From Candidatus Melainabacteria bacterium (GTDB lineage Bacteria > Cyanobacteriota > Vampirovibrionia > 2-02-FULL-35-15), in contig JAHFBF010000001.1 in the NCBI GenBank assembly GCA_023250195.1, positions 62,001 through 126,000 on the forward strand: DNA of 64,000 nucleotides, written 5' to 3'. Under the pieces are notes generated by a model. The model was not told where the DNA came from, did not search any database, and worked only from the letters and a program-made list of their open reading frames with translations. A program made the position numbers and the translations under genes. This document shows, one piece after another, positions 1-64,000 of the stretch (the first letter of the stretch is position 1; each line of letters starts with the position of its first letter).

Positions 1-13
1 CATTATAAAAAAC

Positions 14-397
14 ATGGATTTTCCTAAAGAATTTAAATACTCAAAGTCCCACGAATATTTAAACGTTCAGGGGAACCACGGTACTATAGGGATTACATCC
101 TATGCTAGCAGTGAGCTTGGTGATGTGGTTTTTGTAGATCTGCCAGAAGCAGGAAAAACCTATAAAGCCGGTGATAAATTTGGAGTAATTGAGTCTGTAA
201 AATCAGTTTCAGATTTATACATTCCATGTGACGGAAAGATTTTAGAAGTAAATAAAGATTTAAATGATCATCCAGAGTATGTAAATCAAGATCCTTATAA
301 CAAGGGCTGGATGATTAAAGTAGAGCTTACCACAAGTTCAAAAGAATTAATTTCATCTGATGAGTATTCAAAGTTTGTACTTGCGGGCACACATTAA
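14..397 (+). CDS. gcvH: Glycine cleavage system H protein
   Basis: Carries the lipoyl-linked aminomethyl intermediate between the P, T and L proteins of the glycine cleavage system in the cytoplasm. The 127-residue length is normal. The lipoylation site is visible as ESVKSVSDLY, with the acceptor lysine at residue 63, followed by the usual P-x-D-G-K-I-x-E-V-N strand. Only 13 bases of upstream DNA are in the window, so its promoter and any gcvT partner cannot be seen. It converges on nuoM with a 4-base gap. A second system component, gcvPB, lies about 52 kb away, so the glycine cleavage genes are at least partly dispersed. Confidence 0.95.
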   Translation: MDFPKEFKYSKSHEYLNVQGNHGTIGITSYASSELGDVVFVDLPEAGKTYKAGDKFGVIESVKSVSDLYIPCDGKILEVNKDLNDHPEYVNQDPYNKGWMIKVELTTSSKELISSDEYSKFVLAGTH

Positions 398-401
398 AAA
401 G

Positions 402-1949
402 TTACAGCCCACCAACCACTTTACTAACATAACTAACCAATGCAGTTGAACTAGGCTCATAAAGATTTGAAAGTGAGACCGGGTAAATCCCCCATATAAC
501 CACAAGTGCTAACAGCAAAGCAAGCACGACTATTTCAGATGTTCTTAAATCGGTAAGCTTAGACCACTTTGTATTTTCCGGTCCCATAAAAACTCTCTGT
601 ATAAGCCAGAGCATATATCCTGCTGTTAAAACTACGCTGATAGCTGAAAATAAGACACAAATTTGCCCAAAGTTAAAATGAATTGTTGTGGGAAAAGTAG
701 TAAAAAATTTTGAAGTAAATGCTCCATAAAAAATAAGACTTTCACCTACAAAACCAGAAAGCACCGGCAGAGCCAAATTTGCCATACAAGCAAGGGTAAA
801 GAAATAAAAACACTTTGGCATATACTTAGTCATCCCACCATAATCTGAAATCTGACGAGTATGTGTTCTTTCATATAAAGTTCCAACAAGCATAAAGAGT
901 GCTGCACTGATTAATCCATGACTGAACATTTGAAATATCCCACCACTAAACCCGGCACTGGTTAACGAAGCTACACCAAGTAAGACAAAACCCATATGTG
1001 AAACAGAAGAATAAGCAATAATTCTTTTCATATCATCCTGGACAAGACATGCAATTGCAGCACCAACAATATTTACTGCTGCTAAAATTACAATCCATAA
1101 ACCAAGCTCCGCTAAAATATTTGGAAAGAAGCCTGCACAAATTCGATAAATACCATATCCACCCATTTTCAACAATATTCCTGCAAGTAGCATAGATACT
1201 GGTGTTGGGGCTTCTACGTGAGCATCAGGCAACCATGTATGAAACGGAAATGACGGGAGTTTGATAATAAAGCAAATAAAAAATAAAAGAAAACAAGCAA
1301 GTTGAAAATTATGAGGGATAGATCCTGCATATCTAGACAAAACTTCCATATCAAAAGTATTTGCCCCGGAACTAAAATATAAAAGCAAAACAGCAGCGAA
1401 CATACAAACACCAGCTACAAATGTATAAATTAAAAACTTCATTGCAGCATAGTTACGATTTGCCCCACCCCATATTGCTATTAAAAAATACATCGGGATA
1501 AGTTCTAATTCCCAGAATAAGAAAAAAAGAAATAAATCCTGCGCTAAAAACACTCCTAAAACACTTGTCGTAACCATCATTAGCATTGAGTAATAGAGCT
1601 TTGGTTTTTCTTTTGCAATTGGCTCACTGGCTATAATCACCACTGGAAGCAATATAGCCATAAGTAAAACCATTGAAATACTTAAACCATCAGTAGCTAA
1701 CTTAAACCGGATCGTATCTCCAAACCACTGATAATTCTCCACATATTGAAGCGCTGTTAAATTTGGATCAAATTTTGAAAATATTACTACTAAAACATTA
1801 AGTAAAATATCAAGTGAAAATATTAGTGAAAGTATTCTGCATAGGGGCTCTCTATTTGGAAGAAAAGCAATTATAACTGCAGCAATAATCGGAACCAGCA
1901 AAATCGTGCTTAGTGCATGTTGTAGAAAGAATTCTGTCAATTTATCCAT
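402..1949 (-). CDS. nuoM: NADH-quinone oxidoreductase subunit M (NuoM/NdhD family)
   Basis: Antiporter-like proton-pumping membrane subunit of respiratory complex I. The 515-residue protein is hydrophobic throughout, with about 14 predicted helices, and contains the family region FPFHTWLPDAHVEAPTPVS plus the internal K-R-I-I-A-Y-S-S-V-S-H-M-G stretch typical of the M/D branch. It starts directly after the nuoL stop codon, so the two are co-transcribed and probably translationally coupled. No nuoN follows; the next gene is gcvH on the other strand. Subunit M is preferred over N from length and motif context. It could instead belong to an alternative Mrp-like or hydrogenase complex, but the similarity to the Nuo/Ndh type looks strong. 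Confidence 0.9.
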   Translation of the reverse strand: MDKLTEFFLQHALSTILLVPIIAAVIIAFLPNREPLCRILSLIFSLDILLNVLVVIFSKFDPNLTALQYVENYQWFGDTIRFKLATDGLSISMVLLMAILLPVVIIASEPIAKEKPKLYYSMLMMVTTSVLGVFLAQDLFLFFLFWELELIPMYFLIAIWGGANRNYAAMKFLIYTFVAGVCMFAAVLLLYFSSGANTFDMEVLSRYAGSIPHNFQLACFLLFFICFIIKLPSFPFHTWLPDAHVEAPTPVSMLLAGILLKMGGYGIYRICAGFFPNILAELGLWIVILAAVNIVGAAIACLVQDDMKRIIAYSSVSHMGFVLLGVASLTSAGFSGGIFQMFSHGLISAALFMLVGTLYERTHTRQISDYGGMTKYMPKCFYFFTLACMANLALPVLSGFVGESLIFYGAFTSKFFTTFPTTIHFNFGQICVLFSAISVVLTAGYMLWLIQRVFMGPENTKWSKLTDLRTSEIVVLALLLALVVIWGIYPVSLSNLYEPSSTALVSYVSKVVGGL

Positions 1950-3899
1950 TTACTTCAACCTCGTCAATAAAAGCAAGAGTGCAAACAAAACAGATCCAAA
2001 AATCACAAGCACATAAAGCTGCCCACGTCCGGTTTCAATATACCGAAGCCCGCCACCAACAAGTGAAACAACAAATGCAGAACCGTTTACAAAGACCCCA
2101 TCAACGACCACTTTATCAACGAAGTTCCAGCTTATCCTATAAACAGGAAAAATAATTTTATTTAAAATCCAGAAATAAATTTCATCAATGTACCATTTGT
2201 TAAAGGATAAATTATAAATTGGTTTTAAATTATCTTGAACGAATTTATTAATCGGAAAACCTTTCACATAAACAAGCCATGCAAGAAAAGTCCCAATTAA
2301 AAATGCTGCAAGCGGTATAAGTCCTTGAATCGTCATGAGTTCTTTTAAGAAAACATTGAAGCCCCACTCAGCATGAGCATGATGTTCACCATAAAAGATA
2401 AATGCCGAGAATTTATCTCCCCCTTTAATTAACGGTGATCCAATTAGACCAATAAATATAGAAGGAATAGCAAGGAGAATTAATGGAATAGTTATGGATG
2501 GTGTAGTTTCATGAGGATGAGAATGTCCACGATAATTCCCGCTAAAAGTCATAAAGTAAAGCCTGAACATATAAAATGCCGTAAGCAAAGCGCTTACAGC
2601 CCCAACTACAAAAAGAGGTTTATTGTGTTCCCATGCACTTGCAAGAATCATATCTTTTGACCAGAAGCCACTCATAAGAGGAAATCCTGAAATTGCAAGC
2701 ACACCGATTAAACAAGTCATTGAAGTAATCGGCATATATTTTCTTAAACCACCCATATGTCTCATATCCTGCTCATGATGACATGCAATTATCACTGAAC
2801 CTGAACATAAGAAAAGCATTGCTTTAAAAAACGCATGTGTCATCAAATGAAAAAGTCCTGCAGAATATGCACCAAGACCAAGAGCCATAACCATATAACC
2901 AAGCTGTGAACATGTAGAATATGCAAGTGTTCTTTTTATATCATACTGGCTAAGAGCAATCGTAGCGCTAAAGATCGCTGTTATTCCTCCAATCCAGGCA
3001 ACAACACTCATGGCTACCGGTGCTACTATATAAAGAGGATAACAACGAGCTATTAAATAAACTCCTGCAGCAACCATTGTGGCAGCATGTATTAAAGCAG
3101 AAATAGGAGTTGGGCCTTCCATTGCATCCGGAAGCCACACATGAAGTGGAAACTGAGCTGACTTTGCCATTGGTCCCATCAGAACAAAAAGCGCAATTGT
3201 AGTAACACTGATAATCCCAACTATCGGTAAAACATTTGAATGAACAGCAAAATCAATAGCTGGTCTCAGCTGACTGAATGAAAGGGTAATTTTATCATTC
3301 CAAAAATTTTGTGTAGAGAAATAAAGCATTAGCAAACCAATCAATAAACCAGCATCACCAACACGATTTACTACAAATGCTTTTGTACAGGCATTTGCTG
3401 CAGATGGTTTATACCACCAAAATCCAATTAACAAATAACTGCAAACCCCAACCAGTTCCCAGAAAATATAACTTTGAAATAAATTTGTAGAAAAGACCAA
3501 TCCAAGCATTGAAAAAGTAAACAAAGAAAGATAAGCATAGAACTTACTGTAGCTTGGATCATCTTTCATATAACCATAGGTATAAACCTGTACAAAAAAA
3601 CTTACAGAACAAACTACAACAAGCATCATGGCACAAAGCGGATCTACTAAATACCCGACAAATAATTTAAACGCCCCTGCACTAATCCATGGAAAGTTTA
3701 ATTCAATATGTTTTGCAGAATTCATATAAATGGCATATAAAACATAAAGCGAATGAATTAAGCCATATGCCACTGAACCAATTGAAAGAAATGCTGAAAT
3801 TTTTCTTGAGAAATAAAAAAAGAAAATAATCAAAAGCGCACTTACTAACGGAAGAAGTGCTATTAACCATGAATACTTTAAAATTTGATCGATCATCAA
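1950..3899 (-). CDS. nuoL: NADH-quinone oxidoreductase subunit L (NuoL/NdhF family)
   Basis: Largest antiporter-like subunit of complex I, in the membrane arm. The 649 residues match the usual length. The signature region AQFPLHVWLPDAMEGPTP is present, followed by ALIHAATMVAAGVYL. The C-terminal extension ends in a further hydrophobic helix (LYVLVIFGSVLFALLLLL), as expected for the lateral helix of subunit L. It is first in a two-gene minus-strand unit with nuoM. The nuoK gene that normally precedes it is absent; tldD lies upstream. The pair therefore resembles the free-standing ndhF-ndhD pairs of cyanobacteria, although no CO2-uptake partner is next to it. Confidence 0.92.
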   Translation of the reverse strand: MMIDQILKYSWLIALLPLVSALLIIFFFYFSRKISAFLSIGSVAYGLIHSLYVLYAIYMNSAKHIELNFPWISAGAFKLFVGYLVDPLCAMMLVVVCSVSFFVQVYTYGYMKDDPSYSKFYAYLSLFTFSMLGLVFSTNLFQSYIFWELVGVCSYLLIGFWWYKPSAANACTKAFVVNRVGDAGLLIGLLMLYFSTQNFWNDKITLSFSQLRPAIDFAVHSNVLPIVGIISVTTIALFVLMGPMAKSAQFPLHVWLPDAMEGPTPISALIHAATMVAAGVYLIARCYPLYIVAPVAMSVVAWIGGITAIFSATIALSQYDIKRTLAYSTCSQLGYMVMALGLGAYSAGLFHLMTHAFFKAMLFLCSGSVIIACHHEQDMRHMGGLRKYMPITSMTCLIGVLAISGFPLMSGFWSKDMILASAWEHNKPLFVVGAVSALLTAFYMFRLYFMTFSGNYRGHSHPHETTPSITIPLILLAIPSIFIGLIGSPLIKGGDKFSAFIFYGEHHAHAEWGFNVFLKELMTIQGLIPLAAFLIGTFLAWLVYVKGFPINKFVQDNLKPIYNLSFNKWYIDEIYFWILNKIIFPVYRISWNFVDKVVVDGVFVNGSAFVVSLVGGGLRYIETGRGQLYVLVIFGSVLFALLLLLTRLK

Positions 3900-3993
3900 A
3901 AATTGATTATAACTTTAGTAAAAAGATTTTTTCTGAAGGGTAACAATTAAATACGTATCGGCGTATAGAGGTTAACAATAATCAATATATTCG

Positions 3994-5358
3994 CTACCTT
4001 CCACCTACTAAAACATCTTTAATTCTTATATGTGGTCCACCCACTCCAACCGGTAAACCATTCTGTCCACATTTTCCACAGCTACCACTTGTAAAAGTCA
4101 GATCGTCTCCAATTGCATCTATATCTTTTAAAGTTTTAAAAACATTTCCGCTTAATGTTACATCTGAAACCGGCTCAGCAATTTTTCCATCTCTAATCAT
4201 AAATGCTTCACCACTACTGAAAGTAAAAAGTTCTCCGTTTGTTTGTCCCCCCAACATTCTTATGGCATATATTCCTTCTTTAATATCTGAAATCATCTCA
4301 TCAAAATTCACATCTCCTTTATCAATGTAAGTATTGGTCATTCTGGGAATTGGAGAAAATCCTGTAGTTAATGCTCTCCCGTTTCCTGTAGCTGACTCAG
4401 ACATTTTTGCAGCCGTTTCACGTGAATGTAATCTGTTTGATAAGATTCCATTTTCAATTAACACTGTTTTCTTTGCCTGTACGCCTTCATCATCATAGAC
4501 ATAACTCCCTGGAAGATTCGGGACAAGGGCACTATCAACAACAGTTAATTTTGGCACTGCAATTTCTTTGCCTACTACCAACATCTCTCTCATTCTTTCA
4601 TTCTCATAGACATTATCCCCTTCCGAAAGATGTCCAAACGCTTCATGTATAAAAACTCCTGTTAACCTCGGATCCAGAACAACAGTATATGTCCCAGCTT
4701 TAGCCGGCTTTGCATTTAATTGTCTTAAAGCGCGTTCAGCGGTTTCAAGAACTTTTTTATCCAAATTTAAAACTGCACTATATGAATCCCTGCTTGTAAC
4801 ACTTTCAAAAGCTTGCTTTACTGTATTCCCATCTCTTGCAATTACATTAAAGCGCCCAACTACATCAAGCCTATCCTGTTCAATATAAGAACCAAAAGAA
4901 TTTGCAAAGTAAGAAGTCTTAACTTCATCTCTATAAGAAACTTGTGTTGATTGGATTTTTTTAGACTTTTCTAATAGCAAAGAATTGTAGTGCTCAAACA
5001 AATCTTTTTTTTCTTTTGATGATACTTTTCTCGGATCATTTTTAATTTCAGCATTTACGATTACATCTCTTACATTTAAATCAGGAAAAGATAAAATTTG
5101 TTTTCCAACAAGTTTTGACTGTCGAATTGCAAGGGAAACTTTTTCATTCAGATTGTCCAGACTGTTAAAACTTACAAAACCCCAGCCCCCTTTTGTCATT
5201 GCTCGAACACTTCCACCTAAATTTGTAGATCGCGAAATATTATCAAGGTTTGGGCCAAGAAAACTAATTAAAAAAATCTCACTTCTTTCAATTCTTAGTT
5301 CAAGATAATCTGATTGTTTTGAAAACTTTTTGATTGTATCTGTAAGTAGTTGTTTCAC
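3994..5358 (-). CDS. tldD: TldD/PmbA-family metalloprotease
   Basis: TldD works with TldE/PmbA as a cytoplasmic protease acting on small modified peptides and unfolded chains. The metal-binding motif HEAFGHLSEGD, of HExxxH type, is intact near residue 240 and marks the catalytic TldD subunit rather than the non-catalytic partner. The C-terminal G-S-C-G-K-C-G-Q region and the final G-P-H-I-R-I strand are also typical. At 454 residues it is slightly shorter than the E. coli protein. No partner gene is adjacent in the window. The ATG start gives an ordinary N-terminus. Confidence 0.93.
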   Translation of the reverse strand: MKQLLTDTIKKFSKQSDYLELRIERSEIFLISFLGPNLDNISRSTNLGGSVRAMTKGGWGFVSFNSLDNLNEKVSLAIRQSKLVGKQILSFPDLNVRDVIVNAEIKNDPRKVSSKEKKDLFEHYNSLLLEKSKKIQSTQVSYRDEVKTSYFANSFGSYIEQDRLDVVGRFNVIARDGNTVKQAFESVTSRDSYSAVLNLDKKVLETAERALRQLNAKPAKAGTYTVVLDPRLTGVFIHEAFGHLSEGDNVYENERMREMLVVGKEIAVPKLTVVDSALVPNLPGSYVYDDEGVQAKKTVLIENGILSNRLHSRETAAKMSESATGNGRALTTGFSPIPRMTNTYIDKGDVNFDEMISDIKEGIYAIRMLGGQTNGELFTFSSGEAFMIRDGKIAEPVSDVTLSGNVFKTLKDIDAIGDDLTFTSGSCGKCGQNGLPVGVGGPHIRIKDVLVGGR

Positions 5359-5423
5359 GTATAAATATATTTACCCGTTTATCAATGTTAGAAATAGGTA
5401 TAGTACAACAAATAATTATATAA

Positions 5424-5515
5424 GTTTAGGTTTGCTCTAATGCAAACCTAAACGTCGTAGAGAATTTACATAGAAATAGCAAAATAACTGCTTATGCAGA
5501 TTATTTTGCGTTATA
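5424..5515 (+). ncRNA. Candidate structured leader element, copy A
   Basis: Two hairpins are visible. The first has a perfect 12-bp stem (5424-5435 with 5442-5453) and a 6-nt loop. The second has a 13-bp stem with one bulged A (5479-5491 with 5496-5509). The stretch aligns at roughly 80 percent identity by eye with 37497-37581, sharing TTTGCT, GCAAACCT, AGAAATAGCAAAAT and GCGTTATA blocks. It ends about 160 bases before the start of the next gene. A TATAAG hexamer ends where the first stem starts. It matches no riboswitch class I know; it could be a leader RNA or a dispersed palindromic repeat. Confidence 0.45.
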
Positions 5516-5676
5516 CAAATTCCAAATATTTTTAAGTAATTACAAATAAAATGTCATCTAAAAAGATTAAATTTTATTTATATGCTTTGCATATCTGTTC
5601 AATAGTATTAAGCTATATGCACGGGTTAAAAGCTAGGTAAGAAAAAATCGAGTATTACAAGTACTGGAGGAAATAA

Positions 5677-6189
5677 ATGATTCCATTATTGATAAATGGT
5701 CTAAGACTTAGCCCAAGAGAAATTGCTTTTATTGACAAAACGGCCCAAAGGTTCCATCGCAGAGGAGCTCAAACACTTGGAGCCTTTGCTTCATCCAGTC
5801 AAAGTGATCCATCATCCGCCACTCCTCCAATAAAATCTGAAGGATCTCTAGAAACAGATGTTGATGGGACAAAGACTAGTAGAACTAATGGTCAACCTCC
5901 AACAGGCTCTCCACCTAATGGAGGTGGAGCAGGTATAAACAACAGCAGTTCAATAACAGATAGAAGTAATTCTTTAAATTCAAATACTACATTAAAACTT
6001 TTTCTTAGCACCTTAGCTCTTGGTACGGGCTCTTTAATAACACACTTCACAAATCTTCTTGGCGAAGATACTACAAGAAACTGGTCAGCGTTTATGTTTG
6101 ACGGTGCAACGACATTTACAGGAGCACTTACAATATCATCACTACTTGCACCAATAGGCACAGACAACTCCAGGATTCATCATATTTAG
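5677..6189 (+). CDS. Unrecognised protein with Ser/Asn-rich middle and hydrophobic C-terminal half
   Basis: I do not recognise this 170-residue protein. Translation is supported by a strong ribosome binding site, CTGGAGGAAATAA directly before the ATG. Residues 1-40 are polar or amphipathic, about 40-105 are low-complexity Ser/Thr/Pro/Gly/Asn, and the last 65 contain two hydrophobic stretches (LFLSTLALGTGSLI and FTGALTISSLLAPIG) that may be membrane segments. There is no clear signal peptide. A candidate structured leader lies upstream. The gene stands alone between the divergently transcribed tldD and the convergent rpsP. A lineage-specific membrane-associated protein is the best description. 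Confidence 0.6.
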   Translation: MIPLLINGLRLSPREIAFIDKTAQRFHRRGAQTLGAFASSSQSDPSSATPPIKSEGSLETDVDGTKTSRTNGQPPTGSPPNGGGAGINNSSSITDRSNSLNSNTTLKLFLSTLALGTGSLITHFTNLLGEDTTRNWSAFMFDGATTFTGALTISSLLAPIGTDNSRIHHI

Positions 6190-6209
6190 CTTTTTTAACT
6201 TTTGCTAAC

Positions 6210-6431
6210 TTATTTCTTTAAAAGAGATAACACTGTTTCTGTAGGTTTTGCACCTTTTTTAATCCAGGATTCTGCTTTTTCTTTATCAATTTTCAGACTT
6301 TTTGAGATTGGATCATAAGTACCAATTTGCTCTATAGGTGCACCATCTCTTTTTGTTCTAATATCAGTTATTACAATTCTATAAAAAGGTCTTTTTTTCT
6401 TTCCTCTTCTTGACAATCTGATTCTTACCAT
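6210..6431 (-). CDS. rpsP: 30S ribosomal protein S16
   Basis: Small-subunit ribosomal protein binding 16S rRNA in the body of the 30S particle. The N-terminal [20 protein letters not shown] and the following D-I-R-T-K-R-D-G segment are diagnostic. At 73 residues it is at the short end for the family, lacking an extended C-terminus. The usual neighbours rimM, trmD and rplS are not adjacent; ndk lies upstream on the same strand with a 46-base gap. Confidence 0.97.
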
Positions 6432-6477
6432 TTATTAAATACCTCTTATTCAGAATAAATGATTATAACATGAGTCT

Positions 6478-6927
6478 CTACTCATAAATCCACTTTTGTA
6501 TATCCTGTTCCCACTTGATTAATTCTTCTTCTTTAAAGAACAAAGCTATTTCCCTTTTTGCACTCTCTTCGCCGTCAGAACCATGAACTACATTTTTACC
6601 AATATCAACTGCAAAATCACCTCTTACAGTACCTAATTCTGCATCGAGAGGGTTTGTTTTACCCATTATTTTTCTCAAAGAGCTTATTACGTTTTTTCCT
6701 TCCCAAACCATTGCAACGATTGGACCTGAGGTTATGAAACTTACCAACCCTTTAAAAAAGGGCTTATCTTTATGTTCACCATAATGCCTTTCAGCAAGCT
6801 CATTGGTAACTTTCATTAATTTCATTCCAATAAGTTTAAAGCCTTTTTCTTCTAACCTTGAAATAATCTTACCTGTAAGTCCTCTTTGAACTCCATCTGG
6901 TTTTATAGCTAAAAACGTTTGTTGCAT
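6478..6927 (-). CDS. ndk: Nucleoside diphosphate kinase
   Basis: Transfers the gamma-phosphate from ATP to nucleoside diphosphates through a phosphohistidine, balancing NTP pools. The 149-residue length is standard. The catalytic histidine sits in [12 protein letters not shown] near residue 117, and the N-terminal [12 protein letters not shown] and R-x-x-x-G-x-T-x-P motifs (IMGKTNP) are present. It is followed by rpsP on the same strand and diverges from the pilin-like gene. Confidence 0.97.
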
Positions 6928-7000
6928 AATTCCCTTTTGAGTTAAAATATTAACTGCATCCTTTTATTATATTTGAAAAACCCTAATGGAGAAATAAAAA

Positions 7001-7486
7001 ATGAAATATCGATTTAAAAGAAATACAAAAGGTTTCACATTGATTGAACTCCTTGTTGTTGTTGTAATTATTGGAATACTAATTACACTTGCTGTACCAA
7101 ATTTAATTGGAGCACAGGATAGAGCTAAAAATGCAAGTGTAAATGCAAGTGTACAGGCACTTAGAGCAAATGTATTAATTGCTACGGTAGACATGGGTGG
7201 AGTAGTACCAAAAGATGCAAATGAAATTATTGAACTTGGATTAACTAAAAGTTTGACAAATCCATTTACAAACGAACCAATGATGGTCGTTGATGGTATT
7301 CAGGCAGAGGGTGCCGGTGATATTTGTTACCAGCCAGATGCCACATTATCAGAACCATTTATCTTAGGTAAAAGTATGGAAGTACAGGTTCAAGAAACAA
7401 TTGGTGGGTTTGTACTTACAGGATACGGTATTGTAATGAGCATGCCGGATGTTATTATTTCTCTTGACGGTGGAGGAGCACAGTAG
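7001..7486 (+). CDS. Type IV pilin-like / pseudopilin protein
   Basis: A 161-residue precursor with a class III prepilin signal: a short basic leader (MKYRFKRNTKG) ending in Gly, then FTLIELLVVVVIIGIL with the conserved Glu at mature position 5. It should be cleaved and methylated by a prepilin peptidase and assembled into a pilus or type II secretion pseudopilus. The C-terminal domain is short and ends in a Gly-rich G-G-G-A-Q. An AATGGAGAAATAAAA stretch precedes the start. No pilus assembly genes are adjacent; rpsT begins 6 bases downstream, an odd partner. Confidence 0.85.
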   Translation: MKYRFKRNTKGFTLIELLVVVVIIGILITLAVPNLIGAQDRAKNASVNASVQALRANVLIATVDMGGVVPKDANEIIELGLTKSLTNPFTNEPMMVVDGIQAEGAGDICYQPDATLSEPFILGKSMEVQVQETIGGFVLTGYGIVMSMPDVIISLDGGGAQ

Positions 7487-7492
7487 AACACT

Positions 7493-7768
7493 ATGCCAAG
7501 ACTAAAATCAGCAATTAAAAGAGTTAAAACATCTGAGAGAAACAGATTAAATAACTTAGTTTACAAAACCCAAATTAAAACTGTTATAAAAAAGGTTATT
7601 GATTTCGTTGAAAAGAAAGATGAAAAGTCAGCAGCCAGCACAGCTAATGAAGCATTTGCTTTAATTGACAGAGCTGCAACAAGAAAAGTTATTCATTTAA
7701 ATAACGCTGCCAGAAAAAAATCAAGAATCTCTAAATGGTTAAAAACTCTTGGTTCCAACAAAGCTTAA
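7493..7768 (+). CDS. rpsT: 30S ribosomal protein S20
   Basis: Primary-binding small-subunit protein contacting the bottom of 16S rRNA. The 91 residues are mostly basic helix; the N-terminal MPRLKSAIKRVKTSERNRL and the later I-D-R-A-A-T-R-K-V-I-H-L-N-N-A-A-R-K-K-S-R stretch are diagnostic. It lies tightly between the pilin-like gene and murC, whose only plausible start overlaps its last 20 bases. Confidence 0.96.
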   Translation: MPRLKSAIKRVKTSERNRLNNLVYKTQIKTVIKKVIDFVEKKDEKSAASTANEAFALIDRAATRKVIHLNNAARKKSRISKWLKTLGSNKA

Positions 7769-9179
7769 TTTAAATTCAAAAAACAAAAGAATCCATTTCA
7801 TTGGAATAGGTGGTATAGGCATGAGTGCACTAGCAAGGTATCTCAATACCAGTGGTTACAATATCTCTGGTTCAGACAAAGAACAATCTACACTGATAAA
7901 AGACTTACAGTATGAAGGTATTAAAAACATATGGATCCCTCACAGCAGAAAGAATATACAGGACATTTGCCCTGATTTAATAATTTATTCAACCGCAATT
8001 GAAAACAGTAATGAAGAATTTATCTGGGCAAAAGAGAATAAAAAAGAAATTTTACACAGAGCGTCTCTTCTAGAATTAATTACAGATTCAAAAAAACTAA
8101 TTTCTATATCAGGCACTCATGGCAAGACCACAACAAGTGGAATGATTTCCGAAATGCTTTTAAGCAGTGATCTTAATCCATCAATAATTTTAGGAGGAAT
8201 CCTTGAGAGCAGAAACACAAACTCAATTTTTGGAAGCAGCGATTATTTTGTTATTGAAGCTGATGAAAGTGATAAAAGTTTTTTAAAGGGAAATCCGGAA
8301 ATTTCTGTAATAACCAATATTGAGTCTGATCACCTGGAAAACTATCCAGGTGGATTAGAAGAAATTAAAGCCTCTTTTTTAGATTTTGCAAAAAAAGCAA
8401 TCTCTAAAAAAGGTTTGGTGATCTGTATGCAAGACAAAATTACAGATGAACTCATTAGAAAAAATTTTAGTTTAAATGATCCAAAATTAATTTCATACGG
8501 AATAAATACTGATTCTTCAGAAATAACCATAAAAGCAAACTTAAATAACAAAACAAAACTCTGGGACGTTTATCTAAAACAGAATTTGTTATTTACCCTT
8601 AAATTAAAAACTCCCGGGAATCATAATGTCTTAAACGCTCTTGCTGCAGTCGGTGTAGGTTATTTAATAGGAATAAGCCCTGAAAAGATTAAAAATGCTT
8701 TAGAAAAGCATCAGGGAATTAAACGTAGATTTCAGATCCTTGTAAAAACAAGTGAAATTACAATTGTAGATGACTATGCACACCATCCCACAGAAATTAT
8801 TGCTACCATCAAAGCCGCTAAAGAATTATGTCCAAAAAGATTAATTATTGTTTTTCAGCCTCACCAACCAAGGAGGTTACAGGACTGTTGGAATGCCTTT
8901 ATAGGTGCTTTTAAAGAAGAAGATAGTCCTGTATTTATAACGGATCTATACATAGCAAGGGGATGTGAAATTAAAGGGATTTCAAGCCAAAAACTAGTTC
9001 AGGATATAAATAAACCAAACGTTAACTATTTATCTGGAAACATTGAAGAAATTACCAAACATTTATCAGTCCTTACAAAGAAAGGGGATTTTATACTTAT
9101 AATGGGTGCTGGAAATATAACAAACCTTGGACCAATGCTAATGAAAACTTGTAAGGAATTTAGGGAACAACTAATATAA
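7749..9179 (+). CDS. murC: UDP-N-acetylmuramate--L-alanine ligase
   Basis: First amino-acid-adding enzyme of peptidoglycan synthesis, joining L-alanine to UDP-MurNAc with ATP. It has the N-terminal Rossmann motif FIGIGGIGMSALA, the ATP loop SGTHGKTTTSGM, and the central D-D-Y-A-H-H-P-T-E motif. The 476-residue length is typical. No ATG occurs before the essential glycine motif, so TTG at 7749 is taken as the start; this overlaps rpsT by 20 bases and has no obvious Shine-Dalgarno sequence, suggesting coupling. murB follows. Confidence 0.94.
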   Translation: MVPTKLNLNSKNKRIHFIGIGGIGMSALARYLNTSGYNISGSDKEQSTLIKDLQYEGIKNIWIPHSRKNIQDICPDLIIYSTAIENSNEEFIWAKENKKEILHRASLLELITDSKKLISISGTHGKTTTSGMISEMLLSSDLNPSIILGGILESRNTNSIFGSSDYFVIEADESDKSFLKGNPEISVITNIESDHLENYPGGLEEIKASFLDFAKKAISKKGLVICMQDKITDELIRKNFSLNDPKLISYGINTDSSEITIKANLNNKTKLWDVYLKQNLLFTLKLKTPGNHNVLNALAAVGVGYLIGISPEKIKNALEKHQGIKRRFQILVKTSEITIVDDYAHHPTEIIATIKAAKELCPKRLIIVFQPHQPRRLQDCWNAFIGAFKEEDSPVFITDLYIARGCEIKGISSQKLVQDINKPNVNYLSGNIEEITKHLSVLTKKGDFILIMGAGNITNLGPMLMKTCKEFREQLI

Positions 9180-9220
9180 AACAAAAGACTGTAAAGGCAA
9201 TTCATAAATTACCTTAAAAA

Positions 9221-10165
9221 ATGAAAACATTAGAAAAAACAGAGCTTGGTCAATTTACCACAATAAAAATTGGTGGGGTTGCAGATAAAATTTGCTTTCC
9301 TTCAACGACTAATGAACTCATAGATTTAATGGATAAGTTAATGTCAAAAAATGAACCCTGGTCTTTAGTGGGGGGTGGATCCAATATTCTTGCTTCATCC
9401 CATGATATTCCTGGCACTGTAATCTGTACAACAGGCTTAAATTGCATAGAACAACTTGGTCCTACTCTTCTTACAGCTGGTGCTGGGGTACGTTTACCAA
9501 GGCTTTCCGCATATGCATCAAAATTAAGTTTGTCTGGAATGGAGTTTTATGAAGGTATTCCAGGTACGGTTGGCGGTGCAATAGTAATGAACGCAGGTGC
9601 ACATGGACGCTGTACAAGTCAGATATTAGAAACCGTTACTATTTTAGATCTAACAAAATGGAAAATAGAAGTACTTACTCCAAAAGACATTGTTTTTGGC
9701 TACAGAATTTCTACAATTAATCCACAGGAACAAATTGTTCTTAGCGCAAAGTTTAGAATGGCATCGGACACAGAAGCTGCCATAAGAACAAGGATGAAAA
9801 CAAATAACCTTGCCAGACAAAGCACACAGCCAATCAAAGATCCAAGTGCCGGGTGTACATTTAAAAACCCAATTGAAATAAACATGCCAGCCGGTAAAAT
9901 CCTGGATTCTATTGGAGCTAAAAACTGGACAATTGGTGCTGCCCAGGTTTCATCAGTACATGCAAATTTTATAATAAATCTTGGAAATGCAAATTCACAA
10001 GACGTATGTAAATTAATTAGCAAAATGCAGGAAAGTATATTTGAAAAATATAACGTTTTGCTAAAACCAGAAATAAAACCTCTTGGGGTTTTTAAAGAAT
10101 CAGAAGCAATTATTTGGACAAATGCAGACCAAACCTTAAACAGTTCATTTATAATCACGAAATGA
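9221..10165 (+). CDS. murB: UDP-N-acetylenolpyruvoylglucosamine reductase
   Basis: FAD enzyme reducing the enolpyruvyl group to lactate to complete UDP-MurNAc, using NADPH. Motifs include VGGGSNILA for FAD binding, GIPGTVGGAIVMNAGAHG, and D-P-S-A-G-C-T-F-K-N-P carrying the catalytic serine region. The C-terminal glutamate is in K-P-E-I-K-P-L-G. The protein is 314 residues. It lies 41 bases after murC on the same strand, forming a murC-murB pair with the order of action reversed relative to the pathway. Confidence 0.95.
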   Translation: MKTLEKTELGQFTTIKIGGVADKICFPSTTNELIDLMDKLMSKNEPWSLVGGGSNILASSHDIPGTVICTTGLNCIEQLGPTLLTAGAGVRLPRLSAYASKLSLSGMEFYEGIPGTVGGAIVMNAGAHGRCTSQILETVTILDLTKWKIEVLTPKDIVFGYRISTINPQEQIVLSAKFRMASDTEAAIRTRMKTNNLARQSTQPIKDPSAGCTFKNPIEINMPAGKILDSIGAKNWTIGAAQVSSVHANFIINLGNANSQDVCKLISKMQESIFEKYNVLLKPEIKPLGVFKESEAIIWTNADQTLNSSFIITK

Positions 10166-10255
10166 CATGTTATCCTTAATTTTTAACAGCCTCTATTATT
10201 TGTGTTATTTTATTGAAGTTATAAGGTATAAGGCTCTAAAGACAGCTATCGAAAA

Positions 10256-12688
10256 ATGAAATCAAAAGTAAAACCAAAAGTAAAACCAAAAAAATCACAA
10301 GCGGCTGACAAATCTATTGAAAAAGAAGGCTCAGGAAAATCATTAGTAATTGTTGAATCCCCAGGAAAAGTAAAAACCATAAGTAAATTTCTTGGTAAAG
10401 ATTTTGTAGTAAGAGCAAGTATTGGACATGTAAGAGATCTTCCTGCAAAAGGACTTGGCGTAGACGTTAAAAATAATTTTGAACCTGTTTATGAAATCCT
10501 GGAGGCTAAAGAAAAAGTTGTAAAAGAATTAAAAGAGCTGGCAAAAAAAGCAAATAAAATCTACCTCGCCCCAGATCCTGATAGAGAAGGAGAAGCAATT
10601 GCCTGGCACCTTTCTGAAATACTTGAAAAACCAGAGAAAACTGTCAGAATAGAATGTAATGAAATCACAAAAGATGCTGTTAAAAATGCCATTAAGCATC
10701 CACGAAAAATAAACATGGATCTTGTTGCTGCCCAGCAGGCTAGAAGAATTTTAGACAGATTAGTTGGATATAAAATAAGCCCCTTACTCTGGAGAAAAGT
10801 AGGCGGGAAATCTGCCGGCAGGGTTCAAAGTGTTGCCCTAAGACTTGTCATGGAAAGAGAAAAAGAAATTAATTCTTTTATTCAAGAAGAATACTGGTCT
10901 ATTCATGCAGATTTGCAAAAAGACAATATTCCATTCTCCGCAAATTTACACAAGTGGGATGGGAAAACTGTTATCACTCCTAAAGGCAAAGAAAGCAAAA
11001 CAACCTTAATAATAAAAGATAAAGAATCCGCAGACAAAATTCTTGAAGATTTAAAAGAATCCAAATTTATAGTCAGCGAGATAGAAGAAAAACAAAATCA
11101 AAGAAATCCTCTCCCTCCTTTTATAACCAGCACTCTTCAAAGATCATGTGCAAACACACTCGGTTATACCGTTAAGAAGGTAATGAAGATTGCACAGGAA
11201 CTGTATGAAGGTATTGAAATCGGAGAAGAAGGTCCTGTTGGTCTTATTACTTATATGAGAACAGACAGTACACGCATCTCAAATGAAGCACAGGAGGAAT
11301 CCAAAGACTATATTTTAAAAACTTTCGGGTCAGAATATTACCCTCCGGAACCAAGAGTATTTAAATCCAAAAAGAAAAATGTGCAGGATGCACATGAAGC
11401 TATAAGGCCAACGAATGTATTCAGAACCCCGAACCAGATGAAACAATATCTTAATTCCGAACAATTCAGAGTTTACAAGTTGGTCTGGGAAAGGTTTTTA
11501 GCAAGTCAGATGGCAGCGGCTAAATTATCAACAATCACTGTAGAAATTAAGGCAGGAAAAGGATTATTTCATACATCTGCCACAAAAGTTTTATTCGACG
11601 GATTTTTAAAAGCATTTGATGCCGGAGATGAAGTAATTGAAGAAGATGAGAAAGAAAATGGTAAAGGTGAGATTTTAGACGATGTTATAAGTTTATTACC
11701 TGATTTAAAAATAAAAGATCCTATTAAGTTGATTATATTAAATCCAAAACAGCATTTCACTGAACCACCAAGCAGATATAATGAAGCAAGTCTTGTAAAA
11801 AAACTTGAAGAATTGGGAATTGGCAGACCAAGTACTTATGCAAGTACTATCAGCACTATTATTGACAGAAAATATGCATATAAAATTGATAAGAAAGCTC
11901 TTGCTCCTACAAAATTGGGGGAAATAGTTACAGAGCTTTTAGTTAATCACTTCCCAAGATACTTAGACTATGACTTTACTGCCCAGATGGAATTAAATCT
12001 GGATGAAATTGAAGAAGCAAAACAAAAATGGAAAAAAATGCTCTCTAATTTCTACGGAGACTTTACTGAAACCTTAAAAAAAGCACAGACTGATATACAG
12101 AAAGTAGAAATAAAATCCGAATATAACTGCCCAAAATGCAGTAAACCAATGTTACTCAGAGGTGGCAGATTTGGTCCATTTTTAGGATGCTCAGACTATC
12201 CTGAATGTAAAACAGTCATGAACATTTCAAAAGACGGTGTACCATTTCCAAAAGACAGAGAGTCTGATCAAAAATGTCCTAAATGTGAAACCGTAATGCT
12301 GATTAAACACGGTCCCTATGGTGAATACTTACAATGCAAAGATGAATTATGCAAACACCGAATGACCCTCGTAAAAACAATTGGCATAAAATGTCCTAAA
12401 GAAGGTTGTGAAGGTGAAGTTATTCAAAAAAGATCAAGGCGAGGAAAAACATTTTATGGATGTTCTATGTGGTCAACAACAAAATGCAACTCTGTATTCT
12501 GGGCAAAACCTATTCCAATAAACTGTTCAGAATGTAATTCTCTATTAACTATAAGACCTACTTCTAAATCCACACAAATACTCTGTTCAAACAAAGAATG
12601 TAAGACCAGAAGAGAAGCTACTGAAGAAGAAATAACAAAGTACTTAAGTGATAATCCTCCTGCAAAAGAAACTGTTGGAACAACATAG
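10256..12688 (+). CDS. topA: DNA topoisomerase I (type IA)
   Basis: Relaxes negatively supercoiled DNA by single-strand passage. After a Lys/Pro-rich N-terminal tag of about 25 residues the Toprim domain begins with LVIVESPGKVKTI and continues to P-D-P-D-R-E-G-E-A. The catalytic tyrosine lies in GLITYMRTDSTRIS. The C-terminus carries four zinc-ribbon-like units: three begin C-P-K and the last begins C-S-E-C. The third has irregular spacing. The 810-residue total fits the family. The basic N-terminal extension with a repeated KPKVKPKK pattern is unusual. Confidence 0.96.
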   Translation: MKSKVKPKVKPKKSQAADKSIEKEGSGKSLVIVESPGKVKTISKFLGKDFVVRASIGHVRDLPAKGLGVDVKNNFEPVYEILEAKEKVVKELKELAKKANKIYLAPDPDREGEAIAWHLSEILEKPEKTVRIECNEITKDAVKNAIKHPRKINMDLVAAQQARRILDRLVGYKISPLLWRKVGGKSAGRVQSVALRLVMEREKEINSFIQEEYWSIHADLQKDNIPFSANLHKWDGKTVITPKGKESKTTLIIKDKESADKILEDLKESKFIVSEIEEKQNQRNPLPPFITSTLQRSCANTLGYTVKKVMKIAQELYEGIEIGEEGPVGLITYMRTDSTRISNEAQEESKDYILKTFGSEYYPPEPRVFKSKKKNVQDAHEAIRPTNVFRTPNQMKQYLNSEQFRVYKLVWERFLASQMAAAKLSTITVEIKAGKGLFHTSATKVLFDGFLKAFDAGDEVIEEDEKENGKGEILDDVISLLPDLKIKDPIKLIILNPKQHFTEPPSRYNEASLVKKLEELGIGRPSTYASTISTIIDRKYAYKIDKKALAPTKLGEIVTELLVNHFPRYLDYDFTAQMELNLDEIEEAKQKWKKMLSNFYGDFTETLKKAQTDIQKVEIKSEYNCPKCSKPMLLRGGRFGPFLGCSDYPECKTVMNISKDGVPFPKDRESDQKCPKCETVMLIKHGPYGEYLQCKDELCKHRMTLVKTIGIKCPKEGCEGEVIQKRSRRGKTFYGCSMWSTTKCNSVFWAKPIPINCSECNSLLTIRPTSKSTQILCSNKECKTRREATEEEITKYLSDNPPAKETVGTT

Positions 12689-12707
12689 AGACATGGTTAT
12701 CAAGTCT

Positions 12708-13496
12708 CTACTGCTCAGGAACAGCTCCGTCCTCAGGTAAAGAGTCATTCTTATTAGAAGCATCTTCAGAATCCAAGCTATCATCTTGTTCATTAGGTTC
12801 CGGCAGTTGAATTGTTTCATTTGAAGGTTCATCTAGTGGAGGGATTGGTGGCAGCGATTCCTCTACAGGGGGTTCTTCTGGTGGTGTAACAACCGGGGCT
12901 TCTTCAGCAGGGTTCTCTTGCGATGGTGCAGCTGGAGATTCTTCAGCAGGTTTATTTTCCTCCAACTTAGTTCCTTCTTCTTTTTGCGGAGCAGCTTCTT
13001 CTTTCTTTATATCAATAGGGAAAGGTGCAACTGGTTCCCCTTTTTTTCTTTTCTTATTTAGAATCAGCTCATCAGCAATTTTTATAAGATCATTTTTTGA
13101 TACCTCACCAACCTGTACTTTATAAACTGAGCCATCTGCACGGACAAACCCAGTAGTTGGAATACCTCTAACCTGAAATCTACTGGATATTGGTGAGCCA
13201 TTCGCATCATCAACATCTATATTAATAAAGGCAACCTTATCATGGTATAAATCCTTTACCTCATTAAAAACCGGCTTATAGTGTCTACAGTGTGGGCACC
13301 ATTCTGCCGTAAATGCTATAGCTAATGGAATATGATTATCCAGTGAAGTTTTTATCTCTGTTAAAAAGGGGGATTCAGGCAAACCGTCAAATACTGAAAC
13401 ACCTAATTCTTTCTCTTTACATCCATATAAAAAAAACGCAACAAGTATACAACTTAAAATGTAAAGTACTCTTTGATTATTTTTAAATATTTTCAT
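12708..13496 (-). CDS. Thioredoxin-like lipoprotein with acidic Pro-rich tail
   Basis: The N-terminal signal ends in a lipobox (FFLYGC, Cys at residue 26), so the protein should be lipid-anchored in the envelope. A thioredoxin fold follows, with an active site WCPHC near residue 67 and the cis-proline loop R-G-I-P-T-T-G. CPHC is typical of oxidising (DsbA-like) active sites, though the fold context is closer to thioredoxin. Residues 160-262 are low complexity, rich in Glu, Pro, Ala and Ser, and probably disordered. It converges on topA. A role in disulfide exchange outside the cytoplasm is inferred. Confidence 0.82.
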   Translation of the reverse strand: MKIFKNNQRVLYILSCILVAFFLYGCKEKELGVSVFDGLPESPFLTEIKTSLDNHIPLAIAFTAEWCPHCRHYKPVFNEVKDLYHDKVAFINIDVDDANGSPISSRFQVRGIPTTGFVRADGSVYKVQVGEVSKNDLIKIADELILNKKRKKGEPVAPFPIDIKKEEAAPQKEEGTKLEENKPAEESPAAPSQENPAEEAPVVTPPEEPPVEESLPPIPPLDEPSNETIQLPEPNEQDDSLDSEDASNKNDSLPEDGAVPEQ

Positions 13497-13667
13497 TGAT
13501 TTTCAGGAATTCCTCCAATTACTTAGGTTAACACTGCTTAAAATAGTAGCATTTGAATAAAGTTGTGTGGGAAAAATTTTTGAGGATTGTAAATATAACT
13601 AATTACGTTCACTCTTAAATTCTTTTCACATTCTATATAAGGTTGCTGAGTGATAGGATTAGTACAA

Positions 13668-14798
13668 ATGAAATTACTCCTAAAAGGGTTGGAAATTGAG
13701 CTTTATGCCGGCACAGAAAGCGGGGAAGTTTTACCATTATCAACAAAACTAAAAGAAAAATTTCCGGATTTCTCCCAGGAACCTGACCAAAGAAATTTTG
13801 AATACATAACAAAACCAAATAGTAATTATCATGAGTTATTTAAAGAAATTATAGAAACACGAATCAATACAAGAGATTATTTAAAGAGCCTTGGAAATCT
13901 AACACTAATCCCAGGAAGTACAATTGCATTACCTTTTAGTAAAGAGTTTTATTTTTCAAAATCAGGAGATCCATACAGCGAATTAATTTTAAACACTTAC
14001 AAAACCAAGGTAATTACTACAAGTATTCATATAAACATTGGGATTGATAATTATGATGATCTTTTTAAATGCTTATGTATTTTGAGATTATACACACCTC
14101 TTTTTCTAGCACTTAGTGCCTCTTCCTGTTTCCATGATGGAAAAGTAACAGGATTTAATTCTTACAGATGGCACAGCTTCCCCAAAACTCCTTTATTTGT
14201 CCCTTTCTTTACTAATCATGATGAGTATATTAAATGGACAAATGAGCAACTCGAAACAAAAACCATGTTTAATGTAAGACATCTCTGGACAAGCATTAGA
14301 CCAAACGGTCCAGATAGACCAAATGAATTAAATAGAATTGAAATTAGAATTTGTGATTTTATGATGGATACAAGAAAAATACTATCAATTGTTGCTTTGA
14401 TAGAATGCATCGTTCAGGATTATCTACAAAATAAAAACTGGCCAAAGGTATTAGAAACAGATTTAAACAAACTAGCAAACACTATCGAAAAGCAAGAAGA
14501 GTTAATTGCAAAAGACGGACTAAATGCAAAAATCTGGCACTGGAAGGATGATAAGGAAGATAAAGCCTGTAACATAATTGAATCTGTATACAAAAACTTT
14601 AAAGACCTTGCAAAAGATATGAACATATTCGAGTATTTAAACCCTTTGACTGAAATTCTCAAAGACGGAAATGAAGCAACACAATTTATGGAAATGTACA
14701 ATAAGACAGGATCAATTCAAAAAACAATGCAATCTTTTATAGAACAATTTACTCTTATAGATTTAAAATTAGCCGACATGATAAAAGTCAAGCAATGA
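13668..14798 (+). CDS. gshA: Glutamate--cysteine ligase, cyanobacterial type
   Basis: Would make gamma-glutamylcysteine, the first step to glutathione. The sequence resembles the cyanobacterial GCS2-related family: an early G-L-E-I-E strand, a central S-I-H-I-N-I-G strand, the H-L-W-T-S-I-R-P-N-G-P-D-R-P loop, and a R-I-E-I-R-I-C-D metal-binding strand. From the ATG at 13668 it is 376 residues; an upstream GTG at 13650 would add six. Its stop overlaps the start of the prenyl synthase by four bases. No gshB is nearby. A related carboxylate-amine ligase is the main alternative. Confidence 0.75.
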   Translation: MKLLLKGLEIELYAGTESGEVLPLSTKLKEKFPDFSQEPDQRNFEYITKPNSNYHELFKEIIETRINTRDYLKSLGNLTLIPGSTIALPFSKEFYFSKSGDPYSELILNTYKTKVITTSIHINIGIDNYDDLFKCLCILRLYTPLFLALSASSCFHDGKVTGFNSYRWHSFPKTPLFVPFFTNHDEYIKWTNEQLETKTMFNVRHLWTSIRPNGPDRPNELNRIEIRICDFMMDTRKILSIVALIECIVQDYLQNKNWPKVLETDLNKLANTIEKQEELIAKDGLNAKIWHWKDDKEDKACNIIESVYKNFKDLAKDMNIFEYLNPLTEILKDGNEATQFMEMYNKTGSIQKTMQSFIEQFTLIDLKLADMIKVKQ

Positions 14799-15808
14799 AA
14801 TCAGTTATAGAAAAACTAAGCAAAGAAAAGTCAACTCAATGGCCAGACTTTTTCAATGTTATAAGTCAGGAACTTGAGACTGTAGAAGAAAATCTACTGG
14901 TAAAACTGTCTGCGAAAAGTAAACTTTTAAAAGAAATTGTAAGTTATATATTTTTATCAGGTGGAAAAAGATTCAGACCGGCAATATGCTTACTCATGGC
15001 AAAAGCAACTGGTGGAATTAAAGACAAACACATAACTGTTTCAGAAATTACCGAGCTAATCCATACAGCAAGCCTTGTTCATGACGACATAATTGACTCT
15101 GCAAAACTTCGCAGAGGAAATGAAACAATAAACAGTTTATGGAATGACAAAATATCAGTAATTGCTGGAGATTTTTTATTTGGGCAGGCTTCAGTAAAAC
15201 TGGGAGAGCTGGAAAATTCTGAAATAGTAAAAATTTATGCGAATGTTTTAAGTGCCCTGTGTGATGGAGAAATCGAACAATACTCTCTCTTATTTAATCC
15301 AAGTATTACGATGGAAGATTACATACGTAAATCCACTTCAAAAACAGCCAGCTTATTTGCTGCATGCTGCAAATCATCTGCTATATTAAATAATCAAGAT
15401 TTAAAAATAATTAAACATTGTAATAATTTCGGACTATCGCTGGGAATTGCTTTTCAGATAGTCGATGATATTCTGGATTTTATAAGCAACTCAAATGAGA
15501 TTGGAAAAGATGCTTGCTCTGATTTAAAGAACGGAGTTATTACTGCTCCTACACTTTTTGCATTAAACAGTCCTGACGAAAGAGCAAAACAAATCAGAAT
15601 ATTAATTGAAAGCAGGTTTAACAACCATGAAAAAGATTTTAATAAGGCTATTAAATTAGTGTTTGAGTTAGGTGGATGCGAAAAAGCCAAGCAGTTGGCT
15701 ATAAGTCACATTGAAAATGCAAAAGAAAATGTAAGCTTTATAAAAGATCCTGAATTAAAGGGGTGTTTATTAACTGTTACTGAAGCAATCATTAAAAAAC
15801 TAGCGTAA
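14795..15808 (+). CDS. Trans-polyprenyl diphosphate synthase
   Basis: Condenses isopentenyl diphosphate onto an allylic primer to make the isoprenoid side chain of quinones. The first aspartate-rich motif is HDDIIDSAKLRRG and the second is QIVDDILDF, separated by the usual distance. The G-G-K-R-F-R-P substrate motif lies near residue 55. The length, 337 residues, fits long-chain (IspB/SdsA-like) enzymes rather than short-chain GGPP synthase, but chain length cannot be decided by eye. It is translationally coupled to gshA (ATGA overlap). Confidence 0.88.
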   Translation: MKSVIEKLSKEKSTQWPDFFNVISQELETVEENLLVKLSAKSKLLKEIVSYIFLSGGKRFRPAICLLMAKATGGIKDKHITVSEITELIHTASLVHDDIIDSAKLRRGNETINSLWNDKISVIAGDFLFGQASVKLGELENSEIVKIYANVLSALCDGEIEQYSLLFNPSITMEDYIRKSTSKTASLFAACCKSSAILNNQDLKIIKHCNNFGLSLGIAFQIVDDILDFISNSNEIGKDACSDLKNGVITAPTLFALNSPDERAKQIRILIESRFNNHEKDFNKAIKLVFELGGCEKAKQLAISHIENAKENVSFIKDPELKGCLLTVTEAIIKKLA

Positions 15809-16441
15809 AGCTCTAAGACCTGGCTCTAAAATTACTGCTAACGGTCTTAGCATAGTTTCTGCAATTGCTTCTTGAGCTTTAGTTTCAGCTTTCTTTAAGG
15901 TTATATTTTGAGATTTTGCAGCAGTTATTAAATGTGGTTTCTGAACAATAACATAAAGTGGTTTTACAACAATTTTTTGCTTTAACTTTTCAGCGATTTC
16001 TGTTTTTTTAACTGTAATCTGCTTTTGTGGTTTTACAATATCATTTGCAAATTGTACTTCTGGAATATTATTACTAGCTGAATCATTATTTTTTTTAATT
16101 ACTTCTTTTCCCTCGAAATCACTATCAACATCTTCAATATTATTGGCAATAGTTTTATATTTTTCACTTTCAGGACTGTTGATGACTATTTGAACTGTTA
16201 AAGAACATACCGCTATAAGCAGAATAAATCCTACAACAAAATACAAGTAATAGTCTTTTAAAACTTTATATTCCTGATTATTATTAAATTTTCTGTTTTT
16301 TCTTAAATCAATTAAATCTGTTTCTTTTTTTTCATCATTATCAAACAACACATTAAAATCATCAGTTTCTTTTCTTTTATAGATCTGTTTTTTTTTAATG
16401 TCTGGAAGATCTATTTTTGTTTTCTGATTGAATGATTGCAT
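15800..16441 (-). CDS. Unrecognised single-pass membrane protein
   Basis: I do not recognise this 213-residue protein. Residues 1-66 are highly charged and Lys/Asp-rich, residues about 67-90 form one clear membrane helix (YFVVGFILLIAVCSLTVQIV), and the rest is a Lys-rich, probably extracytoplasmic region with V-x-K-P-like repeats. The topology suits a small envelope anchor protein. It overlaps the upstream pseudouridine synthase gene by 47 bases in another frame and overlaps the convergent prenyl synthase by 9 bases. The 47-base overlap makes the exact start uncertain; internal starts would lose the basic N-terminus. Confidence 0.55.
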   Translation of the reverse strand: MQSFNQKTKIDLPDIKKKQIYKRKETDDFNVLFDNDEKKETDLIDLRKNRKFNNNQEYKVLKDYYLYFVVGFILLIAVCSLTVQIVINSPESEKYKTIANNIEDVDSDFEGKEVIKKNNDSASNNIPEVQFANDIVKPQKQITVKKTEIAEKLKQKIVVKPLYVIVQKPHLITAAKSQNITLKKAETKAQEAIAETMLRPLAVILEPGLRALR

Positions 16442-17177
16442 ATGCAGTTTTTTTATCTATTTCTACGTATTTTCCTCTTTGCAAATTTTTTATGCTAAAA
16501 GGACCTATTTTTATTCTCTTCAATCCTTTGACTGAATAACCAAGCACCTGGAACATTTTTCTAATTTGTCTGTTTATACCTTCATGAATGACGACTTCAA
16601 AAACAGTTTGTTTCATTTTTTGTTGATACTCAAAGAATATTTGTTCTATAGAATCCACTTTAGCAATTCTGCCATCAATAGTAACTCCAGTCCTTAGCTT
16701 ACTCATGATTAGATCTGCTTCACCTTTCATTAACACAATATCAATGGTAATTACATAAGTTTTCTTTATATTATTCTTCGGATGCAAGACCCCATTAATA
16801 AAATCTCCGTCATTTGTTAATAAAAGCAACCCTTCGCTATCCCTGTCCAACCTTCCTACAGGCTTTAAATAAGAAAACTCTTCAGGTAGATATTCATAAA
16901 TTGTTTTTCTGCCAAATTCATCTTTCATTGTAGTAATACAATCACGCGGTTTATAAAATAACAAATAATGATAATTCTTTGCCTTTAAAGATTTGCCACT
17001 TACTTCTAATTTGTCTGAAGGTGCAACCTTCGTATTAAAGTCAAGTACAATCTTATTATTTACTTTTACTTTTCCATTTCTTATTAAGTCATCAGCCTTA
17101 CGCCTTGAAACAAGTCCGCTCATAGCAATAGCTTTATTCAGGCGGACTTCATTTACATTTTGTGGTTTACGGCTCAT
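16395..17177 (-). CDS. RsuA/RluB-family rRNA pseudouridine synthase
   Basis: Isomerises a specific uridine in rRNA. An N-terminal S4 RNA-binding domain (R-L-N-K-A-I-A-M-S-G-L-V-S-R-R-K-A-D) is followed by the catalytic domain with GRLDRDSEGLLLLTNDG, where the first Asp of LDRDS is the catalytic base. The C-terminal H-E-G-x-N-R-Q-I-R-K-M-F motif is also present. The length is 260 residues. Whether the target is 16S or 23S rRNA cannot be told from the sequence. Its 3' end overlaps the unrecognised membrane protein gene. Confidence 0.92.
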   Translation of the reverse strand: MSRKPQNVNEVRLNKAIAMSGLVSRRKADDLIRNGKVKVNNKIVLDFNTKVAPSDKLEVSGKSLKAKNYHYLLFYKPRDCITTMKDEFGRKTIYEYLPEEFSYLKPVGRLDRDSEGLLLLTNDGDFINGVLHPKNNIKKTYVITIDIVLMKGEADLIMSKLRTGVTIDGRIAKVDSIEQIFFEYQQKMKQTVFEVVIHEGINRQIRKMFQVLGYSVKGLKRIKIGPFSIKNLQRGKYVEIDKKTAYAIIQSENKNRSSRH

Positions 17178-17196
17178 AACTTATTAGAATCCTTCT

Positions 17197-17280
17197 GTCA
17201 TTCTGAACGAAGCGAAGAATCTCAGTTGACCGATAACACCTTTGTGAGATTCTTCAGTCGTTTCACTCCTTCAGAATGAC
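17197..17280. repeat. REP-like palindromic element (GTCATTCTGAA...TTCAGAATGAC)
   Basis: Terminal inverted repeats of 11 bases (17197-17207 and 17270-17280) flank an interior with a second inverted pair, GAATCTCA and TGAGATTC. It fills the gap between a divergent gene pair. It has the same outer logic (GTCATT...AATGAC) as six other elements in the window, but a distinct interior, so it may be a related subfamily. Confidence 0.75.
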
Positions 17281-17333
17281 ATTTATATTTGACAAATCAA
17301 CATACTCCTCACAGTTCAATTATAATAAAACTC

Positions 17334-18680
17334 ATGAGTACTGCCAGTTATATCTTTAAAAGAATACTTTCTGCAATCCCTCTCCTGCTTATAGTCTCTA
17401 TTATTAGTTTTTCAATCATCCGACTTAACGTTACCATTAAAAATATAAACCTAAGCTTTATTTTATTCCCTTTACTGACTCTTATTTTCTTTTACTCTTT
17501 AACAAAATTAAAATCCTGGTACATTCTTGGCATACCAAGTTTAATATTCTTTCTTTACTTTTCATGGTATCTGTCATCATTTAATTTACTGCCTATTGAA
17601 ATTTTCACTAAAAACAAAAATATTGTATTCTTAATAAGTTTTTTATTCCTTAGCTGCTTCACACTCTTATACTGGTTACAATCATATTTAAACAAATCAA
17701 CCTATGTTCCAAAAATTATAGTTGGAGTATCTCTTTTAATAATTTCATTTTCAATCAGTCAAAAATTTTCAATAAACGTTCCAATCTCCCCGATTATTTT
17801 AAAAGCCGGAGATCCACTTGCAGATCTAAGATTTAACCCATCAATCAGCAGAGAAATCTTAAAAGCTGAAGAAATCAGACTGGGGCTGAATAAACCCTGG
17901 CACATTCAATATCTCTTATGGTTAAAAGGGCTTTTTCACGGTGACCTTGGAATTACTCAGCAAAATGAACCCGTAAGCATAGTAATTAGAAAACCAGCAT
18001 TAAATACTCTTTTGCTTAGTTTATGTACTTTGTTTTTCACATGGTTTATTGCAATACCGCTTGGAATCTGGGCTGCATTAAAGAAAAATAAACTTATAGA
18101 CAAGACACTAGCTATTCTGACCTCCTGTGGAATGTCTACACCTACTTTTGTTCTTGCGGTTTTGGGTTTACTCTTTGCATTAAACAGTCAAATACTTCCT
18201 GTTGGAAGCCTTACAAGCGTCAATTTTTACAGCATGAATTTATTTCAAAAGATATTTGATCTTTCAAAACATTTAATATTACCTACAACTATTCTTACAT
18301 TAATTTCCATTGCAGGATTACAAAGACAAATGAGGGCAAATCTACTGGATGTTTTAAGACAGGAATATATAAGAACTGCAGTAGCAAAAGGCTTACCTAC
18401 CTCAAAAATAATTTATAAACATGCTCTCAGAAATGCAATTAATCCACTAATTACAATTTTCGGGTTTGAGTTTGGTGCTCTTTTAAGCGGTGCAGCACTT
18501 ACAGAAACAATTCTTTCATATCCAGGTCTTGGCGCACTTACACTTGAAGCAGCAAGAAAAATGGATGTAAATCTTACAATGACAACCCTTATGATGGGAG
18601 CTGTAATGCTTATTGCTGGAAATTTAATGGCAGATTTACTTTTAAAGTTTGCAGATCCAAGGATTAGGTTTGAGAGCTGA
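17334..18680 (+). CDS. ABC transporter permease, DppB/OppB type, with four-helix insertion
   Basis: Inner-membrane permease of a peptide/nickel-type importer. TM1 spans about residues 11-30 and the conserved core resumes at A-G-D-P near residue 158, then W-L-K-G-L-F-H-G-D-L-G and the EAA loop region G-L-P-T-S-K-I-I-Y-K-H-A-L-R-N-A. Between these lie about 125 extra residues with four further hydrophobic segments, making 448 residues against the usual 300-340. The ATG at 17334 is preferred to an upstream TTG at 17289 because it begins the normal N-terminus. It overlaps the next permease by one base. No binding protein or ATPase is adjacent. Confidence 0.85.
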   Translation: MSTASYIFKRILSAIPLLLIVSIISFSIIRLNVTIKNINLSFILFPLLTLIFFYSLTKLKSWYILGIPSLIFFLYFSWYLSSFNLLPIEIFTKNKNIVFLISFLFLSCFTLLYWLQSYLNKSTYVPKIIVGVSLLIISFSISQKFSINVPISPIILKAGDPLADLRFNPSISREILKAEEIRLGLNKPWHIQYLLWLKGLFHGDLGITQQNEPVSIVIRKPALNTLLLSLCTLFFTWFIAIPLGIWAALKKNKLIDKTLAILTSCGMSTPTFVLAVLGLLFALNSQILPVGSLTSVNFYSMNLFQKIFDLSKHLILPTTILTLISIAGLQRQMRANLLDVLRQEYIRTAVAKGLPTSKIIYKHALRNAINPLITIFGFEFGALLSGAALTETILSYPGLGALTLEAARKMDVNLTMTTLMMGAVMLIAGNLMADLLLKFADPRIRFES

Positions 18681-19732
18681 TGAACATACTACAAAAAATA
18701 TTGACCGATAAAATAGCAAGATTAAGTCTAATAATCATTGCTATGCTATACCTTTGTATCTTTTTTTGTGACTTTATTTCTCCGTATAATCCAAACTCAA
18801 GAGATCCAAAAGCAAGTTATTTACCTGCATCAAAAATTCATCTTGTTAAAAATGGTAATCTCTCATTTCCCTTTGTCTATAAAAGGGTGTGTATATTTGA
18901 TGAAACCACTTTTACAAAAAGAATAATTGAAGATAAAACAAAAAAGTACTCCATAAGATTTTTTGTAAGTGGTGACAAATATAAACTCTTTGGTTTAATT
19001 CCCGGCAATATACATTTATTTGGCACCGATTCAAGTGAAAGATTGTATTTATTTGGAACAGACAGAAACGGAAGAGATATTTTTTCCAGAATACTGCATG
19101 GTGGCAAACCAAGTCTGACAATTGGATTTGTAGGTTTATTAATTGTTTTTCCACTCGGACTTTTATACGGTGGAATATCAGGATATTTCGGCGGAGCAAT
19201 TGATAACTTTATGATGAGAATTGCAGAAGCGCTAATGAGCTTGCCATATTTTTATTTAATAGTAGTTTTAGCCAGTATTCTGCCTGCAAATATTTCCAAC
19301 TCTCAAAGATTTTTATTAATTACAATAATTTTATCCTTTGTAAGCTGGGCAGGGCTTAGCAGGGTGATTCGTGGACAAGTCTTATCTATTAAAGAAGAAG
19401 AATATGTTCAATCAGCAAAAGCAATTGGACTAAGTGATTTGAAAATTATAATGAAACATATAATCCCGCAAACTACAAGTTACATAATAATTGCAGCAAC
19501 ACTTTCAATCCCTGGGTTTATCATAGGCGAAAGTGCTTTAAGCTTTCTTGGCATGGGAATTACCCAACCAGACCCAAGCTGGGGGAATATTTTGGCTGAA
19601 GGAAAAGAACTCTCTAATATGCTGCTTAGACCCGAGATACTGTTTTTGCCAGCAGCTTGTATTTTTATCTCCGTACTTTGTTTTAATTTGATTGGAGATA
19701 AATTAAGAGATATTTTAGATCCAAGAGGGTAA
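18680..19732 (+). CDS. ABC transporter permease, DppC/OppC type
   Basis: Second permease of the same importer. TM1 lies near residues 13-32; the core starts at L-F-G-T-D-R-N-G-R-D-I-F-S-R and contains the EAA loop (A-K-A-I-G-L-S-D-L-K-I-I-M-K-H-I-I-P). Between TM1 and the core are about 90 extra residues, hydrophilic in character and ending in Y-K-L-F-G-L-I-P-G-N-I-H-L-F-G, a segment I associate with longer OppC homologues. The total is 350 residues. Its ATG overlaps the stop of the DppB-like gene (TGATG), so the two are coupled. Confidence 0.87.
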   Translation: MNILQKILTDKIARLSLIIIAMLYLCIFFCDFISPYNPNSRDPKASYLPASKIHLVKNGNLSFPFVYKRVCIFDETTFTKRIIEDKTKKYSIRFFVSGDKYKLFGLIPGNIHLFGTDSSERLYLFGTDRNGRDIFSRILHGGKPSLTIGFVGLLIVFPLGLLYGGISGYFGGAIDNFMMRIAEALMSLPYFYLIVVLASILPANISNSQRFLLITIILSFVSWAGLSRVIRGQVLSIKEEEYVQSAKAIGLSDLKIIMKHIIPQTTSYIIIAATLSIPGFIIGESALSFLGMGITQPDPSWGNILAEGKELSNMLLRPEILFLPAACIFISVLCFNLIGDKLRDILDPRG

Positions 19733-19813
19733 TTTACTTATGAGACAAAGACTCATAGAGGTAAAGCTTAAAAGCGCTTATCAAAAGATTTGTTTTAGCT
19801 ACTATCTTTTACC

Positions 19814-20497
19814 TTAGTACAGCTTTTCAATAGTCTTCGTTACCACATTCTTACTGGCAAGAAGTACTAAAACTAATACACCAATAAACAGAGCATTAGC
19901 TTGTGATGTTGAAAGCCCAAGCTGCCCTAAAAAGCCATTTATTGATCCTGCCAATGGAGTGATAAGATGACCTAACGCTGCAATAAGAGCAAATAGATTA
20001 ATTGCAAGTTTTACGGTAGTAAGCCAGTTTTCGCTTTTTGTAATAAATTTAACTACATATGCTGCAAAATCAGCCACTACAGTTCCTACAGCAATTATTA
20101 ATGCTGCCACAATTGCATTAGGTATATAGCCAAGTGCTTGTTTTAAGAAATCTACAACACCAGACAAATGTGTAAAATTCAATGCCGTGATTAATATAAT
20201 TGCAGTCAAAAACCAATGTACTGCTGAACCAATTAAATCAGACGCATTAATTTTTACCCCTACAAGCTTTGAAAAATGTGAAAAAAGGACTTTATCAAGC
20301 CCATCATCAATTTTTGCCTTTTTAACTAATACAGCAACTTTATCTCCAATAAAACCTGCTATCCAAAGACCTGTAACAAGTAAAATAATTACTGCTACAA
20401 GTGGCAGCAAGACTGGGGATACCACTGACCATACCAAATTAAAACTAGCCTGCAGGTTATTCCATACGCTAGTCAAGATTCCGTGTAAAGCATTCAT
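19814..20497 (-). CDS. Mechanosensitive-channel-like membrane protein (conserved TM helix type)
   Basis: A 227-residue protein with about five membrane segments and internal Gly-rich helices of the kind seen in the conserved TM-helix family (PF05552-like), for example I-P-N-A-I-V-A-A-L-I-I-A-V-G. The amphipathic helix after TM1 (G-D-K-V-A-V-L-V-K-K-A-K-I-D-D-G-L-D) also fits. The beta domain of MscS channels is absent, so gating activity is uncertain. The start is supported by AAGGAG seven bases before the ATG. A hairpin and a candidate leader element lie upstream on this strand. Confidence 0.7.
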   Translation of the reverse strand: MNALHGILTSVWNNLQASFNLVWSVVSPVLLPLVAVIILLVTGLWIAGFIGDKVAVLVKKAKIDDGLDKVLFSHFSKLVGVKINASDLIGSAVHWFLTAIILITALNFTHLSGVVDFLKQALGYIPNAIVAALIIAVGTVVADFAAYVVKFITKSENWLTTVKLAINLFALIAALGHLITPLAGSINGFLGQLGLSTSQANALFIGVLVLVLLASKNVVTKTIEKLY

Positions 20498-20517
20498 GAT
20501 TAACTCCTTTGTTTTTT

Positions 20518-20550
20518 TTAATGAACCTCAGGTTATCTGAAGCTCATTAA
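20518..20550 (-). promoter_or_regulatory. Leader hairpin before the channel-like gene
   Basis: TTAATGA at 20518-20524 pairs with TCATTAA at 20544-20550, with a partial inner stem (CAG/CTG). Read on the minus strand, it is followed by an A-rich stretch and the AAGGAG ribosome binding site. It may protect the messenger or regulate translation. The inner stem has mismatches, so support is moderate. Confidence 0.4.
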
Positions 20551-20711
20551 AAGACACTCTGTATATGCCCTACTGTTCCGGCATTGTAACTAAAGATAAT
20601 GTCAGAAAGCCTTTTTTAGCAATTTTTATTTAAAAACCCATGGATTCCGCTTTTCATAAGGGTTTCATGGGGTTCCCGTCAGTTTAATTATTTATAATTG
20701 TTTAATTCATC

Positions 20712-20816
20712 TATAACGCAGCATAATTGCTAACATTCAAATTCATAAACAAGAAATCTCTCATTTATCGGCCAATGTACTTCGACACATAGGTTTACCT
20801 GAAGACAGCAAACCTA
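20712..20816 (-). ncRNA. Candidate structured leader element, copy D
   Basis: On the minus strand this begins TAGGTTTGCT, has AAACCTA as the closing arm, then GTGTCGAAG, and ends GCTGCGTTATA. These blocks correspond in order to those of the copy at 5424-5515 (TAGGTTTGCT, AAACCTA, GTCGTAG, GCGTTATA), with a diverged middle. It lies about 215 bases upstream of the minus-strand channel-like gene. The match is by eye and weaker than that between the other two copies. Confidence 0.3.
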
Positions 20817-20958
20817 CTCTTGTAAACTTACTTAGCTTGCTAATCAGAGTTATAGTATCAGGTACTTAAAGAACTCAATTTTCAAAGCTAATATAATACC
20901 AAATGCTATCTATGTTTTAATATATTACAGAAATGATAAAGCTACTGAATCCTAGTCA

Positions 20959-22008
20959 ATGAAACTAAAAAACACACTTAACAACATTTCTAATATAATT
21001 CACAAGCATTTTCTCTGGTTTATTTTTGCTATTTATTTTATTGCTGTAGTATCTCCTGCTCCTGGTTTATGTATGAGAGATGTATCATTTGGTAATTTGA
21101 CCTGGTTGGATAAAAGTACAGTTAAATTATCACTACCACTAATTATGCTGTCTTTTTTACTTTTTAATGCCGGTGTAGGTGCAAAGACCTCTGAATTAAA
21201 AGGATTATTAAATCATCCTGCCGCATTAATAGTTGGATTAGTATGTAATGTTTTTATACCAATAGTTTTTATTTACCTTATAAAGAACATACTGTTCTTC
21301 TGGCATGACACAGATGAAGTTCAAAATATTTTAGTTGGTTTAGCCATACTTGCTTCTATGCCTATTGCTAGTTCTTCAACAGCATGGACACAAAATACAG
21401 AAGGAAATCTGGGGTTGAGTTTAGGGCTTGTTAATTTTTCCACAATATTAAGCCCATTGACAACTCCTTTAATATTACATTCTGTTGGTTTTATGGCACT
21501 TGGGGATTATGCTGAGGACTTGCATGAACTTGCCAATAATGGAACAGGTGCATTTATAATATTTTCTATTATTCTTCCATCTGTTTTAGGAATTATTTTA
21601 CATAGCTTGCTTGGGGAGAAAAAAATAGCTCCGCTCAAACCATATCTAAAATTTATAAACTTGATTGTGCTGATATTACTTATGTATTCTAATGCTGCGG
21701 TTTCATTGCCACAGGCCTTTTCAAGCCCTGATCTTGATTTTCATTTGATTATAATTGCCATAACTTTGTGTATGTGTACAATTTTATTTATTATTGGCTG
21801 GTTAATATCAAAAATACTGAAAACAGGGAAACCAGAACAGACTTCTTTGATATTTGCTCTTGGAATGAATAATAACGGAGGTGGATTAGTATTAGCTTCA
21901 ATGTCTTTATTAGATCATCCTTTAGTACTCTTACCAATAATTTTTTATAACCTCGCCCAACAAATAGTTGCAAGTATAGTTAGTGCAAAAATAATTAAGT
22001 TTAAATAG
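20959..22008 (+). CDS. BASS-family (bile acid:sodium symporter-like) transporter
   Basis: A 349-residue membrane protein with about nine or ten helices. The Asn/Ala-rich crossover region G-L-A-I-L-A-S-M-P-I-A-S-S-S-T-A and a later G-M-N-N-N-G-G-G-L-V-L-A match the two sodium-site motifs of the SBF/BASS fold. Substrate cannot be assigned; relatives carry bile acids, pyruvate, pantoate or other organic acids. A fluoride channel gene follows on the same strand after 36 bases, possibly in one transcript. Confidence 0.8.
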   Translation: MKLKNTLNNISNIIHKHFLWFIFAIYFIAVVSPAPGLCMRDVSFGNLTWLDKSTVKLSLPLIMLSFLLFNAGVGAKTSELKGLLNHPAALIVGLVCNVFIPIVFIYLIKNILFFWHDTDEVQNILVGLAILASMPIASSSTAWTQNTEGNLGLSLGLVNFSTILSPLTTPLILHSVGFMALGDYAEDLHELANNGTGAFIIFSIILPSVLGIILHSLLGEKKIAPLKPYLKFINLIVLILLMYSNAAVSLPQAFSSPDLDFHLIIIAITLCMCTILFIIGWLISKILKTGKPEQTSLIFALGMNNNGGGLVLASMSLLDHPLVLLPIIFYNLAQQIVASIVSAKIIKFK

Positions 22009-22044
22009 TGGTTTCTACATATACTGTGTTTTAATATATTAAAG

Positions 22045-22419
22045 ATGATAAAGCTTTTAAATCTAATTGTTGGCGGAACGGCAGGAACACTAGCAAGATA
22101 TTTTCTTACACATATTACTTACCACTTTTTAGGAGCCGGCTTCCCTTATGGAACATTACTTGTTAATTTAACAGGGTGTTTCATTATAGGAGTCATATCT
22201 ACATTTTCTTCAGGAACGTTTTTTCTGACTTACAATCACAGAATACTTCTAGTAACAGGATTTTGTGGAGCATTTACGACATTTTCAACTTTTATTTTTG
22301 AGAGTGCAAACTTAATTAAAAGTGGGGAATTTGTAAAAGCTTCTCTAAACATTACTCTTAGCATTGTATTAGGATTCATTGTTTTCAAAGCTGGAGAAAT
22401 GATCGGTAAAACTTTATAA
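22045..22419 (+). CDS. crcB: Fluoride channel CrcB/FluC
   Basis: Small dimeric membrane channel that exports fluoride. The 124 residues form four helices. Diagnostic motifs are G-G-x-x-G-T-L-A-R-Y near the N-terminus, G-T-L-L-V-N-L-T-G-C-F, and G-F-C-G-A-F-T-T-F-S-T-F containing the Phe box and sodium-site backbone. I see no fluoride riboswitch in the short gap upstream. It converges on a CDP-alcohol transferase gene with a 5-base gap. Confidence 0.93.
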   Translation: MIKLLNLIVGGTAGTLARYFLTHITYHFLGAGFPYGTLLVNLTGCFIIGVISTFSSGTFFLTYNHRILLVTGFCGAFTTFSTFIFESANLIKSGEFVKASLNITLSIVLGFIVFKAGEMIGKTL

Positions 22420-22424
22420 GATCT

Positions 22425-23153
22425 TCAGGAAATAGGCTTCCTTCCATAATACTTAGAAACAGGCCAATATATAGAGTAAAAACTCCCTAGAAACATTATT
22501 AAATATAACAATAACCTTGTCTGATTAAAACATAAGAATATTGAGATTAAAAGATATTGCTCTCCAATGTGAAACTGCAAAATCGGCAATGATTTATAAA
22601 CTTTTTCTCCCCCTGTAAATATTGAATTCAATACTTTAAGCAATATAGTTTTCTTTCCTTCAGATTTTTCTTTTCTGTCAGCAGCTTCCAATTTTATATC
22701 CTGATTTACATAGTAATCAAACAAATAGACAAAAAACAAGCTTGTCATGGCTAAAGGCCATATTTTCCAGTCTTCATAAACTCTATAATGTCCCGATGCA
22801 ATTGAAAAGTAAATTAAAAAATCTTTTGCTCTATCAGTTACTCTGTCATACCACGCTCCAAAATTAGTTGATTGTCCTCTGTACCGAGCTAATTGTCCAT
22901 CCAGACAGTCCAAAATAAAAACCAGCTGAACAAGCACAGCGCCTATAACTAAGAAAATCGGTGCACCAACTGAAATAAAAGCAGCTGCAATAACACAGAT
23001 AAAAAGTGAAAATGTAGTAACCCAGTTTGGTGTTATCCATTTAATATCTACAACAAAACATAAAAAAATGTTTGCAATAGATCCGGAAAATATCGAAGCC
23101 CACCAGCCGTCTTTTTTCTTAATTGCATCTTTGATTTTTTGTTTATCGGGCAT
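22425..23153 (-). CDS. CDP-alcohol phosphatidyltransferase family protein
   Basis: Integral membrane enzyme joining a CDP-activated group to an alcohol, as in phospholipid synthesis. The family signature is complete: DCLDGQLARYRGQSTNFGAW continuing to Y-D-R-V-T-D, that is D-G-x2-A-R-x8-G-x3-D-x3-D. The protein has 242 residues and about six hydrophobic segments. Which alcohol is used cannot be told; the length resembles phosphatidylglycerol/inositol-type enzymes more than cardiolipin synthase. Confidence 0.85.
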   Translation of the reverse strand: MPDKQKIKDAIKKKDGWWASIFSGSIANIFLCFVVDIKWITPNWVTTFSLFICVIAAAFISVGAPIFLVIGAVLVQLVFILDCLDGQLARYRGQSTNFGAWYDRVTDRAKDFLIYFSIASGHYRVYEDWKIWPLAMTSLFFVYLFDYYVNQDIKLEAADRKEKSEGKKTILLKVLNSIFTGGEKVYKSLPILQFHIGEQYLLISIFLCFNQTRLLLYLIMFLGSFYSIYWPVSKYYGRKPIS

Positions 23154-23193
23154 AAAAATTTAATGTCAGCGAACGAAATCATTTTACAATTTT

Positions 23194-23219
23194 TAGGCGT
23201 ACCACTGGTGCGCCCATAC
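23194..23219. repeat. GTAG-type palindromic repeat, core CACCAGTGGT
   Basis: On the minus strand this reads GTATGGGCGCACCAGTGG and continues as its near-reverse complement. It has the same outer ends (GTAGGGG-like and CCCTAC-like) as the other GTAG-type palindromes here, with its own core. It lies between the CDP-alcohol transferase and panB genes. Confidence 0.55.
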
Positions 23220-23250
23220 TTACTCACTTACATAATGCTTACTGCTAGCG

Positions 23251-24081
23251 TTATCTTGTCAATTTCTCGCTTTCTTGTTCATTCATATAAAAACTTTCAT
23301 TAATACCTGGATATTTCCCATTTTGAACATCATAAATAAAATTCTTTAAAGCTCGCTCTGATTCTTTTCCGGTTTCTGCATATCTTCTTACAAAACTTGG
23401 TTTAAAATCCAAATATTTCCCAAGCAAATCATCTGTAACTAATATCTGTCCATCACATCCTGAACCAGCGCCAATTCCAATTGTAGGAATATTTAAATTT
23501 TCAGTAATTAAACTTGCTGTTTCTGAAGGAACCAATTCCAAAACTACTGCAAAACAACCTGCATTCTCTAAATCCTTTGCTTGTTTTAAAAGTTCTTTAG
23601 CATGCTCTGCTGTCTTTCCCTGTACCCTATTCCCACCAAGAGCATTTACTGACTGTGGAGTAAAACCAATATGACCAAAAACCGGTATGCCGATTGAAGC
23701 CATTTTTTTAACGGTTTTTAAAATACTTTCTGAAGCACCTTCCATTTTTATTGCACTGGCTCCAATTTGAAGACATTTTCCTGCATTATAAATAGCTTCT
23801 TTTTTACTGACTTGATAACTTAAAAACGGAAGATCAACTACTACAAGTGCATTTTTAACCCCTCTTACAACTGCTTTTGCATGATGTAACATTTCATCCA
23901 TCGTTACTGAGAGAGTATTTTCATAACCAAGTGCTACCTGAGCTAAACTATCTCCCACTAAAATAATGTCAACACCAACATTATCCAGAACCTTTGCAGT
24001 GCTGTAATCATAAGCAGTTAAAGCTACAATTTTCCTTTTTTGTTTTTTATATTCTTTTACAGTATATGTAGTTGTACGCAT
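23251..24081 (-). CDS. panB: 3-methyl-2-oxobutanoate hydroxymethyltransferase
   Basis: Adds a hydroxymethyl group from methylene-tetrahydrofolate to ketoisovalerate, giving ketopantoate for pantothenate and CoA. The 276-residue protein has the expected order of motifs: A-L-T-A-Y-D-Y-S-T-A, V-G-D-S-L-A-Q-V-A-L-G-Y with the metal-binding Asp, K-M-E-G-A, and G-H-I-G-F-T-P-Q-S. No panC or panD is nearby. It belongs to a long minus-strand run with a HAD phosphatase and ROK kinase upstream. Confidence 0.95.
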   Translation of the reverse strand: MRTTTYTVKEYKKQKRKIVALTAYDYSTAKVLDNVGVDIILVGDSLAQVALGYENTLSVTMDEMLHHAKAVVRGVKNALVVVDLPFLSYQVSKKEAIYNAGKCLQIGASAIKMEGASESILKTVKKMASIGIPVFGHIGFTPQSVNALGGNRVQGKTAEHAKELLKQAKDLENAGCFAVVLELVPSETASLITENLNIPTIGIGAGSGCDGQILVTDDLLGKYLDFKPSFVRRYAETGKESERALKNFIYDVQNGKYPGINESFYMNEQESEKLTR

Positions 24082-24122
24082 AGTTAAAGTTTACAGGTCC
24101 AGCTACCCGGATGTCCAGATGC

Positions 24123-24845
24123 CTAGAATGCTATAAAATTAAATATTTCATTAAGATTTAAAATTGTCTTTATACCTTGGGCTTGCTGCAGCAAGCCCAT
24201 ACTGTAATTTCCCTCTCTATTAAGTAATAAAGAATTGATACCCAAATCACATGCAGGATAATAATCAATATTCAAGCTATCACCCACATATAAAGCCTCT
24301 TCTGGAATGATATTTAATTCATTCAATGCATATTGAAATATCTTTGGATCTGGTTTTGAAAAACCAACTTTACCTGAATATGCCAGGCAATGAAAGTATT
24401 TATTCAATTCTAATTCTTTTAAAATTATTTCCAGCCTGGAATCAAAATTTGAAATTAACCCGATCTGTACGAGTTTGCCATGGCAAACCCCTCCGAATAA
24501 TTTTTCCAAAACCGGAATCACATCCGGATAAATCGTCCATGCACTTTTTTGGGAGAATACTTTAAACAATTCTTTAAAAACTTCATCAAATTTATTTTTC
24601 AAATCATAACCACATAAATCAAAGGTTTTGAATACAACCTCTCTCCACCATTTTTTTTCTTCCAATTCTCCAGCAACAGGAGGAACTTCTTTTTTAACTA
24701 CCTCAGCAAACTTCTCATCCAATTTCCTATAATCAGTCTCAAAACCAAATGACCGTGCAACATTTGAATAAACATAACCTACCGGATCTTTTGGATAGAT
24801 TAGTGTTCCAGCAAGATCGAATAAGATAGCTTTGATTTTTTTCAT
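24123..24845 (-). CDS. HAD-superfamily hydrolase carrying two in-frame palindrome insertions
   Basis: Cytoplasmic phosphatase-like protein of 240 residues. Motif I is F-D-L-A-G-T-L: the nucleophile Asp10 is present but the usual second Asp is Ala12, as in phosphonatase-type enzymes. Motif II is L-I-S-N-F-D, the Lys is in G-F-S-K-P-D-P, and motif IV is Y-V-G-D-S-L-N-I-D. Two perfect palindromes lie in the gene, 24178-24199 and 24473-24488, encoding residues about 214-224 and 118-127; both fall at loop positions where relatives are shorter by eye. Substrate unknown. It begins 8 bases after the ROK kinase gene. Confidence 0.85.
   Translation of the reverse strand: MKKIKAILFDLAGTLIYPKDPVGYVYSNVARSFGFETDYRKLDEKFAEVVKKEVPPVAGELEEKKWWREVVFKTFDLCGYDLKNKFDEVFKELFKVFSQKSAWTIYPDVIPVLEKLFGGVCHGKLVQIGLISNFDSRLEIILKELELNKYFHCLAYSGKVGFSKPDPKIFQYALNELNIIPEEALYVGDSLNIDYYPACDLGINSLLLNREGNYSMGLLQQAQGIKTILNLNEIFNFIAF
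24178..24199. repeat. In-frame palindrome within the HAD gene, core CTTGCTGCAGCAAG
   Basis: A perfect 22-base palindrome with flanks resembling GTAT and AGGTAT. Read in the gene it encodes M-G-L-L-Q-Q-A-Q near residues 216-223, after motif IV. The outer bases fit the GTAGGGG...CCCCTAC pattern of the intergenic palindromes in this window. Confidence 0.7.
24473..24488. repeat. In-frame palindrome within the HAD gene, core TTTGCCATGGCAAA
   Basis: A perfect 16-base palindrome, preceded on the coding strand by GGAGGG and followed by TCGTAC. It encodes V-C-H-G-K between a cap-side helix and the L-I-S-N-F-D strand, a place where homologues usually have a short turn. The flanks resemble the GTAGGGG...CCCTAC family ends. 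Confidence 0.65.
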
Positions 24846-24852
24846 TGTTTAG

Positions 24853-25776
24853 TTACAAAGATTGACTTGCAAGCAACGCAGCCCCCAAAAGTCCCGCATC
24901 ATTCCCTAAAATGCTTTTTTCAATACGGATTGATTTTTCAAGGGCAGGCAAGACCATTTGTGCAGTTTGTTTTGTAAGATATTTTATATCCACTTCCTCA
25001 GACAGCCCACCAGACAAAATGATTTTTTCAGGATCAAAAACCTGAAACAAATTACAAATTCCTTCTGCTATATAAAAATGCCAGTCTTCAATTGCTCTTA
25101 TTGCAAAGATACTATCTTTGTTTTTAGATTTTGTAAGTTTAAATAAACCTCTTGTAGTAATTTTTTTATATTTATCAGGGAAGTAATGCTTTATAAGCGA
25201 AAACAAGCCATTTCCAGATGCATATGCCTCAAGACAATCATATCTTCCGCATGTACAGAGCCTTTGCTTGGTATAACTTAATTTTATATGTCCAATTTCT
25301 CCTCCTGCAAAATGTGCTCCTCGAACTAATTTTCCATTTACAACTATTCCGCCTCCAACACCTGTTCCTAAGGTAATCATAAGAAGTGGATTTGCCCCGC
25401 GAGCTGACCCAATCTGGTATTCAGCATAAGCAGCTGCATTTGCATCATTTTCTACTATTATAGGTAATCTATATTGTTTCTGTAAAATCTCTTTTACTTT
25501 TGTACCCTGCCAGCCAGGAATGTTTCCTGTAGAACCCACAATTCTACCTTCATCACTTACCATTCCTGCTGTAGAAATCCCAACACCGCTTATTAAATAC
25601 TTCCTGGCAAATTTTTCATAAAACTTTCCAACGACATTTAATATCTTTTCTCCTTTTGGAGTTTTCACAGTATAAATTGGAGTCATTAATCTTCCACTCG
25701 ACACAAGTGCAAAAGCTATTTTTGTACCACCCACATCTACACCCATGATTGTTTTTTTTAAATCAGTCTTCTTCAC
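24853..25776 (-). CDS. ROK-family sugar kinase (glucokinase-like)
   Basis: Phosphorylates a hexose with ATP. The N-terminal phosphate loop is GVDVGGTKIAFALV, the sugar-binding loop contains E-N-D-A-N-A-A-A-Y-A-E, and the zinc-binding ROK signature is complete in C-T-C-G-R-Y-D-C-L-E-A. Length 307 residues. Glucose is the likeliest substrate for a lone ROK kinase without a DNA-binding domain, but N-acetylmannosamine or fructose cannot be excluded. It is followed within 10 bases by the HAD phosphatase and preceded by lgt. Confidence 0.9.
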   Translation of the reverse strand: MKKTDLKKTIMGVDVGGTKIAFALVSSGRLMTPIYTVKTPKGEKILNVVGKFYEKFARKYLISGVGISTAGMVSDEGRIVGSTGNIPGWQGTKVKEILQKQYRLPIIVENDANAAAYAEYQIGSARGANPLLMITLGTGVGGGIVVNGKLVRGAHFAGGEIGHIKLSYTKQRLCTCGRYDCLEAYASGNGLFSLIKHYFPDKYKKITTRGLFKLTKSKNKDSIFAIRAIEDWHFYIAEGICNLFQVFDPEKIILSGGLSEEVDIKYLTKQTAQMVLPALEKSIRIEKSILGNDAGLLGAALLASQSL

Positions 25777-25780
25777 TTAG

Positions 25781-26590
25781 TTATATCCTTTGTTTTTTAA
25801 GTAACATTATCATACTGGCAAATATCAAGATTATACTAACAACCTGTGCCCCTGGAATATTTCCAAAGACATAAAGACTGTCCGTTCTCAAAAACTCAAG
25901 GAAAAATCTTATTATTGAATAACAAAACAAATAAGTCCAGAAAATTCTTCCCGGTTTGTCTCGCCATAATGAATATTTTTTATATAAGAAAATAAAAATA
26001 ATAAAATCCAACATTGATTCATACAAAAAGGTTGGATGAAAAAAATCATGTTTTACATATAAATCAGGTCTAAACTCTTTGGGAATATATAACCTTATAA
26101 AAGAATTGAAAACAGGTTTACCAAAAGCTTCATTGTTAAAGAAGTTTCCCCATCGACCAATTGCCTGACCAAAAGGAGTAATTACTGCAATAACATCTAT
26201 GTAACTATAAAAAGAAATCTTTTTAATCTTTGTATAGATTACTGCTGCAGCTATTGCACCAAAAATACCACCATGAATTGACTGTCCGCCATGCCAGATT
26301 TTGAATATTTCATCCAGATGATTTTTAAAATAACCCCAGCTTAAAAACACGAAATATAACCTGGCGAATACAACGCTTGCAATTAAAATAAAAAAAATCA
26401 AATCACTAAAATGATTTATATTCAAACTATTTTTATGAATCAACTTCTCAGCCAAAGAATAAGCCAATAAAAAGGCAATCCCAATTAAGACTCCATACCA
26501 TCTCACAGGGTGAGAACCAATATAAAAAGCAACTGCACCTGGTGAAGATAATGTAATCAGCGGTAAACCCGAAAAATTACTTAACATCAT
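25781..26590 (-). CDS. lgt: Prolipoprotein diacylglyceryl transferase
   Basis: Membrane enzyme that attaches diacylglycerol to the lipobox cysteine of prolipoproteins. The signature GRWGNFFNNEAFGKP is complete and the catalytic His region (H-G-G-I-F-G) precedes it. Seven hydrophobic segments fit the fold; 269 residues is typical. Its substrates in this window would include the thioredoxin-like lipoprotein at 12708-13496. Its start overlaps the end of the sugar transferase gene by 14 bases. Confidence 0.95.
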   Translation of the reverse strand: MMLSNFSGLPLITLSSPGAVAFYIGSHPVRWYGVLIGIAFLLAYSLAEKLIHKNSLNINHFSDLIFFILIASVVFARLYFVFLSWGYFKNHLDEIFKIWHGGQSIHGGIFGAIAAAVIYTKIKKISFYSYIDVIAVITPFGQAIGRWGNFFNNEAFGKPVFNSFIRLYIPKEFRPDLYVKHDFFHPTFLYESMLDFIIFIFLYKKYSLWRDKPGRIFWTYLFCYSIIRFFLEFLRTDSLYVFGNIPGAQVVSIILIFASMIMLLKKQRI

Positions 26591-27149
26591 ATATCCCTTC
26601 TTGCTTGAAAATCACAAAAAGTGTTTTGAACATAATTTGCAGGTCAAGTAATAAATTCCAGTTTTTTGCATACCAGCAGTCTAACTCAAGTCTTTTCTTA
26701 TACGGTAAAGAATTCCTTCCGTTTACCTGAGTCCAGCCTGTTAAACCGGGTTTTACAAGTAATTTATCTGTTTCATTTCCAGTAAACTCTTTTACCTGCA
26801 AAGGTAATGCTGGTCTTGGTCCAACTATAGACATATCACCAATTAATACGTTTATTAACTGTGGGGTTTCATCAAGACTGGATTTTCTTATAAAGTGTCC
26901 AATTTTAGTAACCCTTTTATCACTTGGATTACTAACCAGAATATTTTCTTCAGAACCAACATACATAGATCTGAATTTATAGCAGTTAAATTCTCTGCCT
27001 TGTAAACCAACTCTTTTATGAGTATAAAAAACCGAGCCTTTAGAATCTGATTTAATGATAATTCCAACAATAATCCAAACTGGCAACATAATTAAAATTC
27101 CAATTAATGAAAAAAATATGTCTGTTATTCTTTTACTAAGATGCTTCAC
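26577..27149 (-). CDS. Undecaprenyl-phosphate sugar phosphotransferase
   Basis: Initiates polysaccharide or O-antigen repeat assembly by moving a sugar-1-phosphate onto undecaprenyl phosphate. The N-terminal membrane hairpin (I-F-F-S-L-I-G-I-L-I-M-L-P-V-W) is followed by Y-K-F-R-S-M-Y, L-D-E-T-P-Q-L-I-N-V and the K-P-G-L-T-G-W-T-Q-V-N-G-R-N motif. At 190 residues it is the short, monotopic PglC-like form rather than the five-helix WcaJ form. It lies between an NAD-dependent epimerase and lgt on the same strand. Confidence 0.9.
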   Translation of the reverse strand: MKHLSKRITDIFFSLIGILIMLPVWIIVGIIIKSDSKGSVFYTHKRVGLQGREFNCYKFRSMYVGSEENILVSNPSDKRVTKIGHFIRKSSLDETPQLINVLIGDMSIVGPRPALPLQVKEFTGNETDKLLVKPGLTGWTQVNGRNSLPYKKRLELDCWYAKNWNLLLDLQIMFKTLFVIFKQEGIYDVK

Positions 27150-27184
27150 TGTGTCCTTTTTTTAAGGCCTGGTTTATCACACTT

Positions 27185-28105
27185 CTACATAGACTTATTA
27201 CTAAGCACCATCTGTCTTCCTAACATTTCTTTTAAACCATCTTTAATGCTGTATTGTGGGCTCCAATTTGTTTTAGACTTGATTTTATCAATATCAAGAT
27301 ACAACCCTTTATATTCTTTATTAGGATAAAGCAGGTTTGTTTCTAATTTTGGCTTAGGCACTGAAGGAAAATATTCATACAGAAGGTCCAGCACTTCTTT
27401 TAAAGTAGTGGCTTTCCCGGAGCCAAGATTAAATATTTCATTTTGAATGTTTCTTTTCTCTATGTTCTGGATTGAGGTACAAATCGCCTTAACAACATCA
27501 TTTATACAAATAAAATCAGAAAAAAGATCAAAACTATTAAAAACAACAGGCGATTCATTTCTCTTCATCCAATTTACAAATTTTGCAATAACTCCTGATT
27601 TTTCATAATCCTGCCCAAAGCCATAAATACTTGAAATTCTAAATATTAAATAATTCAGATTACTTTGAATAATTATTTTCTCTGTTTCTAACTTATTTTT
27701 TCCGTAAACGGAAATTGGACCTGTGGAATGAGTTTCAGCTATTGGCAAACTTTCAGGTAAGCCATATACAGCCTGACTGGAAAGATAAACAACAGTAACT
27801 TTTTTAAATTTGTCCAGTGCTTTTATTAGGGACTGCGTGGAAAGTACTGTATCTTTATACTCTTTTTCCTTATCTTTTTCTGCTCTTAAAATATTTGATC
27901 CGCTTGCAAAATGACAGACTATGTCCGGTGAAAAATCTTTTATTATATCTTCCAGCTTAGAATCAGACAGATCAATATTATAGTCTTCATTTTTATTTCT
28001 TCCAACTGTTGTTATTTCAAAATCACCCAATAATTCTTTTAAATTAGAACCAATGAATCCAGAACCACCAGTTATTAAGATTCGTTTTTTACTACAATTT
28101 TCCAC
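27185..28105 (-). CDS. NAD-dependent epimerase/dehydratase (extended SDR)
   Basis: Nucleotide-sugar modifying enzyme. The Rossmann motif I-L-I-T-G-G-S-G-F-I-G-S-N-L is near residue 10; the catalytic S-x(n)-YxxxK pair appears as L-S-S-Q-A and Y-G-K-N-K. Length 306 residues. Whether it is a C4 epimerase, reductase or dehydratase cannot be decided. Placed directly before the sugar phosphotransferase, it probably supplies or finishes an activated sugar for the same surface glycan. Confidence 0.85.
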   Translation of the reverse strand: MENCSKKRILITGGSGFIGSNLKELLGDFEITTVGRNKNEDYNIDLSDSKLEDIIKDFSPDIVCHFASGSNILRAEKDKEKEYKDTVLSTQSLIKALDKFKKVTVVYLSSQAVYGLPESLPIAETHSTGPISVYGKNKLETEKIIIQSNLNYLIFRISSIYGFGQDYEKSGVIAKFVNWMKRNESPVVFNSFDLFSDFICINDVVKAICTSIQNIEKRNIQNEIFNLGSGKATTLKEVLDLLYEYFPSVPKPKLETNLLYPNKEYKGLYLDIDKIKSKTNWSPQYSIKDGLKEMLGRQMVLSNKSM

Positions 28106-28127
28106 TTATTTTATTTCTCAGCACTTA

Positions 28128-28155
28128 AAGGACAGGATAAATCCTGCCTCTACAT
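28128..28155. repeat. GTAG-type palindromic repeat, core CAGGATTTATCCTG (degenerate)
   Basis: On the minus strand: GTAGAGGCAGGATTTATCCT followed by GTCCTT. The inner 14 bases are self-complementary, and the left end matches the GTAGAGG arm of the copy at 38204. The right arm is worn (GTCCTT rather than CCTCTAC). It is located between the epimerase and rpiB. Confidence 0.5.
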
Positions 28156-28159
28156 TCAT

Positions 28160-28609
28160 TTACCTTTTTTCCAGATCTCTTATTTCCTGAATACGTCTTT
28201 GATGTCTGCCCCCTTCGAAGTCTGTCTCCAGCCATACTTTGACAATATCTTTTGCAGTATCAAAATTTAATATTCTTCCACCAAGAGTTAATATATTTGA
28301 ATTATTATGCAGGCGGGCTAACTTTGCTGTTTCAGTATCAAAACAGTTAGCCGCAATTATCCCTTTTACTTTATTTGCTGCAATTGACATTCCAATTCCA
28401 GTTCCACAGATTAGAATCCCTCTATTTGGATTTTTACCTGCTACTTCAGTAGCAAGACTTTTTGCAATAAGAGGATAATCTACCGAATCCGACGAATTGG
28501 CTCCAAAGTCAGTTATTGTGTAACCTTCTGATTCAAGTAATTTTTTTATTTGCTCTTTTAATTCATAGCCTGCATGATCAGACCCTATAGCAACTTCTTT
28601 TTCGTCCAT
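28160..28609 (-). CDS. rpiB: Ribose-5-phosphate isomerase B
   Basis: Interconverts ribose-5-phosphate and ribulose-5-phosphate. The RpiB/LacAB signature is clear: A-I-G-S-D-H-A-G-Y-E-L-K at the N-terminus and a G-I-L-I-C-G-T-G-I-G-M-S anion loop with the active-site Cys. From the ATG at 28609 it is 149 residues, the family's normal size, and GGAG lies about ten bases upstream; an upstream ATG at 28639 would add ten atypical residues. Confidence 0.94.
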   Translation of the reverse strand: MDEKEVAIGSDHAGYELKEQIKKLLESEGYTITDFGANSSDSVDYPLIAKSLATEVAGKNPNRGILICGTGIGMSIAANKVKGIIAANCFDTETAKLARLHNNSNILTLGGRILNFDTAKDIVKVWLETDFEGGRHQRRIQEIRDLEKR

Positions 28610-28770
28610 TTTATATCGCTCCGTGTTTAAAAAAAACACTCCGCTCTTAGGGCCTATCTTTTTCGATGTTCCGATTTTTCGTTTACAGAAAAACCTTCAC
28701 TTGAATCCTTCTTTTACCTGAAAAATCCATTTATAAGATTATTTTATAGCAAAATGGCTTTTAAAAAACA

Positions 28771-28804
28771 TAAAGAGGTGTTTTATTTCTAAAACACCTC
28801 TTTA
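28771..28804 (-). terminator. Intrinsic terminator after the HU gene
   Basis: A perfect 15-bp stem (28771-28785 with 28790-28804) and a 4-base loop lie 18 bases beyond the HU stop codon on the minus strand. Read in that direction the stem is followed by a T-rich tract (TGTTTTTTAAAA), the classic layout of a Rho-independent terminator. Confidence 0.85.
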
Positions 28805-28822
28805 TATATAACATCAATTTAC

Positions 28823-29212
28823 TTATCTGCTTCTTTTGCCAGATTTTTTCATGGACTTTTTGGATTTTGATTTTCCACTCATCCAAGACATCTTTTTCAT
28901 TTTCATTGGTTCCAAAGACAATTTTGGTAGTCTACCAGAAGCAACTGCTTCTTTTAATTCAGAACCTGCTGAAAATGCTGGAGCTTTCTTTGCAGGAATC
29001 TTGATTTTTTCAGTTGGTCTTTGTGGATTAACACCCATTCTTGCTTTTCTTTGTCTTCTTTCGAAAGTACCAAAACCAACGAAAGTAACTTTTTCACCAC
29101 GGGCTAGAGCAGCAGATACATTATAAATAATGCCTTTAATTGCACGATCTACATCTGCTTTTGACATTCCAGTTGTTCTTGAAACTACGTCAACTAATTC
29201 TGATTTATTCAT
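28823..29212 (-). CDS. HU-family DNA-binding protein with basic C-terminal tail
   Basis: Histone-like protein that bends and compacts DNA. Residues 1-92 form a normal HU: MNKSELVDVVSRTTGMSKAD, G-F-G-T-F-E-R-R, and the arm with N-P-Q-R-P-T-E-K-I-K-I-P. A further 37 residues are rich in Lys, Ser and Met (K-M-K-K-M-S-W-M, K-S-K-S-K-K-S-M-K-K), giving a disordered basic tail similar in style to eukaryotic histone H1 tails. Such tails occur in some actinobacterial and other HU proteins. The gene has its own terminator. Confidence 0.93.
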   Translation of the reverse strand: MNKSELVDVVSRTTGMSKADVDRAIKGIIYNVSAALARGEKVTFVGFGTFERRQRKARMGVNPQRPTEKIKIPAKKAPAFSAGSELKEAVASGRLPKLSLEPMKMKKMSWMSGKSKSKKSMKKSGKRSR

Positions 29213-29424
29213 TTAAGATCCTCCTTATTTTTCTAGGCCTACAATCAGGCTTTGAATATACTACAAAAAGTATCTCCTATACTATTTTGTAGGATGGCCC
29301 GTAAGAGCCTTTATTTATCAGGGTTTAATTGGGAACTCCAATTTACCACCAAAGAAGTATGACAAAGAATATAAACTAAGTCAAGAGCATAGCAGAATAG
29401 TTTTAAATCTGTTACATTAGATTC

Positions 29425-30063
29425 ATGACTTCTGCTACCCCCACAAATGCACTCAATGAGCACTTTGCTGAAGTTATATTTTCCACAAATGAAATGCTTA
29501 TTGCTCAATGCTATAAAGAAGCATTATCAAACAAACCTTTAAAAAGCAGTGTTTTTCAGGGTTCTATCATAAAAATTGTTAGTTCGTATGACAGTTCATA
29601 CGAGGCATTTGGCTTAATTGCAAAAATAAACAATTCAAGTCTGGATAGTGTTCACAGACCTTCTGCCTTGGGTTTAACTTCAAAAGAATTAGAACACCTT
29701 CAGCCGCAGGTTTTTGACCTATTAAGAAAAGAACTTGAAATCTACTTATTTGCCTATAAAGAAGAAGGAGAAATTTATAATTATTCTCCCTCAAAACCAA
29801 TGATGATTCATGATTTTGTCTCCAAAACTACAAATGATGAGGTTTTAGAGCTTACAGAAGACATTTCAAGCCTCGTCAATCTAGTTAAAAGAAACCAACT
29901 TAAGCCTGATCTTTTATCCAATGTAATTAATCTTAGTTATAAACTTAGAAAGAATGATTACAAATATCTGGTTAAAACTGGTCAGGAATTGTCACTTGCA
30001 TTTGCTGATGAATTTGACTCTTTGATTCAAGTGCTTAAGAGGCTTTCAAAGGCCGCTATCTAA
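29425..30063 (+). CDS. Probable HAS-barrel domain protein of cyanobacterial type
   Basis: A 212-residue soluble protein. Residues 45-115 resemble the small HAS-barrel-like proteins I know from cyanobacteria: G-S-I-I-K-I-V-S-S-Y-D-S-S-Y-E-A-F-G, then S-V-H-R-P-S-A-L-G-L-T-S-K-E-L, then P-Q-V-F-D-L-L-R-K-E-L. The S-V-H-R and P-Q-x-F-x-x-L-R segments are the most telling. HAS barrels occur at the N-terminus of HerA-type ATPases, but the stand-alone form has no known job. The C-terminal 90 residues are helical. The gene lies alone, 97 bases before comF. Confidence 0.55.
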   Translation: MTSATPTNALNEHFAEVIFSTNEMLIAQCYKEALSNKPLKSSVFQGSIIKIVSSYDSSYEAFGLIAKINNSSLDSVHRPSALGLTSKELEHLQPQVFDLLRKELEIYLFAYKEEGEIYNYSPSKPMMIHDFVSKTTNDEVLELTEDISSLVNLVKRNQLKPDLLSNVINLSYKLRKNDYKYLVKTGQELSLAFADEFDSLIQVLKRLSKAAI

Positions 30064-30160
30064 CAATACAATTTTATCTGCCATATGTACATCAATTAAC
30101 CTGAACAGGGTAATCACCCTATTCACAAAACAATTTTTATCCAATACATTAAAGAACTCT

Positions 30161-30823
30161 ATGCTAGAGATATTTAGTCGGTTTATAGATTTAATTTTTG
30201 AGAATTCCTGTGTGATTTGCAATGAATCATCCGGACAAAATCCTATATGCAAGTTCTGTGAAAATAATTTCATAATTAGAAGTAAAGCCAGCAGTATTAA
30301 ATCATTCGAGAAAATAACTGTTTACAGCTGGGGATTATATGACGGAAGGCTAAGAGATGGGATTATATCCCTTAAAGCCGGAAAAAAGAAATTAGCAAAT
30401 TACTTTTCCGAAAAGTTAGTAACCTTTTGGAAAACACTGCCTGAAGAAATCAGAAATAGAAATTATCTTGTAATGCCTATTCCGTCTCACAAACAAAGGA
30501 TTAAAGAAAGAGGTTACTGTCAAACGACTTTAATAACATCCTATTTCACAGAAGCCCTGGAATTAAGTTTTGCAAATAATTTTGTTTCAAGAAAAAAACA
30601 GACTCAATTCATGAATAGCTTAAGTGGAATCAATGAACGAAGAGAAAATATAAACAATGCATTTGAAATAGCTAATCCTGTTAATGCAAAAGATATTTTA
30701 GTCATCGATGACATCCTTACTTCAGGTAGTACTTTATGTGAATTTGCCAGAACAATTCATAAAGCTCATCCACATACAAACATTTTAGGATTAACTGTGG
30801 CGGCTGGGGATAGATATAACTAG
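30161..30823 (+). CDS. comF: ComF-family phosphoribosyltransferase-like protein
   Basis: Protein of the ComF group, linked to uptake of transforming DNA, where it acts after DNA import. A four-Cys zinc site (C-V-I-C near residue 18 and C-K-F-C near residue 30) precedes a phosphoribosyltransferase domain with the PRPP loop L-V-I-D-D-I-L-T-S-G-S-T. Length 220 residues. Together with the pilin-like gene elsewhere in the window it is compatible with natural competence, but neither alone proves it. Confidence 0.88.
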   Translation: MLEIFSRFIDLIFENSCVICNESSGQNPICKFCENNFIIRSKASSIKSFEKITVYSWGLYDGRLRDGIISLKAGKKKLANYFSEKLVTFWKTLPEEIRNRNYLVMPIPSHKQRIKERGYCQTTLITSYFTEALELSFANNFVSRKKQTQFMNSLSGINERRENINNAFEIANPVNAKDILVIDDILTSGSTLCEFARTIHKAHPHTNILGLTVAAGDRYN

Positions 30824-30827
30824 TTGT

Positions 30828-30912
30828 GTCATTGCGAGGAGGTTCTTTAGAACCGACGAGCAATCTCACAAACGTTAGGAGATTGCCGCGTCGCTTCGCT
30901 CCTCGCAATGAC
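30828..30912. repeat. REP-like palindromic element (GTCATTGCGAGG...CCTCGCAATGAC)
   Basis: Outer inverted repeats of 12 bases (GTCATTGCGAGG at the left, its complement at the right) enclose a second pair, GCAATCTC and GAGATTGC, around AACGTTAGG. It sits between comF and the convergent mlaF-like gene. Closely related copies occur at 32491, 33582 and 55830. Confidence 0.85.
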
Positions 30913-30917
30913 ATGAC

Positions 30918-31646
30918 TTACTCTTTAATAACAACCATGGGTCCTTGTTTTGCACCTTCTATAAATTGCTTTGCATAGGGATTGTCTCCACTAAATAATT
31001 TTTCACTTGTTCCTTCCCATGCAATTTTTGAATCATAAAGGAGAATTATACGACTTGATATCTTTTTTATTACATTTAAATTGTGCGTTACCAATACACT
31101 TGAAGCATTTAATTCATTTTGAAGTTTTAAAATATAATCTACAATTATATTTGAAACGACAGGATCAAGACCACTTGTAGGTTCATCATAAAGAATAATT
31201 TCCGGATCATTTATTATTGCCCTTGCAAGACTAACTCTTTTTTTCATACCTCCCGATAATTCATCAGGCCTTAAATTCTCCATTCCAGACAAGCCAACTA
31301 TCCTTAATTTTTCTGAAACTTTCTGTTTTATCTGCTCATAAGCAATTTTTTTGTTTTGATTTATAAGAGGGAAGGCAACATTATCAAAAACACTCATCGA
31401 ATCAAACAGAGCAGCCCCTTGAAAAACCATTCCAAGGTGTGTGGTTTTAAGAATAACTTCACCTGAATCCGGTTCATCTAAACCTGAAATTATTCTAAGC
31501 AGTGTAGATTTTCCAGAACCAGAAAAACCAATAATCAGCAGAACTTCATTATGATAGACATTGAAACTTATATTATGCAGTACTTTCTTCTTTCCAAAAG
31601 ATTTACATAAATTTTTTATTTCTACAATGGGTTCAAGCAGTGACAT
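30918..31646 (-). CDS. ABC transporter ATPase, MlaF/Ttg2A-like
   Basis: Cytoplasmic ATPase with Walker A (G-F-S-G-S-G-K-S-T), signature L-S-G-G-M-K-K-R-V and Walker B (I-I-L-Y-D-E-P-T-S-G-L-D-P). The G-G-M-K-K-R-V form of the signature and the V-F-Q-G-A-A-L-F-D-S-M Q-loop are characteristic of the MlaF subgroup that moves phospholipids between membranes. Walker A has Phe where Gly/Arg is common. No mlaE or mlaD gene is adjacent; kdsA overlaps its start by 14 bases, coupling two envelope functions. Confidence 0.85.
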   Translation of the reverse strand: MSLLEPIVEIKNLCKSFGKKKVLHNISFNVYHNEVLLIIGFSGSGKSTLLRIISGLDEPDSGEVILKTTHLGMVFQGAALFDSMSVFDNVAFPLINQNKKIAYEQIKQKVSEKLRIVGLSGMENLRPDELSGGMKKRVSLARAIINDPEIILYDEPTSGLDPVVSNIIVDYILKLQNELNASSVLVTHNLNVIKKISSRIILLYDSKIAWEGTSEKLFSGDNPYAKQFIEGAKQGPMVVIKE

Positions 31647-32472
31647 TGTTTTTTGTAATTGATTCTCTGATTCTTATTGCATTTCTTAGCAAATCTTCCA
31701 CCTTATCAAGTGGAACCATATTCGGTCCATCACTTAATGCATTATCAGGATCAGGATGTGTTTCCATAAATATTCCATCACATCCTGCTGCAACTGCAGC
31801 TCTCATAAGAGTTGGGATAAATTCCCTCTGACCACCTGACTTTGTTCCGGCTCCACCAGGCAACTGTACTGAATGTGTTGAATCAAAAATTACAGGGATT
31901 CCAGACTTATGAATAATATCAAATGATCTCATGTCCACAACAAGATTATGATATCCAAATGATGTGCCTCTTTCAGTAATAAGAATGTTTTCATTTCCGG
32001 AAGAATATGCTTTTTTAACTATATTTAAGACATCATCAGGTGCAAGAAACTGTCCTTTTTTTATATTTACAACTTTCCCTGTTTTTGCTGCTTCTAAAAT
32101 TAAATTTGTCTGTCTGCATAAAAAAGCCGGTATCTGAATAACATCCAGGACATCTTTTACAAGATCAATCTCTGTAACTTCATGCACATCAGATAAAACA
32201 AAAACACCAAGTTCTTTTTTTACATCAGCTAAAATTTGAAGCCCTTTTTCTATTCCATGTCCTCTAAAACTATCAATGGAAGTACGATTTGCTTTGTCGT
32301 AAGATGATTTTAATATAAAAGGCAGTTTTAATTTTTCACATATTTTTTTTAATTTTTCAGCAGTTCTGAAAATAAGATCTCTGCTTTCAATTACGCATGG
32401 TCCGGCAATAATTGGAAAGCTATCTTCAGATCCCCACACAATATTTTTTAATTTAACTAATTTCATATCCAT
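31633..32472 (-). CDS. kdsA: 3-deoxy-8-phosphooctulonate (KDO-8-P) synthase
   Basis: Condenses phosphoenolpyruvate with arabinose-5-phosphate to make KDO-8-phosphate for lipopolysaccharide. Motifs: P-I-I-A-G-P-C-V-I-E-S-R, K-S-S-Y-D-K-A-N-R-T-S, L-C-R-Q-T-N-L and D-S-T-H-S-V-Q-L-P-G-G. The K-A-N-R-T-S form and absence of an ACT or chorismate-mutase region separate KdsA from DAHP synthase. The 279-residue length fits. Its presence supports a Gram-negative outer membrane or KDO-containing surface glycan. Confidence 0.93.
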   Translation of the reverse strand: MDMKLVKLKNIVWGSEDSFPIIAGPCVIESRDLIFRTAEKLKKICEKLKLPFILKSSYDKANRTSIDSFRGHGIEKGLQILADVKKELGVFVLSDVHEVTEIDLVKDVLDVIQIPAFLCRQTNLILEAAKTGKVVNIKKGQFLAPDDVLNIVKKAYSSGNENILITERGTSFGYHNLVVDMRSFDIIHKSGIPVIFDSTHSVQLPGGAGTKSGGQREFIPTLMRAAVAAGCDGIFMETHPDPDNALSDGPNMVPLDKVEDLLRNAIRIRESITKNNVTA

Positions 32473-32490
32473 AAAATGATATCATTACAC

Positions 32491-32588
32491 GTCATTGCGA
32501 GAAGCAATCTCCAAAACGTTATGAGATTGCCGCGCTCGCCTCGCTCCGGTGGAGCGGATCGGCTCTTGTAGAGCCTCCTCGCAATGAC
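32491..32588. repeat. REP-like palindromic element (GTCATTGCGAG...CTCGCAATGAC)
   Basis: Same outer ends as the copy at 30828, with GCAATCTC / GAGATTGC inside and an extra CGCTCCGGTGGAGCG hairpin and GGCTCTTGTAGAGCC hairpin in the right half. It sits between recR and kdsA, so may affect the joint transcript. Confidence 0.85.
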
Positions 32589-32599
32589 GCTCACTTGAA

Positions 32600-33199
32600 T
32601 CAAACGATCTCACTTCTTGTCTCAAACGCCCTCGTTAAAGTAAGCTCATCTGCATATTCAAGTTCAGAACCCACAGGAAGCCCAAATCCAAGACGGGTAA
32701 TTTTATTACAAATTGGAGACAGGATTCTATGTAAATATAAAGTAGTAGCTTCTCCTTCAACACTTGTATCTAGAGCCAGAATAACTTCACTTACATTGTT
32801 TTTACTTGCTCTGTTTAAAAGTTCTTTAATAGAGAGATTCTCAGGACCAATTCCATCAATTGGAGAAATTAATCCACCCAACACATGATATGTTCCTTTA
32901 AAAGCATTTGTCCTTTCAACAGCAATTAAATCTTTGGGCTCAGAAACTACACATATTATCTTAATATCCCTTGAACTGTTTGAACAAATGTCGCACGAAC
33001 CATCTGCACTTAAATTTTGACAAATAGAGCATCTTTTTATTTGTGTTTTAGCATCAAGAATAGCTTTTGATAATTCTTCAATCTGAGGGAGCTCACGATT
33101 TAAAACATGAAATGCCATTCTCTGAGCTGACTTTGGTCCAACACTAGGGAATTTTTGAAACTCTTCAATAAGTTTTAACAATGGCTTTGGGAATGACAT
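32600..33199 (-). CDS. recR: Recombination mediator RecR
   Basis: Works with RecO (and RecF) to load RecA on gapped DNA. Layout is normal for 199 residues: helix-hairpin-helix start (F-P-S-V-G-P-K-S-A-Q-R), a C4 zinc finger (C-S-I-C then C-D-I-C, residues about 57-72), and a Toprim domain with V-V-S-E-P-K-D-L-I-A and L-A-L-D-T-S-V-E-G-E-A-T. It follows ybaB by 6 bases, the widely conserved ybaB-recR arrangement. No dnaX is next to them. Confidence 0.96.
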   Translation of the reverse strand: MSFPKPLLKLIEEFQKFPSVGPKSAQRMAFHVLNRELPQIEELSKAILDAKTQIKRCSICQNLSADGSCDICSNSSRDIKIICVVSEPKDLIAVERTNAFKGTYHVLGGLISPIDGIGPENLSIKELLNRASKNNVSEVILALDTSVEGEATTLYLHRILSPICNKITRLGFGLPVGSELEYADELTLTRAFETRSEIV

Positions 33200-33205
33200 A
33201 AGTTT

Positions 33206-33511
33206 TTAAAATGGAGGGAGCCCTTTTCCACCAGTAAGTTTACCTAATTTTTCCTGAGATATAGATAAAGCTTTTGTAGCTGCATCCCGAAAAGCAGAAA
33301 GAATCAAATCCTCCAGAGTTTCTATATCATTCGGATCCACTGCTTCTTTCTTAATCTTAAGATCCTTTACCTCTCCATGAGCAGTCATCAATATTTCAAC
33401 CAGCCCACCACCAGAAATTCCTTTTACATCAACTTTTCCTAACTCTGCCTGAGCTTGCATTAAAGATTTTTGTAATTCCTGAGCTTCCTTTAACATTTTT
33501 TGGATGTCCAT
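33206..33511 (-). CDS. YbaB/EbfC family nucleoid-associated protein
   Basis: Small dimeric DNA-binding protein of 101 residues. It has the coiled N-terminal helix M-L-K-E-A-Q-E-L-Q-K-S-L-M-Q-A-Q and the G-G-L-V-E-I-L-M-T-A-H-G-E strand pair of the family, ending in a Gly/Pro-rich tail (T-G-G-K-G-L-P-P). Adjacent to recR, as in many genomes, hinting at a role in recombination or nucleoid structure. AAAGGAGATTTAA precedes the ATG. Confidence 0.93.
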   Translation of the reverse strand: MDIQKMLKEAQELQKSLMQAQAELGKVDVKGISGGGLVEILMTAHGEVKDLKIKKEAVDPNDIETLEDLILSAFRDAATKALSISQEKLGKLTGGKGLPPF

Positions 33512-33581
33512 TTAAATCTCCTTTTCATATATTCTATCAAGCAAGTGTATAAAAGGGAGATGTAGCAAAAAACCATTTCAC

Positions 33582-33696
33582 GTCATTGCAAGGAGCTCAA
33601 AAAGAGCGACGAAGCAATCTCACAAACGTTAGGAGATTGCCACGCTCGCCTCGCTCCGGCGGAGCGGGTCAGCACTTTGTGCCTCCTCGCAATGAC
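33582..33696. repeat. REP-like palindromic element, longest copy
   Basis: At 115 bases this is the longest copy. It shares GTCATTGC...GCAATGAC ends, the GCAATCTC / GAGATTGC inner pair and the AACGTTAGG centre with the 30828 copy, and the CGCTCCGGCGGAGCG hairpin with the 32491 copy. It follows the ybaB promoter region and precedes the small secreted protein gene. Confidence 0.85.
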
Positions 33697-33731
33697 GCAA
33701 ATCGAAATACTTTTAAATTAACTAATTACTC

Positions 33732-33953
33732 TTAAGCCTTAGGTTTACAGCAACAAATTTCATTTTCTTCACTTTGCTCATAATCATCATTGCATTTTGA
33801 ACCAGGTTCCGGCGGCAGATATTGCCCATCACTACCACCATTTTTTATACAAAATGTTTTGCACTCATCATCCAGCTCATTTGCATAAACTGAAAAATTA
33901 AAAGCCAGACCTATTAAAAACAAAAAACAAAATAATTTCTTGCTTAAACTCAT
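33732..33953 (-). CDS. Small secreted cysteine-rich protein
   Basis: I do not recognise a family. The 73 residues start with a signal peptide (K-K-L-F-C-F-L-F-L-I-G-L-A-F-N-F) with likely cleavage after S-V-Y-A, residue 24. The mature part of about 49 residues has six cysteines (31, 35, 54, 67, 68, 69) and is acidic. The even number and the C-C-C cluster suggest a disulfide-stabilised miniprotein, like knottins or toxins in form only. It stands alone between a REP-like element and metF; AGAGG sits 10 bases upstream of the ATG. Confidence 0.6.
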   Translation of the reverse strand: MSLSKKLFCFLFLIGLAFNFSVYANELDDECKTFCIKNGGSDGQYLPPEPGSKCNDDYEQSEENEICCCKPKA

Positions 33954-34028
33954 AAATATATAAACCTCTCAAAGATACTTATTGCATATTGAAATATGCA
34001 CTATAAAAAGATATAAACCTCAGGGGCA

Positions 34029-34066
34029 GCCCCAGTAGAGACGTGATTAATCACGTCTCTTGGGGC
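34029..34066. repeat. GTAGAG-type palindrome, core ACGTGATTAATCACGT
   Basis: The inner 24 bases (34037-34060) are a perfect palindrome starting AGAGACG and ending CGTCTCT, flanked by GCCCC on the left and GGGGC on the right. Repeats of the form GTAGAGACG...CGTCTCTAC are familiar to me from cyanobacterial genomes. It lies 7 bases past the metF stop and could also fold in the messenger as a terminator-like hairpin. Confidence 0.75.
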
Positions 34067-34073
34067 AATATTA

Positions 34074-34943
34074 TCAATTTATTAAGAACTGAATAATGCC
34101 TGGCAACTCATTTTCCTGCCCAACAGCCATAACATGAATGCCGCCTACGCCGGTATTTTTTAACTCACTTATAATTTCCTGGACAATAATCAAACCTTCC
34201 TGTCTTTGATCTTTTGCACTTTCAATTCTTTTCATAATTTTTTCCGGCACAGTTACTCCAAAAACTTTTTCATTCATAAAATTAGCCATCTTGAGACTTT
34301 TTAACGGCGTAACTCCTACTATTGTCTTTTTTGCAAATTCTCCAAGTGACTCAATAAATTTTTTTATTTGACCAATCTCATAACAAATTTGGGTTTGTAC
34401 AAAACCTGCTCCCAAACTAAATCTTTCTTTAATTAATTCCTGCTGCTTAACTAAATCAGGTGCATTTGGATGAGCAGTACACCCGATTAAAAAATTTGTT
34501 TTTCCCTTTAATTCATTTCCCGACATATCAAAACCATCATTTAATTTTTTTAAAACTTTTATCAGCTCAGTTGTTTCCAGATCAAAAACTGCTTTTGCCT
34601 CCGGGTGATCCCCGGATTTTGGATCATCTCCTCTCATAGGCAAAACATTTTTTATTCCCATTGCACTTGATCCTAAACAATCTGCCTGTAATGCAATCCT
34701 ATTTCTGTCCCTACAAGTTAACTGCCAGATAATATCAACTTCTTCTTTAAGTAAAAAATGTGCGGCAGCAAGAGGACACATTCTCATATTTCCACCCTGA
34801 CCATCAGTTAAGTTAACTGCATCAACCAAATCTTTTAGTAAAACTGCCATTTTAGAAAGGTTTGATACGTCTGTACCCTTTGGTGGAGCTAATTCACAGG
34901 TAATGATAAATTTTTTATTGTTGAGTGATTCAGCTAAAGTCAT
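34074..34943 (-). CDS. metF: Methylenetetrahydrofolate reductase family protein
   Basis: Reduces 5,10-methylene-THF to 5-methyl-THF with FAD for methionine synthesis. The barrel shows F-I-I-T-C-E-L-A-P-P-K-G with the catalytic Glu, N-L-T-D-G, W-Q-L-T-C-R-D-R-N, R-G-D-D-P near residue 114, and a central F-L-I-G-C-T-A-H-P-N. Length 289 residues is typical of the catalytic domain alone. Some relatives serve acetogenic or C1-catabolic pathways with a MetV partner; none is adjacent here. Confidence 0.88.
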   Translation of the reverse strand: MTLAESLNNKKFIITCELAPPKGTDVSNLSKMAVLLKDLVDAVNLTDGQGGNMRMCPLAAAHFLLKEEVDIIWQLTCRDRNRIALQADCLGSSAMGIKNVLPMRGDDPKSGDHPEAKAVFDLETTELIKVLKKLNDGFDMSGNELKGKTNFLIGCTAHPNAPDLVKQQELIKERFSLGAGFVQTQICYEIGQIKKFIESLGEFAKKTIVGVTPLKSLKMANFMNEKVFGVTVPEKIMKRIESAKDQRQEGLIIVQEIISELKNTGVGGIHVMAVGQENELPGIIQFLIN

Positions 34944-35029
34944 TGATCTAAATTGTTTGCTCCTTATTTGCTCACTTCTTAAAAATCAATTACACTGATT
35001 ATAACGTAGGGAAAGAAAGATTTAAAAAA

Positions 35030-36070
35030 ATGTTTTGGAAAAGGTTATCAAGAGATATAGGAATTGATTTAGGAACTGCAAATACCCTTGTCTGTACTTC
35101 TGACCGTGGAATTGTTTTAAGAGAACCTTCTGTAGTTGCTGTAAACAATGAAACAAAAGAAGTTCTGGCAGTTGGTGAAGAAGCAAGAGCTATGATTGGC
35201 CGTACTCCTTCACACATAATTGCGACTAGGCCGCTTAGAGACGGAGTAATTGCAGATTTCAGACATGCAGAAATGATGCTCCGATATTTTATAGATAAAG
35301 TTAACGGCAGAAGTAACTTTGGAAGACCTCTTGCGAAACCAAGAGTTGCTATTGGAATCCCCTCAGGAATTACAGAAGTTGAAAGAAGAGCAGTAAGAGA
35401 AGCTGCTGAAAATGCTGGTGCTGGACTTGTTTACTTAATTGAAGAACCAATGGCAGCAGCTATTGGAGCAAGTTTGCCTGTAGCAGAACCAATAGGAAGT
35501 ATGATTGTAGACATTGGCGGTGGAACTACAGAGGTTGCTGTAATTTCACTTTCTGGAATAGTTGTCAGTGAATCAATCCGTGTAGCAGGAGACGAGTTAA
35601 ATGAATCAATAATTCAGTACATGAAGAAAATTTATAACCTGGCTATCGGAGAAAGAACTGCAGAAGAAATCAAATTCAGACTTGGATCTGCTTTTAAAAC
35701 AGCTGACGACGGTGACAAATTAGAAGTTCGTGGATTGAACCTGATAAATGGACTCCCAAGAACAGTCACAATTGGAAGACCTGAAGTAAGAGAATCTATG
35801 CAAGACCCGCTTGCTACAATTATAGAAGCAGTAAAAAGGACATTAGAAAGAACACCACCTGAGCTTGCTGCAGACATCTATGATCGTGGAATAGTAATTG
35901 CCGGCGGTGGAGCACTTTTAAATGGTTTAGATGAACTTATCTCACATGAAACAGAAGTCCCTGTACACATTGCAGAAGATCCGCTTTCATGCGTAGTTGT
36001 TGGCACAGGCAAAGTTTTAATAGATAAAACCTTACGTAGAATCTTGGATGCATCAGTTCAACATAACTAA
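35030..36070 (+). CDS. mreB: Rod-shape-determining protein MreB
   Basis: Actin-like protein that guides the elongation machinery of the cell wall. The nucleotide-binding motifs are all present: [40 protein letters not shown], and [10 protein letters not shown]. Length 346 residues. mreC follows after 2 bases. Indicates rod-like or elongated cells. Confidence 0.97.
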
Positions 36071-36072
36071 AA

Positions 36073-36894
36073 ATGTTCTTTAAAAAACCACTATTTGTAC
36101 AAAATATAAAACCTAAAACTATTTTTACAATTTTTTTATGGCTAATGATTGCCTGGGTTTTGTCAAAGCCGCTTCAGGAAATTGGAAAAACTATTTATGG
36201 TTCTCTTGGACTGCTTGCAAATAACACATTTGAAGTTATAACTCATGGTAAATCAATCACTAAAGAACTTATTACTTCAAAAAGATTAGCTCAAGAACAG
36301 GCAAAAACAATTTCTCTACTCAAAATTAAAATGAATCATCTGGAAAATCAAAATAAAAATATAAACAGCTTAAAAGAACTCTTGGATTTAAAAAAGAAAA
36401 TTCAATACAAAACTTTCTCAGCAAACGTAATAGGAAGAAGTCCTGACAACTGGCACAAACAAATAATTATAGATAAGGGGAAAGATTTAAATATTAAATC
36501 AGGAGATTCTATCATTTCAGCAAAAGGCATAATTGGACAGGTAATTGAAGCAGATAAAAACACATCAGTGGTTCAGTTGATTTCTGATCCAGGTTATAAA
36601 CTTGGTTGTAAGATAAAAAAAAGAAATCTACTTGGAATTCTTTCAGGGAAAACAAACTTAATTGGCTTACTTGAATTTATTCCAATTGGTTCAAAAGTAA
36701 AAGTAGGAGATTCTATAGAAACTTCAGGCATTGCAAGTGACGGTTTGTCACCATCTTATCCACCAGGGCATCCAATAGGAAGAATAAGTAAAATCAGTAA
36801 GAAAAAAAGCAAAGCATCTGATTTATACATTGAAGTAAAACTTTCTGAAAATTTAAACTCGATCAGTAATGTGCTTGTGTTTTCACCAGATTAA
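36073..36894 (+). CDS. mreC: Rod-shape-determining protein MreC
   Basis: Bitopic membrane protein linking MreB filaments to the penicillin-binding proteins outside the membrane. One N-terminal helix (residues about 16-36) is followed by a coiled coil with Q-E-Q-A-K-T-I-S-L-L-K-I-K-M-N-H-L, and two beta-barrel domains with V-I-G-R-S-P-D-N-W and G-I-I-G-Q-V-I. The 273-residue length is normal. mreD, usually third, is missing; SRP RNA follows. Confidence 0.93.
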   Translation: MFFKKPLFVQNIKPKTIFTIFLWLMIAWVLSKPLQEIGKTIYGSLGLLANNTFEVITHGKSITKELITSKRLAQEQAKTISLLKIKMNHLENQNKNINSLKELLDLKKKIQYKTFSANVIGRSPDNWHKQIIIDKGKDLNIKSGDSIISAKGIIGQVIEADKNTSVVQLISDPGYKLGCKIKKRNLLGILSGKTNLIGLLEFIPIGSKVKVGDSIETSGIASDGLSPSYPPGHPIGRISKISKKKSKASDLYIEVKLSENLNSISNVLVFSPD

Positions 36895-36901
36895 TATAAG
36901 C

Positions 36902-36907
36902 TATAAT
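36902..36907 (+). promoter_or_regulatory. -10 box (TATAAT) for the SRP RNA gene
   Basis: A perfect TATAAT ends six bases before the predicted first base of the SRP RNA. No convincing -35 box lies 16-18 bases upstream, where the end of mreC is found. Confidence 0.6.
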
Positions 36908-36913
36908 AATCTC

Positions 36914-37000
36914 GCTGTTAGGTATGGCAAAGATTTTACAAACCTGGTCAGGTAGGAAACTAAGCAGCCATAAGTAAAAATTTTGGGTGTACCTAATGGC
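36914..37000 (+). ncRNA. ffs: Signal recognition particle RNA, small bacterial type (4.5S)
   Basis: The conserved Ffh-binding region is clear: CCTGGTCAGG then a capped stem, then AGCAGCC. The 5' arm GCTGTTAGGTATGGC pairs with the 3' arm TGTACCTAATGGC, closing an 87-base hairpin. The apical stem reads TAG-GAAA-CTA: the usual TCC-GGAA-GGA is replaced by other paired bases with a GNRA loop, a compensatory change supporting the fold. Together with Ffh and FtsY it would target membrane proteins. No Alu domain is present. Confidence 0.92.
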
Positions 37001-37004
37001 ACAA

Positions 37005-37053
37005 ATCAGAGAATCAGTAGTCAGAAATCAGAAAATCAGAAGTTAGAGATCAG
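37005..37053. repeat. ATCAG-type short degenerate tandem repeat
   Basis: Five ATCAG or GTCAG units with variable A-rich spacers occur directly after the SRP RNA. A reverse-strand stretch at 60208-60240 next to the tRNA cluster has the same style (ATCAGTAGATAGAGATCAGG...). Both abut non-coding RNA genes. Confidence 0.5.
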
Positions 37054-37200
37054 AAAAAAAATAGAACTTATACCTGGCTATCCCTTAAAAACTCAAGCCA
37101 ACCCTAAACTTATGGTTTGATTTCATAATTTATGGGAAACTTACTTATAATATCAAGTAAGCTCTTGGTAGGTTATTATGTTACTTGTTAACTTATATTT

Positions 37201-37419
37201 ATGGCAACTAAAAAATATTTATTAGGAGAAATTTTAATTTCACTTGGGGTTCTAACCGAAGCACAATTAAATTCAGCATTAAAAGAGCAAGAAAAGATAG
37301 ATGCCGGAGGTAAAGAACACAAACCAATAGGGCAAATACTACTGGAACATGGGTTTATCTCTCCAAATGATCTGATTGAAGCAATAAAAATTCAGACAAA
37401 ACAAAAAGAGCCGATATAA
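37201..37419 (+). CDS. Stand-alone MshEN-like domain protein
   Basis: A 72-residue protein made of two similar half-motifs: L-G-E-I-L-I-S-L-G-V-L-T-E-A-Q-L-N-S-A-L-K-E-Q and I-G-Q-I-L-L-E-H-G-F-I-S-P-N-D-L-I-E-A-I. This is the pattern of the MshEN/GspE N-terminal domain, which in some pilus and secretion ATPases binds cyclic di-GMP. Here no ATPase domain follows. It may be a free c-di-GMP sensor or adaptor, but the binding residues cannot be confirmed by eye. No strong ribosome binding site is visible. Confidence 0.65.
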   Translation: MATKKYLLGEILISLGVLTEAQLNSALKEQEKIDAGGKEHKPIGQILLEHGFISPNDLIEAIKIQTKQKEPI

Positions 37420-37496
37420 ATCAACTAGGGGATTAAGTTTTAATTCTCAGTTCTCAGAAAGATCACTAACGTACTGGTTTTTATATAAGCTCCGTA

Positions 37497-37581
37497 TTTG
37501 CTGGAAACGCAAACCTGAGCACCGTAAGAGATCTCCAGAGAAATAGCAAAATCATCTGCGTAGCAGTTATTTCGCGTTATA
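37497..37581 (+). ncRNA. Candidate structured leader element, copy B
   Basis: Shares in order with 5424-5515: TTTGCT, GCAAACCT, CGTAAGAGA-like, AGAAATAGCAAAAT, CTGC/GCAG, TTATTT and GCGTTATA. The first hairpin is TTTGC/GCAAA with a GGAAAC-type loop; the second is centred on CTGCGTAGCAG. TATATAAG lies just upstream, as in the other copy. It ends 68 bases before the ATG of a secreted PDZ protein, so it would be in that transcript's leader. Confidence 0.45.
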
Positions 37582-37649
37582 TTAACAATTCTTTAATTTT
37601 AAAGAATTAATATAACTTACATACACACTTAGTATTGGGTGATACTTCC

Positions 37650-38186
37650 ATGAAAAAGTTTATATGCCTGTTTTTTCTTTTCCTGTTTATGATAATTCTT
37701 TGTGCAGGTTTAAATTTTAGTGCCCGTGCAATTGAAGAGCAGGAATTAAAATCAATCCCATGGTATAACAATCCAAAAGATATTACTTTAAAGGGAACTA
37801 TAAAGGAAGATGTAAGTGATGCCAAACAATTAACAGGAATTGGCGTAATTGGGATACGCTTCATACACCAATCAGGTTTTCCATCTTACATAGAACAAAT
37901 TTATCCAAACTCACCTGCTTCCAGAAGTGGTTTAAGTCCAAAGGATCTGATTTTTGCAATTGACGGAGTAAGAACAGACCACCTAAGCTCTGACAGCGTG
38001 TATCAGCTGCTGGCTGGAGACCCAGGAACAAAAGTGAAAATTTTTATCACCCGTGGACAATCTATGTTTAATTTAGAATTAGTACGCGAAGATTTAGCAA
38101 ATCTTTCTCCTGATATACAAAACAGGTATTTATCAGGACCTATTGCTGTCCCTCTTAATTCAAAGGGTTTTATTCCTTATCATTAG
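37650..38186 (+). CDS. Secreted PDZ-domain protein
   Basis: From the ATG at 37650 the 178-residue protein starts with a signal sequence (K-K-F-I-C-L-F-F-L-F-L-F-M-I-I-L) ending near F-S-A-R-A. A PDZ domain spans about residues 70-150, with G-I-G-V-I-G-I-R-F, I-Y-P-N-S-P-A-S-R-S-G-L and D-P-G-T-K-V-K-I. No protease domain is attached, unlike HtrA or Ctp, so it is probably a periplasmic adaptor. A candidate leader RNA lies upstream and rpsB follows. Confidence 0.8.
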   Translation: MKKFICLFFLFLFMIILCAGLNFSARAIEEQELKSIPWYNNPKDITLKGTIKEDVSDAKQLTGIGVIGIRFIHQSGFPSYIEQIYPNSPASRSGLSPKDLIFAIDGVRTDHLSSDSVYQLLAGDPGTKVKIFITRGQSMFNLELVREDLANLSPDIQNRYLSGPIAVPLNSKGFIPYH

Positions 38187-38203
38187 TGATTTCATAAATA
38201 AAC

Positions 38204-38231
38204 GTAGAGGCATGCTGTAGCATGCCTCTAC
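38204..38231. repeat. GTAGAG-type palindrome, core GCATGC-TGTA-GCATGC
   Basis: Perfect 12-bp arms (38204-38215 and 38220-38231) start GTAGAGG and end CCTCTAC around TGTA. It follows the PDZ gene by 17 bases and precedes rpsB. Confidence 0.8.
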
Positions 38232-38304
38232 AACAATTGCATGTTAAAATAATCAAGCTAATCAAAAATAAGAAAAAAGGGGCAGCAAAATAAGTACCAT
38301 AACA

Positions 38305-39135
38305 ATGACAACACCTGAAATTAAAGAGTTGCTTGAAGCTGGCGTACATCTTGGTCACCAACGAAAAAAGTGGAATCCAAAAATGCAGCCTTATATTTAT
38401 GGTGATAAAGATGGCACATGCATAATTAATCTTGTTAAAACTTCAGAGTTGTTGGAAAAAGCATGCACATTTTTAAAAGAAGCTGCTGCACAAAAGAAAA
38501 ATATTATTTTTGTTGGGACAAAGCGTCATATTTCTGAAATAGTTAAAGACGAAGCTGTTAGATGTGGTGCTTTTTATATAAACAGAAGATGGCTTGGCGG
38601 ACTATTAACAAACTTTGACACCATAAGACAAAGATTAAACAGACTTAGAGAACTGGAAGAAATGCAGGAAACCGGAACTCTTGCACATACAAACAAAAAA
38701 GAACTTGCCGTTTTCAATAAAGAACTGGATAAATTACAAAAAACCCTTGGTGGTATTAAAAACATGCGTGGTAAAGCAGATATATTATTTGTAATTGATC
38801 AGCAAAAAGAAGAAATTGCAATTAAAGAAGCTATTATTATAGGATTAAAAATTTCTGCTGTTATAGACACAAACTGTGACCCGCAGGGAATTGATTATCC
38901 TATTCCTGGAAACGACGATTCCATCAGATCAGTAAAATTAATTATAGGTGCTGTTGCAGACGCAATTATAGAAGGTCATGAAGGCAAAGTCCCTGATGTC
39001 CACAAATCAAAAAATAGCTATACAAAGAAATTATCAAACATTCAACAACCTATAAAATTAGTTCAGGAAATTTCTGTTCCATCTGTTCCATCTGCTCCTA
39101 TTCCATCTATTCCCATAGGACAGGAATCCATATAA
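38305..39135 (+). CDS. rpsB: 30S ribosomal protein S2
   Basis: Small-subunit protein needed to recruit S1. The 276 residues include the G-V-H-L-G-H-Q-R-K-K-W-N-P-K-M and Y-I-N-R-R-W-L-G-G-L-L-T-N-F-D-T motifs and D-T-N-C-D-P-Q-G-I-D-Y-P-I-P-G-N-D-D. After the conserved core comes a tail of about 45 residues ending in short V-P-S/I-P-S repeats, not part of the usual fold. tsf follows after 15 bases, the standard order. Confidence 0.97.
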   Translation: MTTPEIKELLEAGVHLGHQRKKWNPKMQPYIYGDKDGTCIINLVKTSELLEKACTFLKEAAAQKKNIIFVGTKRHISEIVKDEAVRCGAFYINRRWLGGLLTNFDTIRQRLNRLRELEEMQETGTLAHTNKKELAVFNKELDKLQKTLGGIKNMRGKADILFVIDQQKEEIAIKEAIIIGLKISAVIDTNCDPQGIDYPIPGNDDSIRSVKLIIGAVADAIIEGHEGKVPDVHKSKNSYTKKLSNIQQPIKLVQEISVPSVPSAPIPSIPIGQESI

Positions 39136-39150
39136 ATACTCGGAGAAAAT

Positions 39151-40080
39151 ATGACATTTAGTGCAAAAGATGTAGCAGATCTCAGGCTTAAAACAGGCGC
39201 AGGGATGATGGAATGTAAAAATGCTCTTAAAGAATCAAATGGAAGCATTGAAAAAGCAAGTGAAATCTTAAGACAAAAGGGACTTTCTGCAGCAGCAAAA
39301 AAATCTGAAAAAACCACTTTAGAAGGAATTGTAGCAAGCAAAATAGCAAGCGACAAAAAAAGCGGAGCACTGCTTGAATTAAATACACAGACAGATTTTG
39401 TTGCAAAAAATGAACAGTTTATAGAGCTTGCTAAGACAATGCTTGATGCAATTTTAAGCAATAAGCCTGCTTCAGTAGAACAGATGCTCACTTTAAAAGT
39501 TAGCGGGACATTGATTTCAGAGATAGTTTCAAGCAAAATTGCAACCATCGGTGAAAATATTCAGCTAAGAAGATTTGAATTATTTCAGTCCGGAAATGAA
39601 AACAGCATAGTGGGTACATATATTCATCCTGTCGGAAATAAAATAGGAGTATTAATTAAACTTACTACAAGTTCCAATATCTCAGGCGAAATCAGTGAAG
39701 TTGAAGAACTCGCAAAAAATATTGCGATGCACATTGCAGCATCTCAGCCTCAGCCAGAATACATTGACAGTACAACAATCCCAAAAAATATCATTGAAAA
39801 TGAAAGAAGAATTGAACTTGGTAAAGAAGATTTAGCTAAAAAGCCAAAAGAAATAGCAGAAAAAATTGTACAGGGAAGATTAGAAAAAATACTTTCTCAA
39901 AGATGTTTAATGTCCCAGCCATATATAAAAGATCCAAGTATAACCATAGAAAAGTTAATTAAAGAAAAAAATAACCGGTTAAACACTGACATCAAGATCG
40001 CACAATTTGTACGATACAATGTAGGTGAAATGCTTGAAAAAGATGCCGCAAAAGAAAAGACTACAGCTTGTGTAGAATGA
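39151..40080 (+). CDS. tsf: Elongation factor Ts
   Basis: Nucleotide exchange factor for EF-Tu. The N-terminal UBA-like domain has [16 protein letters not shown], and the core has the T-D-F-V-A-K-N signature that contacts EF-Tu. The 309 residues are near the E. coli length and contain both core subdomains. CTCGGAGAAAAT precedes the ATG. Second in rpsB-tsf-pyrH. Confidence 0.96.
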
Positions 40081-40120
40081 CAAACAGAGAATGAGCGAAA
40101 AAGGCAGGGTAAAAAATAAA

Positions 40121-40867
40121 ATGTCAAAGCCTGTTTACCAAAGAATACTACTTAAATTATCAGGCGAAGCCTTAATGGGGAATCAAACTTCCGGCATTGA
40201 TCCAAAAATTGTCAACCAGATTGCTCAGGAAATAAAAAGCGCTCATGAACTTGCTGTTCAAATAGCAGTCGTTGTGGGTGGTGGAAATATTTTCAGAGGG
40301 GTTCAGTCCAGTGCTGCACTTGGTATGGACAGAGCAGCTGCAGATTATGTAGGAATGCTTGCAACAGTTATGAATGGGCTGGTTTTACAGGGTGTTCTTG
40401 AATCCCTAAATGTAAACACCAGAGTTCAAACGGCAATTGGAATGCAGGCTATTGCTGAGCCATATATAAGAAGAAAAGCTGTAAGACATTTAGAAAAAGG
40501 AAGAGTTGTTATTTTTGCAGGCGGTACAGGGAATCCATTTTTTACTACGGATACAACAGCATCATTAAGAGCAGCAGAAATTGATGCAAATGTTCTACTT
40601 ATGGCAAAACACGGTATTGATGGAGTTTATGACAGTGACCCAAAGAAAAACTCCGGAGCTAAAAAATTTACACAGCTAACCTATAATGAAGTCTTAAGCA
40701 AAGAATTAAAAGCTATTGACACTGCAGCTATAGCGCTTGCACAGGAAAGCAGTATCCCAATTATAGTTTTTGATTTCAGTTCAAAAGGTTTAATTAAACA
40801 AATTGTTCAGGGCGAAAAAGTAGGGACTATGATTTGTGATGGTACAAAAGTTTCCGCCAAAGGCTGA
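40121..40867 (+). CDS. pyrH: Uridylate kinase
   Basis: Phosphorylates UMP to UDP. Motifs: [17 protein letters not shown] and [12 protein letters not shown], typical of the bacterial hexameric PyrH. Starting at the ATG 40121 gives 248 residues with the normal M-x-x-P-x-Y-Q-R-I-L-L-K opening and AGGG upstream; an earlier ATG at 40091 would add ten residues. frr, the usual next gene, is replaced by smpB. Confidence 0.95.
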
Positions 40868-40905
40868 TCCGTCTCTGGCAGAAAAACCTAAATTTAAAAT
40901 GAAAA

Positions 40906-41388
40906 GTGGCAACCAAAAAAAACAAATCAGACAAAAAAGATCACTCAATCACAATTGAAAATCGCAAAGCACGTTTTGATTTCCACATTGAAGATTCAGT
41001 AACATGTGGAATAGCTTTAACCGGTACTGAAATAAAATCAATCCGCTCCGGCAAAGCACAATTAAAAGATAGTTTTGTAAAAATTGAGAAAGGAGAGGTC
41101 TGGTTATATAACTGTCATATTTCACCTTATCAGTTTGGAAATAGGTTTAATCATCCTCCTTTAAGAAAAAGAAAACTTCTTCTGCACAAAAAAGAAATAT
41201 TGAAATTATATGGGAAGGTAAAGGAAAAAAATCTTGTTTTAATTCCATTAAAAATTTTCTTTTCAAAGAACTGGGCAAAAGTAGAATTAGCTCTGGCTAA
41301 AGGTAAAAAGGTGTATGACAAGAGAGAAGCTATAAAGAAGAAAGAGCTGCAAAGATCTATTAAAGAAGTAAAAAGTAAATATAGTTAA
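40906..41388 (+). CDS. smpB: SsrA-binding protein SmpB
   Basis: Binds tmRNA for rescue of stalled ribosomes. The 160-residue protein has the core F-x-x-x-D-S-V-x-C-G-I-A-L-T-G-T-E-I-K-S-I-R and the C-terminal basic tail K-G-K-K-V-Y-D-K-R-E-A-I-K-K-K needed in the A site. A GTG start is chosen; no clear Shine-Dalgarno site is present. The upstream ATG at 40899 is out of frame. Confidence 0.95.
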   Translation: MATKKNKSDKKDHSITIENRKARFDFHIEDSVTCGIALTGTEIKSIRSGKAQLKDSFVKIEKGEVWLYNCHISPYQFGNRFNHPPLRKRKLLLHKKEILKLYGKVKEKNLVLIPLKIFFSKNWAKVELALAKGKKVYDKREAIKKKELQRSIKEVKSKYS

Positions 41389-41416
41389 ATGGTTGAAGAT
41401 AATGCAATTCCTATTT

Positions 41417-41499
41417 GTCATTCCCGCGAAAGCGGGAATCCAGTTTATATTAATGCTTTAATTACTCTTCTGGATTCCCTGGTCAAGCCAGGGAATGAC
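41417..41499. repeat. REP-like element (GTCATTCCCGCGAAAGCGGGAAT...)
   Basis: Left half carries a short hairpin CCCGCGAAAGCGGG; the right half carries CCCTGGTCAAGCCAGGG; the outer ends GTCATTCC and GGAATGAC pair, as do ATCCAG and CTGGAT. This sequence type is widespread in bacteria. It lies between smpB and rplU. Confidence 0.85.
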
Positions 41500-41531
41500 A
41501 TTTTTAAGTTACATGTTAAAATATTAACCCT

Positions 41532-41969
41532 ATGCAAGCGATACTTGAAACCGGCGGAAAACAAATAAAAGCTATGGCCGGAAGATTTATTGATATTGAA
41601 AAATTGCCTCAAAATAAGGGTGACAAGGTGTCACTTGGTAATATCCTAATGTTAATTTCAGGGAAAGAGTCAAAAGTTGGAAATCCTTATATTAAAGGTG
41701 CCACTGTTAACGGACACATTATAGAAACTGCAAAAGATGACAAGGTAATTGTATATAAAATGAGGCCTAAAAAACGTACCAGAAAGAAATTTGGACACAG
41801 ACAATGGTATACAAGAGTTTTTATAGAAAGTATTGAATTAGATGGAAAAATTCTGGCTAAAGCAGAAAAACCCGTAGCAAAAGCAAAAAAACAGGAAGAA
41901 GTAGAGGCAGGTTTAAAACCTGACCTTACAAAACCAAAGAAAAAAACAGTAAAGAAAAAAGAAGAGTAA
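41532..41969 (+). CDS. rplU: 50S ribosomal protein L21
   Basis: Large-subunit protein of domain III of 23S rRNA. The first 103 residues match the family (M-Q-A-I-L-E-T-G-G-K-Q, V-Y-K-M-R-P-K-K-R-T-R-K-K-F-G-H-R-Q). A Lys/Ala-rich tail of about 40 residues follows, probably disordered. rpmA begins 15 bases downstream. Confidence 0.96.
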   Translation: MQAILETGGKQIKAMAGRFIDIEKLPQNKGDKVSLGNILMLISGKESKVGNPYIKGATVNGHIIETAKDDKVIVYKMRPKKRTRKKFGHRQWYTRVFIESIELDGKILAKAEKPVAKAKKQEEVEAGLKPDLTKPKKKTVKKKEE

Positions 41970-41984
41970 GCAGGAGACAAAATC

Positions 41985-42236
41985 ATGGCATCTAAAAAAG
42001 GTGTTGGTTCCACAAGAAATGGTAGAGACAGCAATCCAAAATATCTGGGTGTAAAACTCTATGATCTTGAGGCTGTTATTCCTGGAAATATTATTGTCAG
42101 ACAAAGAGGTACCAAATTTCATCCCGGCAAAAACGTAGGAATAGGGAAAGATCATACTTTATTTGCACTTATACAAGGAAAAGTAAAATTTGAGAGAAAA
42201 AGAGGAAAGCAATTCGTAAATGTTCTACCTAATTAA
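41985..42236 (+). CDS. rpmA: 50S ribosomal protein L27
   Basis: Component near the peptidyl transferase centre. [16 protein letters not shown] opens the 83-residue protein, so it lacks the N-terminal extension cleaved by Prp in Firmicutes. [13 protein letters not shown] is also conserved. An AGGAG lies 11 bases upstream of the ATG. Confidence 0.97.
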
Positions 42237-42249
42237 AAGGTAAATCAAA

Positions 42250-42681
42250 ATGAATCCAAGCGTCATTTCATTACTGTTATTAAGGCTTGCAATAAGTTAT
42301 ATATGGCTGAGTGCAGGACTAAGCAAACTTTTTAATTCCCAGTTTATAGGCACGTTTTCAAATACACTTAATGGTTTTGCAAAAGGTACACATTATAGTT
42401 TTTATGCTGGCTTTTTAAAAGATTATATTATTCCACATTCCCAAATTTTTGCACAGCTTACTATCTGGGGTGAAATCCTTACTGGAATTGCTTTTTTATT
42501 GGGGTTTCCATTATTTCTTGCTGCTGCAATAGGCATTTTTATGAATCTAAATTATTTTTTCATAGCAACTTCAACACCATCACAATTTTTAAACATTATT
42601 ATGATTTTTTCCCAGCTTGCTGCATATGCAAACAGTGCAGGGAGTTTCTGGGGGTTATCGGCTTCCATTAGCAAAAAGTAG
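42250..42681 (+). CDS. DoxX-family membrane protein
   Basis: A 143-residue protein with four membrane helices. The R-L-A-I-S-Y-I-W-L-S-A-G-L-S-K-L opening and G-E-I-L-T-G-I-A-F-L-L-G-F-P fit the DoxX/DoxD-like fold. Molecular role unknown; relatives take part in redox or respiratory complexes. Its stop codon lies inside a 28-base palindrome. dnaE follows. Confidence 0.75.
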   Translation: MNPSVISLLLLRLAISYIWLSAGLSKLFNSQFIGTFSNTLNGFAKGTHYSFYAGFLKDYIIPHSQIFAQLTIWGEILTGIAFLLGFPLFLAAAIGIFMNLNYFFIATSTPSQFLNIIMIFSQLAAYANSAGSFWGLSASISKK

Positions 42682-42705
42682 GTACGTAGCATGCTACGTA
42701 CCTAC
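42678..42705. repeat. GTAGG-type perfect 28-base palindrome
   Basis: Begins GTAGGTACGTAGC, is fully self-complementary with no loop, and ends CGTACCTAC. The TAG stop codon of the DoxX-like gene is bases 42679-42681, so the element supplies or overlaps that stop. Confidence 0.85.
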
Positions 42706-42745
42706 AATGGTTTTGCATTAACAAACCAATGCTAAAATTCTCCCT

Positions 42746-45700
42746 ATGGAACCCGAAATTAAAGACATTCCTCAATACGTACCATTACACCTACATACTG
42801 AATACAGTCTTCTTGACGGTACAAGTAAAATAAAAGATCTAATTAAAAAAGCAAAAGCAAATAACATGCCGGCACTTGCTGTAACTGATCACGGGGTAAT
42901 GTATGGAGCATTAGAACTTTACAGAAGTGCAAAAGCTGAAGGGATAAAGCCAATAATTGGCTGCGAGTCCTACATAGTTAATAGTGATCACAATGATAAA
43001 TCCGTACGAAACCCTCTCTATCATCTTATACTTCTTGCAAAGAATGATCAGGGATATATAAATTTATCAAAGATAGTTACAGAAAGTAATTTAAACGGTT
43101 TTTATTACAAACCAAGAATAAGCAAAGATTTTTTGAAAAAACACAGCAGCGGATTAATAGCACTGACTGCCTGTCTTGGCGGAGAAGTTCCAAACACAAT
43201 CCTAAAAGGAAATTATGAACAGGCAAGAGAAGTTGCTGAACTATATAAAAGCATTTTTAAAGAAGATTTTTATTTAGAGGTTCAGGATCATGGCATAGCG
43301 GAAGAAAAATCCGTGAATCCATTAATGGTAAAGTTGGCAAAGGACTTAAAACTAAAGCTTGTAGCTACAAATGACAGTCATTTCACAAACAAAGAAGATG
43401 CAATTGCACAGGATGCAATGCTTTGTCTTCAAACAAATAAACTTGTAAAAGATTATCCAAGGATGCACTTTACCGGAACTGAATATTTAAAAAACGGGCT
43501 TGAAATGTTTAATTTATTTTCCGACCAATTGGATGAGTCCTCAAAACGTGAAGCAGTATTAATCTCACCACTTGAAATAGCTGAAAAAGTAGAAGATTAC
43601 AAAATACTCTCTGATACATTTATAAGATTACCCGAATTCCCGCTTCCAGAAGGCTCTACAAAAGAAAAGTATTTGTCTGAACTTGTCTGGAGTGGAATAA
43701 AAAGAAGATACAGCGCAATCACAAAAGAAATCGAAGAAAGAACAAAGTACGAACTGGAAATAATTTTTAATCTTGGCTACGCAAATTACTTTTTAATTGT
43801 CTGGGATTTTATAAAATTTGCAAAAGATCATAAAATCGCCGTTGGTCCAGGAAGAGGTTCAGCAGCAGGTTCTATAGTAGCTTATGCACTGAACATTACT
43901 GACATAGATCCACTCAGGTATAATCTAATCTTTGAAAGATTTTTAAACCCTGAGAGAAAGTCACTGCCTGATATTGATACTGACTTTTGTATTGAAAGAA
44001 GGGATGAGGTACTTGAATACGTCCGAAATAAATATAAAAACGACAGGGTTGCCCAGATCATTACATTTAACAAGCTGGCTTCCAGAGCAGTTATTAAAGA
44101 TATGGCAAGGGTATTAAATTATCCTTACAGTGAATCAGAAAAAATTGCAAAACTGATTCCCGTAGTCCGTGGTAAACCCCGAGAATTAGAATGGATGAAA
44201 GAACATCATTCTGAGTTTTCAGGACAATATAAAACAAATACAGATTTCAAAGAAATTATTACTCTTGCTGAAAAACTTGAAGGGGTAAATAAAAGCTTTG
44301 GTGTACATGCTGCAGGTGTAGTTATATCTGATAAACCACTGGACGAAATAGTCCCACTTTCAAAAAATAATGAAGGAACAATAATTACTCAGTACAGTAT
44401 GGATGATCTTGCTTATTTAGGACTGTTAAAGATGGATTTTCTTGGTCTTAGAAATTTGACTATGATAAATAGAGCCCTGGAAATTATTGCGAATATAAGA
44501 AATATAAACATTGATTTAATTTCAATTCCGTTAAATGACGAAAAGGTCTTTAAGATGATTTCAGAAGGAAATTTGGCAGGCATTTTTCAGCTGGAAACTT
44601 CTACCGGGATGCGCCAGGTAGCAAAAGATATGAAGCCATCTACTATAGAAGATCTTTCCGCACTAATTGCACTATTTCGACCTGGTCCTCTGGATACCGG
44701 AATGATTACTGAGTTTATAGACAGAAAAAATGGAAAAAAAGAAATTAGGTATTTATTGCCTGAACTACAGCCAATATTAAAAGATACTTATGGTTCAATT
44801 GTTTATCAGGAACAAATAATGCAAATTGCCCAGAAGCTTGCAAACTTTACCCTTGGTGAAGCAGATCTTTTAAGACAGGCAATGGGAAAGAAAAAACCAA
44901 AAGAAATGGCAAAGTACCGCCTTAAATTTATTGAAGGATTTAAACAAAATAAATTTGAACCAAAACTTGCAGAAGAACTCTATGAAATGATGGTTAGCTT
45001 TGCAGAATACTGTTTCAACAAATCTCACAGTGCTGCTTATGGAATGCTTACTTATCAGACCGCATATTTAAAAGCAAACTATCCAATTGAATACATGACA
45101 GCACTTCTATCAAGTGTTCTGGATGATCAGGACAAAATCAAATATTACATGGCCGAATGTAAAAACATGGGCATTAAACTAATGCCACCGGATATAAATC
45201 TTTCAGGGATAAACTTTACAGCTGATATTCAGAATAATTCGATTCGATTCGGACTTGCAGCAATTAAAAATGTTGGTATTCCGGCTGTTAATGAAATAAT
45301 TAGAGCCCGGTCTGAAAATAAAAACTTTAAATCTCTCGGCGAGTTTTGTGGTCTTGTTGATTTAAGAACTGTAAACAAGAAAACGCTTGAATCACTTATT
45401 AAATCAGGAGTATTTGATTCTTTAAAGCAAAGCAGAAAAGAAATGATGACTTCGCTTGAAACAATTGTTGGACTTGCACAAAAACACAAAGAGATGCTAT
45501 TAAACGGTCAGCTGAATTTATTTGGTACACAGGAAAAATTATTTGGCTTAGCAAATGGGAACAGTATGGAAAGCACCAACGGCTCAAGCAAAGAAATAAT
45601 TTCAGAATATTCCCAAAAAGAAATGCAGCTTATGGAGAAAGAGCTTACGGGTTTTTATATTTCCAGTCACCCGCTGGAAAATATTCCTGAAATTATAGAA

Positions 45701-46303
45701 AGATTTACCACCTGTAACCTTGTTGAACTCTCTGAAATACCTGATAATACTGAGGTTCTGGTAATTGCTGTAGTAAATGAAGTAAATAAAAAATTGACCA
45801 AAAATAATAAGATCATCGGCATACTTCAACTTGAAGATATGATTGGTAAAGTTGAAGCAGTAGTTTTTTCCGATCAGCTTGCACAATTTGGAGAGTTTAT
45901 TCTTCCGGAAACTACTTTAATTATTCTTGGAAGAGTTCAACAAAAAAGCGAAGGAACCCTTAGTTTGCAAATCAAAGCAGTTCATCCTTTAGAAGAAATA
46001 AAGATACTTTCAATTCAACTGCCCGAAGAAATTGTAAAAAATAATGACGCTTACACTACTATCCATAGTGTAAGGAGCATATTGCAAAAACAAAAACAAA
46101 ACTCTTTTTATCCAGCAATCATACAAACAAAAGACAAAGAAAAAAGAACATATATACTAGATCGAAAATATTGGTCAGAACCTGATGAAAACTTAATTAA
46201 AAACCTGTCTCAATTATCCCAAGACATAACTGTAGAAATCACTTCCCCCTTTAAGCAAGTTCAAACAAATGTTTTTATTAACCGCAGCACAATTTTCCGA
46301 TAA
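42746..46303 (+). CDS. dnaE: DNA polymerase III subunit alpha
   Basis: Replicative polymerase. An N-terminal PHP domain (Y-V-P-L-H-L-H-T-E-Y-S-L-L-D-G) is followed by the palm with G-P-G-R-G-S-A-A-G-S and the catalytic P-D-I-D-T-D-F motif, then the fingers, helix-hairpin-helix and a C-terminal OB fold. The 1185-residue length is standard for DnaE1. A low-complexity Asn/Gly/Ser spot near residue 940 separates the last domains. No intein is seen, unlike many cyanobacterial dnaE genes. Confidence 0.98.
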   Translation: MEPEIKDIPQYVPLHLHTEYSLLDGTSKIKDLIKKAKANNMPALAVTDHGVMYGALELYRSAKAEGIKPIIGCESYIVNSDHNDKSVRNPLYHLILLAKNDQGYINLSKIVTESNLNGFYYKPRISKDFLKKHSSGLIALTACLGGEVPNTILKGNYEQAREVAELYKSIFKEDFYLEVQDHGIAEEKSVNPLMVKLAKDLKLKLVATNDSHFTNKEDAIAQDAMLCLQTNKLVKDYPRMHFTGTEYLKNGLEMFNLFSDQLDESSKREAVLISPLEIAEKVEDYKILSDTFIRLPEFPLPEGSTKEKYLSELVWSGIKRRYSAITKEIEERTKYELEIIFNLGYANYFLIVWDFIKFAKDHKIAVGPGRGSAAGSIVAYALNITDIDPLRYNLIFERFLNPERKSLPDIDTDFCIERRDEVLEYVRNKYKNDRVAQIITFNKLASRAVIKDMARVLNYPYSESEKIAKLIPVVRGKPRELEWMKEHHSEFSGQYKTNTDFKEIITLAEKLEGVNKSFGVHAAGVVISDKPLDEIVPLSKNNEGTIITQYSMDDLAYLGLLKMDFLGLRNLTMINRALEIIANIRNINIDLISIPLNDEKVFKMISEGNLAGIFQLETSTGMRQVAKDMKPSTIEDLSALIALFRPGPLDTGMITEFIDRKNGKKEIRYLLPELQPILKDTYGSIVYQEQIMQIAQKLANFTLGEADLLRQAMGKKKPKEMAKYRLKFIEGFKQNKFEPKLAEELYEMMVSFAEYCFNKSHSAAYGMLTYQTAYLKANYPIEYMTALLSSVLDDQDKIKYYMAECKNMGIKLMPPDINLSGINFTADIQNNSIRFGLAAIKNVGIPAVNEIIRARSENKNFKSLGEFCGLVDLRTVNKKTLESLIKSGVFDSLKQSRKEMMTSLETIVGLAQKHKEMLLNGQLNLFGTQEKLFGLANGNSMESTNGSSKEIISEYSQKEMQLMEKELTGFYISSHPLENIPEIIERFTTCNLVELSEIPDNTEVLVIAVVNEVNKKLTKNNKIIGILQLEDMIGKVEAVVFSDQLAQFGEFILPETTLIILGRVQQKSEGTLSLQIKAVHPLEEIKILSIQLPEEIVKNNDAYTTIHSVRSILQKQKQNSFYPAIIQTKDKEKRTYILDRKYWSEPDENLIKNLSQLSQDITVEITSPFKQVQTNVFINRSTIFR

Positions 46304-46355
46304 AATTGTGTTGCTTTGCAAAGTGCTTCTGGTATGTTTAACTTCTCATTATCCA

Positions 46356-46390
46356 GGTTTTGCCTATTAAATAGGACAAAACCTTTCTTT
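46356..46390 (+). terminator. Probable dnaE terminator
   Basis: GGTTTTGCCTAT (46356-46367) pairs with ATAGG-A-CAAAACC (46371-46383) with a single bulged A and a three-base loop, then TTTCTTT follows. It lies 53 bases past the dnaE stop. Confidence 0.6.
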
Positions 46391-46613
46391 GCAAATTTAT
46401 TATTATAGTCAAGTTATCCCTTTTAGCAATTACGAATAATTTCCTTATTATTCGGGAATATAGTAAAAAATTGGTTCTTAATCAGTCCTTTATATTTTGA
46501 TGTTCTTGTAGAATTAGAAGGAAGGTAGGTTACAAAATTAAAAAGCTACTGAAAAACACTTTAAGAATAGATAAGCGAAAAATGTTGCGAGGAGCAATAT
46601 TTTGAGCGCCATT

Positions 46614-46655
46614 AAGGAGAGCAAAAATTTAAGCCTGAATTTTTGCAAATATAAA
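46614..46655 (+). promoter_or_regulatory. Ribosome binding site and bridging hairpin before the BFN gene
   Basis: AAGGAG at 46614-46619 is followed by a 9-bp stem (46621-46629 with 46638-46646, loop TAAGCCTG) and then nine bases to the ATG at 46656. If the stem forms, the Shine-Dalgarno distance shrinks from 36 to about 10 bases. A competing reading uses GAGGAG at 46589-46594 and a TTG start at 46602. Confidence 0.4.
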
Positions 46656-47153
46656 ATGATCGAAATGTTTGTAACAGGAATTGCGCTGGATGTAAGAAAC
46701 AATCATCCGCTTGTCATTTTAAATGATAGTAGCAAAAAACGCGCACTGCCGATATGGATAGGACATGCTGAAGCTCAGGCAATAGCAAGGGCCCTTGAAG
46801 GGTTTAAAGCAGAGAGACCACTAACACACGATTTATTGATTAATATAGTTCACAGCACCGGATATAAAGTTCACCACATTGAAATAAATGACTTAAATGA
46901 AAACACATACTTTTCAACCATCATTATTGAAAACTCAATTGGAGAGCTTACTCCGATTGATGCAAGACCAAGTGATGCAATTGCAGTTTCTCTCAGAGTA
47001 GAGTGCCCAATTTTAATTTCCGAAAAAGTCTTTGACGACGGAACTATTCCTACAGAACTTGAAGAATCAGAAGACGAAGATACAGAAGCGTTTAAAAACT
47101 TTTTGCAAAACGTCAAAGCCTCAGATTTTAAATTAGGAGGGTCGGATAGTTAA
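46656..47153 (+). CDS. BFN/DUF151-domain protein (bifunctional nuclease family)
   Basis: A 165-residue protein starting M-I-E-M-F-V-T-G-I-A-L-D, matching the normal start of this family, with A-L-P-I-W-I-G-H-A-E-A-Q-A-I and the late R-P-S-D-A-I-A-V-S-L-R motif. Plant and cyanobacterial relatives have been linked to nuclease activity or transcription antitermination; the job here is unproven. An acidic C-terminal tail (E-E-S-E-D-E-D-T-E) follows. A TTG at 46602 with good GAGGAG upstream could add 18 residues. Confidence 0.85.
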   Translation: MIEMFVTGIALDVRNNHPLVILNDSSKKRALPIWIGHAEAQAIARALEGFKAERPLTHDLLINIVHSTGYKVHHIEINDLNENTYFSTIIIENSIGELTPIDARPSDAIAVSLRVECPILISEKVFDDGTIPTELEESEDEDTEAFKNFLQNVKASDFKLGGSDS

Positions 47154-47162
47154 GGTTTCCAT

Positions 47163-47216
47163 GTCATTGCGAGCCGCTCCGTCTCGTCGGAGATGAGGCA
47201 AGCATGGCAATCTCAT
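47163..47216. repeat. Partial REP-like element
   Basis: GTCATTGCGAG at the left and GGCAATCTCAT at the right match the left half of the copies at 30828 and 32491; the expected CTCGCAATGAC right end is missing. A short CCGTCTCGTCGGAGATG section is private to this copy. Confidence 0.6.
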
Positions 47217-47259
47217 ATAACAATTTTCCTTCTGGGCTTGCAGGACAATTTTAGAGCTT

Positions 47260-48597
47260 TTAAAGCAACACTCCTGATTTAATTCTTGTTCTTAAAAGAT
47301 ATCTTATTTCAGAAAATAAAACCTGCAGCTCATAAGGTTTTGGCAAATACAAATCAGCCCCAGATTCAAGTGCTTTATTATGATCGGGGTTTTTAGTAGT
47401 CATGATTATCCAGGTACCTGCAAGCTCAGGAACCTGTTTTATTTTTCTTGTTAATCCCCACCCATCAAAGCTATCTGAGACAACATCAACTTCAAGCAAA
47501 ATTAACTCAGGCTGCCAGTTATTTATCATATCCCATGCTTCAGGCGTACTGTGTGCAACATCCACAAAATAACCTTCCATCTCAAGAGTATCTTTTAAAA
47601 GCAGTGACATAGATGCATCAGGTTCAATTACCAGAATTTTTATTCTTTTTTCCTTGAAAGATGATTCATTTGCAGCCAGTCTTAATCTGTCACTAACCCA
47701 GTCAGAACCTTTTTTACTTTTTGCCAGGTACCTCATATCGCGTGCAACCTGGAGAACCTCAACAGCGCTTGAAAAATTTCTCCGACCTTTTGCTGTAGCT
47801 CCTATACTAATCGAAACTAATGGGACCCTCCTCCTTATCCCTTTTGAACCAATTCCAATGACATAGCTTCTCTGCGCATCCTCTTTTGTATAAAACCTTG
47901 GTCCTATATAATCAAATCTTCTGCATATTTCTTCAGCTGTTGCTTCTGCACGATCACTTCTGGTTACAAGAATAAAATCATCACTGTCCCTATGTGCCAG
48001 GAAATCATCCTGCGTTAAAACAGATTTTAAAACGGCAGCCAAAGCTTTTATCATTTGATCTCCACGGCTTTCACCATAAGTTTCGTTATAAACCCTGAGA
48101 TTATCCAGATCAATTGACAAAATAGCCCAATCTTCAACTTCCTTTAAAGTATGCTCTAAAACATTGTTTGCAATTATTACATCAGGCAGACCTGTTAATA
48201 AATTTACGTGGGTTTCCTGTCTCCTTCGAAAGTGAGCCATTATACGGAAAGCAATTTCTTTACCGGATAAAGGATAAGATAGTGCATCATCAGCACCGGA
48301 TCGCAAGACTTCAATTCTTTCATCAGGATTGAATTCATCCACCAAAAAAACAATAATCGGACGAGGAGAAATTTCACTGGATTTAACAAATTGGCAAAAA
48401 TTCAATCCATGATCTCCAGTCATATCACTGTGAACAAGCAATAAATCTGGTTTTAAAATTATAAGTTGATTTTCTGCTTTGGAAACACTATCTACAACAT
48501 CAACTTTAAATCCTGCCTGTTCAAGAGACATCGAAACAGACTTGTACTCATCACTGATTACTAAAAGAACTTTTGGTATTGGTTGGATGCTACTCAC
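47260..48597 (-). CDS. REC-GGDEF-REC protein with degenerate active sites
   Basis: A 445-residue signalling protein: REC1 (about 8-125), a GGDEF-like domain (about 130-300) and REC2 (about 319-438). All three look inactive. In REC1 the phospho-acceptor Asp of P-D-L-L-L-V-x is His56, and the late Lys is missing (L-S-Y-P). The GGDEF signature is D-S-D-D-F at 204-208. In REC2 the acceptor is Glu369, although L-P-K-P is kept. It follows a histidine kinase by 3 bases. A scaffold or protein-interaction role is inferred. Confidence 0.85.
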   Translation of the reverse strand: MSSIQPIPKVLLVISDEYKSVSMSLEQAGFKVDVVDSVSKAENQLIILKPDLLLVHSDMTGDHGLNFCQFVKSSEISPRPIIVFLVDEFNPDERIEVLRSGADDALSYPLSGKEIAFRIMAHFRRRQETHVNLLTGLPDVIIANNVLEHTLKEVEDWAILSIDLDNLRVYNETYGESRGDQMIKALAAVLKSVLTQDDFLAHRDSDDFILVTRSDRAEATAEEICRRFDYIGPRFYTKEDAQRSYVIGIGSKGIRRRVPLVSISIGATAKGRRNFSSAVEVLQVARDMRYLAKSKKGSDWVSDRLRLAANESSFKEKRIKILVIEPDASMSLLLKDTLEMEGYFVDVAHSTPEAWDMINNWQPELILLEVDVVSDSFDGWGLTRKIKQVPELAGTWIIMTTKNPDHNKALESGADLYLPKPYELQVLFSEIRYLLRTRIKSGVLL

Positions 48598-48600
48598 AGG

Positions 48601-49737
48601 TTAATCTTTCCCTTTAATATTTGCACTTAAGTCATCTATTGTTGATATTGGAATAGCTGCCTCTGGAACTACTGCCGGCAAAATAACAGTAAACGTTGTT
48701 TCTCCAGGTTTACTTTTTACCGAGATTTCACCTTTTAATGCAAGAACCAAAGATTTTGTAATAAATAATCCAAGCCCTGTCCCTTGAGTTTGCCTTGTTA
48801 ATGGGTTATCCAATCTTCCAAACTTTGTAAATATTTTTTGTAAATCCAGTTCATTAATTCCAATGCCCTGATCGGAAATTTCAATCTTTAATCTATCTTT
48901 TATCTTTTCTTCATTGGGGATTACACTAACCGAAATGGTTACAGCAGATCCATTGGGAGAATATTTAATTCCATTATCAATTAAGTTTGTAAGTATCTGT
49001 TCCAGTCGATCAGCATCAGCCCATATATGGGGTAAATTATCCTCAATTTTTTGTATGATTTTGTGATTTATTGCTCTCGAGTTCAATGACTCACAAACCT
49101 TACTAACATATTTTCTTAAATCCAAAGATCTAACAGTTAATTGAAAATTCTGGGATTCAAGTCTTGATACAGCAAGTAAATCTTCTACAAGCCTGATTAA
49201 TCTGTCTGCCTGCTCTTTAATTATGGTTATATATTTCTTCTTATTTTCATCAGACAATTTATCCCCTGATTTCAGTAATGTATCCGTAAAACCTTTAATG
49301 CTGGTTAGCGGTGTTCTAAGTTCATGACTAACTGTACTGACAAACTCAATTTGAGCACGCTCTAAATTTGAACTAATTGGACTCTCCGTATGAAAAATTG
49401 TCATATAACCACCAAATAAATTTTCTAACTTTCCAGTGTCTGTCTTTTTAATTTCAATTTGTCTTGCGTTAAGAGTAATTTTTTTTCCATCCCTGCGAAA
49501 TAATATTGCTGCCTGTGATTTTATTTTTCCATCTTTACTGGCAGTAGCGGTTAGGCTTTCAGGTAAAGAGCATATTTTTGAAGCTTCCTGACCAATAAGT
49601 TCTTTAGCATTCCAACCAGTGATCTTCTCAATTACTTCATTCACAAAAACAATTTTGCCAAACTCATTACAGCTTACATATCCGTCCGGAGAGCAAGCAA
49701 TTATTGCCTTAAGTAATTCTTCAGATGTATGACCCAA
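48601..49737 (-). CDS. Cytoplasmic PAS-domain histidine kinase
   Basis: A 378-residue sensor kinase without membrane segments. A PAS domain covers about residues 8-115 (C-S-P-D-G-Y-V-S-C-N-E-F-G-K-I). The H-box is F-V-S-T-V-S-H-E-L-R-T-P with His138, then N-box (L-I-D-N-G-I-K-Y-S), G1 (D-Q-G-I-G-I) and G2 (G-T-G-L-G-L-F-I). Active-site residues look intact. The signal is unknown. Its immediate partner gene encodes receivers lacking the phospho-acceptor Asp, so its true target may be elsewhere. Confidence 0.92.
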   Translation of the reverse strand: MGHTSEELLKAIIACSPDGYVSCNEFGKIVFVNEVIEKITGWNAKELIGQEASKICSLPESLTATASKDGKIKSQAAILFRRDGKKITLNARQIEIKKTDTGKLENLFGGYMTIFHTESPISSNLERAQIEFVSTVSHELRTPLTSIKGFTDTLLKSGDKLSDENKKKYITIIKEQADRLIRLVEDLLAVSRLESQNFQLTVRSLDLRKYVSKVCESLNSRAINHKIIQKIEDNLPHIWADADRLEQILTNLIDNGIKYSPNGSAVTISVSVIPNEEKIKDRLKIEISDQGIGINELDLQKIFTKFGRLDNPLTRQTQGTGLGLFITKSLVLALKGEISVKSKPGETTFTVILPAVVPEAAIPISTIDDLSANIKGKD

Positions 49738-49954
49738 TGCCTTTTACCCTATATTTGTATTATTACCCACTCAAGCGCTTTAACATCAATCATAATGCTA
49801 ATAATTTAAACTACTAATAAAAATGAGGATTTTTTAACATTTCCCTGTATGTGATTATCTAAAACCCCCACAAACCATTTGACAAAAAACCAGTAAAGCA
49901 TTGTAATATTTAAGACTGTAGTTTCAGAGAATTGCATAAACCTTAAGGAAGCAA

Positions 49955-50362
49955 ATGCCCACATTTAATCAATTAATAAGAAAAGCAAGAGTAAAAACCA
50001 AAGTAAAAACCAAGTCACCTGCACTTCAACAGTGCCCTCAAAAAAGAGGAGTCTGTACACAGGTTAAAACAACAACTCCCAAAAAGCCAAACTCAGCACT
50101 CAGAAAAATTGCAAGAGTAAAGCTTACTAACGGTGCTGAAGTGACTGCATATATTCCAGGTGTTGGGCATAACCTCCAGGAACACTCTGTAGTTTTAATA
50201 AGAGGGGGAAGAGTAAAAGATTTACCAGGGGTAAGATATCACATAGTTAGAGGAACGCTTGATGCACAGGGTGTAAAAGACAGAAAACAAAGTCGTTCAA
50301 AGTATGGAACTAAAAGAGAAGGAGCAGCTAAGGCTGGTGCCCCAGCTGCAAAGACAGCTTAA
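49955..50362 (+). CDS. rpsL: 30S ribosomal protein S12
   Basis: Decoding-site protein and streptomycin target. The 135 residues include [12 protein letters not shown] with the conserved Lys and [14 protein letters not shown]. The C-terminal 20 residues are an Ala/Gly/Lys tail. AAGGAAGC lies upstream. rpsG follows, but fusA and tuf do not. Confidence 0.97.
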
Positions 50363-50382
50363 ACAGTTAAAAGGAAATATTT

Positions 50383-50853
50383 ATGCCAAGAAAAGGTAGA
50401 GCAGAAAAAAGAAGAGTAGAACCTGATACTAAGTTCAAGAGTACAAACCTACAGCGTTTTATAAATCGCATAATGCAAAAAGGTAAAAAATCTATAGCTC
50501 AGAGAATAGTTTACAATGCACTGGATCTCGTAAAAGAAAAGACAAATCAGGATCCAGCAACTGTTTTCAAAAAAGCAATCAAAAATGTAAGTCCGGTAGT
50601 AAAAGTAAAAGCTCGAAGAATTGGTGGAAGCACATATCAAGTACCTATTGAAGTCGGACAGTTTGAAGGAGAATCTCTTGGTTCAAGATGGCTTATCCTT
50701 TCTGCAAGAAAACGTTCCGGGAAATCAATGACTGAAAAATTAGCTGCTGAGTTTATGGATGCTGCAAACGGACAGGGCACTGCAGTAAAAAAGAGAGAAG
50801 ATACTCATAAAATGGCAGAAGCTAATAAAGCATTTGCACATTATAGATATTAA
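50383..50853 (+). CDS. rpsG: 30S ribosomal protein S7
   Basis: Primary assembly protein of the 30S head. The 156 residues include M-P-R-K-G-R-A-E-K-R, Q-V-P-I-E-V and T-H-K-M-A-E-A-N-K-A-F-A-H-Y-R. It follows rpsL by 20 bases in the normal order. The next gene is on the opposite strand, so the str operon is broken here. Confidence 0.97.
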   Translation: MPRKGRAEKRRVEPDTKFKSTNLQRFINRIMQKGKKSIAQRIVYNALDLVKEKTNQDPATVFKKAIKNVSPVVKVKARRIGGSTYQVPIEVGQFEGESLGSRWLILSARKRSGKSMTEKLAAEFMDAANGQGTAVKKREDTHKMAEANKAFAHYRY

Positions 50854-50860
50854 TTATTAA

Positions 50861-52012
50861 TTAAGAACCAAAAGCTTTTTTTTCTAACTTATCTAATCGA
50901 TCTTCAATAGTTTCAGCATTATCTTTTGTTTTCCTATCTTCTACAGATTCAGAAGAGCTTTGCACTACTTGCTCCTTTTGTTCTTGCCCATCAAACTCAG
51001 CAACTATATTGTTATTTTTATCTAAATAGTACAGAGGTGTTTTCAAACCTCCTAAACCAAGAAATTCAAACATCGGTTTTAATAAATAATTCCTGAGACC
51101 ACTTCGCCCTTTTCCACCTTTGTCATTTTCTGTACCAAGAAGAAATCTTGTCATGTAATTAAACGGCCAGCATAGCTTATATTTGCTTTCTTCATTCTTT
51201 GTATCACTTGGATTTTCTTTAACAAACAACGACGAAGGATTGACAATAGCTTTGATTGAACTTTGAAAACCCTTACTCTTTGCAAATTTTTCAGAAAGTA
51301 ATGAAGCCTCTGGATTTTCTATGAAAGTATCCAGCCCTTCCCTTAGTGCCTGATATGGAATTACCACATCAAGAACTTTTTTAAAAAGCCCTATATTAGA
51401 AAGCCAGGGAACCGCAGTCATTAAGGCCCATTCAACATTACACCTTCTATCACTTAATGCACTCGTAAGGCTTGTTCTATATTCACTCCCTTTTTTTCCC
51501 TTATCACTTCTATTCCAGCAGACCATTGAAAGAAGACTTTTTTCAACAGCGCCAGAAAGCATTAAAAATACATTTAATAATGATGCCCCGCTTAAGGTAA
51601 CTTTTTCAAATACAGGGACATTGTCATAGTCCTGTTCATGTTCAGTAAAAAGTGTTTCTTTTGCTACCCCCAGGAAACCAAAAGCACCTGATAAAACTTG
51701 AAACCAGGCTAATAATCCATCTTTCACATTCTTAGAAAGTTGTTCTGATTTAGAGACCAAAACTTGTGCAGTTTCCCCAACAGTAGTTAATAGATTAACT
51801 ACTGTTGCCGGTCCGGGAAAACATTTCCAGAGTGCACCAGCTCCAATAATTTCAATCCCAGCAGCAGCCATTCCTGGACTCATTGGAAAATCATTTGTCT
51901 TTCTAAAATACTCATCACCTAAATCTGCAATATCCAGGCCATTCTTAGAAAAATTTCGTGGAGCATCCACTTTTTTTCCAGCTTGGTTATATGTTTGAAT
52001 TGCAATTGCCAT
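50861..52012 (-). CDS. Unrecognised 383-residue protein with hydrophobic stretches and coiled-coil tail
   Basis: I recognise no family. The N-terminal 45 residues are polar. Several moderately hydrophobic Gly/Ala-rich stretches lie between about 50 and 175 (G-I-E-I-I-G-A-G-A-L-W, V-T-L-S-G-A-S-L-L-N-V-F-L-M-L). The last 35 residues are charged with heptad-like spacing (I-E-D-R-L-D-K-L-E-K-K-A). There is no signal peptide. It is alone on its strand, converging on rpsG. In general design it resembles the large protein at 60910-62991, but I cannot show homology. Confidence 0.65.
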   Translation of the reverse strand: MAIAIQTYNQAGKKVDAPRNFSKNGLDIADLGDEYFRKTNDFPMSPGMAAAGIEIIGAGALWKCFPGPATVVNLLTTVGETAQVLVSKSEQLSKNVKDGLLAWFQVLSGAFGFLGVAKETLFTEHEQDYDNVPVFEKVTLSGASLLNVFLMLSGAVEKSLLSMVCWNRSDKGKKGSEYRTSLTSALSDRRCNVEWALMTAVPWLSNIGLFKKVLDVVIPYQALREGLDTFIENPEASLLSEKFAKSKGFQSSIKAIVNPSSLFVKENPSDTKNEESKYKLCWPFNYMTRFLLGTENDKGGKGRSGLRNYLLKPMFEFLGLGGLKTPLYYLDKNNNIVAEFDGQEQKEQVVQSSSESVEDRKTKDNAETIEDRLDKLEKKAFGS

Positions 52013-52216
52013 TTGTTATTGATTGATAATCTTTCTCAACTAAATTATTATTGATGATAAATTTTCTCAGCAATGTATCCTATTGCAAAATCTTCTCAAA
52101 AAGTTATACTTAAATACGAATGTAAATACGTCTTGAATTGTTGAAATAAATATGACAACTCTATATGGATATGCCACTACGCCCAGATAGCAGCATTGCT
52201 AAAATGAAACCCTAAA

Positions 52217-53668
52217 ATGACAAAACTATTACTCGAAAAATCAAAACCAGGCAGAATATGCGGAAACTTGCCCACTGAAGAAACCAAAGATACCTCTAAT
52301 TTTATCCCAAAAGAGTTTTTAAGAAGTGCAACACCTACTCTACCTGAAATATCTGAAGTGGATTTAATTAGGCATTTTTCTAAACTGGGAAGAAAAAACT
52401 TTTCGATTGACTCAGGGTTTTATCCTCTTGGTTCCTGCACCATGAAATACAATCCAAAAATAAATGAACAAATTGCAAGAATCGAAAAATTAAATACCCT
52501 CCATCCACAACAACCAGAGGATCAGGTTCAAGGTGCAATGGAAATAATGTTTATTCTAAGCGAGTACTTAAAAGAAATCAGTGGTTTTAAAGCTATTACT
52601 CTTCAACCAGCAGCAGGAGCACATGGAGAACTTACCGGGCTTTTAATGATAAAAAAATATTTTGAGAAATTAGGTGACAAAAAAAGAAATAAAATTTTAG
52701 TCCCTGATACTGCACACGGCACAAATCCTGCCACTGCAGGCATGTGCGGCTACAAAGTGGTGGAATTGAAATCCAATGACCGTGGTCAGGTAGACTTAGG
52801 CTCTCTAAAAAACAATCTTGATGATACCGTTGCTGCAATAATGATGACAAATCCAAATACACTTGGAATATTTGAAGAAAATATCTTACAAATCAGCAAA
52901 CTCGTACATAACACAGGAGCTCTTTTGTACTATGACGGTGCAAATTTAAATGCCATCATGGGAATAGTCAGGCCTGGAGATATGGGTTTTGATGTTTGCC
53001 ATTTAAACTTACACAAAACTTTTTCAACCCCTCATGGCGGCGGCGGACCGGGTGCTGGTGTAGTTTGTTGTAATGAAAAACTTGAGCCATTTTTACCGGT
53101 TCCTGTTTTAACCAAAGGCACAAACAAAAAGTACTTCTGGAATTATGCTAGAAGAGATTCAATTGGAAAAATCAAAGGTTACTATGGAAACTTTGGAATG
53201 TTTGTTAGAGCCCTGGCTTATATCTGGGCTAATGGAAAAGAAGGATTAAACCAAGTCAGCCAGGATGCAGTTTTAAATGCAAACTACTTGAAGGAAAAGC
53301 TTAAAGAATATTTTGACCTGCCATATAACATCGAATGCATGCATGAATTTGTTTTATCAGGAAAAAGGCAAAAGAAAAATGGTGTAAGCACGCTAAATAT
53401 AGCAAAAAGGCTGTTAGATTATGGAGTACATGCACCTACCATTTACTTTCCACTTGTTGTTCCCGAAGCAATAATGATAGAACCCACAGAAACAGAATCA
53501 AAAGAAGAACTGGATAACTTCATAGAAATTATGAAAAAGGTTTCACATGAAGCAAGTTCAAATCCTGAACTTGTTATTGGAGCACCTTATAATACTCCTG
53601 TCAGAAGAGTAGATGAAGCTACAGCAGCCAGAAATTTAAATCTTTGCTGGGGTTCAAGCTGCAAATAG
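52217..53668 (+). CDS. gcvPB: Glycine dehydrogenase (decarboxylating) subunit 2
   Basis: C-terminal half of the two-chain P protein, which decarboxylates glycine using pyridoxal phosphate and passes the aminomethyl group to the H protein. The PLP lysine lies in H-L-N-L-H-K-T-F-S-T-P-H-G-G-G-G. D-S-G-F-Y-P-L-G-S-C-T-M-K-Y and P-A-A-G-A-H-G-E are also family motifs. The 483 residues fit subunit 2; subunit 1 is not adjacent. Together with gcvH at the left edge this shows a glycine cleavage system. Confidence 0.94.
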   Translation: MTKLLLEKSKPGRICGNLPTEETKDTSNFIPKEFLRSATPTLPEISEVDLIRHFSKLGRKNFSIDSGFYPLGSCTMKYNPKINEQIARIEKLNTLHPQQPEDQVQGAMEIMFILSEYLKEISGFKAITLQPAAGAHGELTGLLMIKKYFEKLGDKKRNKILVPDTAHGTNPATAGMCGYKVVELKSNDRGQVDLGSLKNNLDDTVAAIMMTNPNTLGIFEENILQISKLVHNTGALLYYDGANLNAIMGIVRPGDMGFDVCHLNLHKTFSTPHGGGGPGAGVVCCNEKLEPFLPVPVLTKGTNKKYFWNYARRDSIGKIKGYYGNFGMFVRALAYIWANGKEGLNQVSQDAVLNANYLKEKLKEYFDLPYNIECMHEFVLSGKRQKKNGVSTLNIAKRLLDYGVHAPTIYFPLVVPEAIMIEPTETESKEELDNFIEIMKKVSHEASSNPELVIGAPYNTPVRRVDEATAARNLNLCWGSSCK

Positions 53669-53671
53669 ATT

Positions 53672-54856
53672 ATGGACTCTCCCTCCATAGCAAAATATTT
53701 AATTTTCTTTGGCATGGTTTTGCTGCTTACTAGCTTGCTAATAGCATTACCACTTAGCGCAAACTGCAAGGATATAAAAATTGGATTAATTACCACTGAC
53801 AAATCAGCAATCATTGGTTCAAATAAGAACGGCATATTAGTAAATTCATTTACTAATAATTTAATTGCAAAAATCAGTAAGCAGGAGCTTTACAAAATTG
53901 AAAATGTTAATGGACTTATTAGAATTACAGATAAATCAAAAAAAACATTTGGCGCTTTTAGAGGTCCTATAAAGTTGATTCCAGAAAGAAAAGATGGTTT
54001 TGTTTCTTGTAATAACCACTGGTACAGAGGCGAATTATTGCTTCTTACAAACGGTGACAAAAAAATTCTAACTGTAGTTAATAATGTAGATCTTGAAGAT
54101 TATCTATTTAGCGTAGTATCATCTGAAATCCCGAGTAATTGGAATAAAGAAGCTCTGAAAGCACAGTCAGTTGCTGCAAGATCTTATTCGCTGGGGTATC
54201 TTGGGAGAAGAATTGAAAAAGGGTACGATCTTGAATCTAGTGTAGAAGATCAGGTTTATCTAGGAATCGCTTCAGAAAAAAAATCGACAACACAGGCAGT
54301 AAGAGAAACAAAAGGAATAGCTCTTGTCGACAAGGATAATAAACCTCTCATTGCTTTATATCATTCAAGTGGTGGTGGCTATACAGACAGCATTGAAAAT
54401 ATATGGGACAAAAAACCATCTGAACATATTTCTGAATATATAAAGCCAAGACCGGATTATGACGATAACTCCCCACATTTTAAGTGGTTCAGAAACTATA
54501 AAATATCCAAATTAAATACTCTGCTTGCCAGTCTAAATATCGGAGAAATTACAAATATAGCTCCTCTCTCAAGAAGTATTTCAAATCGCATTATGTGGAT
54601 AAAAATTACAGGGACCAAAGGAACCGCTGTTATAAGAGGAGAAGAATTTAGAAAATTTCTAAAGCTTCCAAGCTCTAAATTTAATCTTAAGGTTGAAAGT
54701 AATACTGTGAAATTGGCCGGAAGAGGATACGGACATGGACTTGGCATGTCACAGTGGGGAGCAAAAGCATTGGCAGAACATGGTTTTACCTATGAGCAAA
54801 TACTTGCACATTATTACACCGGAGCAAGACTTACAAAGATTGAAGATGTAAAATAA
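53672..54856 (+). CDS. SpoIID/LytB-domain protein
   Basis: Envelope protein of 394 residues. An N-terminal hydrophobic segment (about 9-30) is a signal or anchor. The SpoIID domain shows V-D-L-E-D-Y-L-F-S-V-V-S-S-E-I-P and the catalytic-type A-L-K-A-Q-S-V-A-A-R-S-Y, then G-R-G-Y-G-H-G-L-G-M-S-Q-W-G-A. In sporulating bacteria this fold is a lytic transglycosylase on bare glycan; in non-sporulators it probably trims peptidoglycan at division. It begins 3 bases after gcvPB and precedes argF by 7 bases. Confidence 0.9.
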   Translation: MDSPSIAKYLIFFGMVLLLTSLLIALPLSANCKDIKIGLITTDKSAIIGSNKNGILVNSFTNNLIAKISKQELYKIENVNGLIRITDKSKKTFGAFRGPIKLIPERKDGFVSCNNHWYRGELLLLTNGDKKILTVVNNVDLEDYLFSVVSSEIPSNWNKEALKAQSVAARSYSLGYLGRRIEKGYDLESSVEDQVYLGIASEKKSTTQAVRETKGIALVDKDNKPLIALYHSSGGGYTDSIENIWDKKPSEHISEYIKPRPDYDDNSPHFKWFRNYKISKLNTLLASLNIGEITNIAPLSRSISNRIMWIKITGTKGTAVIRGEEFRKFLKLPSSKFNLKVESNTVKLAGRGYGHGLGMSQWGAKALAEHGFTYEQILAHYYTGARLTKIEDVK

Positions 54857-54863
54857 GTAAGCT

Positions 54864-55790
54864 ATGTCTAAAACAAAAAAATCAAACTTAATAAGTCTTG
54901 CAGATATTTCAGCAAACACCTTAAAGCAAATTTTAAGCCTGGCAAAGGAATTGAAAAAAGAACCTCTTTCTAAATCATTTTTTTTAAAGAACAAAAGCAT
55001 TGCACTGATTTTTGCAAAACCAAGCCTTAGAACAAGGGTAAGCTTTGAAGCAGGGATAAATCATTTTGGTGGAAATCCAATTACCATAAAAATGGATGAA
55101 ATTAGTGTTGGGATTCGAGAAAATGTGGAAGACATTGCAAATGTTTTAAGCAAATATGTCAGTGCAATCGTTATTAGAACTTTTGAACAGAAACAAATTG
55201 AAGAGCTTGGAAGATTTTCCCATGTACCAGTAATTAATGCTCTTAGCAATGAAGAGCATCCATGTCAAATAATATCTGATCTGTTTACTATAAAAGAAAT
55301 TTTCAAAGATCTGTCTGATTTAAAGTTAGCTTATATTGGAGATGGAAATAACGTGGTTCAAAGTCTTATTTTAGGCTGTGCTCTTGCAAATATGGATATT
55401 TCAATAGCTTCTCCTAAAAACTACTTGCCAAATAAATACTATATAGAAATTGCAAAAAGAATAAACTCAAAGATCAGAATTGAGCTCACCAGTAATCCAA
55501 AGCAAGCCGCTAAAAACGCAAATGTTATTTATACAGATGTTTGGACAAGCATGGGGCAGGAAAAAGAATTTACAAAAAGGGCTAAAATATTTAAACCCTA
55601 TCAAATAAACGATGAGTTACTGTCTTATGCTGATAAAAAAGCAATTGTTTTGCACTGTTTACCAGCACATAAAGAGCAGGAAATCTCAAGTAAAGTCTTT
55701 GACAGATTTTCGGAAATAATTTACCAGCAAGCAGAAAATCGTTTACATGCTCAAAAAGCAATACTAATGAAATTTATCGGGAATAGATAA
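54864..55790 (+). CDS. argF: Ornithine carbamoyltransferase
   Basis: Makes citrulline from ornithine and carbamoyl phosphate for arginine synthesis. The carbamoyl phosphate motif is K-P-S-L-R-T-R-V-S-F-E, with Leu where Thr is usual (S-T-R-T-R). H-P-C-Q-I-I-S-D-L and H-C-L-P-A-H-K-E-Q-E-I are also present, the latter specific to OTC rather than aspartate carbamoyltransferase. Length 308 residues. The S-L-R-T-R form occurs in some OTC relatives. Confidence 0.93.
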   Translation: MSKTKKSNLISLADISANTLKQILSLAKELKKEPLSKSFFLKNKSIALIFAKPSLRTRVSFEAGINHFGGNPITIKMDEISVGIRENVEDIANVLSKYVSAIVIRTFEQKQIEELGRFSHVPVINALSNEEHPCQIISDLFTIKEIFKDLSDLKLAYIGDGNNVVQSLILGCALANMDISIASPKNYLPNKYYIEIAKRINSKIRIELTSNPKQAAKNANVIYTDVWTSMGQEKEFTKRAKIFKPYQINDELLSYADKKAIVLHCLPAHKEQEISSKVFDRFSEIIYQQAENRLHAQKAILMKFIGNR

Positions 55791-55829
55791 AAGGAATCTT
55801 ATGTTAAGCAATTCGGATAAAGGTTACAC

Positions 55830-55916
55830 GTCATTGCGAGAAGACACAAAGTGCCGACGCAGCAATACACCTAACGTTTTGGAGATTGCTTCGTCGCTAT
55901 CGCTCCTCGCAATGAC
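55830..55916. repeat. REP-like palindromic element
   Basis: GTCATTGCGAG and CTCGCAATGAC ends as in the copies at 30828, 32491 and 33582, with AACGTTTTGGAGATTGC in the middle. It lies between argF and rsmH. Confidence 0.85.
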
Positions 55917-55940
55917 GCAAATCAAAAGAAAACTTAAAAA

Positions 55941-56819
55941 ATGCATAAACCTGTTTTACTAAATGAAAGTATTGATTTATTAAATATAAATCAAAATAAT
56001 ATTTATGTGGATTGTACCTTAGGTCTGGGAGGACATAGTTTTGAAATTTTAACCAGATTAAACGGAAAAGGAAAGTTAATTGGAATAGAACAGGATGAAG
56101 CTATTTTAAAAATAGCAAGAGAAAACTTAAAAGAATTTGAGAACTGTTATCTTTTCCATACCAACTTTCTGGAACTCCCTGAAATCTTACAAACTTTAAA
56201 AATCGATAAGATATCCGGCGGTGTAATTCTTGACCTTGGTGTAAATTCAATCCATTTTGATATCCCTGAAAGAGGGTTTAGCTTTAAATCAAGTGGGCCT
56301 CTGGACATGAGAATGGACAATCGTCAACCCTTAACTGCCTATAAAATAATAAACAGTTACAAAGAACCTGAATTAGCAAACCTTATATACAAATTTGGGG
56401 AAGAAAGGCACTCAAGAAAAATTGCAAAAGCAATTATCCAGAATAGGGCTAAAGAGCCTATTAAAACTACTCTTGAGCTAGCAAACATAATATTCAATTG
56501 TTATCGTTATAGTACAAATAAGAGCTATTTTAAGACCCATCCCGCTACAAAAACCTTTCAGGCACTACGAATAGAGGTTAACAAAGAGTTAGAAAATCTT
56601 GAGAAATTTTTCTGTTTTATTCCGGAACTACTTTTACCCCACAGCCGACTAACTGTTATATCTTTTCATTCATTAGAAGATAGAATTACAAAAAACTTTC
56701 TTAAAAATAACAGAGAGTTCAATATTCTAACCAAAAAGCCTATACCCACTTCTTCCAGTGAAATAAAAAGTAATCCAAGAGCAAGAAGTGCAAAATTAAG
56801 AGCTGCAGAAAAAATATAA
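55941..56819 (+). CDS. rsmH: 16S rRNA (cytosine-1402-N4)-methyltransferase
   Basis: SAM-dependent methyltransferase acting on the ribosomal P site. M-H-K-P-V-L-L-N-E opens the protein; the SAM loop is D-C-T-L-G-L-G-G-H-S, and D-L-G-V-N-S, R-G-F-S-F and S-F-H-S-L-E-D-R are family motifs. Length 292 residues. It heads a division/cell wall group with an FtsL-like gene and ftsI, as in classical dcw clusters; mraZ is not seen. Confidence 0.96.
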   Translation: MHKPVLLNESIDLLNINQNNIYVDCTLGLGGHSFEILTRLNGKGKLIGIEQDEAILKIARENLKEFENCYLFHTNFLELPEILQTLKIDKISGGVILDLGVNSIHFDIPERGFSFKSSGPLDMRMDNRQPLTAYKIINSYKEPELANLIYKFGEERHSRKIAKAIIQNRAKEPIKTTLELANIIFNCYRYSTNKSYFKTHPATKTFQALRIEVNKELENLEKFFCFIPELLLPHSRLTVISFHSLEDRITKNFLKNNREFNILTKKPIPTSSSEIKSNPRARSAKLRAAEKI

Positions 56820-57311
56820 ATGAAATCATATTCAAGAACAATAAATGATCAGTACCTTACAAGGAACCAGGCTCTAAGTTCCCTGGTAATTAATCCCCCC
56901 TATAAAGTCGATTCATATACAACCTCTCCAAGAATTGCAAAACTGCTTTCCTTTCCTTTTGGATTAAGAATAGACTCATATTCACTGGTTAAGTTGATTT
57001 TTAAAGGTATATTTTCAATGTCATTATTAATGTTAATTTCCAGCCTCTGTTTAATTGGAGTTTATTTGCCGATTCAAACCCAGAACAATGAGTTATTCAG
57101 TGCTGCAAAAAGCCTAACCAATCAAAAATTAGTCCTTCTAGCAAAACTCAATGAAACGACAACCTATAATAAATTATTTTCAAGCGCAAATTCACTTTCA
57201 TTAAAAGACACAGAGGAAATAATCCACATAAGAAAAAGCCAATCCAGCTATAAACCAAATAAACCAATTTTATTCAAGAAATATCCATCTATTGAATTTT
57301 CAGGATTCTAA
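56820..57311 (+). CDS. FtsL-like bitopic division protein (by position and topology)
   Basis: A 163-residue protein starting on the base after rsmH. A basic, Ser/Pro-rich cytoplasmic part of about 60 residues is followed by one membrane helix (G-I-F-S-M-S-L-L-M-L-I-S-S-L-C-L-I-G-V-Y) and a helical stretch with leucine spacing (S-A-A-K-S-L-T-N-Q-K-L-V-L-L-A-K-L). FtsL proteins diverge so far that this layout and the rsmH-x-ftsI position are the main evidence. The cytoplasmic part is longer than in E. coli FtsL. Confidence 0.6.
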   Translation: MKSYSRTINDQYLTRNQALSSLVINPPYKVDSYTTSPRIAKLLSFPFGLRIDSYSLVKLIFKGIFSMSLLMLISSLCLIGVYLPIQTQNNELFSAAKSLTNQKLVLLAKLNETTTYNKLFSSANSLSLKDTEEIIHIRKSQSSYKPNKPILFKKYPSIEFSGF

Positions 57312-57321
57312 AATTAGAATA

Positions 57322-57358
57322 TCATTGCAGGAAGCTTCATAGTTTCATACGGAATGAC
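57322..57358. repeat. Short decayed REP-like element
   Basis: TCATTGCAGGAAG at the left and GGAATGAC at the right match the outer ends of other copies; the interior is shortened to about 15 bases. It fills part of the gap between the FtsL-like gene and ftsI. Confidence 0.45.
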
Positions 57359-57404
57359 GTGGAACACTAAAACTTTCATTATCTGTTTTATAATCAAGAC
57401 TTAA

Positions 57405-59105
57405 ATGAAGCTCACTTACAAACAAAGATTATTTATTTCCCAGTTCTTCTTTCTCTTAATTTTTACGCTAATCTGGATACAGCTCTTTAATTTACAAATT
57501 CTTAAATCACATGGACTGCTTACAGAAGCTAAAAAGCAATTTTATCAACCACAAATAAGCCTTAGGGGAGATATAAGAGATAGAAACGGTGAACTTTTAG
57601 CCTTAGATATTATTACTTACGACTTATATAACAATGTAGACAAAATAGAAAAAATTCCAAAAGAAAGCATTGCAAGCCTGGCAAAAACACTTAACACCAG
57701 TTCTGATGAGCTGGTTAACAAACTAAAGCAGAGAAAAAATATAAAAATTTTTTCAGGCATAACCGAAAGTCAGATTAATGAAATTAAAACAGGGTATTCA
57801 AACATTGTTTATCCTGTCCCGAAATCTGTAAGAGCATATCCACATAAAAGAATGGCTGCACATTTAATTGGCTATGTAAACAATGACGGAAAAGGACAGC
57901 ATGGCATTGAATCTTACTACAATGGACTAATAACAAAGATTACTGAATATACAAACAAAAATCAGCTTTACCCAAAAGGAACAGATATTTCATTAACTAT
58001 AGATTCTGCCTTACAGGAATATGCAGAAGAAGAATTAAAACAGGCAGTAGAGAAGTCAAGAGCTACAAGAGGAGCAATTATTGCACTCTCACCAAAAACA
58101 GGAGAAATTTATGCCTGGTCAGTTTATCCAGGATTTAATCCAAATACTTTTTACAATGAAAAATCAATTAAAAACTGGTCAATAACTGACATTTATGAAC
58201 CTGGTTCTACTTTTAAAATAATAACTGTTTCAAGTGCACTTGAAAACATGACAATTGAAAAGAATTCTATTTTTTTTGATCCCGGGTTTCTAAAGGTTGG
58301 AAAACGTATTATTAAAAATCACAATAAGACAAAACCACAATATATAAATCTACTTGAATTATTTAAACAATCAAGCAATGTAGCCAGCGCACAAGTAGCT
58401 TTATCAATGAGTCCTGAAAATTTTTATAATTCAATTAAGCACTTTACAATTGGAGTAAAAACAAACATAGATCTGCCAGGAGAATCTCAAGGATTATTAT
58501 TGAATTATAAAAAATGGAGATCAATTGACACTGCTACAACTGCATTTGGGCAGGGAGCAGTATCTGTAACCCCTCTTCAGCTTGCCTGTGCAATAAGTTC
58601 AATTGCAAATCACGGTATATGGACACAACCTCATGTTTTAAAGGGAATCTGGGATCCAACTTATCTGTTAATAAGCGAAAACCCGAATAACATAATCACC
58701 AAACAGGCAATTTCTCAGGAAGTCGCTGATTATGTTTCTTCCTTATTAAAAGAAAGTGTAAAAGAAAATATAAAAGCAATGACCTATATTCCCGGAGATA
58801 TCCCTGGCTATGAAGTAGCAGGCAAAACCGGTACCGCTCAAAAAATAAGAACGGATGGAAAAGGATATTATGCAGGCCACACAGTAGCATCATTTATAGG
58901 ATACTTCCCTGCAGATGCTCCTGAAATACTTATACTTGTCGTAATCGACGATCCAAAAACAGGAGGAGGCTGGGGGAATACCGTCTGTGGTCCTGTTTTT
59001 AACAATGTTGCAAAAATTGCTGCAAAAAGAATTTTAAAAGTCCATAATAAAAAAGAGGACTTAACAAGGGATATAAATGAAAAAATAAATGAAAAAACAA
59101 ATTAA
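57405..59105 (+). CDS. ftsI: Peptidoglycan D,D-transpeptidase FtsI (class B PBP)
   Basis: Crosslinks septal peptidoglycan. One N-terminal membrane helix (about 10-30) precedes the pedestal domain with R-G-D-I-R-D-R-N-G-E-L-L-A. The transpeptidase domain has S-T-F-K with the catalytic Ser268, S-S-N (in K-Q-S-S-N-V-A-S) and K-T-G-T-A-Q. Length 566 residues, no C-terminal PASTA domains. It overlaps murQ by 17 bases, and murE is not next to it. Confidence 0.95.
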   Translation: MKLTYKQRLFISQFFFLLIFTLIWIQLFNLQILKSHGLLTEAKKQFYQPQISLRGDIRDRNGELLALDIITYDLYNNVDKIEKIPKESIASLAKTLNTSSDELVNKLKQRKNIKIFSGITESQINEIKTGYSNIVYPVPKSVRAYPHKRMAAHLIGYVNNDGKGQHGIESYYNGLITKITEYTNKNQLYPKGTDISLTIDSALQEYAEEELKQAVEKSRATRGAIIALSPKTGEIYAWSVYPGFNPNTFYNEKSIKNWSITDIYEPGSTFKIITVSSALENMTIEKNSIFFDPGFLKVGKRIIKNHNKTKPQYINLLELFKQSSNVASAQVALSMSPENFYNSIKHFTIGVKTNIDLPGESQGLLLNYKKWRSIDTATTAFGQGAVSVTPLQLACAISSIANHGIWTQPHVLKGIWDPTYLLISENPNNIITKQAISQEVADYVSSLLKESVKENIKAMTYIPGDIPGYEVAGKTGTAQKIRTDGKGYYAGHTVASFIGYFPADAPEILILVVIDDPKTGGGWGNTVCGPVFNNVAKIAAKRILKVHNKKEDLTRDINEKINEKTN

Positions 59106-59943
59106 AAACCTGGATTTAATGAATACAAAAAGCCTTGTTGAATTGTTTCTAAAAGAAGAGCAGAATACAATCTCTTCAATTAAAAAAGAAAAGTTAAATA
59201 TTGTAAAAGCAATAAGCAAAATTTTGCAAAAAATAAACAATGGTGGGAGAGTGATTTATATAGGAGCCGGTACAAGTGGAAGGCTTGGCATTTTGGATGC
59301 TTCAGAATGTAAACCAACTTTTAGTACAGATATTTTTCAGGCAATAATCGCAGGTGGTAAAGATGCAATATTGCAGGCAAAAGAAGACTCAGAAGATAAT
59401 ATAAAAAATGCAATAAAAGATCTAAAAAAAATAAATATTTCAAATAAAGATGCAGTTATTGGTCTTTCTGCAAGTGGTGAAACCCCATATACACTATCAG
59501 CAATTAGATTTGCAAAGAAAAGAGGAATCTTAACTGTAGGCATTACTTCAAGTCCAAATTCAACGCTTGCAAAAATTCCTGATTACAAAATAACCCCTGA
59601 AACTAAATCTGAAATCATTGCAGGTTCAAGCAGATTAAAATCCGGTACAGCACAAAAGATTCTTTTAAACATGATTAGCTCAATAACTATGACTCAAAGC
59701 GGCAAGGTATATGGAAATCTTATGATTGATGTACAGCCAAAAAATAAAAAGTTAATTAAACGAGCAATTGGGATTATCTCCCATATTTGTAAAGTGCCAC
59801 TTAACATAGCAGAAATTCTTTTTTTTAAAGCAAGGAAAAACACAAAAGCTGCAATAGTAATGCACTATAAGAAATGTGATTTATCTAAAGCAACAAACCT
59901 TCTTAAAAAAGCAGACTTTAATTTAAGAAAACTAATTGGTTAG
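59089..59943 (+). CDS. murQ: N-acetylmuramic acid 6-phosphate etherase
   Basis: Cleaves the lactyl ether of MurNAc-6-phosphate during recovery of cell wall sugars. The SIS domain has G-A-G-T-S-G-R-L-G-I-L-D-A-S-E-C-K-P-T-F, and G-L-S-A-S-G-E-T-P-Y is the second phosphosugar loop. The catalytic Glu and S-R-L-K-S-G-T-A-Q-K are present. At 284 residues it is slightly short. It overlaps ftsI by 17 bases, pairing wall synthesis and recycling. Confidence 0.93.
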   Translation: MKKQIKNLDLMNTKSLVELFLKEEQNTISSIKKEKLNIVKAISKILQKINNGGRVIYIGAGTSGRLGILDASECKPTFSTDIFQAIIAGGKDAILQAKEDSEDNIKNAIKDLKKINISNKDAVIGLSASGETPYTLSAIRFAKKRGILTVGITSSPNSTLAKIPDYKITPETKSEIIAGSSRLKSGTAQKILLNMISSITMTQSGKVYGNLMIDVQPKNKKLIKRAIGIISHICKVPLNIAEILFFKARKNTKAAIVMHYKKCDLSKATNLLKKADFNLRKLIG

Positions 59944-60016
59944 CACCAAGGGTTAAAACATTTGTAGATAACAATTGCATTTATCGGGAATAGGATAAAA
60001 TACCTAGCCGAAAGAC

Positions 60017-60121
60017 ATGACTTTAATTAATCAATTAATAATTTTTATATTATCAACGCTTTTATTAGTAGTTGTTTTTATTTTGTTTTTTGAATCGGAA
60101 TTTGAAGAAATAGAGAATTAA
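60017..60121 (+). CDS. Possible 34-residue single-helix membrane peptide
   Basis: ATG at 60017 opens M-T-L-I-N-Q-L-I-I-F-I-L-S-T-L-L-L-V-V-V and runs through a further F-I-L-F-F to an acidic end (E-S-E-F-E-E-I-E-N). A single clean membrane helix with a charged C-terminus looks designed rather than random, but A/T-rich DNA easily encodes hydrophobic runs. AGCCGAAAG upstream is not a clear ribosome binding site. Confidence 0.35.
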   Translation: MTLINQLIIFILSTLLLVVVFILFFESEFEEIEN

Positions 60122-60207
60122 TTTTTAGGCAGAATCAGCGATCGGAAAATTAGAAAGAACAAAAATTAAAAAATCATTTGAATTTAAATTGCTCTTTGCT
60201 TGATATT

Positions 60208-60240
60208 CTGACCACTGACACCTGATCTCTATCTACTGAT
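60208..60240. repeat. ATCAG-type degenerate repeat next to the tRNA cluster
   Basis: On the minus strand it reads ATCAGTAGATAGAGATCAGG and continues with GTCAGTGGTCAG. The style matches 37005-37053. It directly abuts the 3' end of tRNA-Lys. Confidence 0.45.
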
Positions 60241-60314
60241 TTGGGCCACATGGGATTCGAACCTATAACCTAACGCTTAAGAGGCGTGTGCTCCACCATT
60301 GAGCTAGTGGCCCA
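60241..60314 (-). tRNA. tRNA-Lys (CTT)
   Basis: Acceptor arms TGGGCCA and TGGCCCA pair fully. The anticodon loop is CTCTTAA, giving anticodon CTT, which reads AAG. The D arm (GCTCAATGGTGGAGC) and T arm (GGTTCGAATCC) are standard. The 3' CCA is not encoded. Three bases separate it from the next tRNA. Confidence 0.93.
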
Positions 60315-60317
60315 TAT

Positions 60318-60396
60318 TGGGCGATGAGGGACTTGAACCCCCACGGTTACCCACATGATCCTAAGTCATGCGCGTCTGCCATTCCGCCAATCGCCC
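60318..60396 (-). tRNA. tRNA-Leu (TAG)
   Basis: Acceptor arms GGGCGAT and ATCGCCC pair fully. The anticodon stem CATGA/TCATG encloses CTTAGGA, giving anticodon TAG, which reads CTA/CTG. A variable region (TGTGGGTAACCGTG) longer than class I, though short for Leu, precedes the T arm GGGGTTCAAGTCCC. The 3' CCA is not encoded. Confidence 0.93.
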
Positions 60397-60402
60397 AAGA
60401 AT

Positions 60403-60475
<73 letters not shown>

Positions 60476-60909
60476 ATTTTTACATTGTAAGGTGATAGCT
60501 CGCTCAATATCATAATCTTTTTTCTTAACCTATAGAAGAAATTTAGAAAAAATCATTATGAAGTCTTTTGAAAAAGGTTAAGGGTCTTAATTAAAGCCGA
60601 TCTTTATAATTTTTTTATTAATATTTATAGATCACAAATATTTAACTAATATACAATTTTATACTATGTAAATCTGTAAAACGGGTTTACATAAAAGCTG
60701 TAATTGCAACACAGAAAGAAATTCTGTGTTGTTTATACGAAACTAAGTGCATTAGGCCTTTTTATAAGCTCAGGGTTGCATTTATAGTAACCCTAAGTAA
60801 TAAGAAAAGAATCAGCACAGAAATGTTGTATAAACAAAAGCAAAAGATAACACCAAAAGTGTTTTATTTAAGACAGTTTTATTAGCTTATTATTACATAA
60901 TTTAAATTT
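60476..60909. other. 434-base gene-free region with hairpins
   Basis: No gene recognised. It contains a perfect 10-bp hairpin (60707-60716 with 60722-60731, loop AGAAA), and a 6-bp hairpin AGGGTT/AACCCT at 60772-60794. The stretch 60763-60835 begins TATAAGCTC like the copy B leader region and may be a fourth, diverged leader element before the large unrecognised gene. Confidence 0.5.
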
Positions 60910-62991
60910 ATGCCAGTAACATCTATCCAGGCTGTTGCAGTACCTGCTCAGAGTAGCTCTGGAACAGCTAATGGTACAAAAAGAAAAAAACTAATAGAAG
61001 AAAATGCATCTTCGGCAAAAATTGCTACTGGTATAGGACTTGCATCTGCTATTGCTCTTGGTGTAGCTCTAAAAGATGGAGTAAGTGAAGGCTTCCACAA
61101 AATAGCTCATTTGGGAAGAAAGATAAGCAGCTTTTTTGGACTTGGTGTGGTCTTTTTATATCCACTTGCAACATTATATGGTGAATACGAAGAACACAAA
61201 GGTAAGAACGAGGCAGACTCAAGTGGAAGTAAGATATTAGAAATTACCAATCCTCTACTAAGCCTTGCATTTGCTCCCATGACAGCTTTTGAACCCCTTG
61301 AAAAAGCTACTCAGTCAACAGGACATATGGTTGCAAGTCTTATCAATATGCCTCACCTTATATTTACATTCTTTTCATATACTGGCGGACGGTTTTTTAC
61401 TTTATTAAAATCAATCCAACTTGGCTTCTTTAAGCCTTCTGAGGAGAAGAAATTGAGACTTGAAAATGAAAGAAGTCTACTCAGAACATTAGGAGACATA
61501 GGAAGTGACAATGCTGCTATAACCCCTCAAGCTCACCAATTTGCAACCGGTGTAAATGTTTGGGGTAATCTTTTAACAGGTAATCTTGACTCCGTTAAAG
61601 AAAAATTTGGTGAAGCACCTGTTACAACATTCTTAGGTACTTTTATAAGTACTTTTACCTGGATACCTTCTCTCATTGGTAAAACATTTGATACTTCTAT
61701 TAGAACATTTGAAATGACAGATCAATTAAAAAATGTATTTTCCGAAAACTCTGGGATATACAAAGCTGCAAAAAGTTCAAGAGACTGGTGGCATAAAACT
61801 TCCTTAAGCAACGGCTTCTGGGGAAAAGTGTTAAGCATGGGCAGATCAATTGGGAAGTTTACACAAGCAACAATGTCACCTATGGGCATGGTTTCAGTAG
61901 TTTTTCCTGCCTGGGATCACTTTTTCCAGCATGGTTTTAATAATCCAAATGCAAGAGAAGCAGGAGGATTAATTGCTGGATTTGATAGAGCCCTCCATAT
62001 AGCTGCTTTCCTTGGGCATAGTTATTTCACATCACTTTACGGTTTATTTATCAGATTACCTCAAACTATAATTACTTCTTCATTTTATGTCTGCAATGGG
62101 ATTAACCATTTAAGAGGAGTTACTGGAAATCCTAACGATTCGAGATATCTTGACCCGATGAAAGTTAGAGACTCCCTATTTAATCCTAATAAAGGCTGGG
62201 CAAAATCACTTTCCAGCTTTGCACAAAAACAAATGAACAAATTAACCGGTAAAACAACTTTATTTGATAGTTTTCATAAAGTAATGGCTGAACAAGAATG
62301 TTATAGACCTTTAAGAGAAGAATTCTACAAGCGAGTTATGCAAACTCAATACACCTACATTGATGAAAATGGAGTAACTAAAGTAAAAGAAGCAGGGAAG
62401 GAACCTCCAAATCTATTATTAAGCGAACTCTTAAAAGAGGAAAAACCTAAAATAATTGAAAAGGCAAAAGAAAGATTTAAGACTTATTTACATCAATCTT
62501 CTCATTTTGATGATGCGACCATGGATGAGTTCTTTAACAGAACAGACATTTACAATAATATTGAAGCAGAACTTATAAAAATAATTGATGGGGAAATCAA
62601 AGCCACATCTGGAATACAAGAGGCAGAAACCTCAACTAATTCATCTTCAAATAGTGGATATAAAAAACCTGAATTAAAATCAAAGAGCTTCTTTGATATG
62701 TTATCTAATCCAACCGAATACTCTGGTGACATAAAAGAAGTATTTAAATTTAGAACAACATTAGCACAGTTTGTATTTTCTCCATTAAATGTATTAGACT
62801 TTGTAAATATGCTGGAGCTTGGCAACAACAAGTATTCTTACCAAATAAATAAGTTCTTACTTGAAGAAAGTTCTATCAGGAAAGGAGATCTTGTAGCAGG
62901 AGTTGTAGGAGAATTACCAACTGTTCTAATGCATGATCTACAAACCGCCGGCGATGCTCCTGCAACCATACGTTATGCAATGGCAGCTTGA
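60910..62991 (+). CDS. Unrecognised 693-residue protein with several hydrophobic segments
   Basis: I recognise no family. A polar N-terminus of about 35 residues is followed by hydrophobic stretches such as I-A-T-G-I-G-L-A-S-A-I-A-L-G-V-A and F-F-G-L-G-V-V-F-L-Y-P-L-A, with more near residues 140-160, 235-255 and 355-390. The region 475-590 is hydrophilic and charged, and the end is mixed. No signal peptide or catalytic motif is obvious. The weak hydrophobicity recalls membrane-remodelling or host-interaction proteins, but this is speculation. The leader holds several hairpins. Confidence 0.7.
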   Translation: MPVTSIQAVAVPAQSSSGTANGTKRKKLIEENASSAKIATGIGLASAIALGVALKDGVSEGFHKIAHLGRKISSFFGLGVVFLYPLATLYGEYEEHKGKNEADSSGSKILEITNPLLSLAFAPMTAFEPLEKATQSTGHMVASLINMPHLIFTFFSYTGGRFFTLLKSIQLGFFKPSEEKKLRLENERSLLRTLGDIGSDNAAITPQAHQFATGVNVWGNLLTGNLDSVKEKFGEAPVTTFLGTFISTFTWIPSLIGKTFDTSIRTFEMTDQLKNVFSENSGIYKAAKSSRDWWHKTSLSNGFWGKVLSMGRSIGKFTQATMSPMGMVSVVFPAWDHFFQHGFNNPNAREAGGLIAGFDRALHIAAFLGHSYFTSLYGLFIRLPQTIITSSFYVCNGINHLRGVTGNPNDSRYLDPMKVRDSLFNPNKGWAKSLSSFAQKQMNKLTGKTTLFDSFHKVMAEQECYRPLREEFYKRVMQTQYTYIDENGVTKVKEAGKEPPNLLLSELLKEEKPKIIEKAKERFKTYLHQSSHFDDATMDEFFNRTDIYNNIEAELIKIIDGEIKATSGIQEAETSTNSSSNSGYKKPELKSKSFFDMLSNPTEYSGDIKEVFKFRTTLAQFVFSPLNVLDFVNMLELGNNKYSYQINKFLLEESSIRKGDLVAGVVGELPTVLMHDLQTAGDAPATIRYAMAA

Positions 62992-63011
62992 TTTATATAT
63001 AATTTAATCTT

Positions 63012-64000
63012 ATGAATAATTCTCAGCCTACCCTCCATCTCTCAGAAATAATAATCACAAACAACAGTGAACCTATCATTAATGGTGGTTTATTAATTGA
63101 AGATTCAAAAATAATTGCCGTTGGAAAGACAGAAGACTTCGGAGATTATAAAAACAAGAACATAAAAATCATTAATCATAAAGACTCTCTAATTTGTCCT
63201 GGTTTTATTAATCTGCACAGTCATTTGCTTTATTCAAAGACTGGCAAGATAAATAGTTCAGATGGGCTATTCCCATGGTTAGAACAATTAGTATCAAACA
63301 TGAAAGACTGGCAGGAAGATGCTTACATAAACTCAATTAATTTTGGGATAAATCAAGCACTTTCAACTGGAACAACCTTTCTTGTAGAAAATACTCCGAG
63401 TAATTTATCAGCTCAAGAGTTATCAAAAAGTCCTCTTAGAGCCTTGATTGGAATAGAAGTGTTTGGTTCTGATGAAAGTGAAACAGAAAACATATTGCAC
63501 AACACATTAGAACAAATGAGTAATTGTCATTCCCGCTTTTGCGAGAATGACATAAAAAGAATTGAATTAACATTTTCTCCTCATGCTCCCTATGATGTCT
63601 CAAAACCTTTATGGAAAAGGCTTTTACAATGGTCACAAGAGAACAGCAAACTACTTCTTACTCATCTTGAAGAATCTCCTGATGAAAAACTTTGGTGGCA
63701 AAACAAATCAGGCAAAGCCGTAAACTTTTGGAAGTCTATTAATAAGCTTGAACCAAAATTAAAATATTGGGAAAAATATAATTCAGGAATTGACTTCTTA
63801 AATAAGAACAACCTGCTCAGTAAAAATATTATTGGAACCCACCTTTGTCAGGCAAATAAAGATAACTTAACTGTGCTTAAAGAAAAAAATATTAATTTAG
63901 TTCACTGTCCAAGAAGTAATTATTATTTAAATAATGGCACTGCAAATTTAAAGCTTTGGAATGAACTTGGTATCCTTTGGGGAATTGGAACTGACAGTAT
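63012..64000 (+). CDS. Amidohydrolase-family deaminase (partial, runs off the window)
   Basis: Open from an ATG at 63012 to the window end, 329 codons without a stop. Metal-binding motifs are in order: P-G-F-I-N-L-H-S-H, a strand L-L-L-T-H-L-E-E, I-I-G-T-H-L-C, V-H-C-P-R-S-N and G-I-G-T-D-S at the edge. This fits the cytosine/MTA/SAH/aminofutalosine/guanine deaminase group; the exact substrate cannot be told. Residues about 172-181 (C-H-S-R-F-C-E-N-D-I) come from an in-frame palindrome. Confidence 0.85.
   Translation, partial: MNNSQPTLHLSEIIITNNSEPIINGGLLIEDSKIIAVGKTEDFGDYKNKNIKIINHKDSLICPGFINLHSHLLYSKTGKINSSDGLFPWLEQLVSNMKDWQEDAYINSINFGINQALSTGTTFLVENTPSNLSAQELSKSPLRALIGIEVFGSDESETENILHNTLEQMSNCHSRFCENDIKRIELTFSPHAPYDVSKPLWKRLLQWSQENSKLLLTHLEESPDEKLWWQNKSGKAVNFWKSINKLEPKLKYWEKYNSGIDFLNKNNLLSKNIIGTHLCQANKDNLTVLKEKNINLVHCPRSNYYLNNGTANLKLWNELGILWGIGTDS
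63526..63551. repeat. In-frame REP-derived palindrome inside the amidohydrolase gene
   Basis: GTCATTCCCGC pairs with GCGAGAATGAC (one mismatch) around TTTT. It equals the left hairpin type of the element at 41417 and is read in frame as C-H-S-R-F-C-E-N-D-I. Confidence 0.8.

Follow-up and report, generated by a model that had tools for sequence, protein, structure and literature searches.

Two palindromes in a melainabacterial HAD hydrolase gene, probable worn copies of a dispersed 28-bp GTAG-tagged repeat that occupies protein loops in frame

How can a gene for a conserved enzyme carry two palindromes and still encode an intact protein? This question is raised by a gene of 240 codons (24126..24845, minus strand; stop codon at 24123-24125) in the window, the whole stretch of 64,000 nucleotides that was analysed. 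The open reading frame, a match to TIGR02252 (DREG-2; E=1.2e-51, 175 bits, above the curated cut-off of 155) and a homologue in the PDB (HDHD3) identify its product as a HAD-superfamily hydrolase similar to DREG-2/HDHD3. A first-pass annotation had located two perfect palindromes in frame within this gene and considered its catalytic motifs intact. Both observations were confirmed: positions 24178-24199 read TGGGCTTGCTGCAGCAAGCCCA and positions 24473-24488 read GTTTGCCATGGCAAAC, while the invariant D10, SNFD 132-135, K164 and GD 188-189 are all present. First-order Markov shuffles of the window led us to expect 0.07 perfect palindromes of ≥22 nt and 2.1 of ≥16 nt, and thus the 16-nt palindrome is unremarkable by itself.

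Each palindrome forms part of a 28-mer. Element 1 (GGAGGGGTTTGCCATGGCAAACTCGTAC; 24467..24494, minus strand) contains the 16-nt palindrome and encodes residues 118-127 (GGVCHGKLVQ), and element 2 (GTATGGGCTTGCTGCAGCAAGCCCAAGG; 24175..24202, minus strand) contains the 22-nt palindrome and encodes residues at about 214-224 (SMGLLQQAQ). Read on the coding strand, element 1 matches an intact 28-mer of genome G003, a member of the same family, at 25 of 28 positions (GTAGGGGTTTGCCATGGCAAACCCCTAC), and element 2 matches another intact G003 copy at 23 of 28 (GTAGGGGCTTGCTGCAGCAAGCCCCTAC), whereas the best match to intact family members in 20 shuffled windows reached 16-18 of 28. Judged by these alignments, the palindromes of the HAD gene appear to be eroded members of a dispersed family of 28-bp palindromes with the form GTAG-N20-CTAC. 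In an AlphaFold2 model (mean pLDDT 84.7) element 1 is predicted to form the loop (118-126) between helix 109-117 and strand 127-132. Element 2 corresponds to a surface loop ahead of the C-terminal helix, where residues 215-221 are the sole stretch with pLDDT <50. Both additions to the protein are probably neutral.

The residues at both sites are absent from orthologues of the order and from PDB homologues, with one exception at site 1, in agreement with the view of the first-pass annotation that the two loops are additional. HAD orthologues were found in six genomes of the order at 50-64% identity. Between conserved anchors, site 1 comprises 12 residues here versus 7, 7, 7, 7 and 5 in orthologues, and site 2 comprises 15 versus 8-12; net gains against orthologues are +5 to +7 residues for element 1 and about +6 for element 2. 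The HDHD3 structure 3k1z likewise lacks the site-1 residues. The exception is a partial orthologue from an incomplete gene of G009, which has a site-1 loop of equal length, unrelated in sequence and non-palindromic; the loop at site 1 is therefore variable anyway. No HAD orthologue was detected in G001 and G002, which belong to the same genus, and a scan of named genomes returned distant homologues only, the nearest with good coverage coming from Picosynechococcus. Taken with the genome sizes, this homologue suggests that the lineage is a non-photosynthetic one within Cyanobacteriota.

The repeat is dispersed in this genome (G000) and across the order. Allowing up to two mismatches, GTAGGGG-N14-CCCCTAC occurs at 65 places in the 2.21-Mb genome, compared to a single place when the pattern was reversed as a control. 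Sampling relied on pattern searches and on sequence stretches, and 65 copies are a lower bound. Many of these at least 65 copies lie in frame within genes. The exact motif GTAGRGG..CCYCTAC was counted 35 times here, 32 times in G003, 11 times in G005 and 0-6 times in each remaining genome of the order. Class-mates almost lack it, and within the phylum it occurs in 99 of 386 genomes with up to 170 copies. Identical 28-mers are present at 2-4 unrelated loci, e.g. GTAGAGGCGTATTGCAATACGCCTCTAC at L012, L014 and L123 and inside the L152 gene. In most of 165 elements both arms start with GTAG (positions 1-4); GTAG pairs with CTAC, and the palindrome covers all 28 nt, being self-complementary throughout. 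Intergenic members in the window are GTAGAGGCATGCTGTAGCATGCCTCTAC (38204..38231, at G000:C6:100204-100231; ends GTAGAGG..CCTCTAC), the perfect 28-bp palindrome GTAGGTACGTAGCATGCTACGTACCTAC (42678..42705; ends GTAGGTA..TACCTAC) and GTAGAGACGTGATTAATCACGTCTCTTG (34035..34062; ends GTAGAGA..TCTCTTG). Exact GTAGGGG ends, which had been ascribed to the intergenic palindromes of the window, are carried by none of them; GTAGGGG..CCCCTAC was found elsewhere in the genome.

A second inverted-repeat family, CGTCATTGCGAG..CTCGCAATGACG, lies between genes of the window at 30822-30918, 32490-32589, 55829-55917, 17196-17281 and 63525-63552. One copy is in frame within MtnA of G003 (L277; VIARSDSDEAISSGIASPLARNDN) and another perhaps within RsmG of G003; the family starts with CGTC, as does the CGTC-tagged REP class.

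A large share of the copies resides in genes. Internal to ORFs of ≥130 aa were 23 of 58 sampled elements in G000, 15 of 32 in G003 and 0 of 17 in G058 (Fisher P=0.0005). A slight majority of sampled copies thus lies outside ORFs; an intergenic bias is a tendency of the REP class and not its definition. Of the reading frames, frame 0 is used 24 times, frame 1 14 times and frame 2, which opens with the stop TAG, not once. Hosts, named from our reading of the sequences, include enolase, TrpA, TrpC, MnmA, QueG, RsmG, MtnA, FtsY, MurI and RecN, among others. Alignment of 19 gene families from up to 11 genomes gave 77 elements at 40 sites, so that in-frame insertion across many unrelated genes, a trait of the Rickettsia palindromic elements (RPEs), is found here as well. 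In G058, a relative with a genome of photosynthetic size, the same palindrome was observed between genes (L361-L375), partly in tandem arrays and with a nearly uniform core (CGTATWGCAATACG).

The genomes of the order encode two IS200-type TnpA genes and seven RAYT-like genes (weak Y1_Tnp matches; motifs of the HHRRSIRLK / MPDHIHGI / WQRNYYEHIIR type), of which two lie in G000. All seven RAYT ORFs (L114-L120) hold either a palindrome, of GTAG type or, in G007, of GAAG type, or else two paired GTAG hairpins that resemble a REPIN. The palindromes mostly occupy the same region of the ORF, e.g. CRDAINRVST in G005 and VGANQCVCPNTKRGRPVCLPLQ in G000. No palindrome was found in the two IS200-like TnpA genes. 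Presence and location are what tie the repeat to RAYT, and mobilisation through RAYT is likely; counting against it, RAYT was not detected in three genomes of the order with 1-4 copies of the repeat. A further palindrome type, GAAGGCGAGG..CCTCGCCTTC, was seen in frame in G003 genes and in the RAYT gene of G007 (L161, L163, L114).

Many in-frame copies lie at loops that are shorter in relatives. The loop of RfaE is extended from 7 to 12 residues and that of an MBL-fold protein from 5 to 10, each being constant in nine other orthologues. Corresponding changes are 8 to 12 in MnmA, 8 to 13 in TrpC, 5 to 12 in RecN, 4 to 11 in FtsY and 3 to 10 in the enolase of G003. The PDB homologues compared for HAD, TrpC, MnmA, QueG and enolase lack the insert residues, which for TrpC, enolase, MnmA and QueG marks the short loop as the ancestral state. 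In 30 comparisons with elementless orthologues, some of which share a site and are not independent events, genes with an element were longer by a net +3 to +24 nt (mode +15; in no case ≥27), or +1 to +8 residues. Since this is smaller than the 28-nt element, native loop sequence was lost. Accordingly, the elements do encode extra residues, as the first-pass annotation had proposed, but not by simple addition, as part of the native loop is replaced. At the nucleotide level no recent empty site was seen, so that junctions were inferred from orthologues with 50-87% protein identity.

We consider it probable that the palindromes of the HAD gene are decayed copies of a non-autonomous 28-bp GTAG-tagged repeat of the REP class, presumably moved by RAYT, and that such copies enter loops in frame and partly replace them. 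RAYT-type Y1 transposases would move copies via a single-stranded hairpin. Entry into a gene would survive only in the two open frames (GTA-RGG.. or.GT-AGR-GG), as opposed to the third with its initial TAG, and survival would also require junctions that restore the frame. Entry would usually cost about 13 nt of the native loop, and hence the protein would gain about 5 residues instead of 9-10. The HAD gene would have accepted two such inserts while keeping its catalytic residues.

The loss of native nucleotides may also have occurred later. Loops are known to shrink under selection. Clean entry of the full element (27-30 nt), with selection trimming the adjacent loop afterwards, would involve the same donor family and yield the same final anatomy; it is a variant of our preferred reading that differs only in the timing of the loss. 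Against it, not one of the 30 comparisons gave a gain of ≥27 nt, still-perfect palindromes included, and we regard late trimming as a serious possibility that is nevertheless less probable than replacement upon entry.

The two arms of the elements evolve together. All 14 pairs match in 40 of 71 elements of G000 and 23 of 41 of G003, fractions which are upper estimates as detection favours palindromes. Pairs of perfect palindromes that are one symmetric change apart (19 in G000, 18 in G003) are a direct sign of arms changing in concert, and variants of the ends are often symmetric too (GCAG..CTGC, GTAC..GTAC, GTAA..TTAC). Furthermore, 50 different cores were found among 67 copies in G000 versus 5 among 16 in G058. 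Cores here are far more varied than is usual for a RAYT-driven family, which counts against the explanation that we prefer. Copying from a single arm, in which a single-stranded half element is inserted in the loop and completed by fold-back that overwrites native sequence, would account for perfect symmetry, concerted arms, core diversity and a gain of about one arm. We know of no such copying mechanism for REP elements, and we consider it unlikely.

In QueG, RsmG and RfaE, the ends of the elements seemed on visual inspection to share convincing microhomology with the native loop DNA. Native sequence superimposed on the element ends gave 176 matches in the 30 comparisons (null mean 158, maximum 188); this is not clearly above chance, and microhomology was dropped as a candidate.

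The palindromes could also have been made in place, without any mobile element, by template switching, in which a nascent strand would pair back onto a short half site resembling GTAG and copy itself, so converting native loop sequence to a perfect palindrome. Arms that change in concert, as seen in the perfect copies and in the 19 and 18 symmetric one-step pairs, as well as the high core diversity and a net gain near one arm, are in line with this process, which has been credited with the coding palindromes of Nematomorpha (PMC6649704). However, copying is needed to explain why the same 28-mer recurs at unrelated loci and why the GTAG ends are conserved, and the correspondence of native sequence with element ends (176, against a null mean of 158 and a maximum of 188) is not clearly above chance, so that template switching is improbable here.

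The same loops are hit repeatedly. Elements are present in at least two genomes at 22 of the 40 sites, with positions that mostly agree to the codon. In TrpC, QueG, TrpA, MtnA and the MBL-fold protein, several genera have residues encoded by a palindrome in the same loops, yet with differing sequences; the cores in QueG, for example, are CAAGTCGCGACTTG in G000, CTTACCATGGTAAG in G002 of the same genus and CGTTGCCTGCAACG in G003. A single ancestral insertion per site with vertical inheritance was rejected, because element presence requires 2-5 changes per shared site on a species tree of 5105 residues and same-site cores are hardly more alike (10.3 of 20) than random pairs (9.2 of 20). Only a few pairs look inherited (FtsY, RsmG, TrpA, LdpA, TrpC site 31). 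Two readings fit this pattern: a small number of tolerated positions may take repeated hits, or one element may be swapped for another at its site. The limits on gene entry proposed above would lead to re-use of tolerant loops in different lineages. In orthologous uncharacterised proteins of G000 (L007) and G003 (L163) the element occupies the same loop in different frames (VGTGRDQSLQ vs CRGVLQYAPT), which is evidence for independent hits. Across the order, four separate loops of TrpC (L139, L179) are hit, and G000 by itself accounts for two.

Presence at each site is patchy even inside a genus. This speaks against the idea that the palindromes are kept for a function as RNA hairpin, protein-binding site or DNA uptake signal, with the encoded residues as a by-product, as do the visible decay of copies such as those in the HAD gene and the fact that class-mates live almost without the repeat. 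Conserved ends and symmetry with varying cores would fit such a role, and REP hairpins can serve as RNA or DNA sites (PMC3733652); nevertheless, we hold it to be very improbable. That ordinary fast-evolving loops acquired palindromes by chance or codon bias, as the length variation among orthologues at site 1 and the equally long, unrelated G009 loop might suggest, is refuted by the genome-wide family, with matches of 25/28 and 23/28 against at most 18/28 in shuffled windows and dozens of parallel cases, and has next to no probability left.

The family offers a dense natural experiment on the acceptance of foreign peptides by proteins, in which orthologues without the element are available for comparison. 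Three questions become testable: whether protein loops are seeded by small repeats, how 28 nt enter a gene without breaking it, and whether RAYT enzymes are responsible.

RPEs are the classic case of in-gene palindromic repeats, and the elements studied here had been taken for RPE-like but of a different family and lineage. This assignment holds, with GTAG ends instead of the CGTC tag and a host from another phylum. The small dispersed repeats of cyanobacteria, reportedly described by Elhai et al. in 2008 as very small and palindromic, are alike by that description and come from the same phylum. A literature search for palindromic repeats in Melainabacteria gave nothing relevant. With RPEs the present repeats share the in-frame position in many unrelated genes and the tolerance in loops (PMC3733652, PMC6649704), while RPE-1 and the CGTC-tagged RPE-4/RPE-6 differ in end tag and sequence and Rickettsia belongs to a different phylum; RPE-4/RPE-6 of R. 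conorii have been equated with the CGTC-tagged class (Di Nocera et al. 2013, PMC3733652). In RPEs the identity of the two arms reportedly declines with time, whereas 56% of the copies sampled here are perfect and the arms evolve jointly. The coding palindromes of Nematomorpha mitochondria are likewise near-perfect, located inside functional genes and concerted in their arms, but they have arms of up to 142 bp each, and no dispersed family with common ends is described for them (PMC6649704).

The closest likeness is to GTAG-tagged REPs (PMC3733652) and REPINs (PMC3116915), which are dispersed palindromes of 20-40 nt with a GTAG terminus. They occur in Cyanobacteria (GTAG-12, -15, -16), include complementary stem variants, as noted for REP families by Di Nocera et al., and have in-gene copies in several species with RAYT genes in the genome (PMC3733652). 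Here, too, a 28-nt GTAG palindrome forms a dispersed multicopy family in a genome that encodes RAYT. In the published families GTAG is unpaired at one end only of the stem-loop, whereas here the whole 28 bp are self-complementary with GTAG at both ends; as GTAG is paired with CTAC, the repeat is a variant related to the GTAG class and not one of the 24 published families. REPs are mostly intergenic, whereas 40-47% of copies sampled here lie inside conserved genes, and over half of in-gene REP inserts are dimers or groups of 20-30 residues, unlike the single units with a net gain of about 5 found here (PMC3733652). Cores are highly diverse here, and RAYT genes carry the palindrome within their own ORF. 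Di Nocera, De Gregorio and Rocco (2013) described GTAG and CGTC REPs inside genes of several bacteria, and recB of two Xanthomonas species carries different REPs at about the same site (PMC3733652). In-frame REPs are thus of a known kind, though in-gene repeats rarely reach the scale seen here. New, as far as the literature consulted shows, are the lineage, the high in-gene share of single full-length palindromes, the partial replacement of native loops, the recurrent use of particular loops in different genera and the presence of the element inside RAYT genes.
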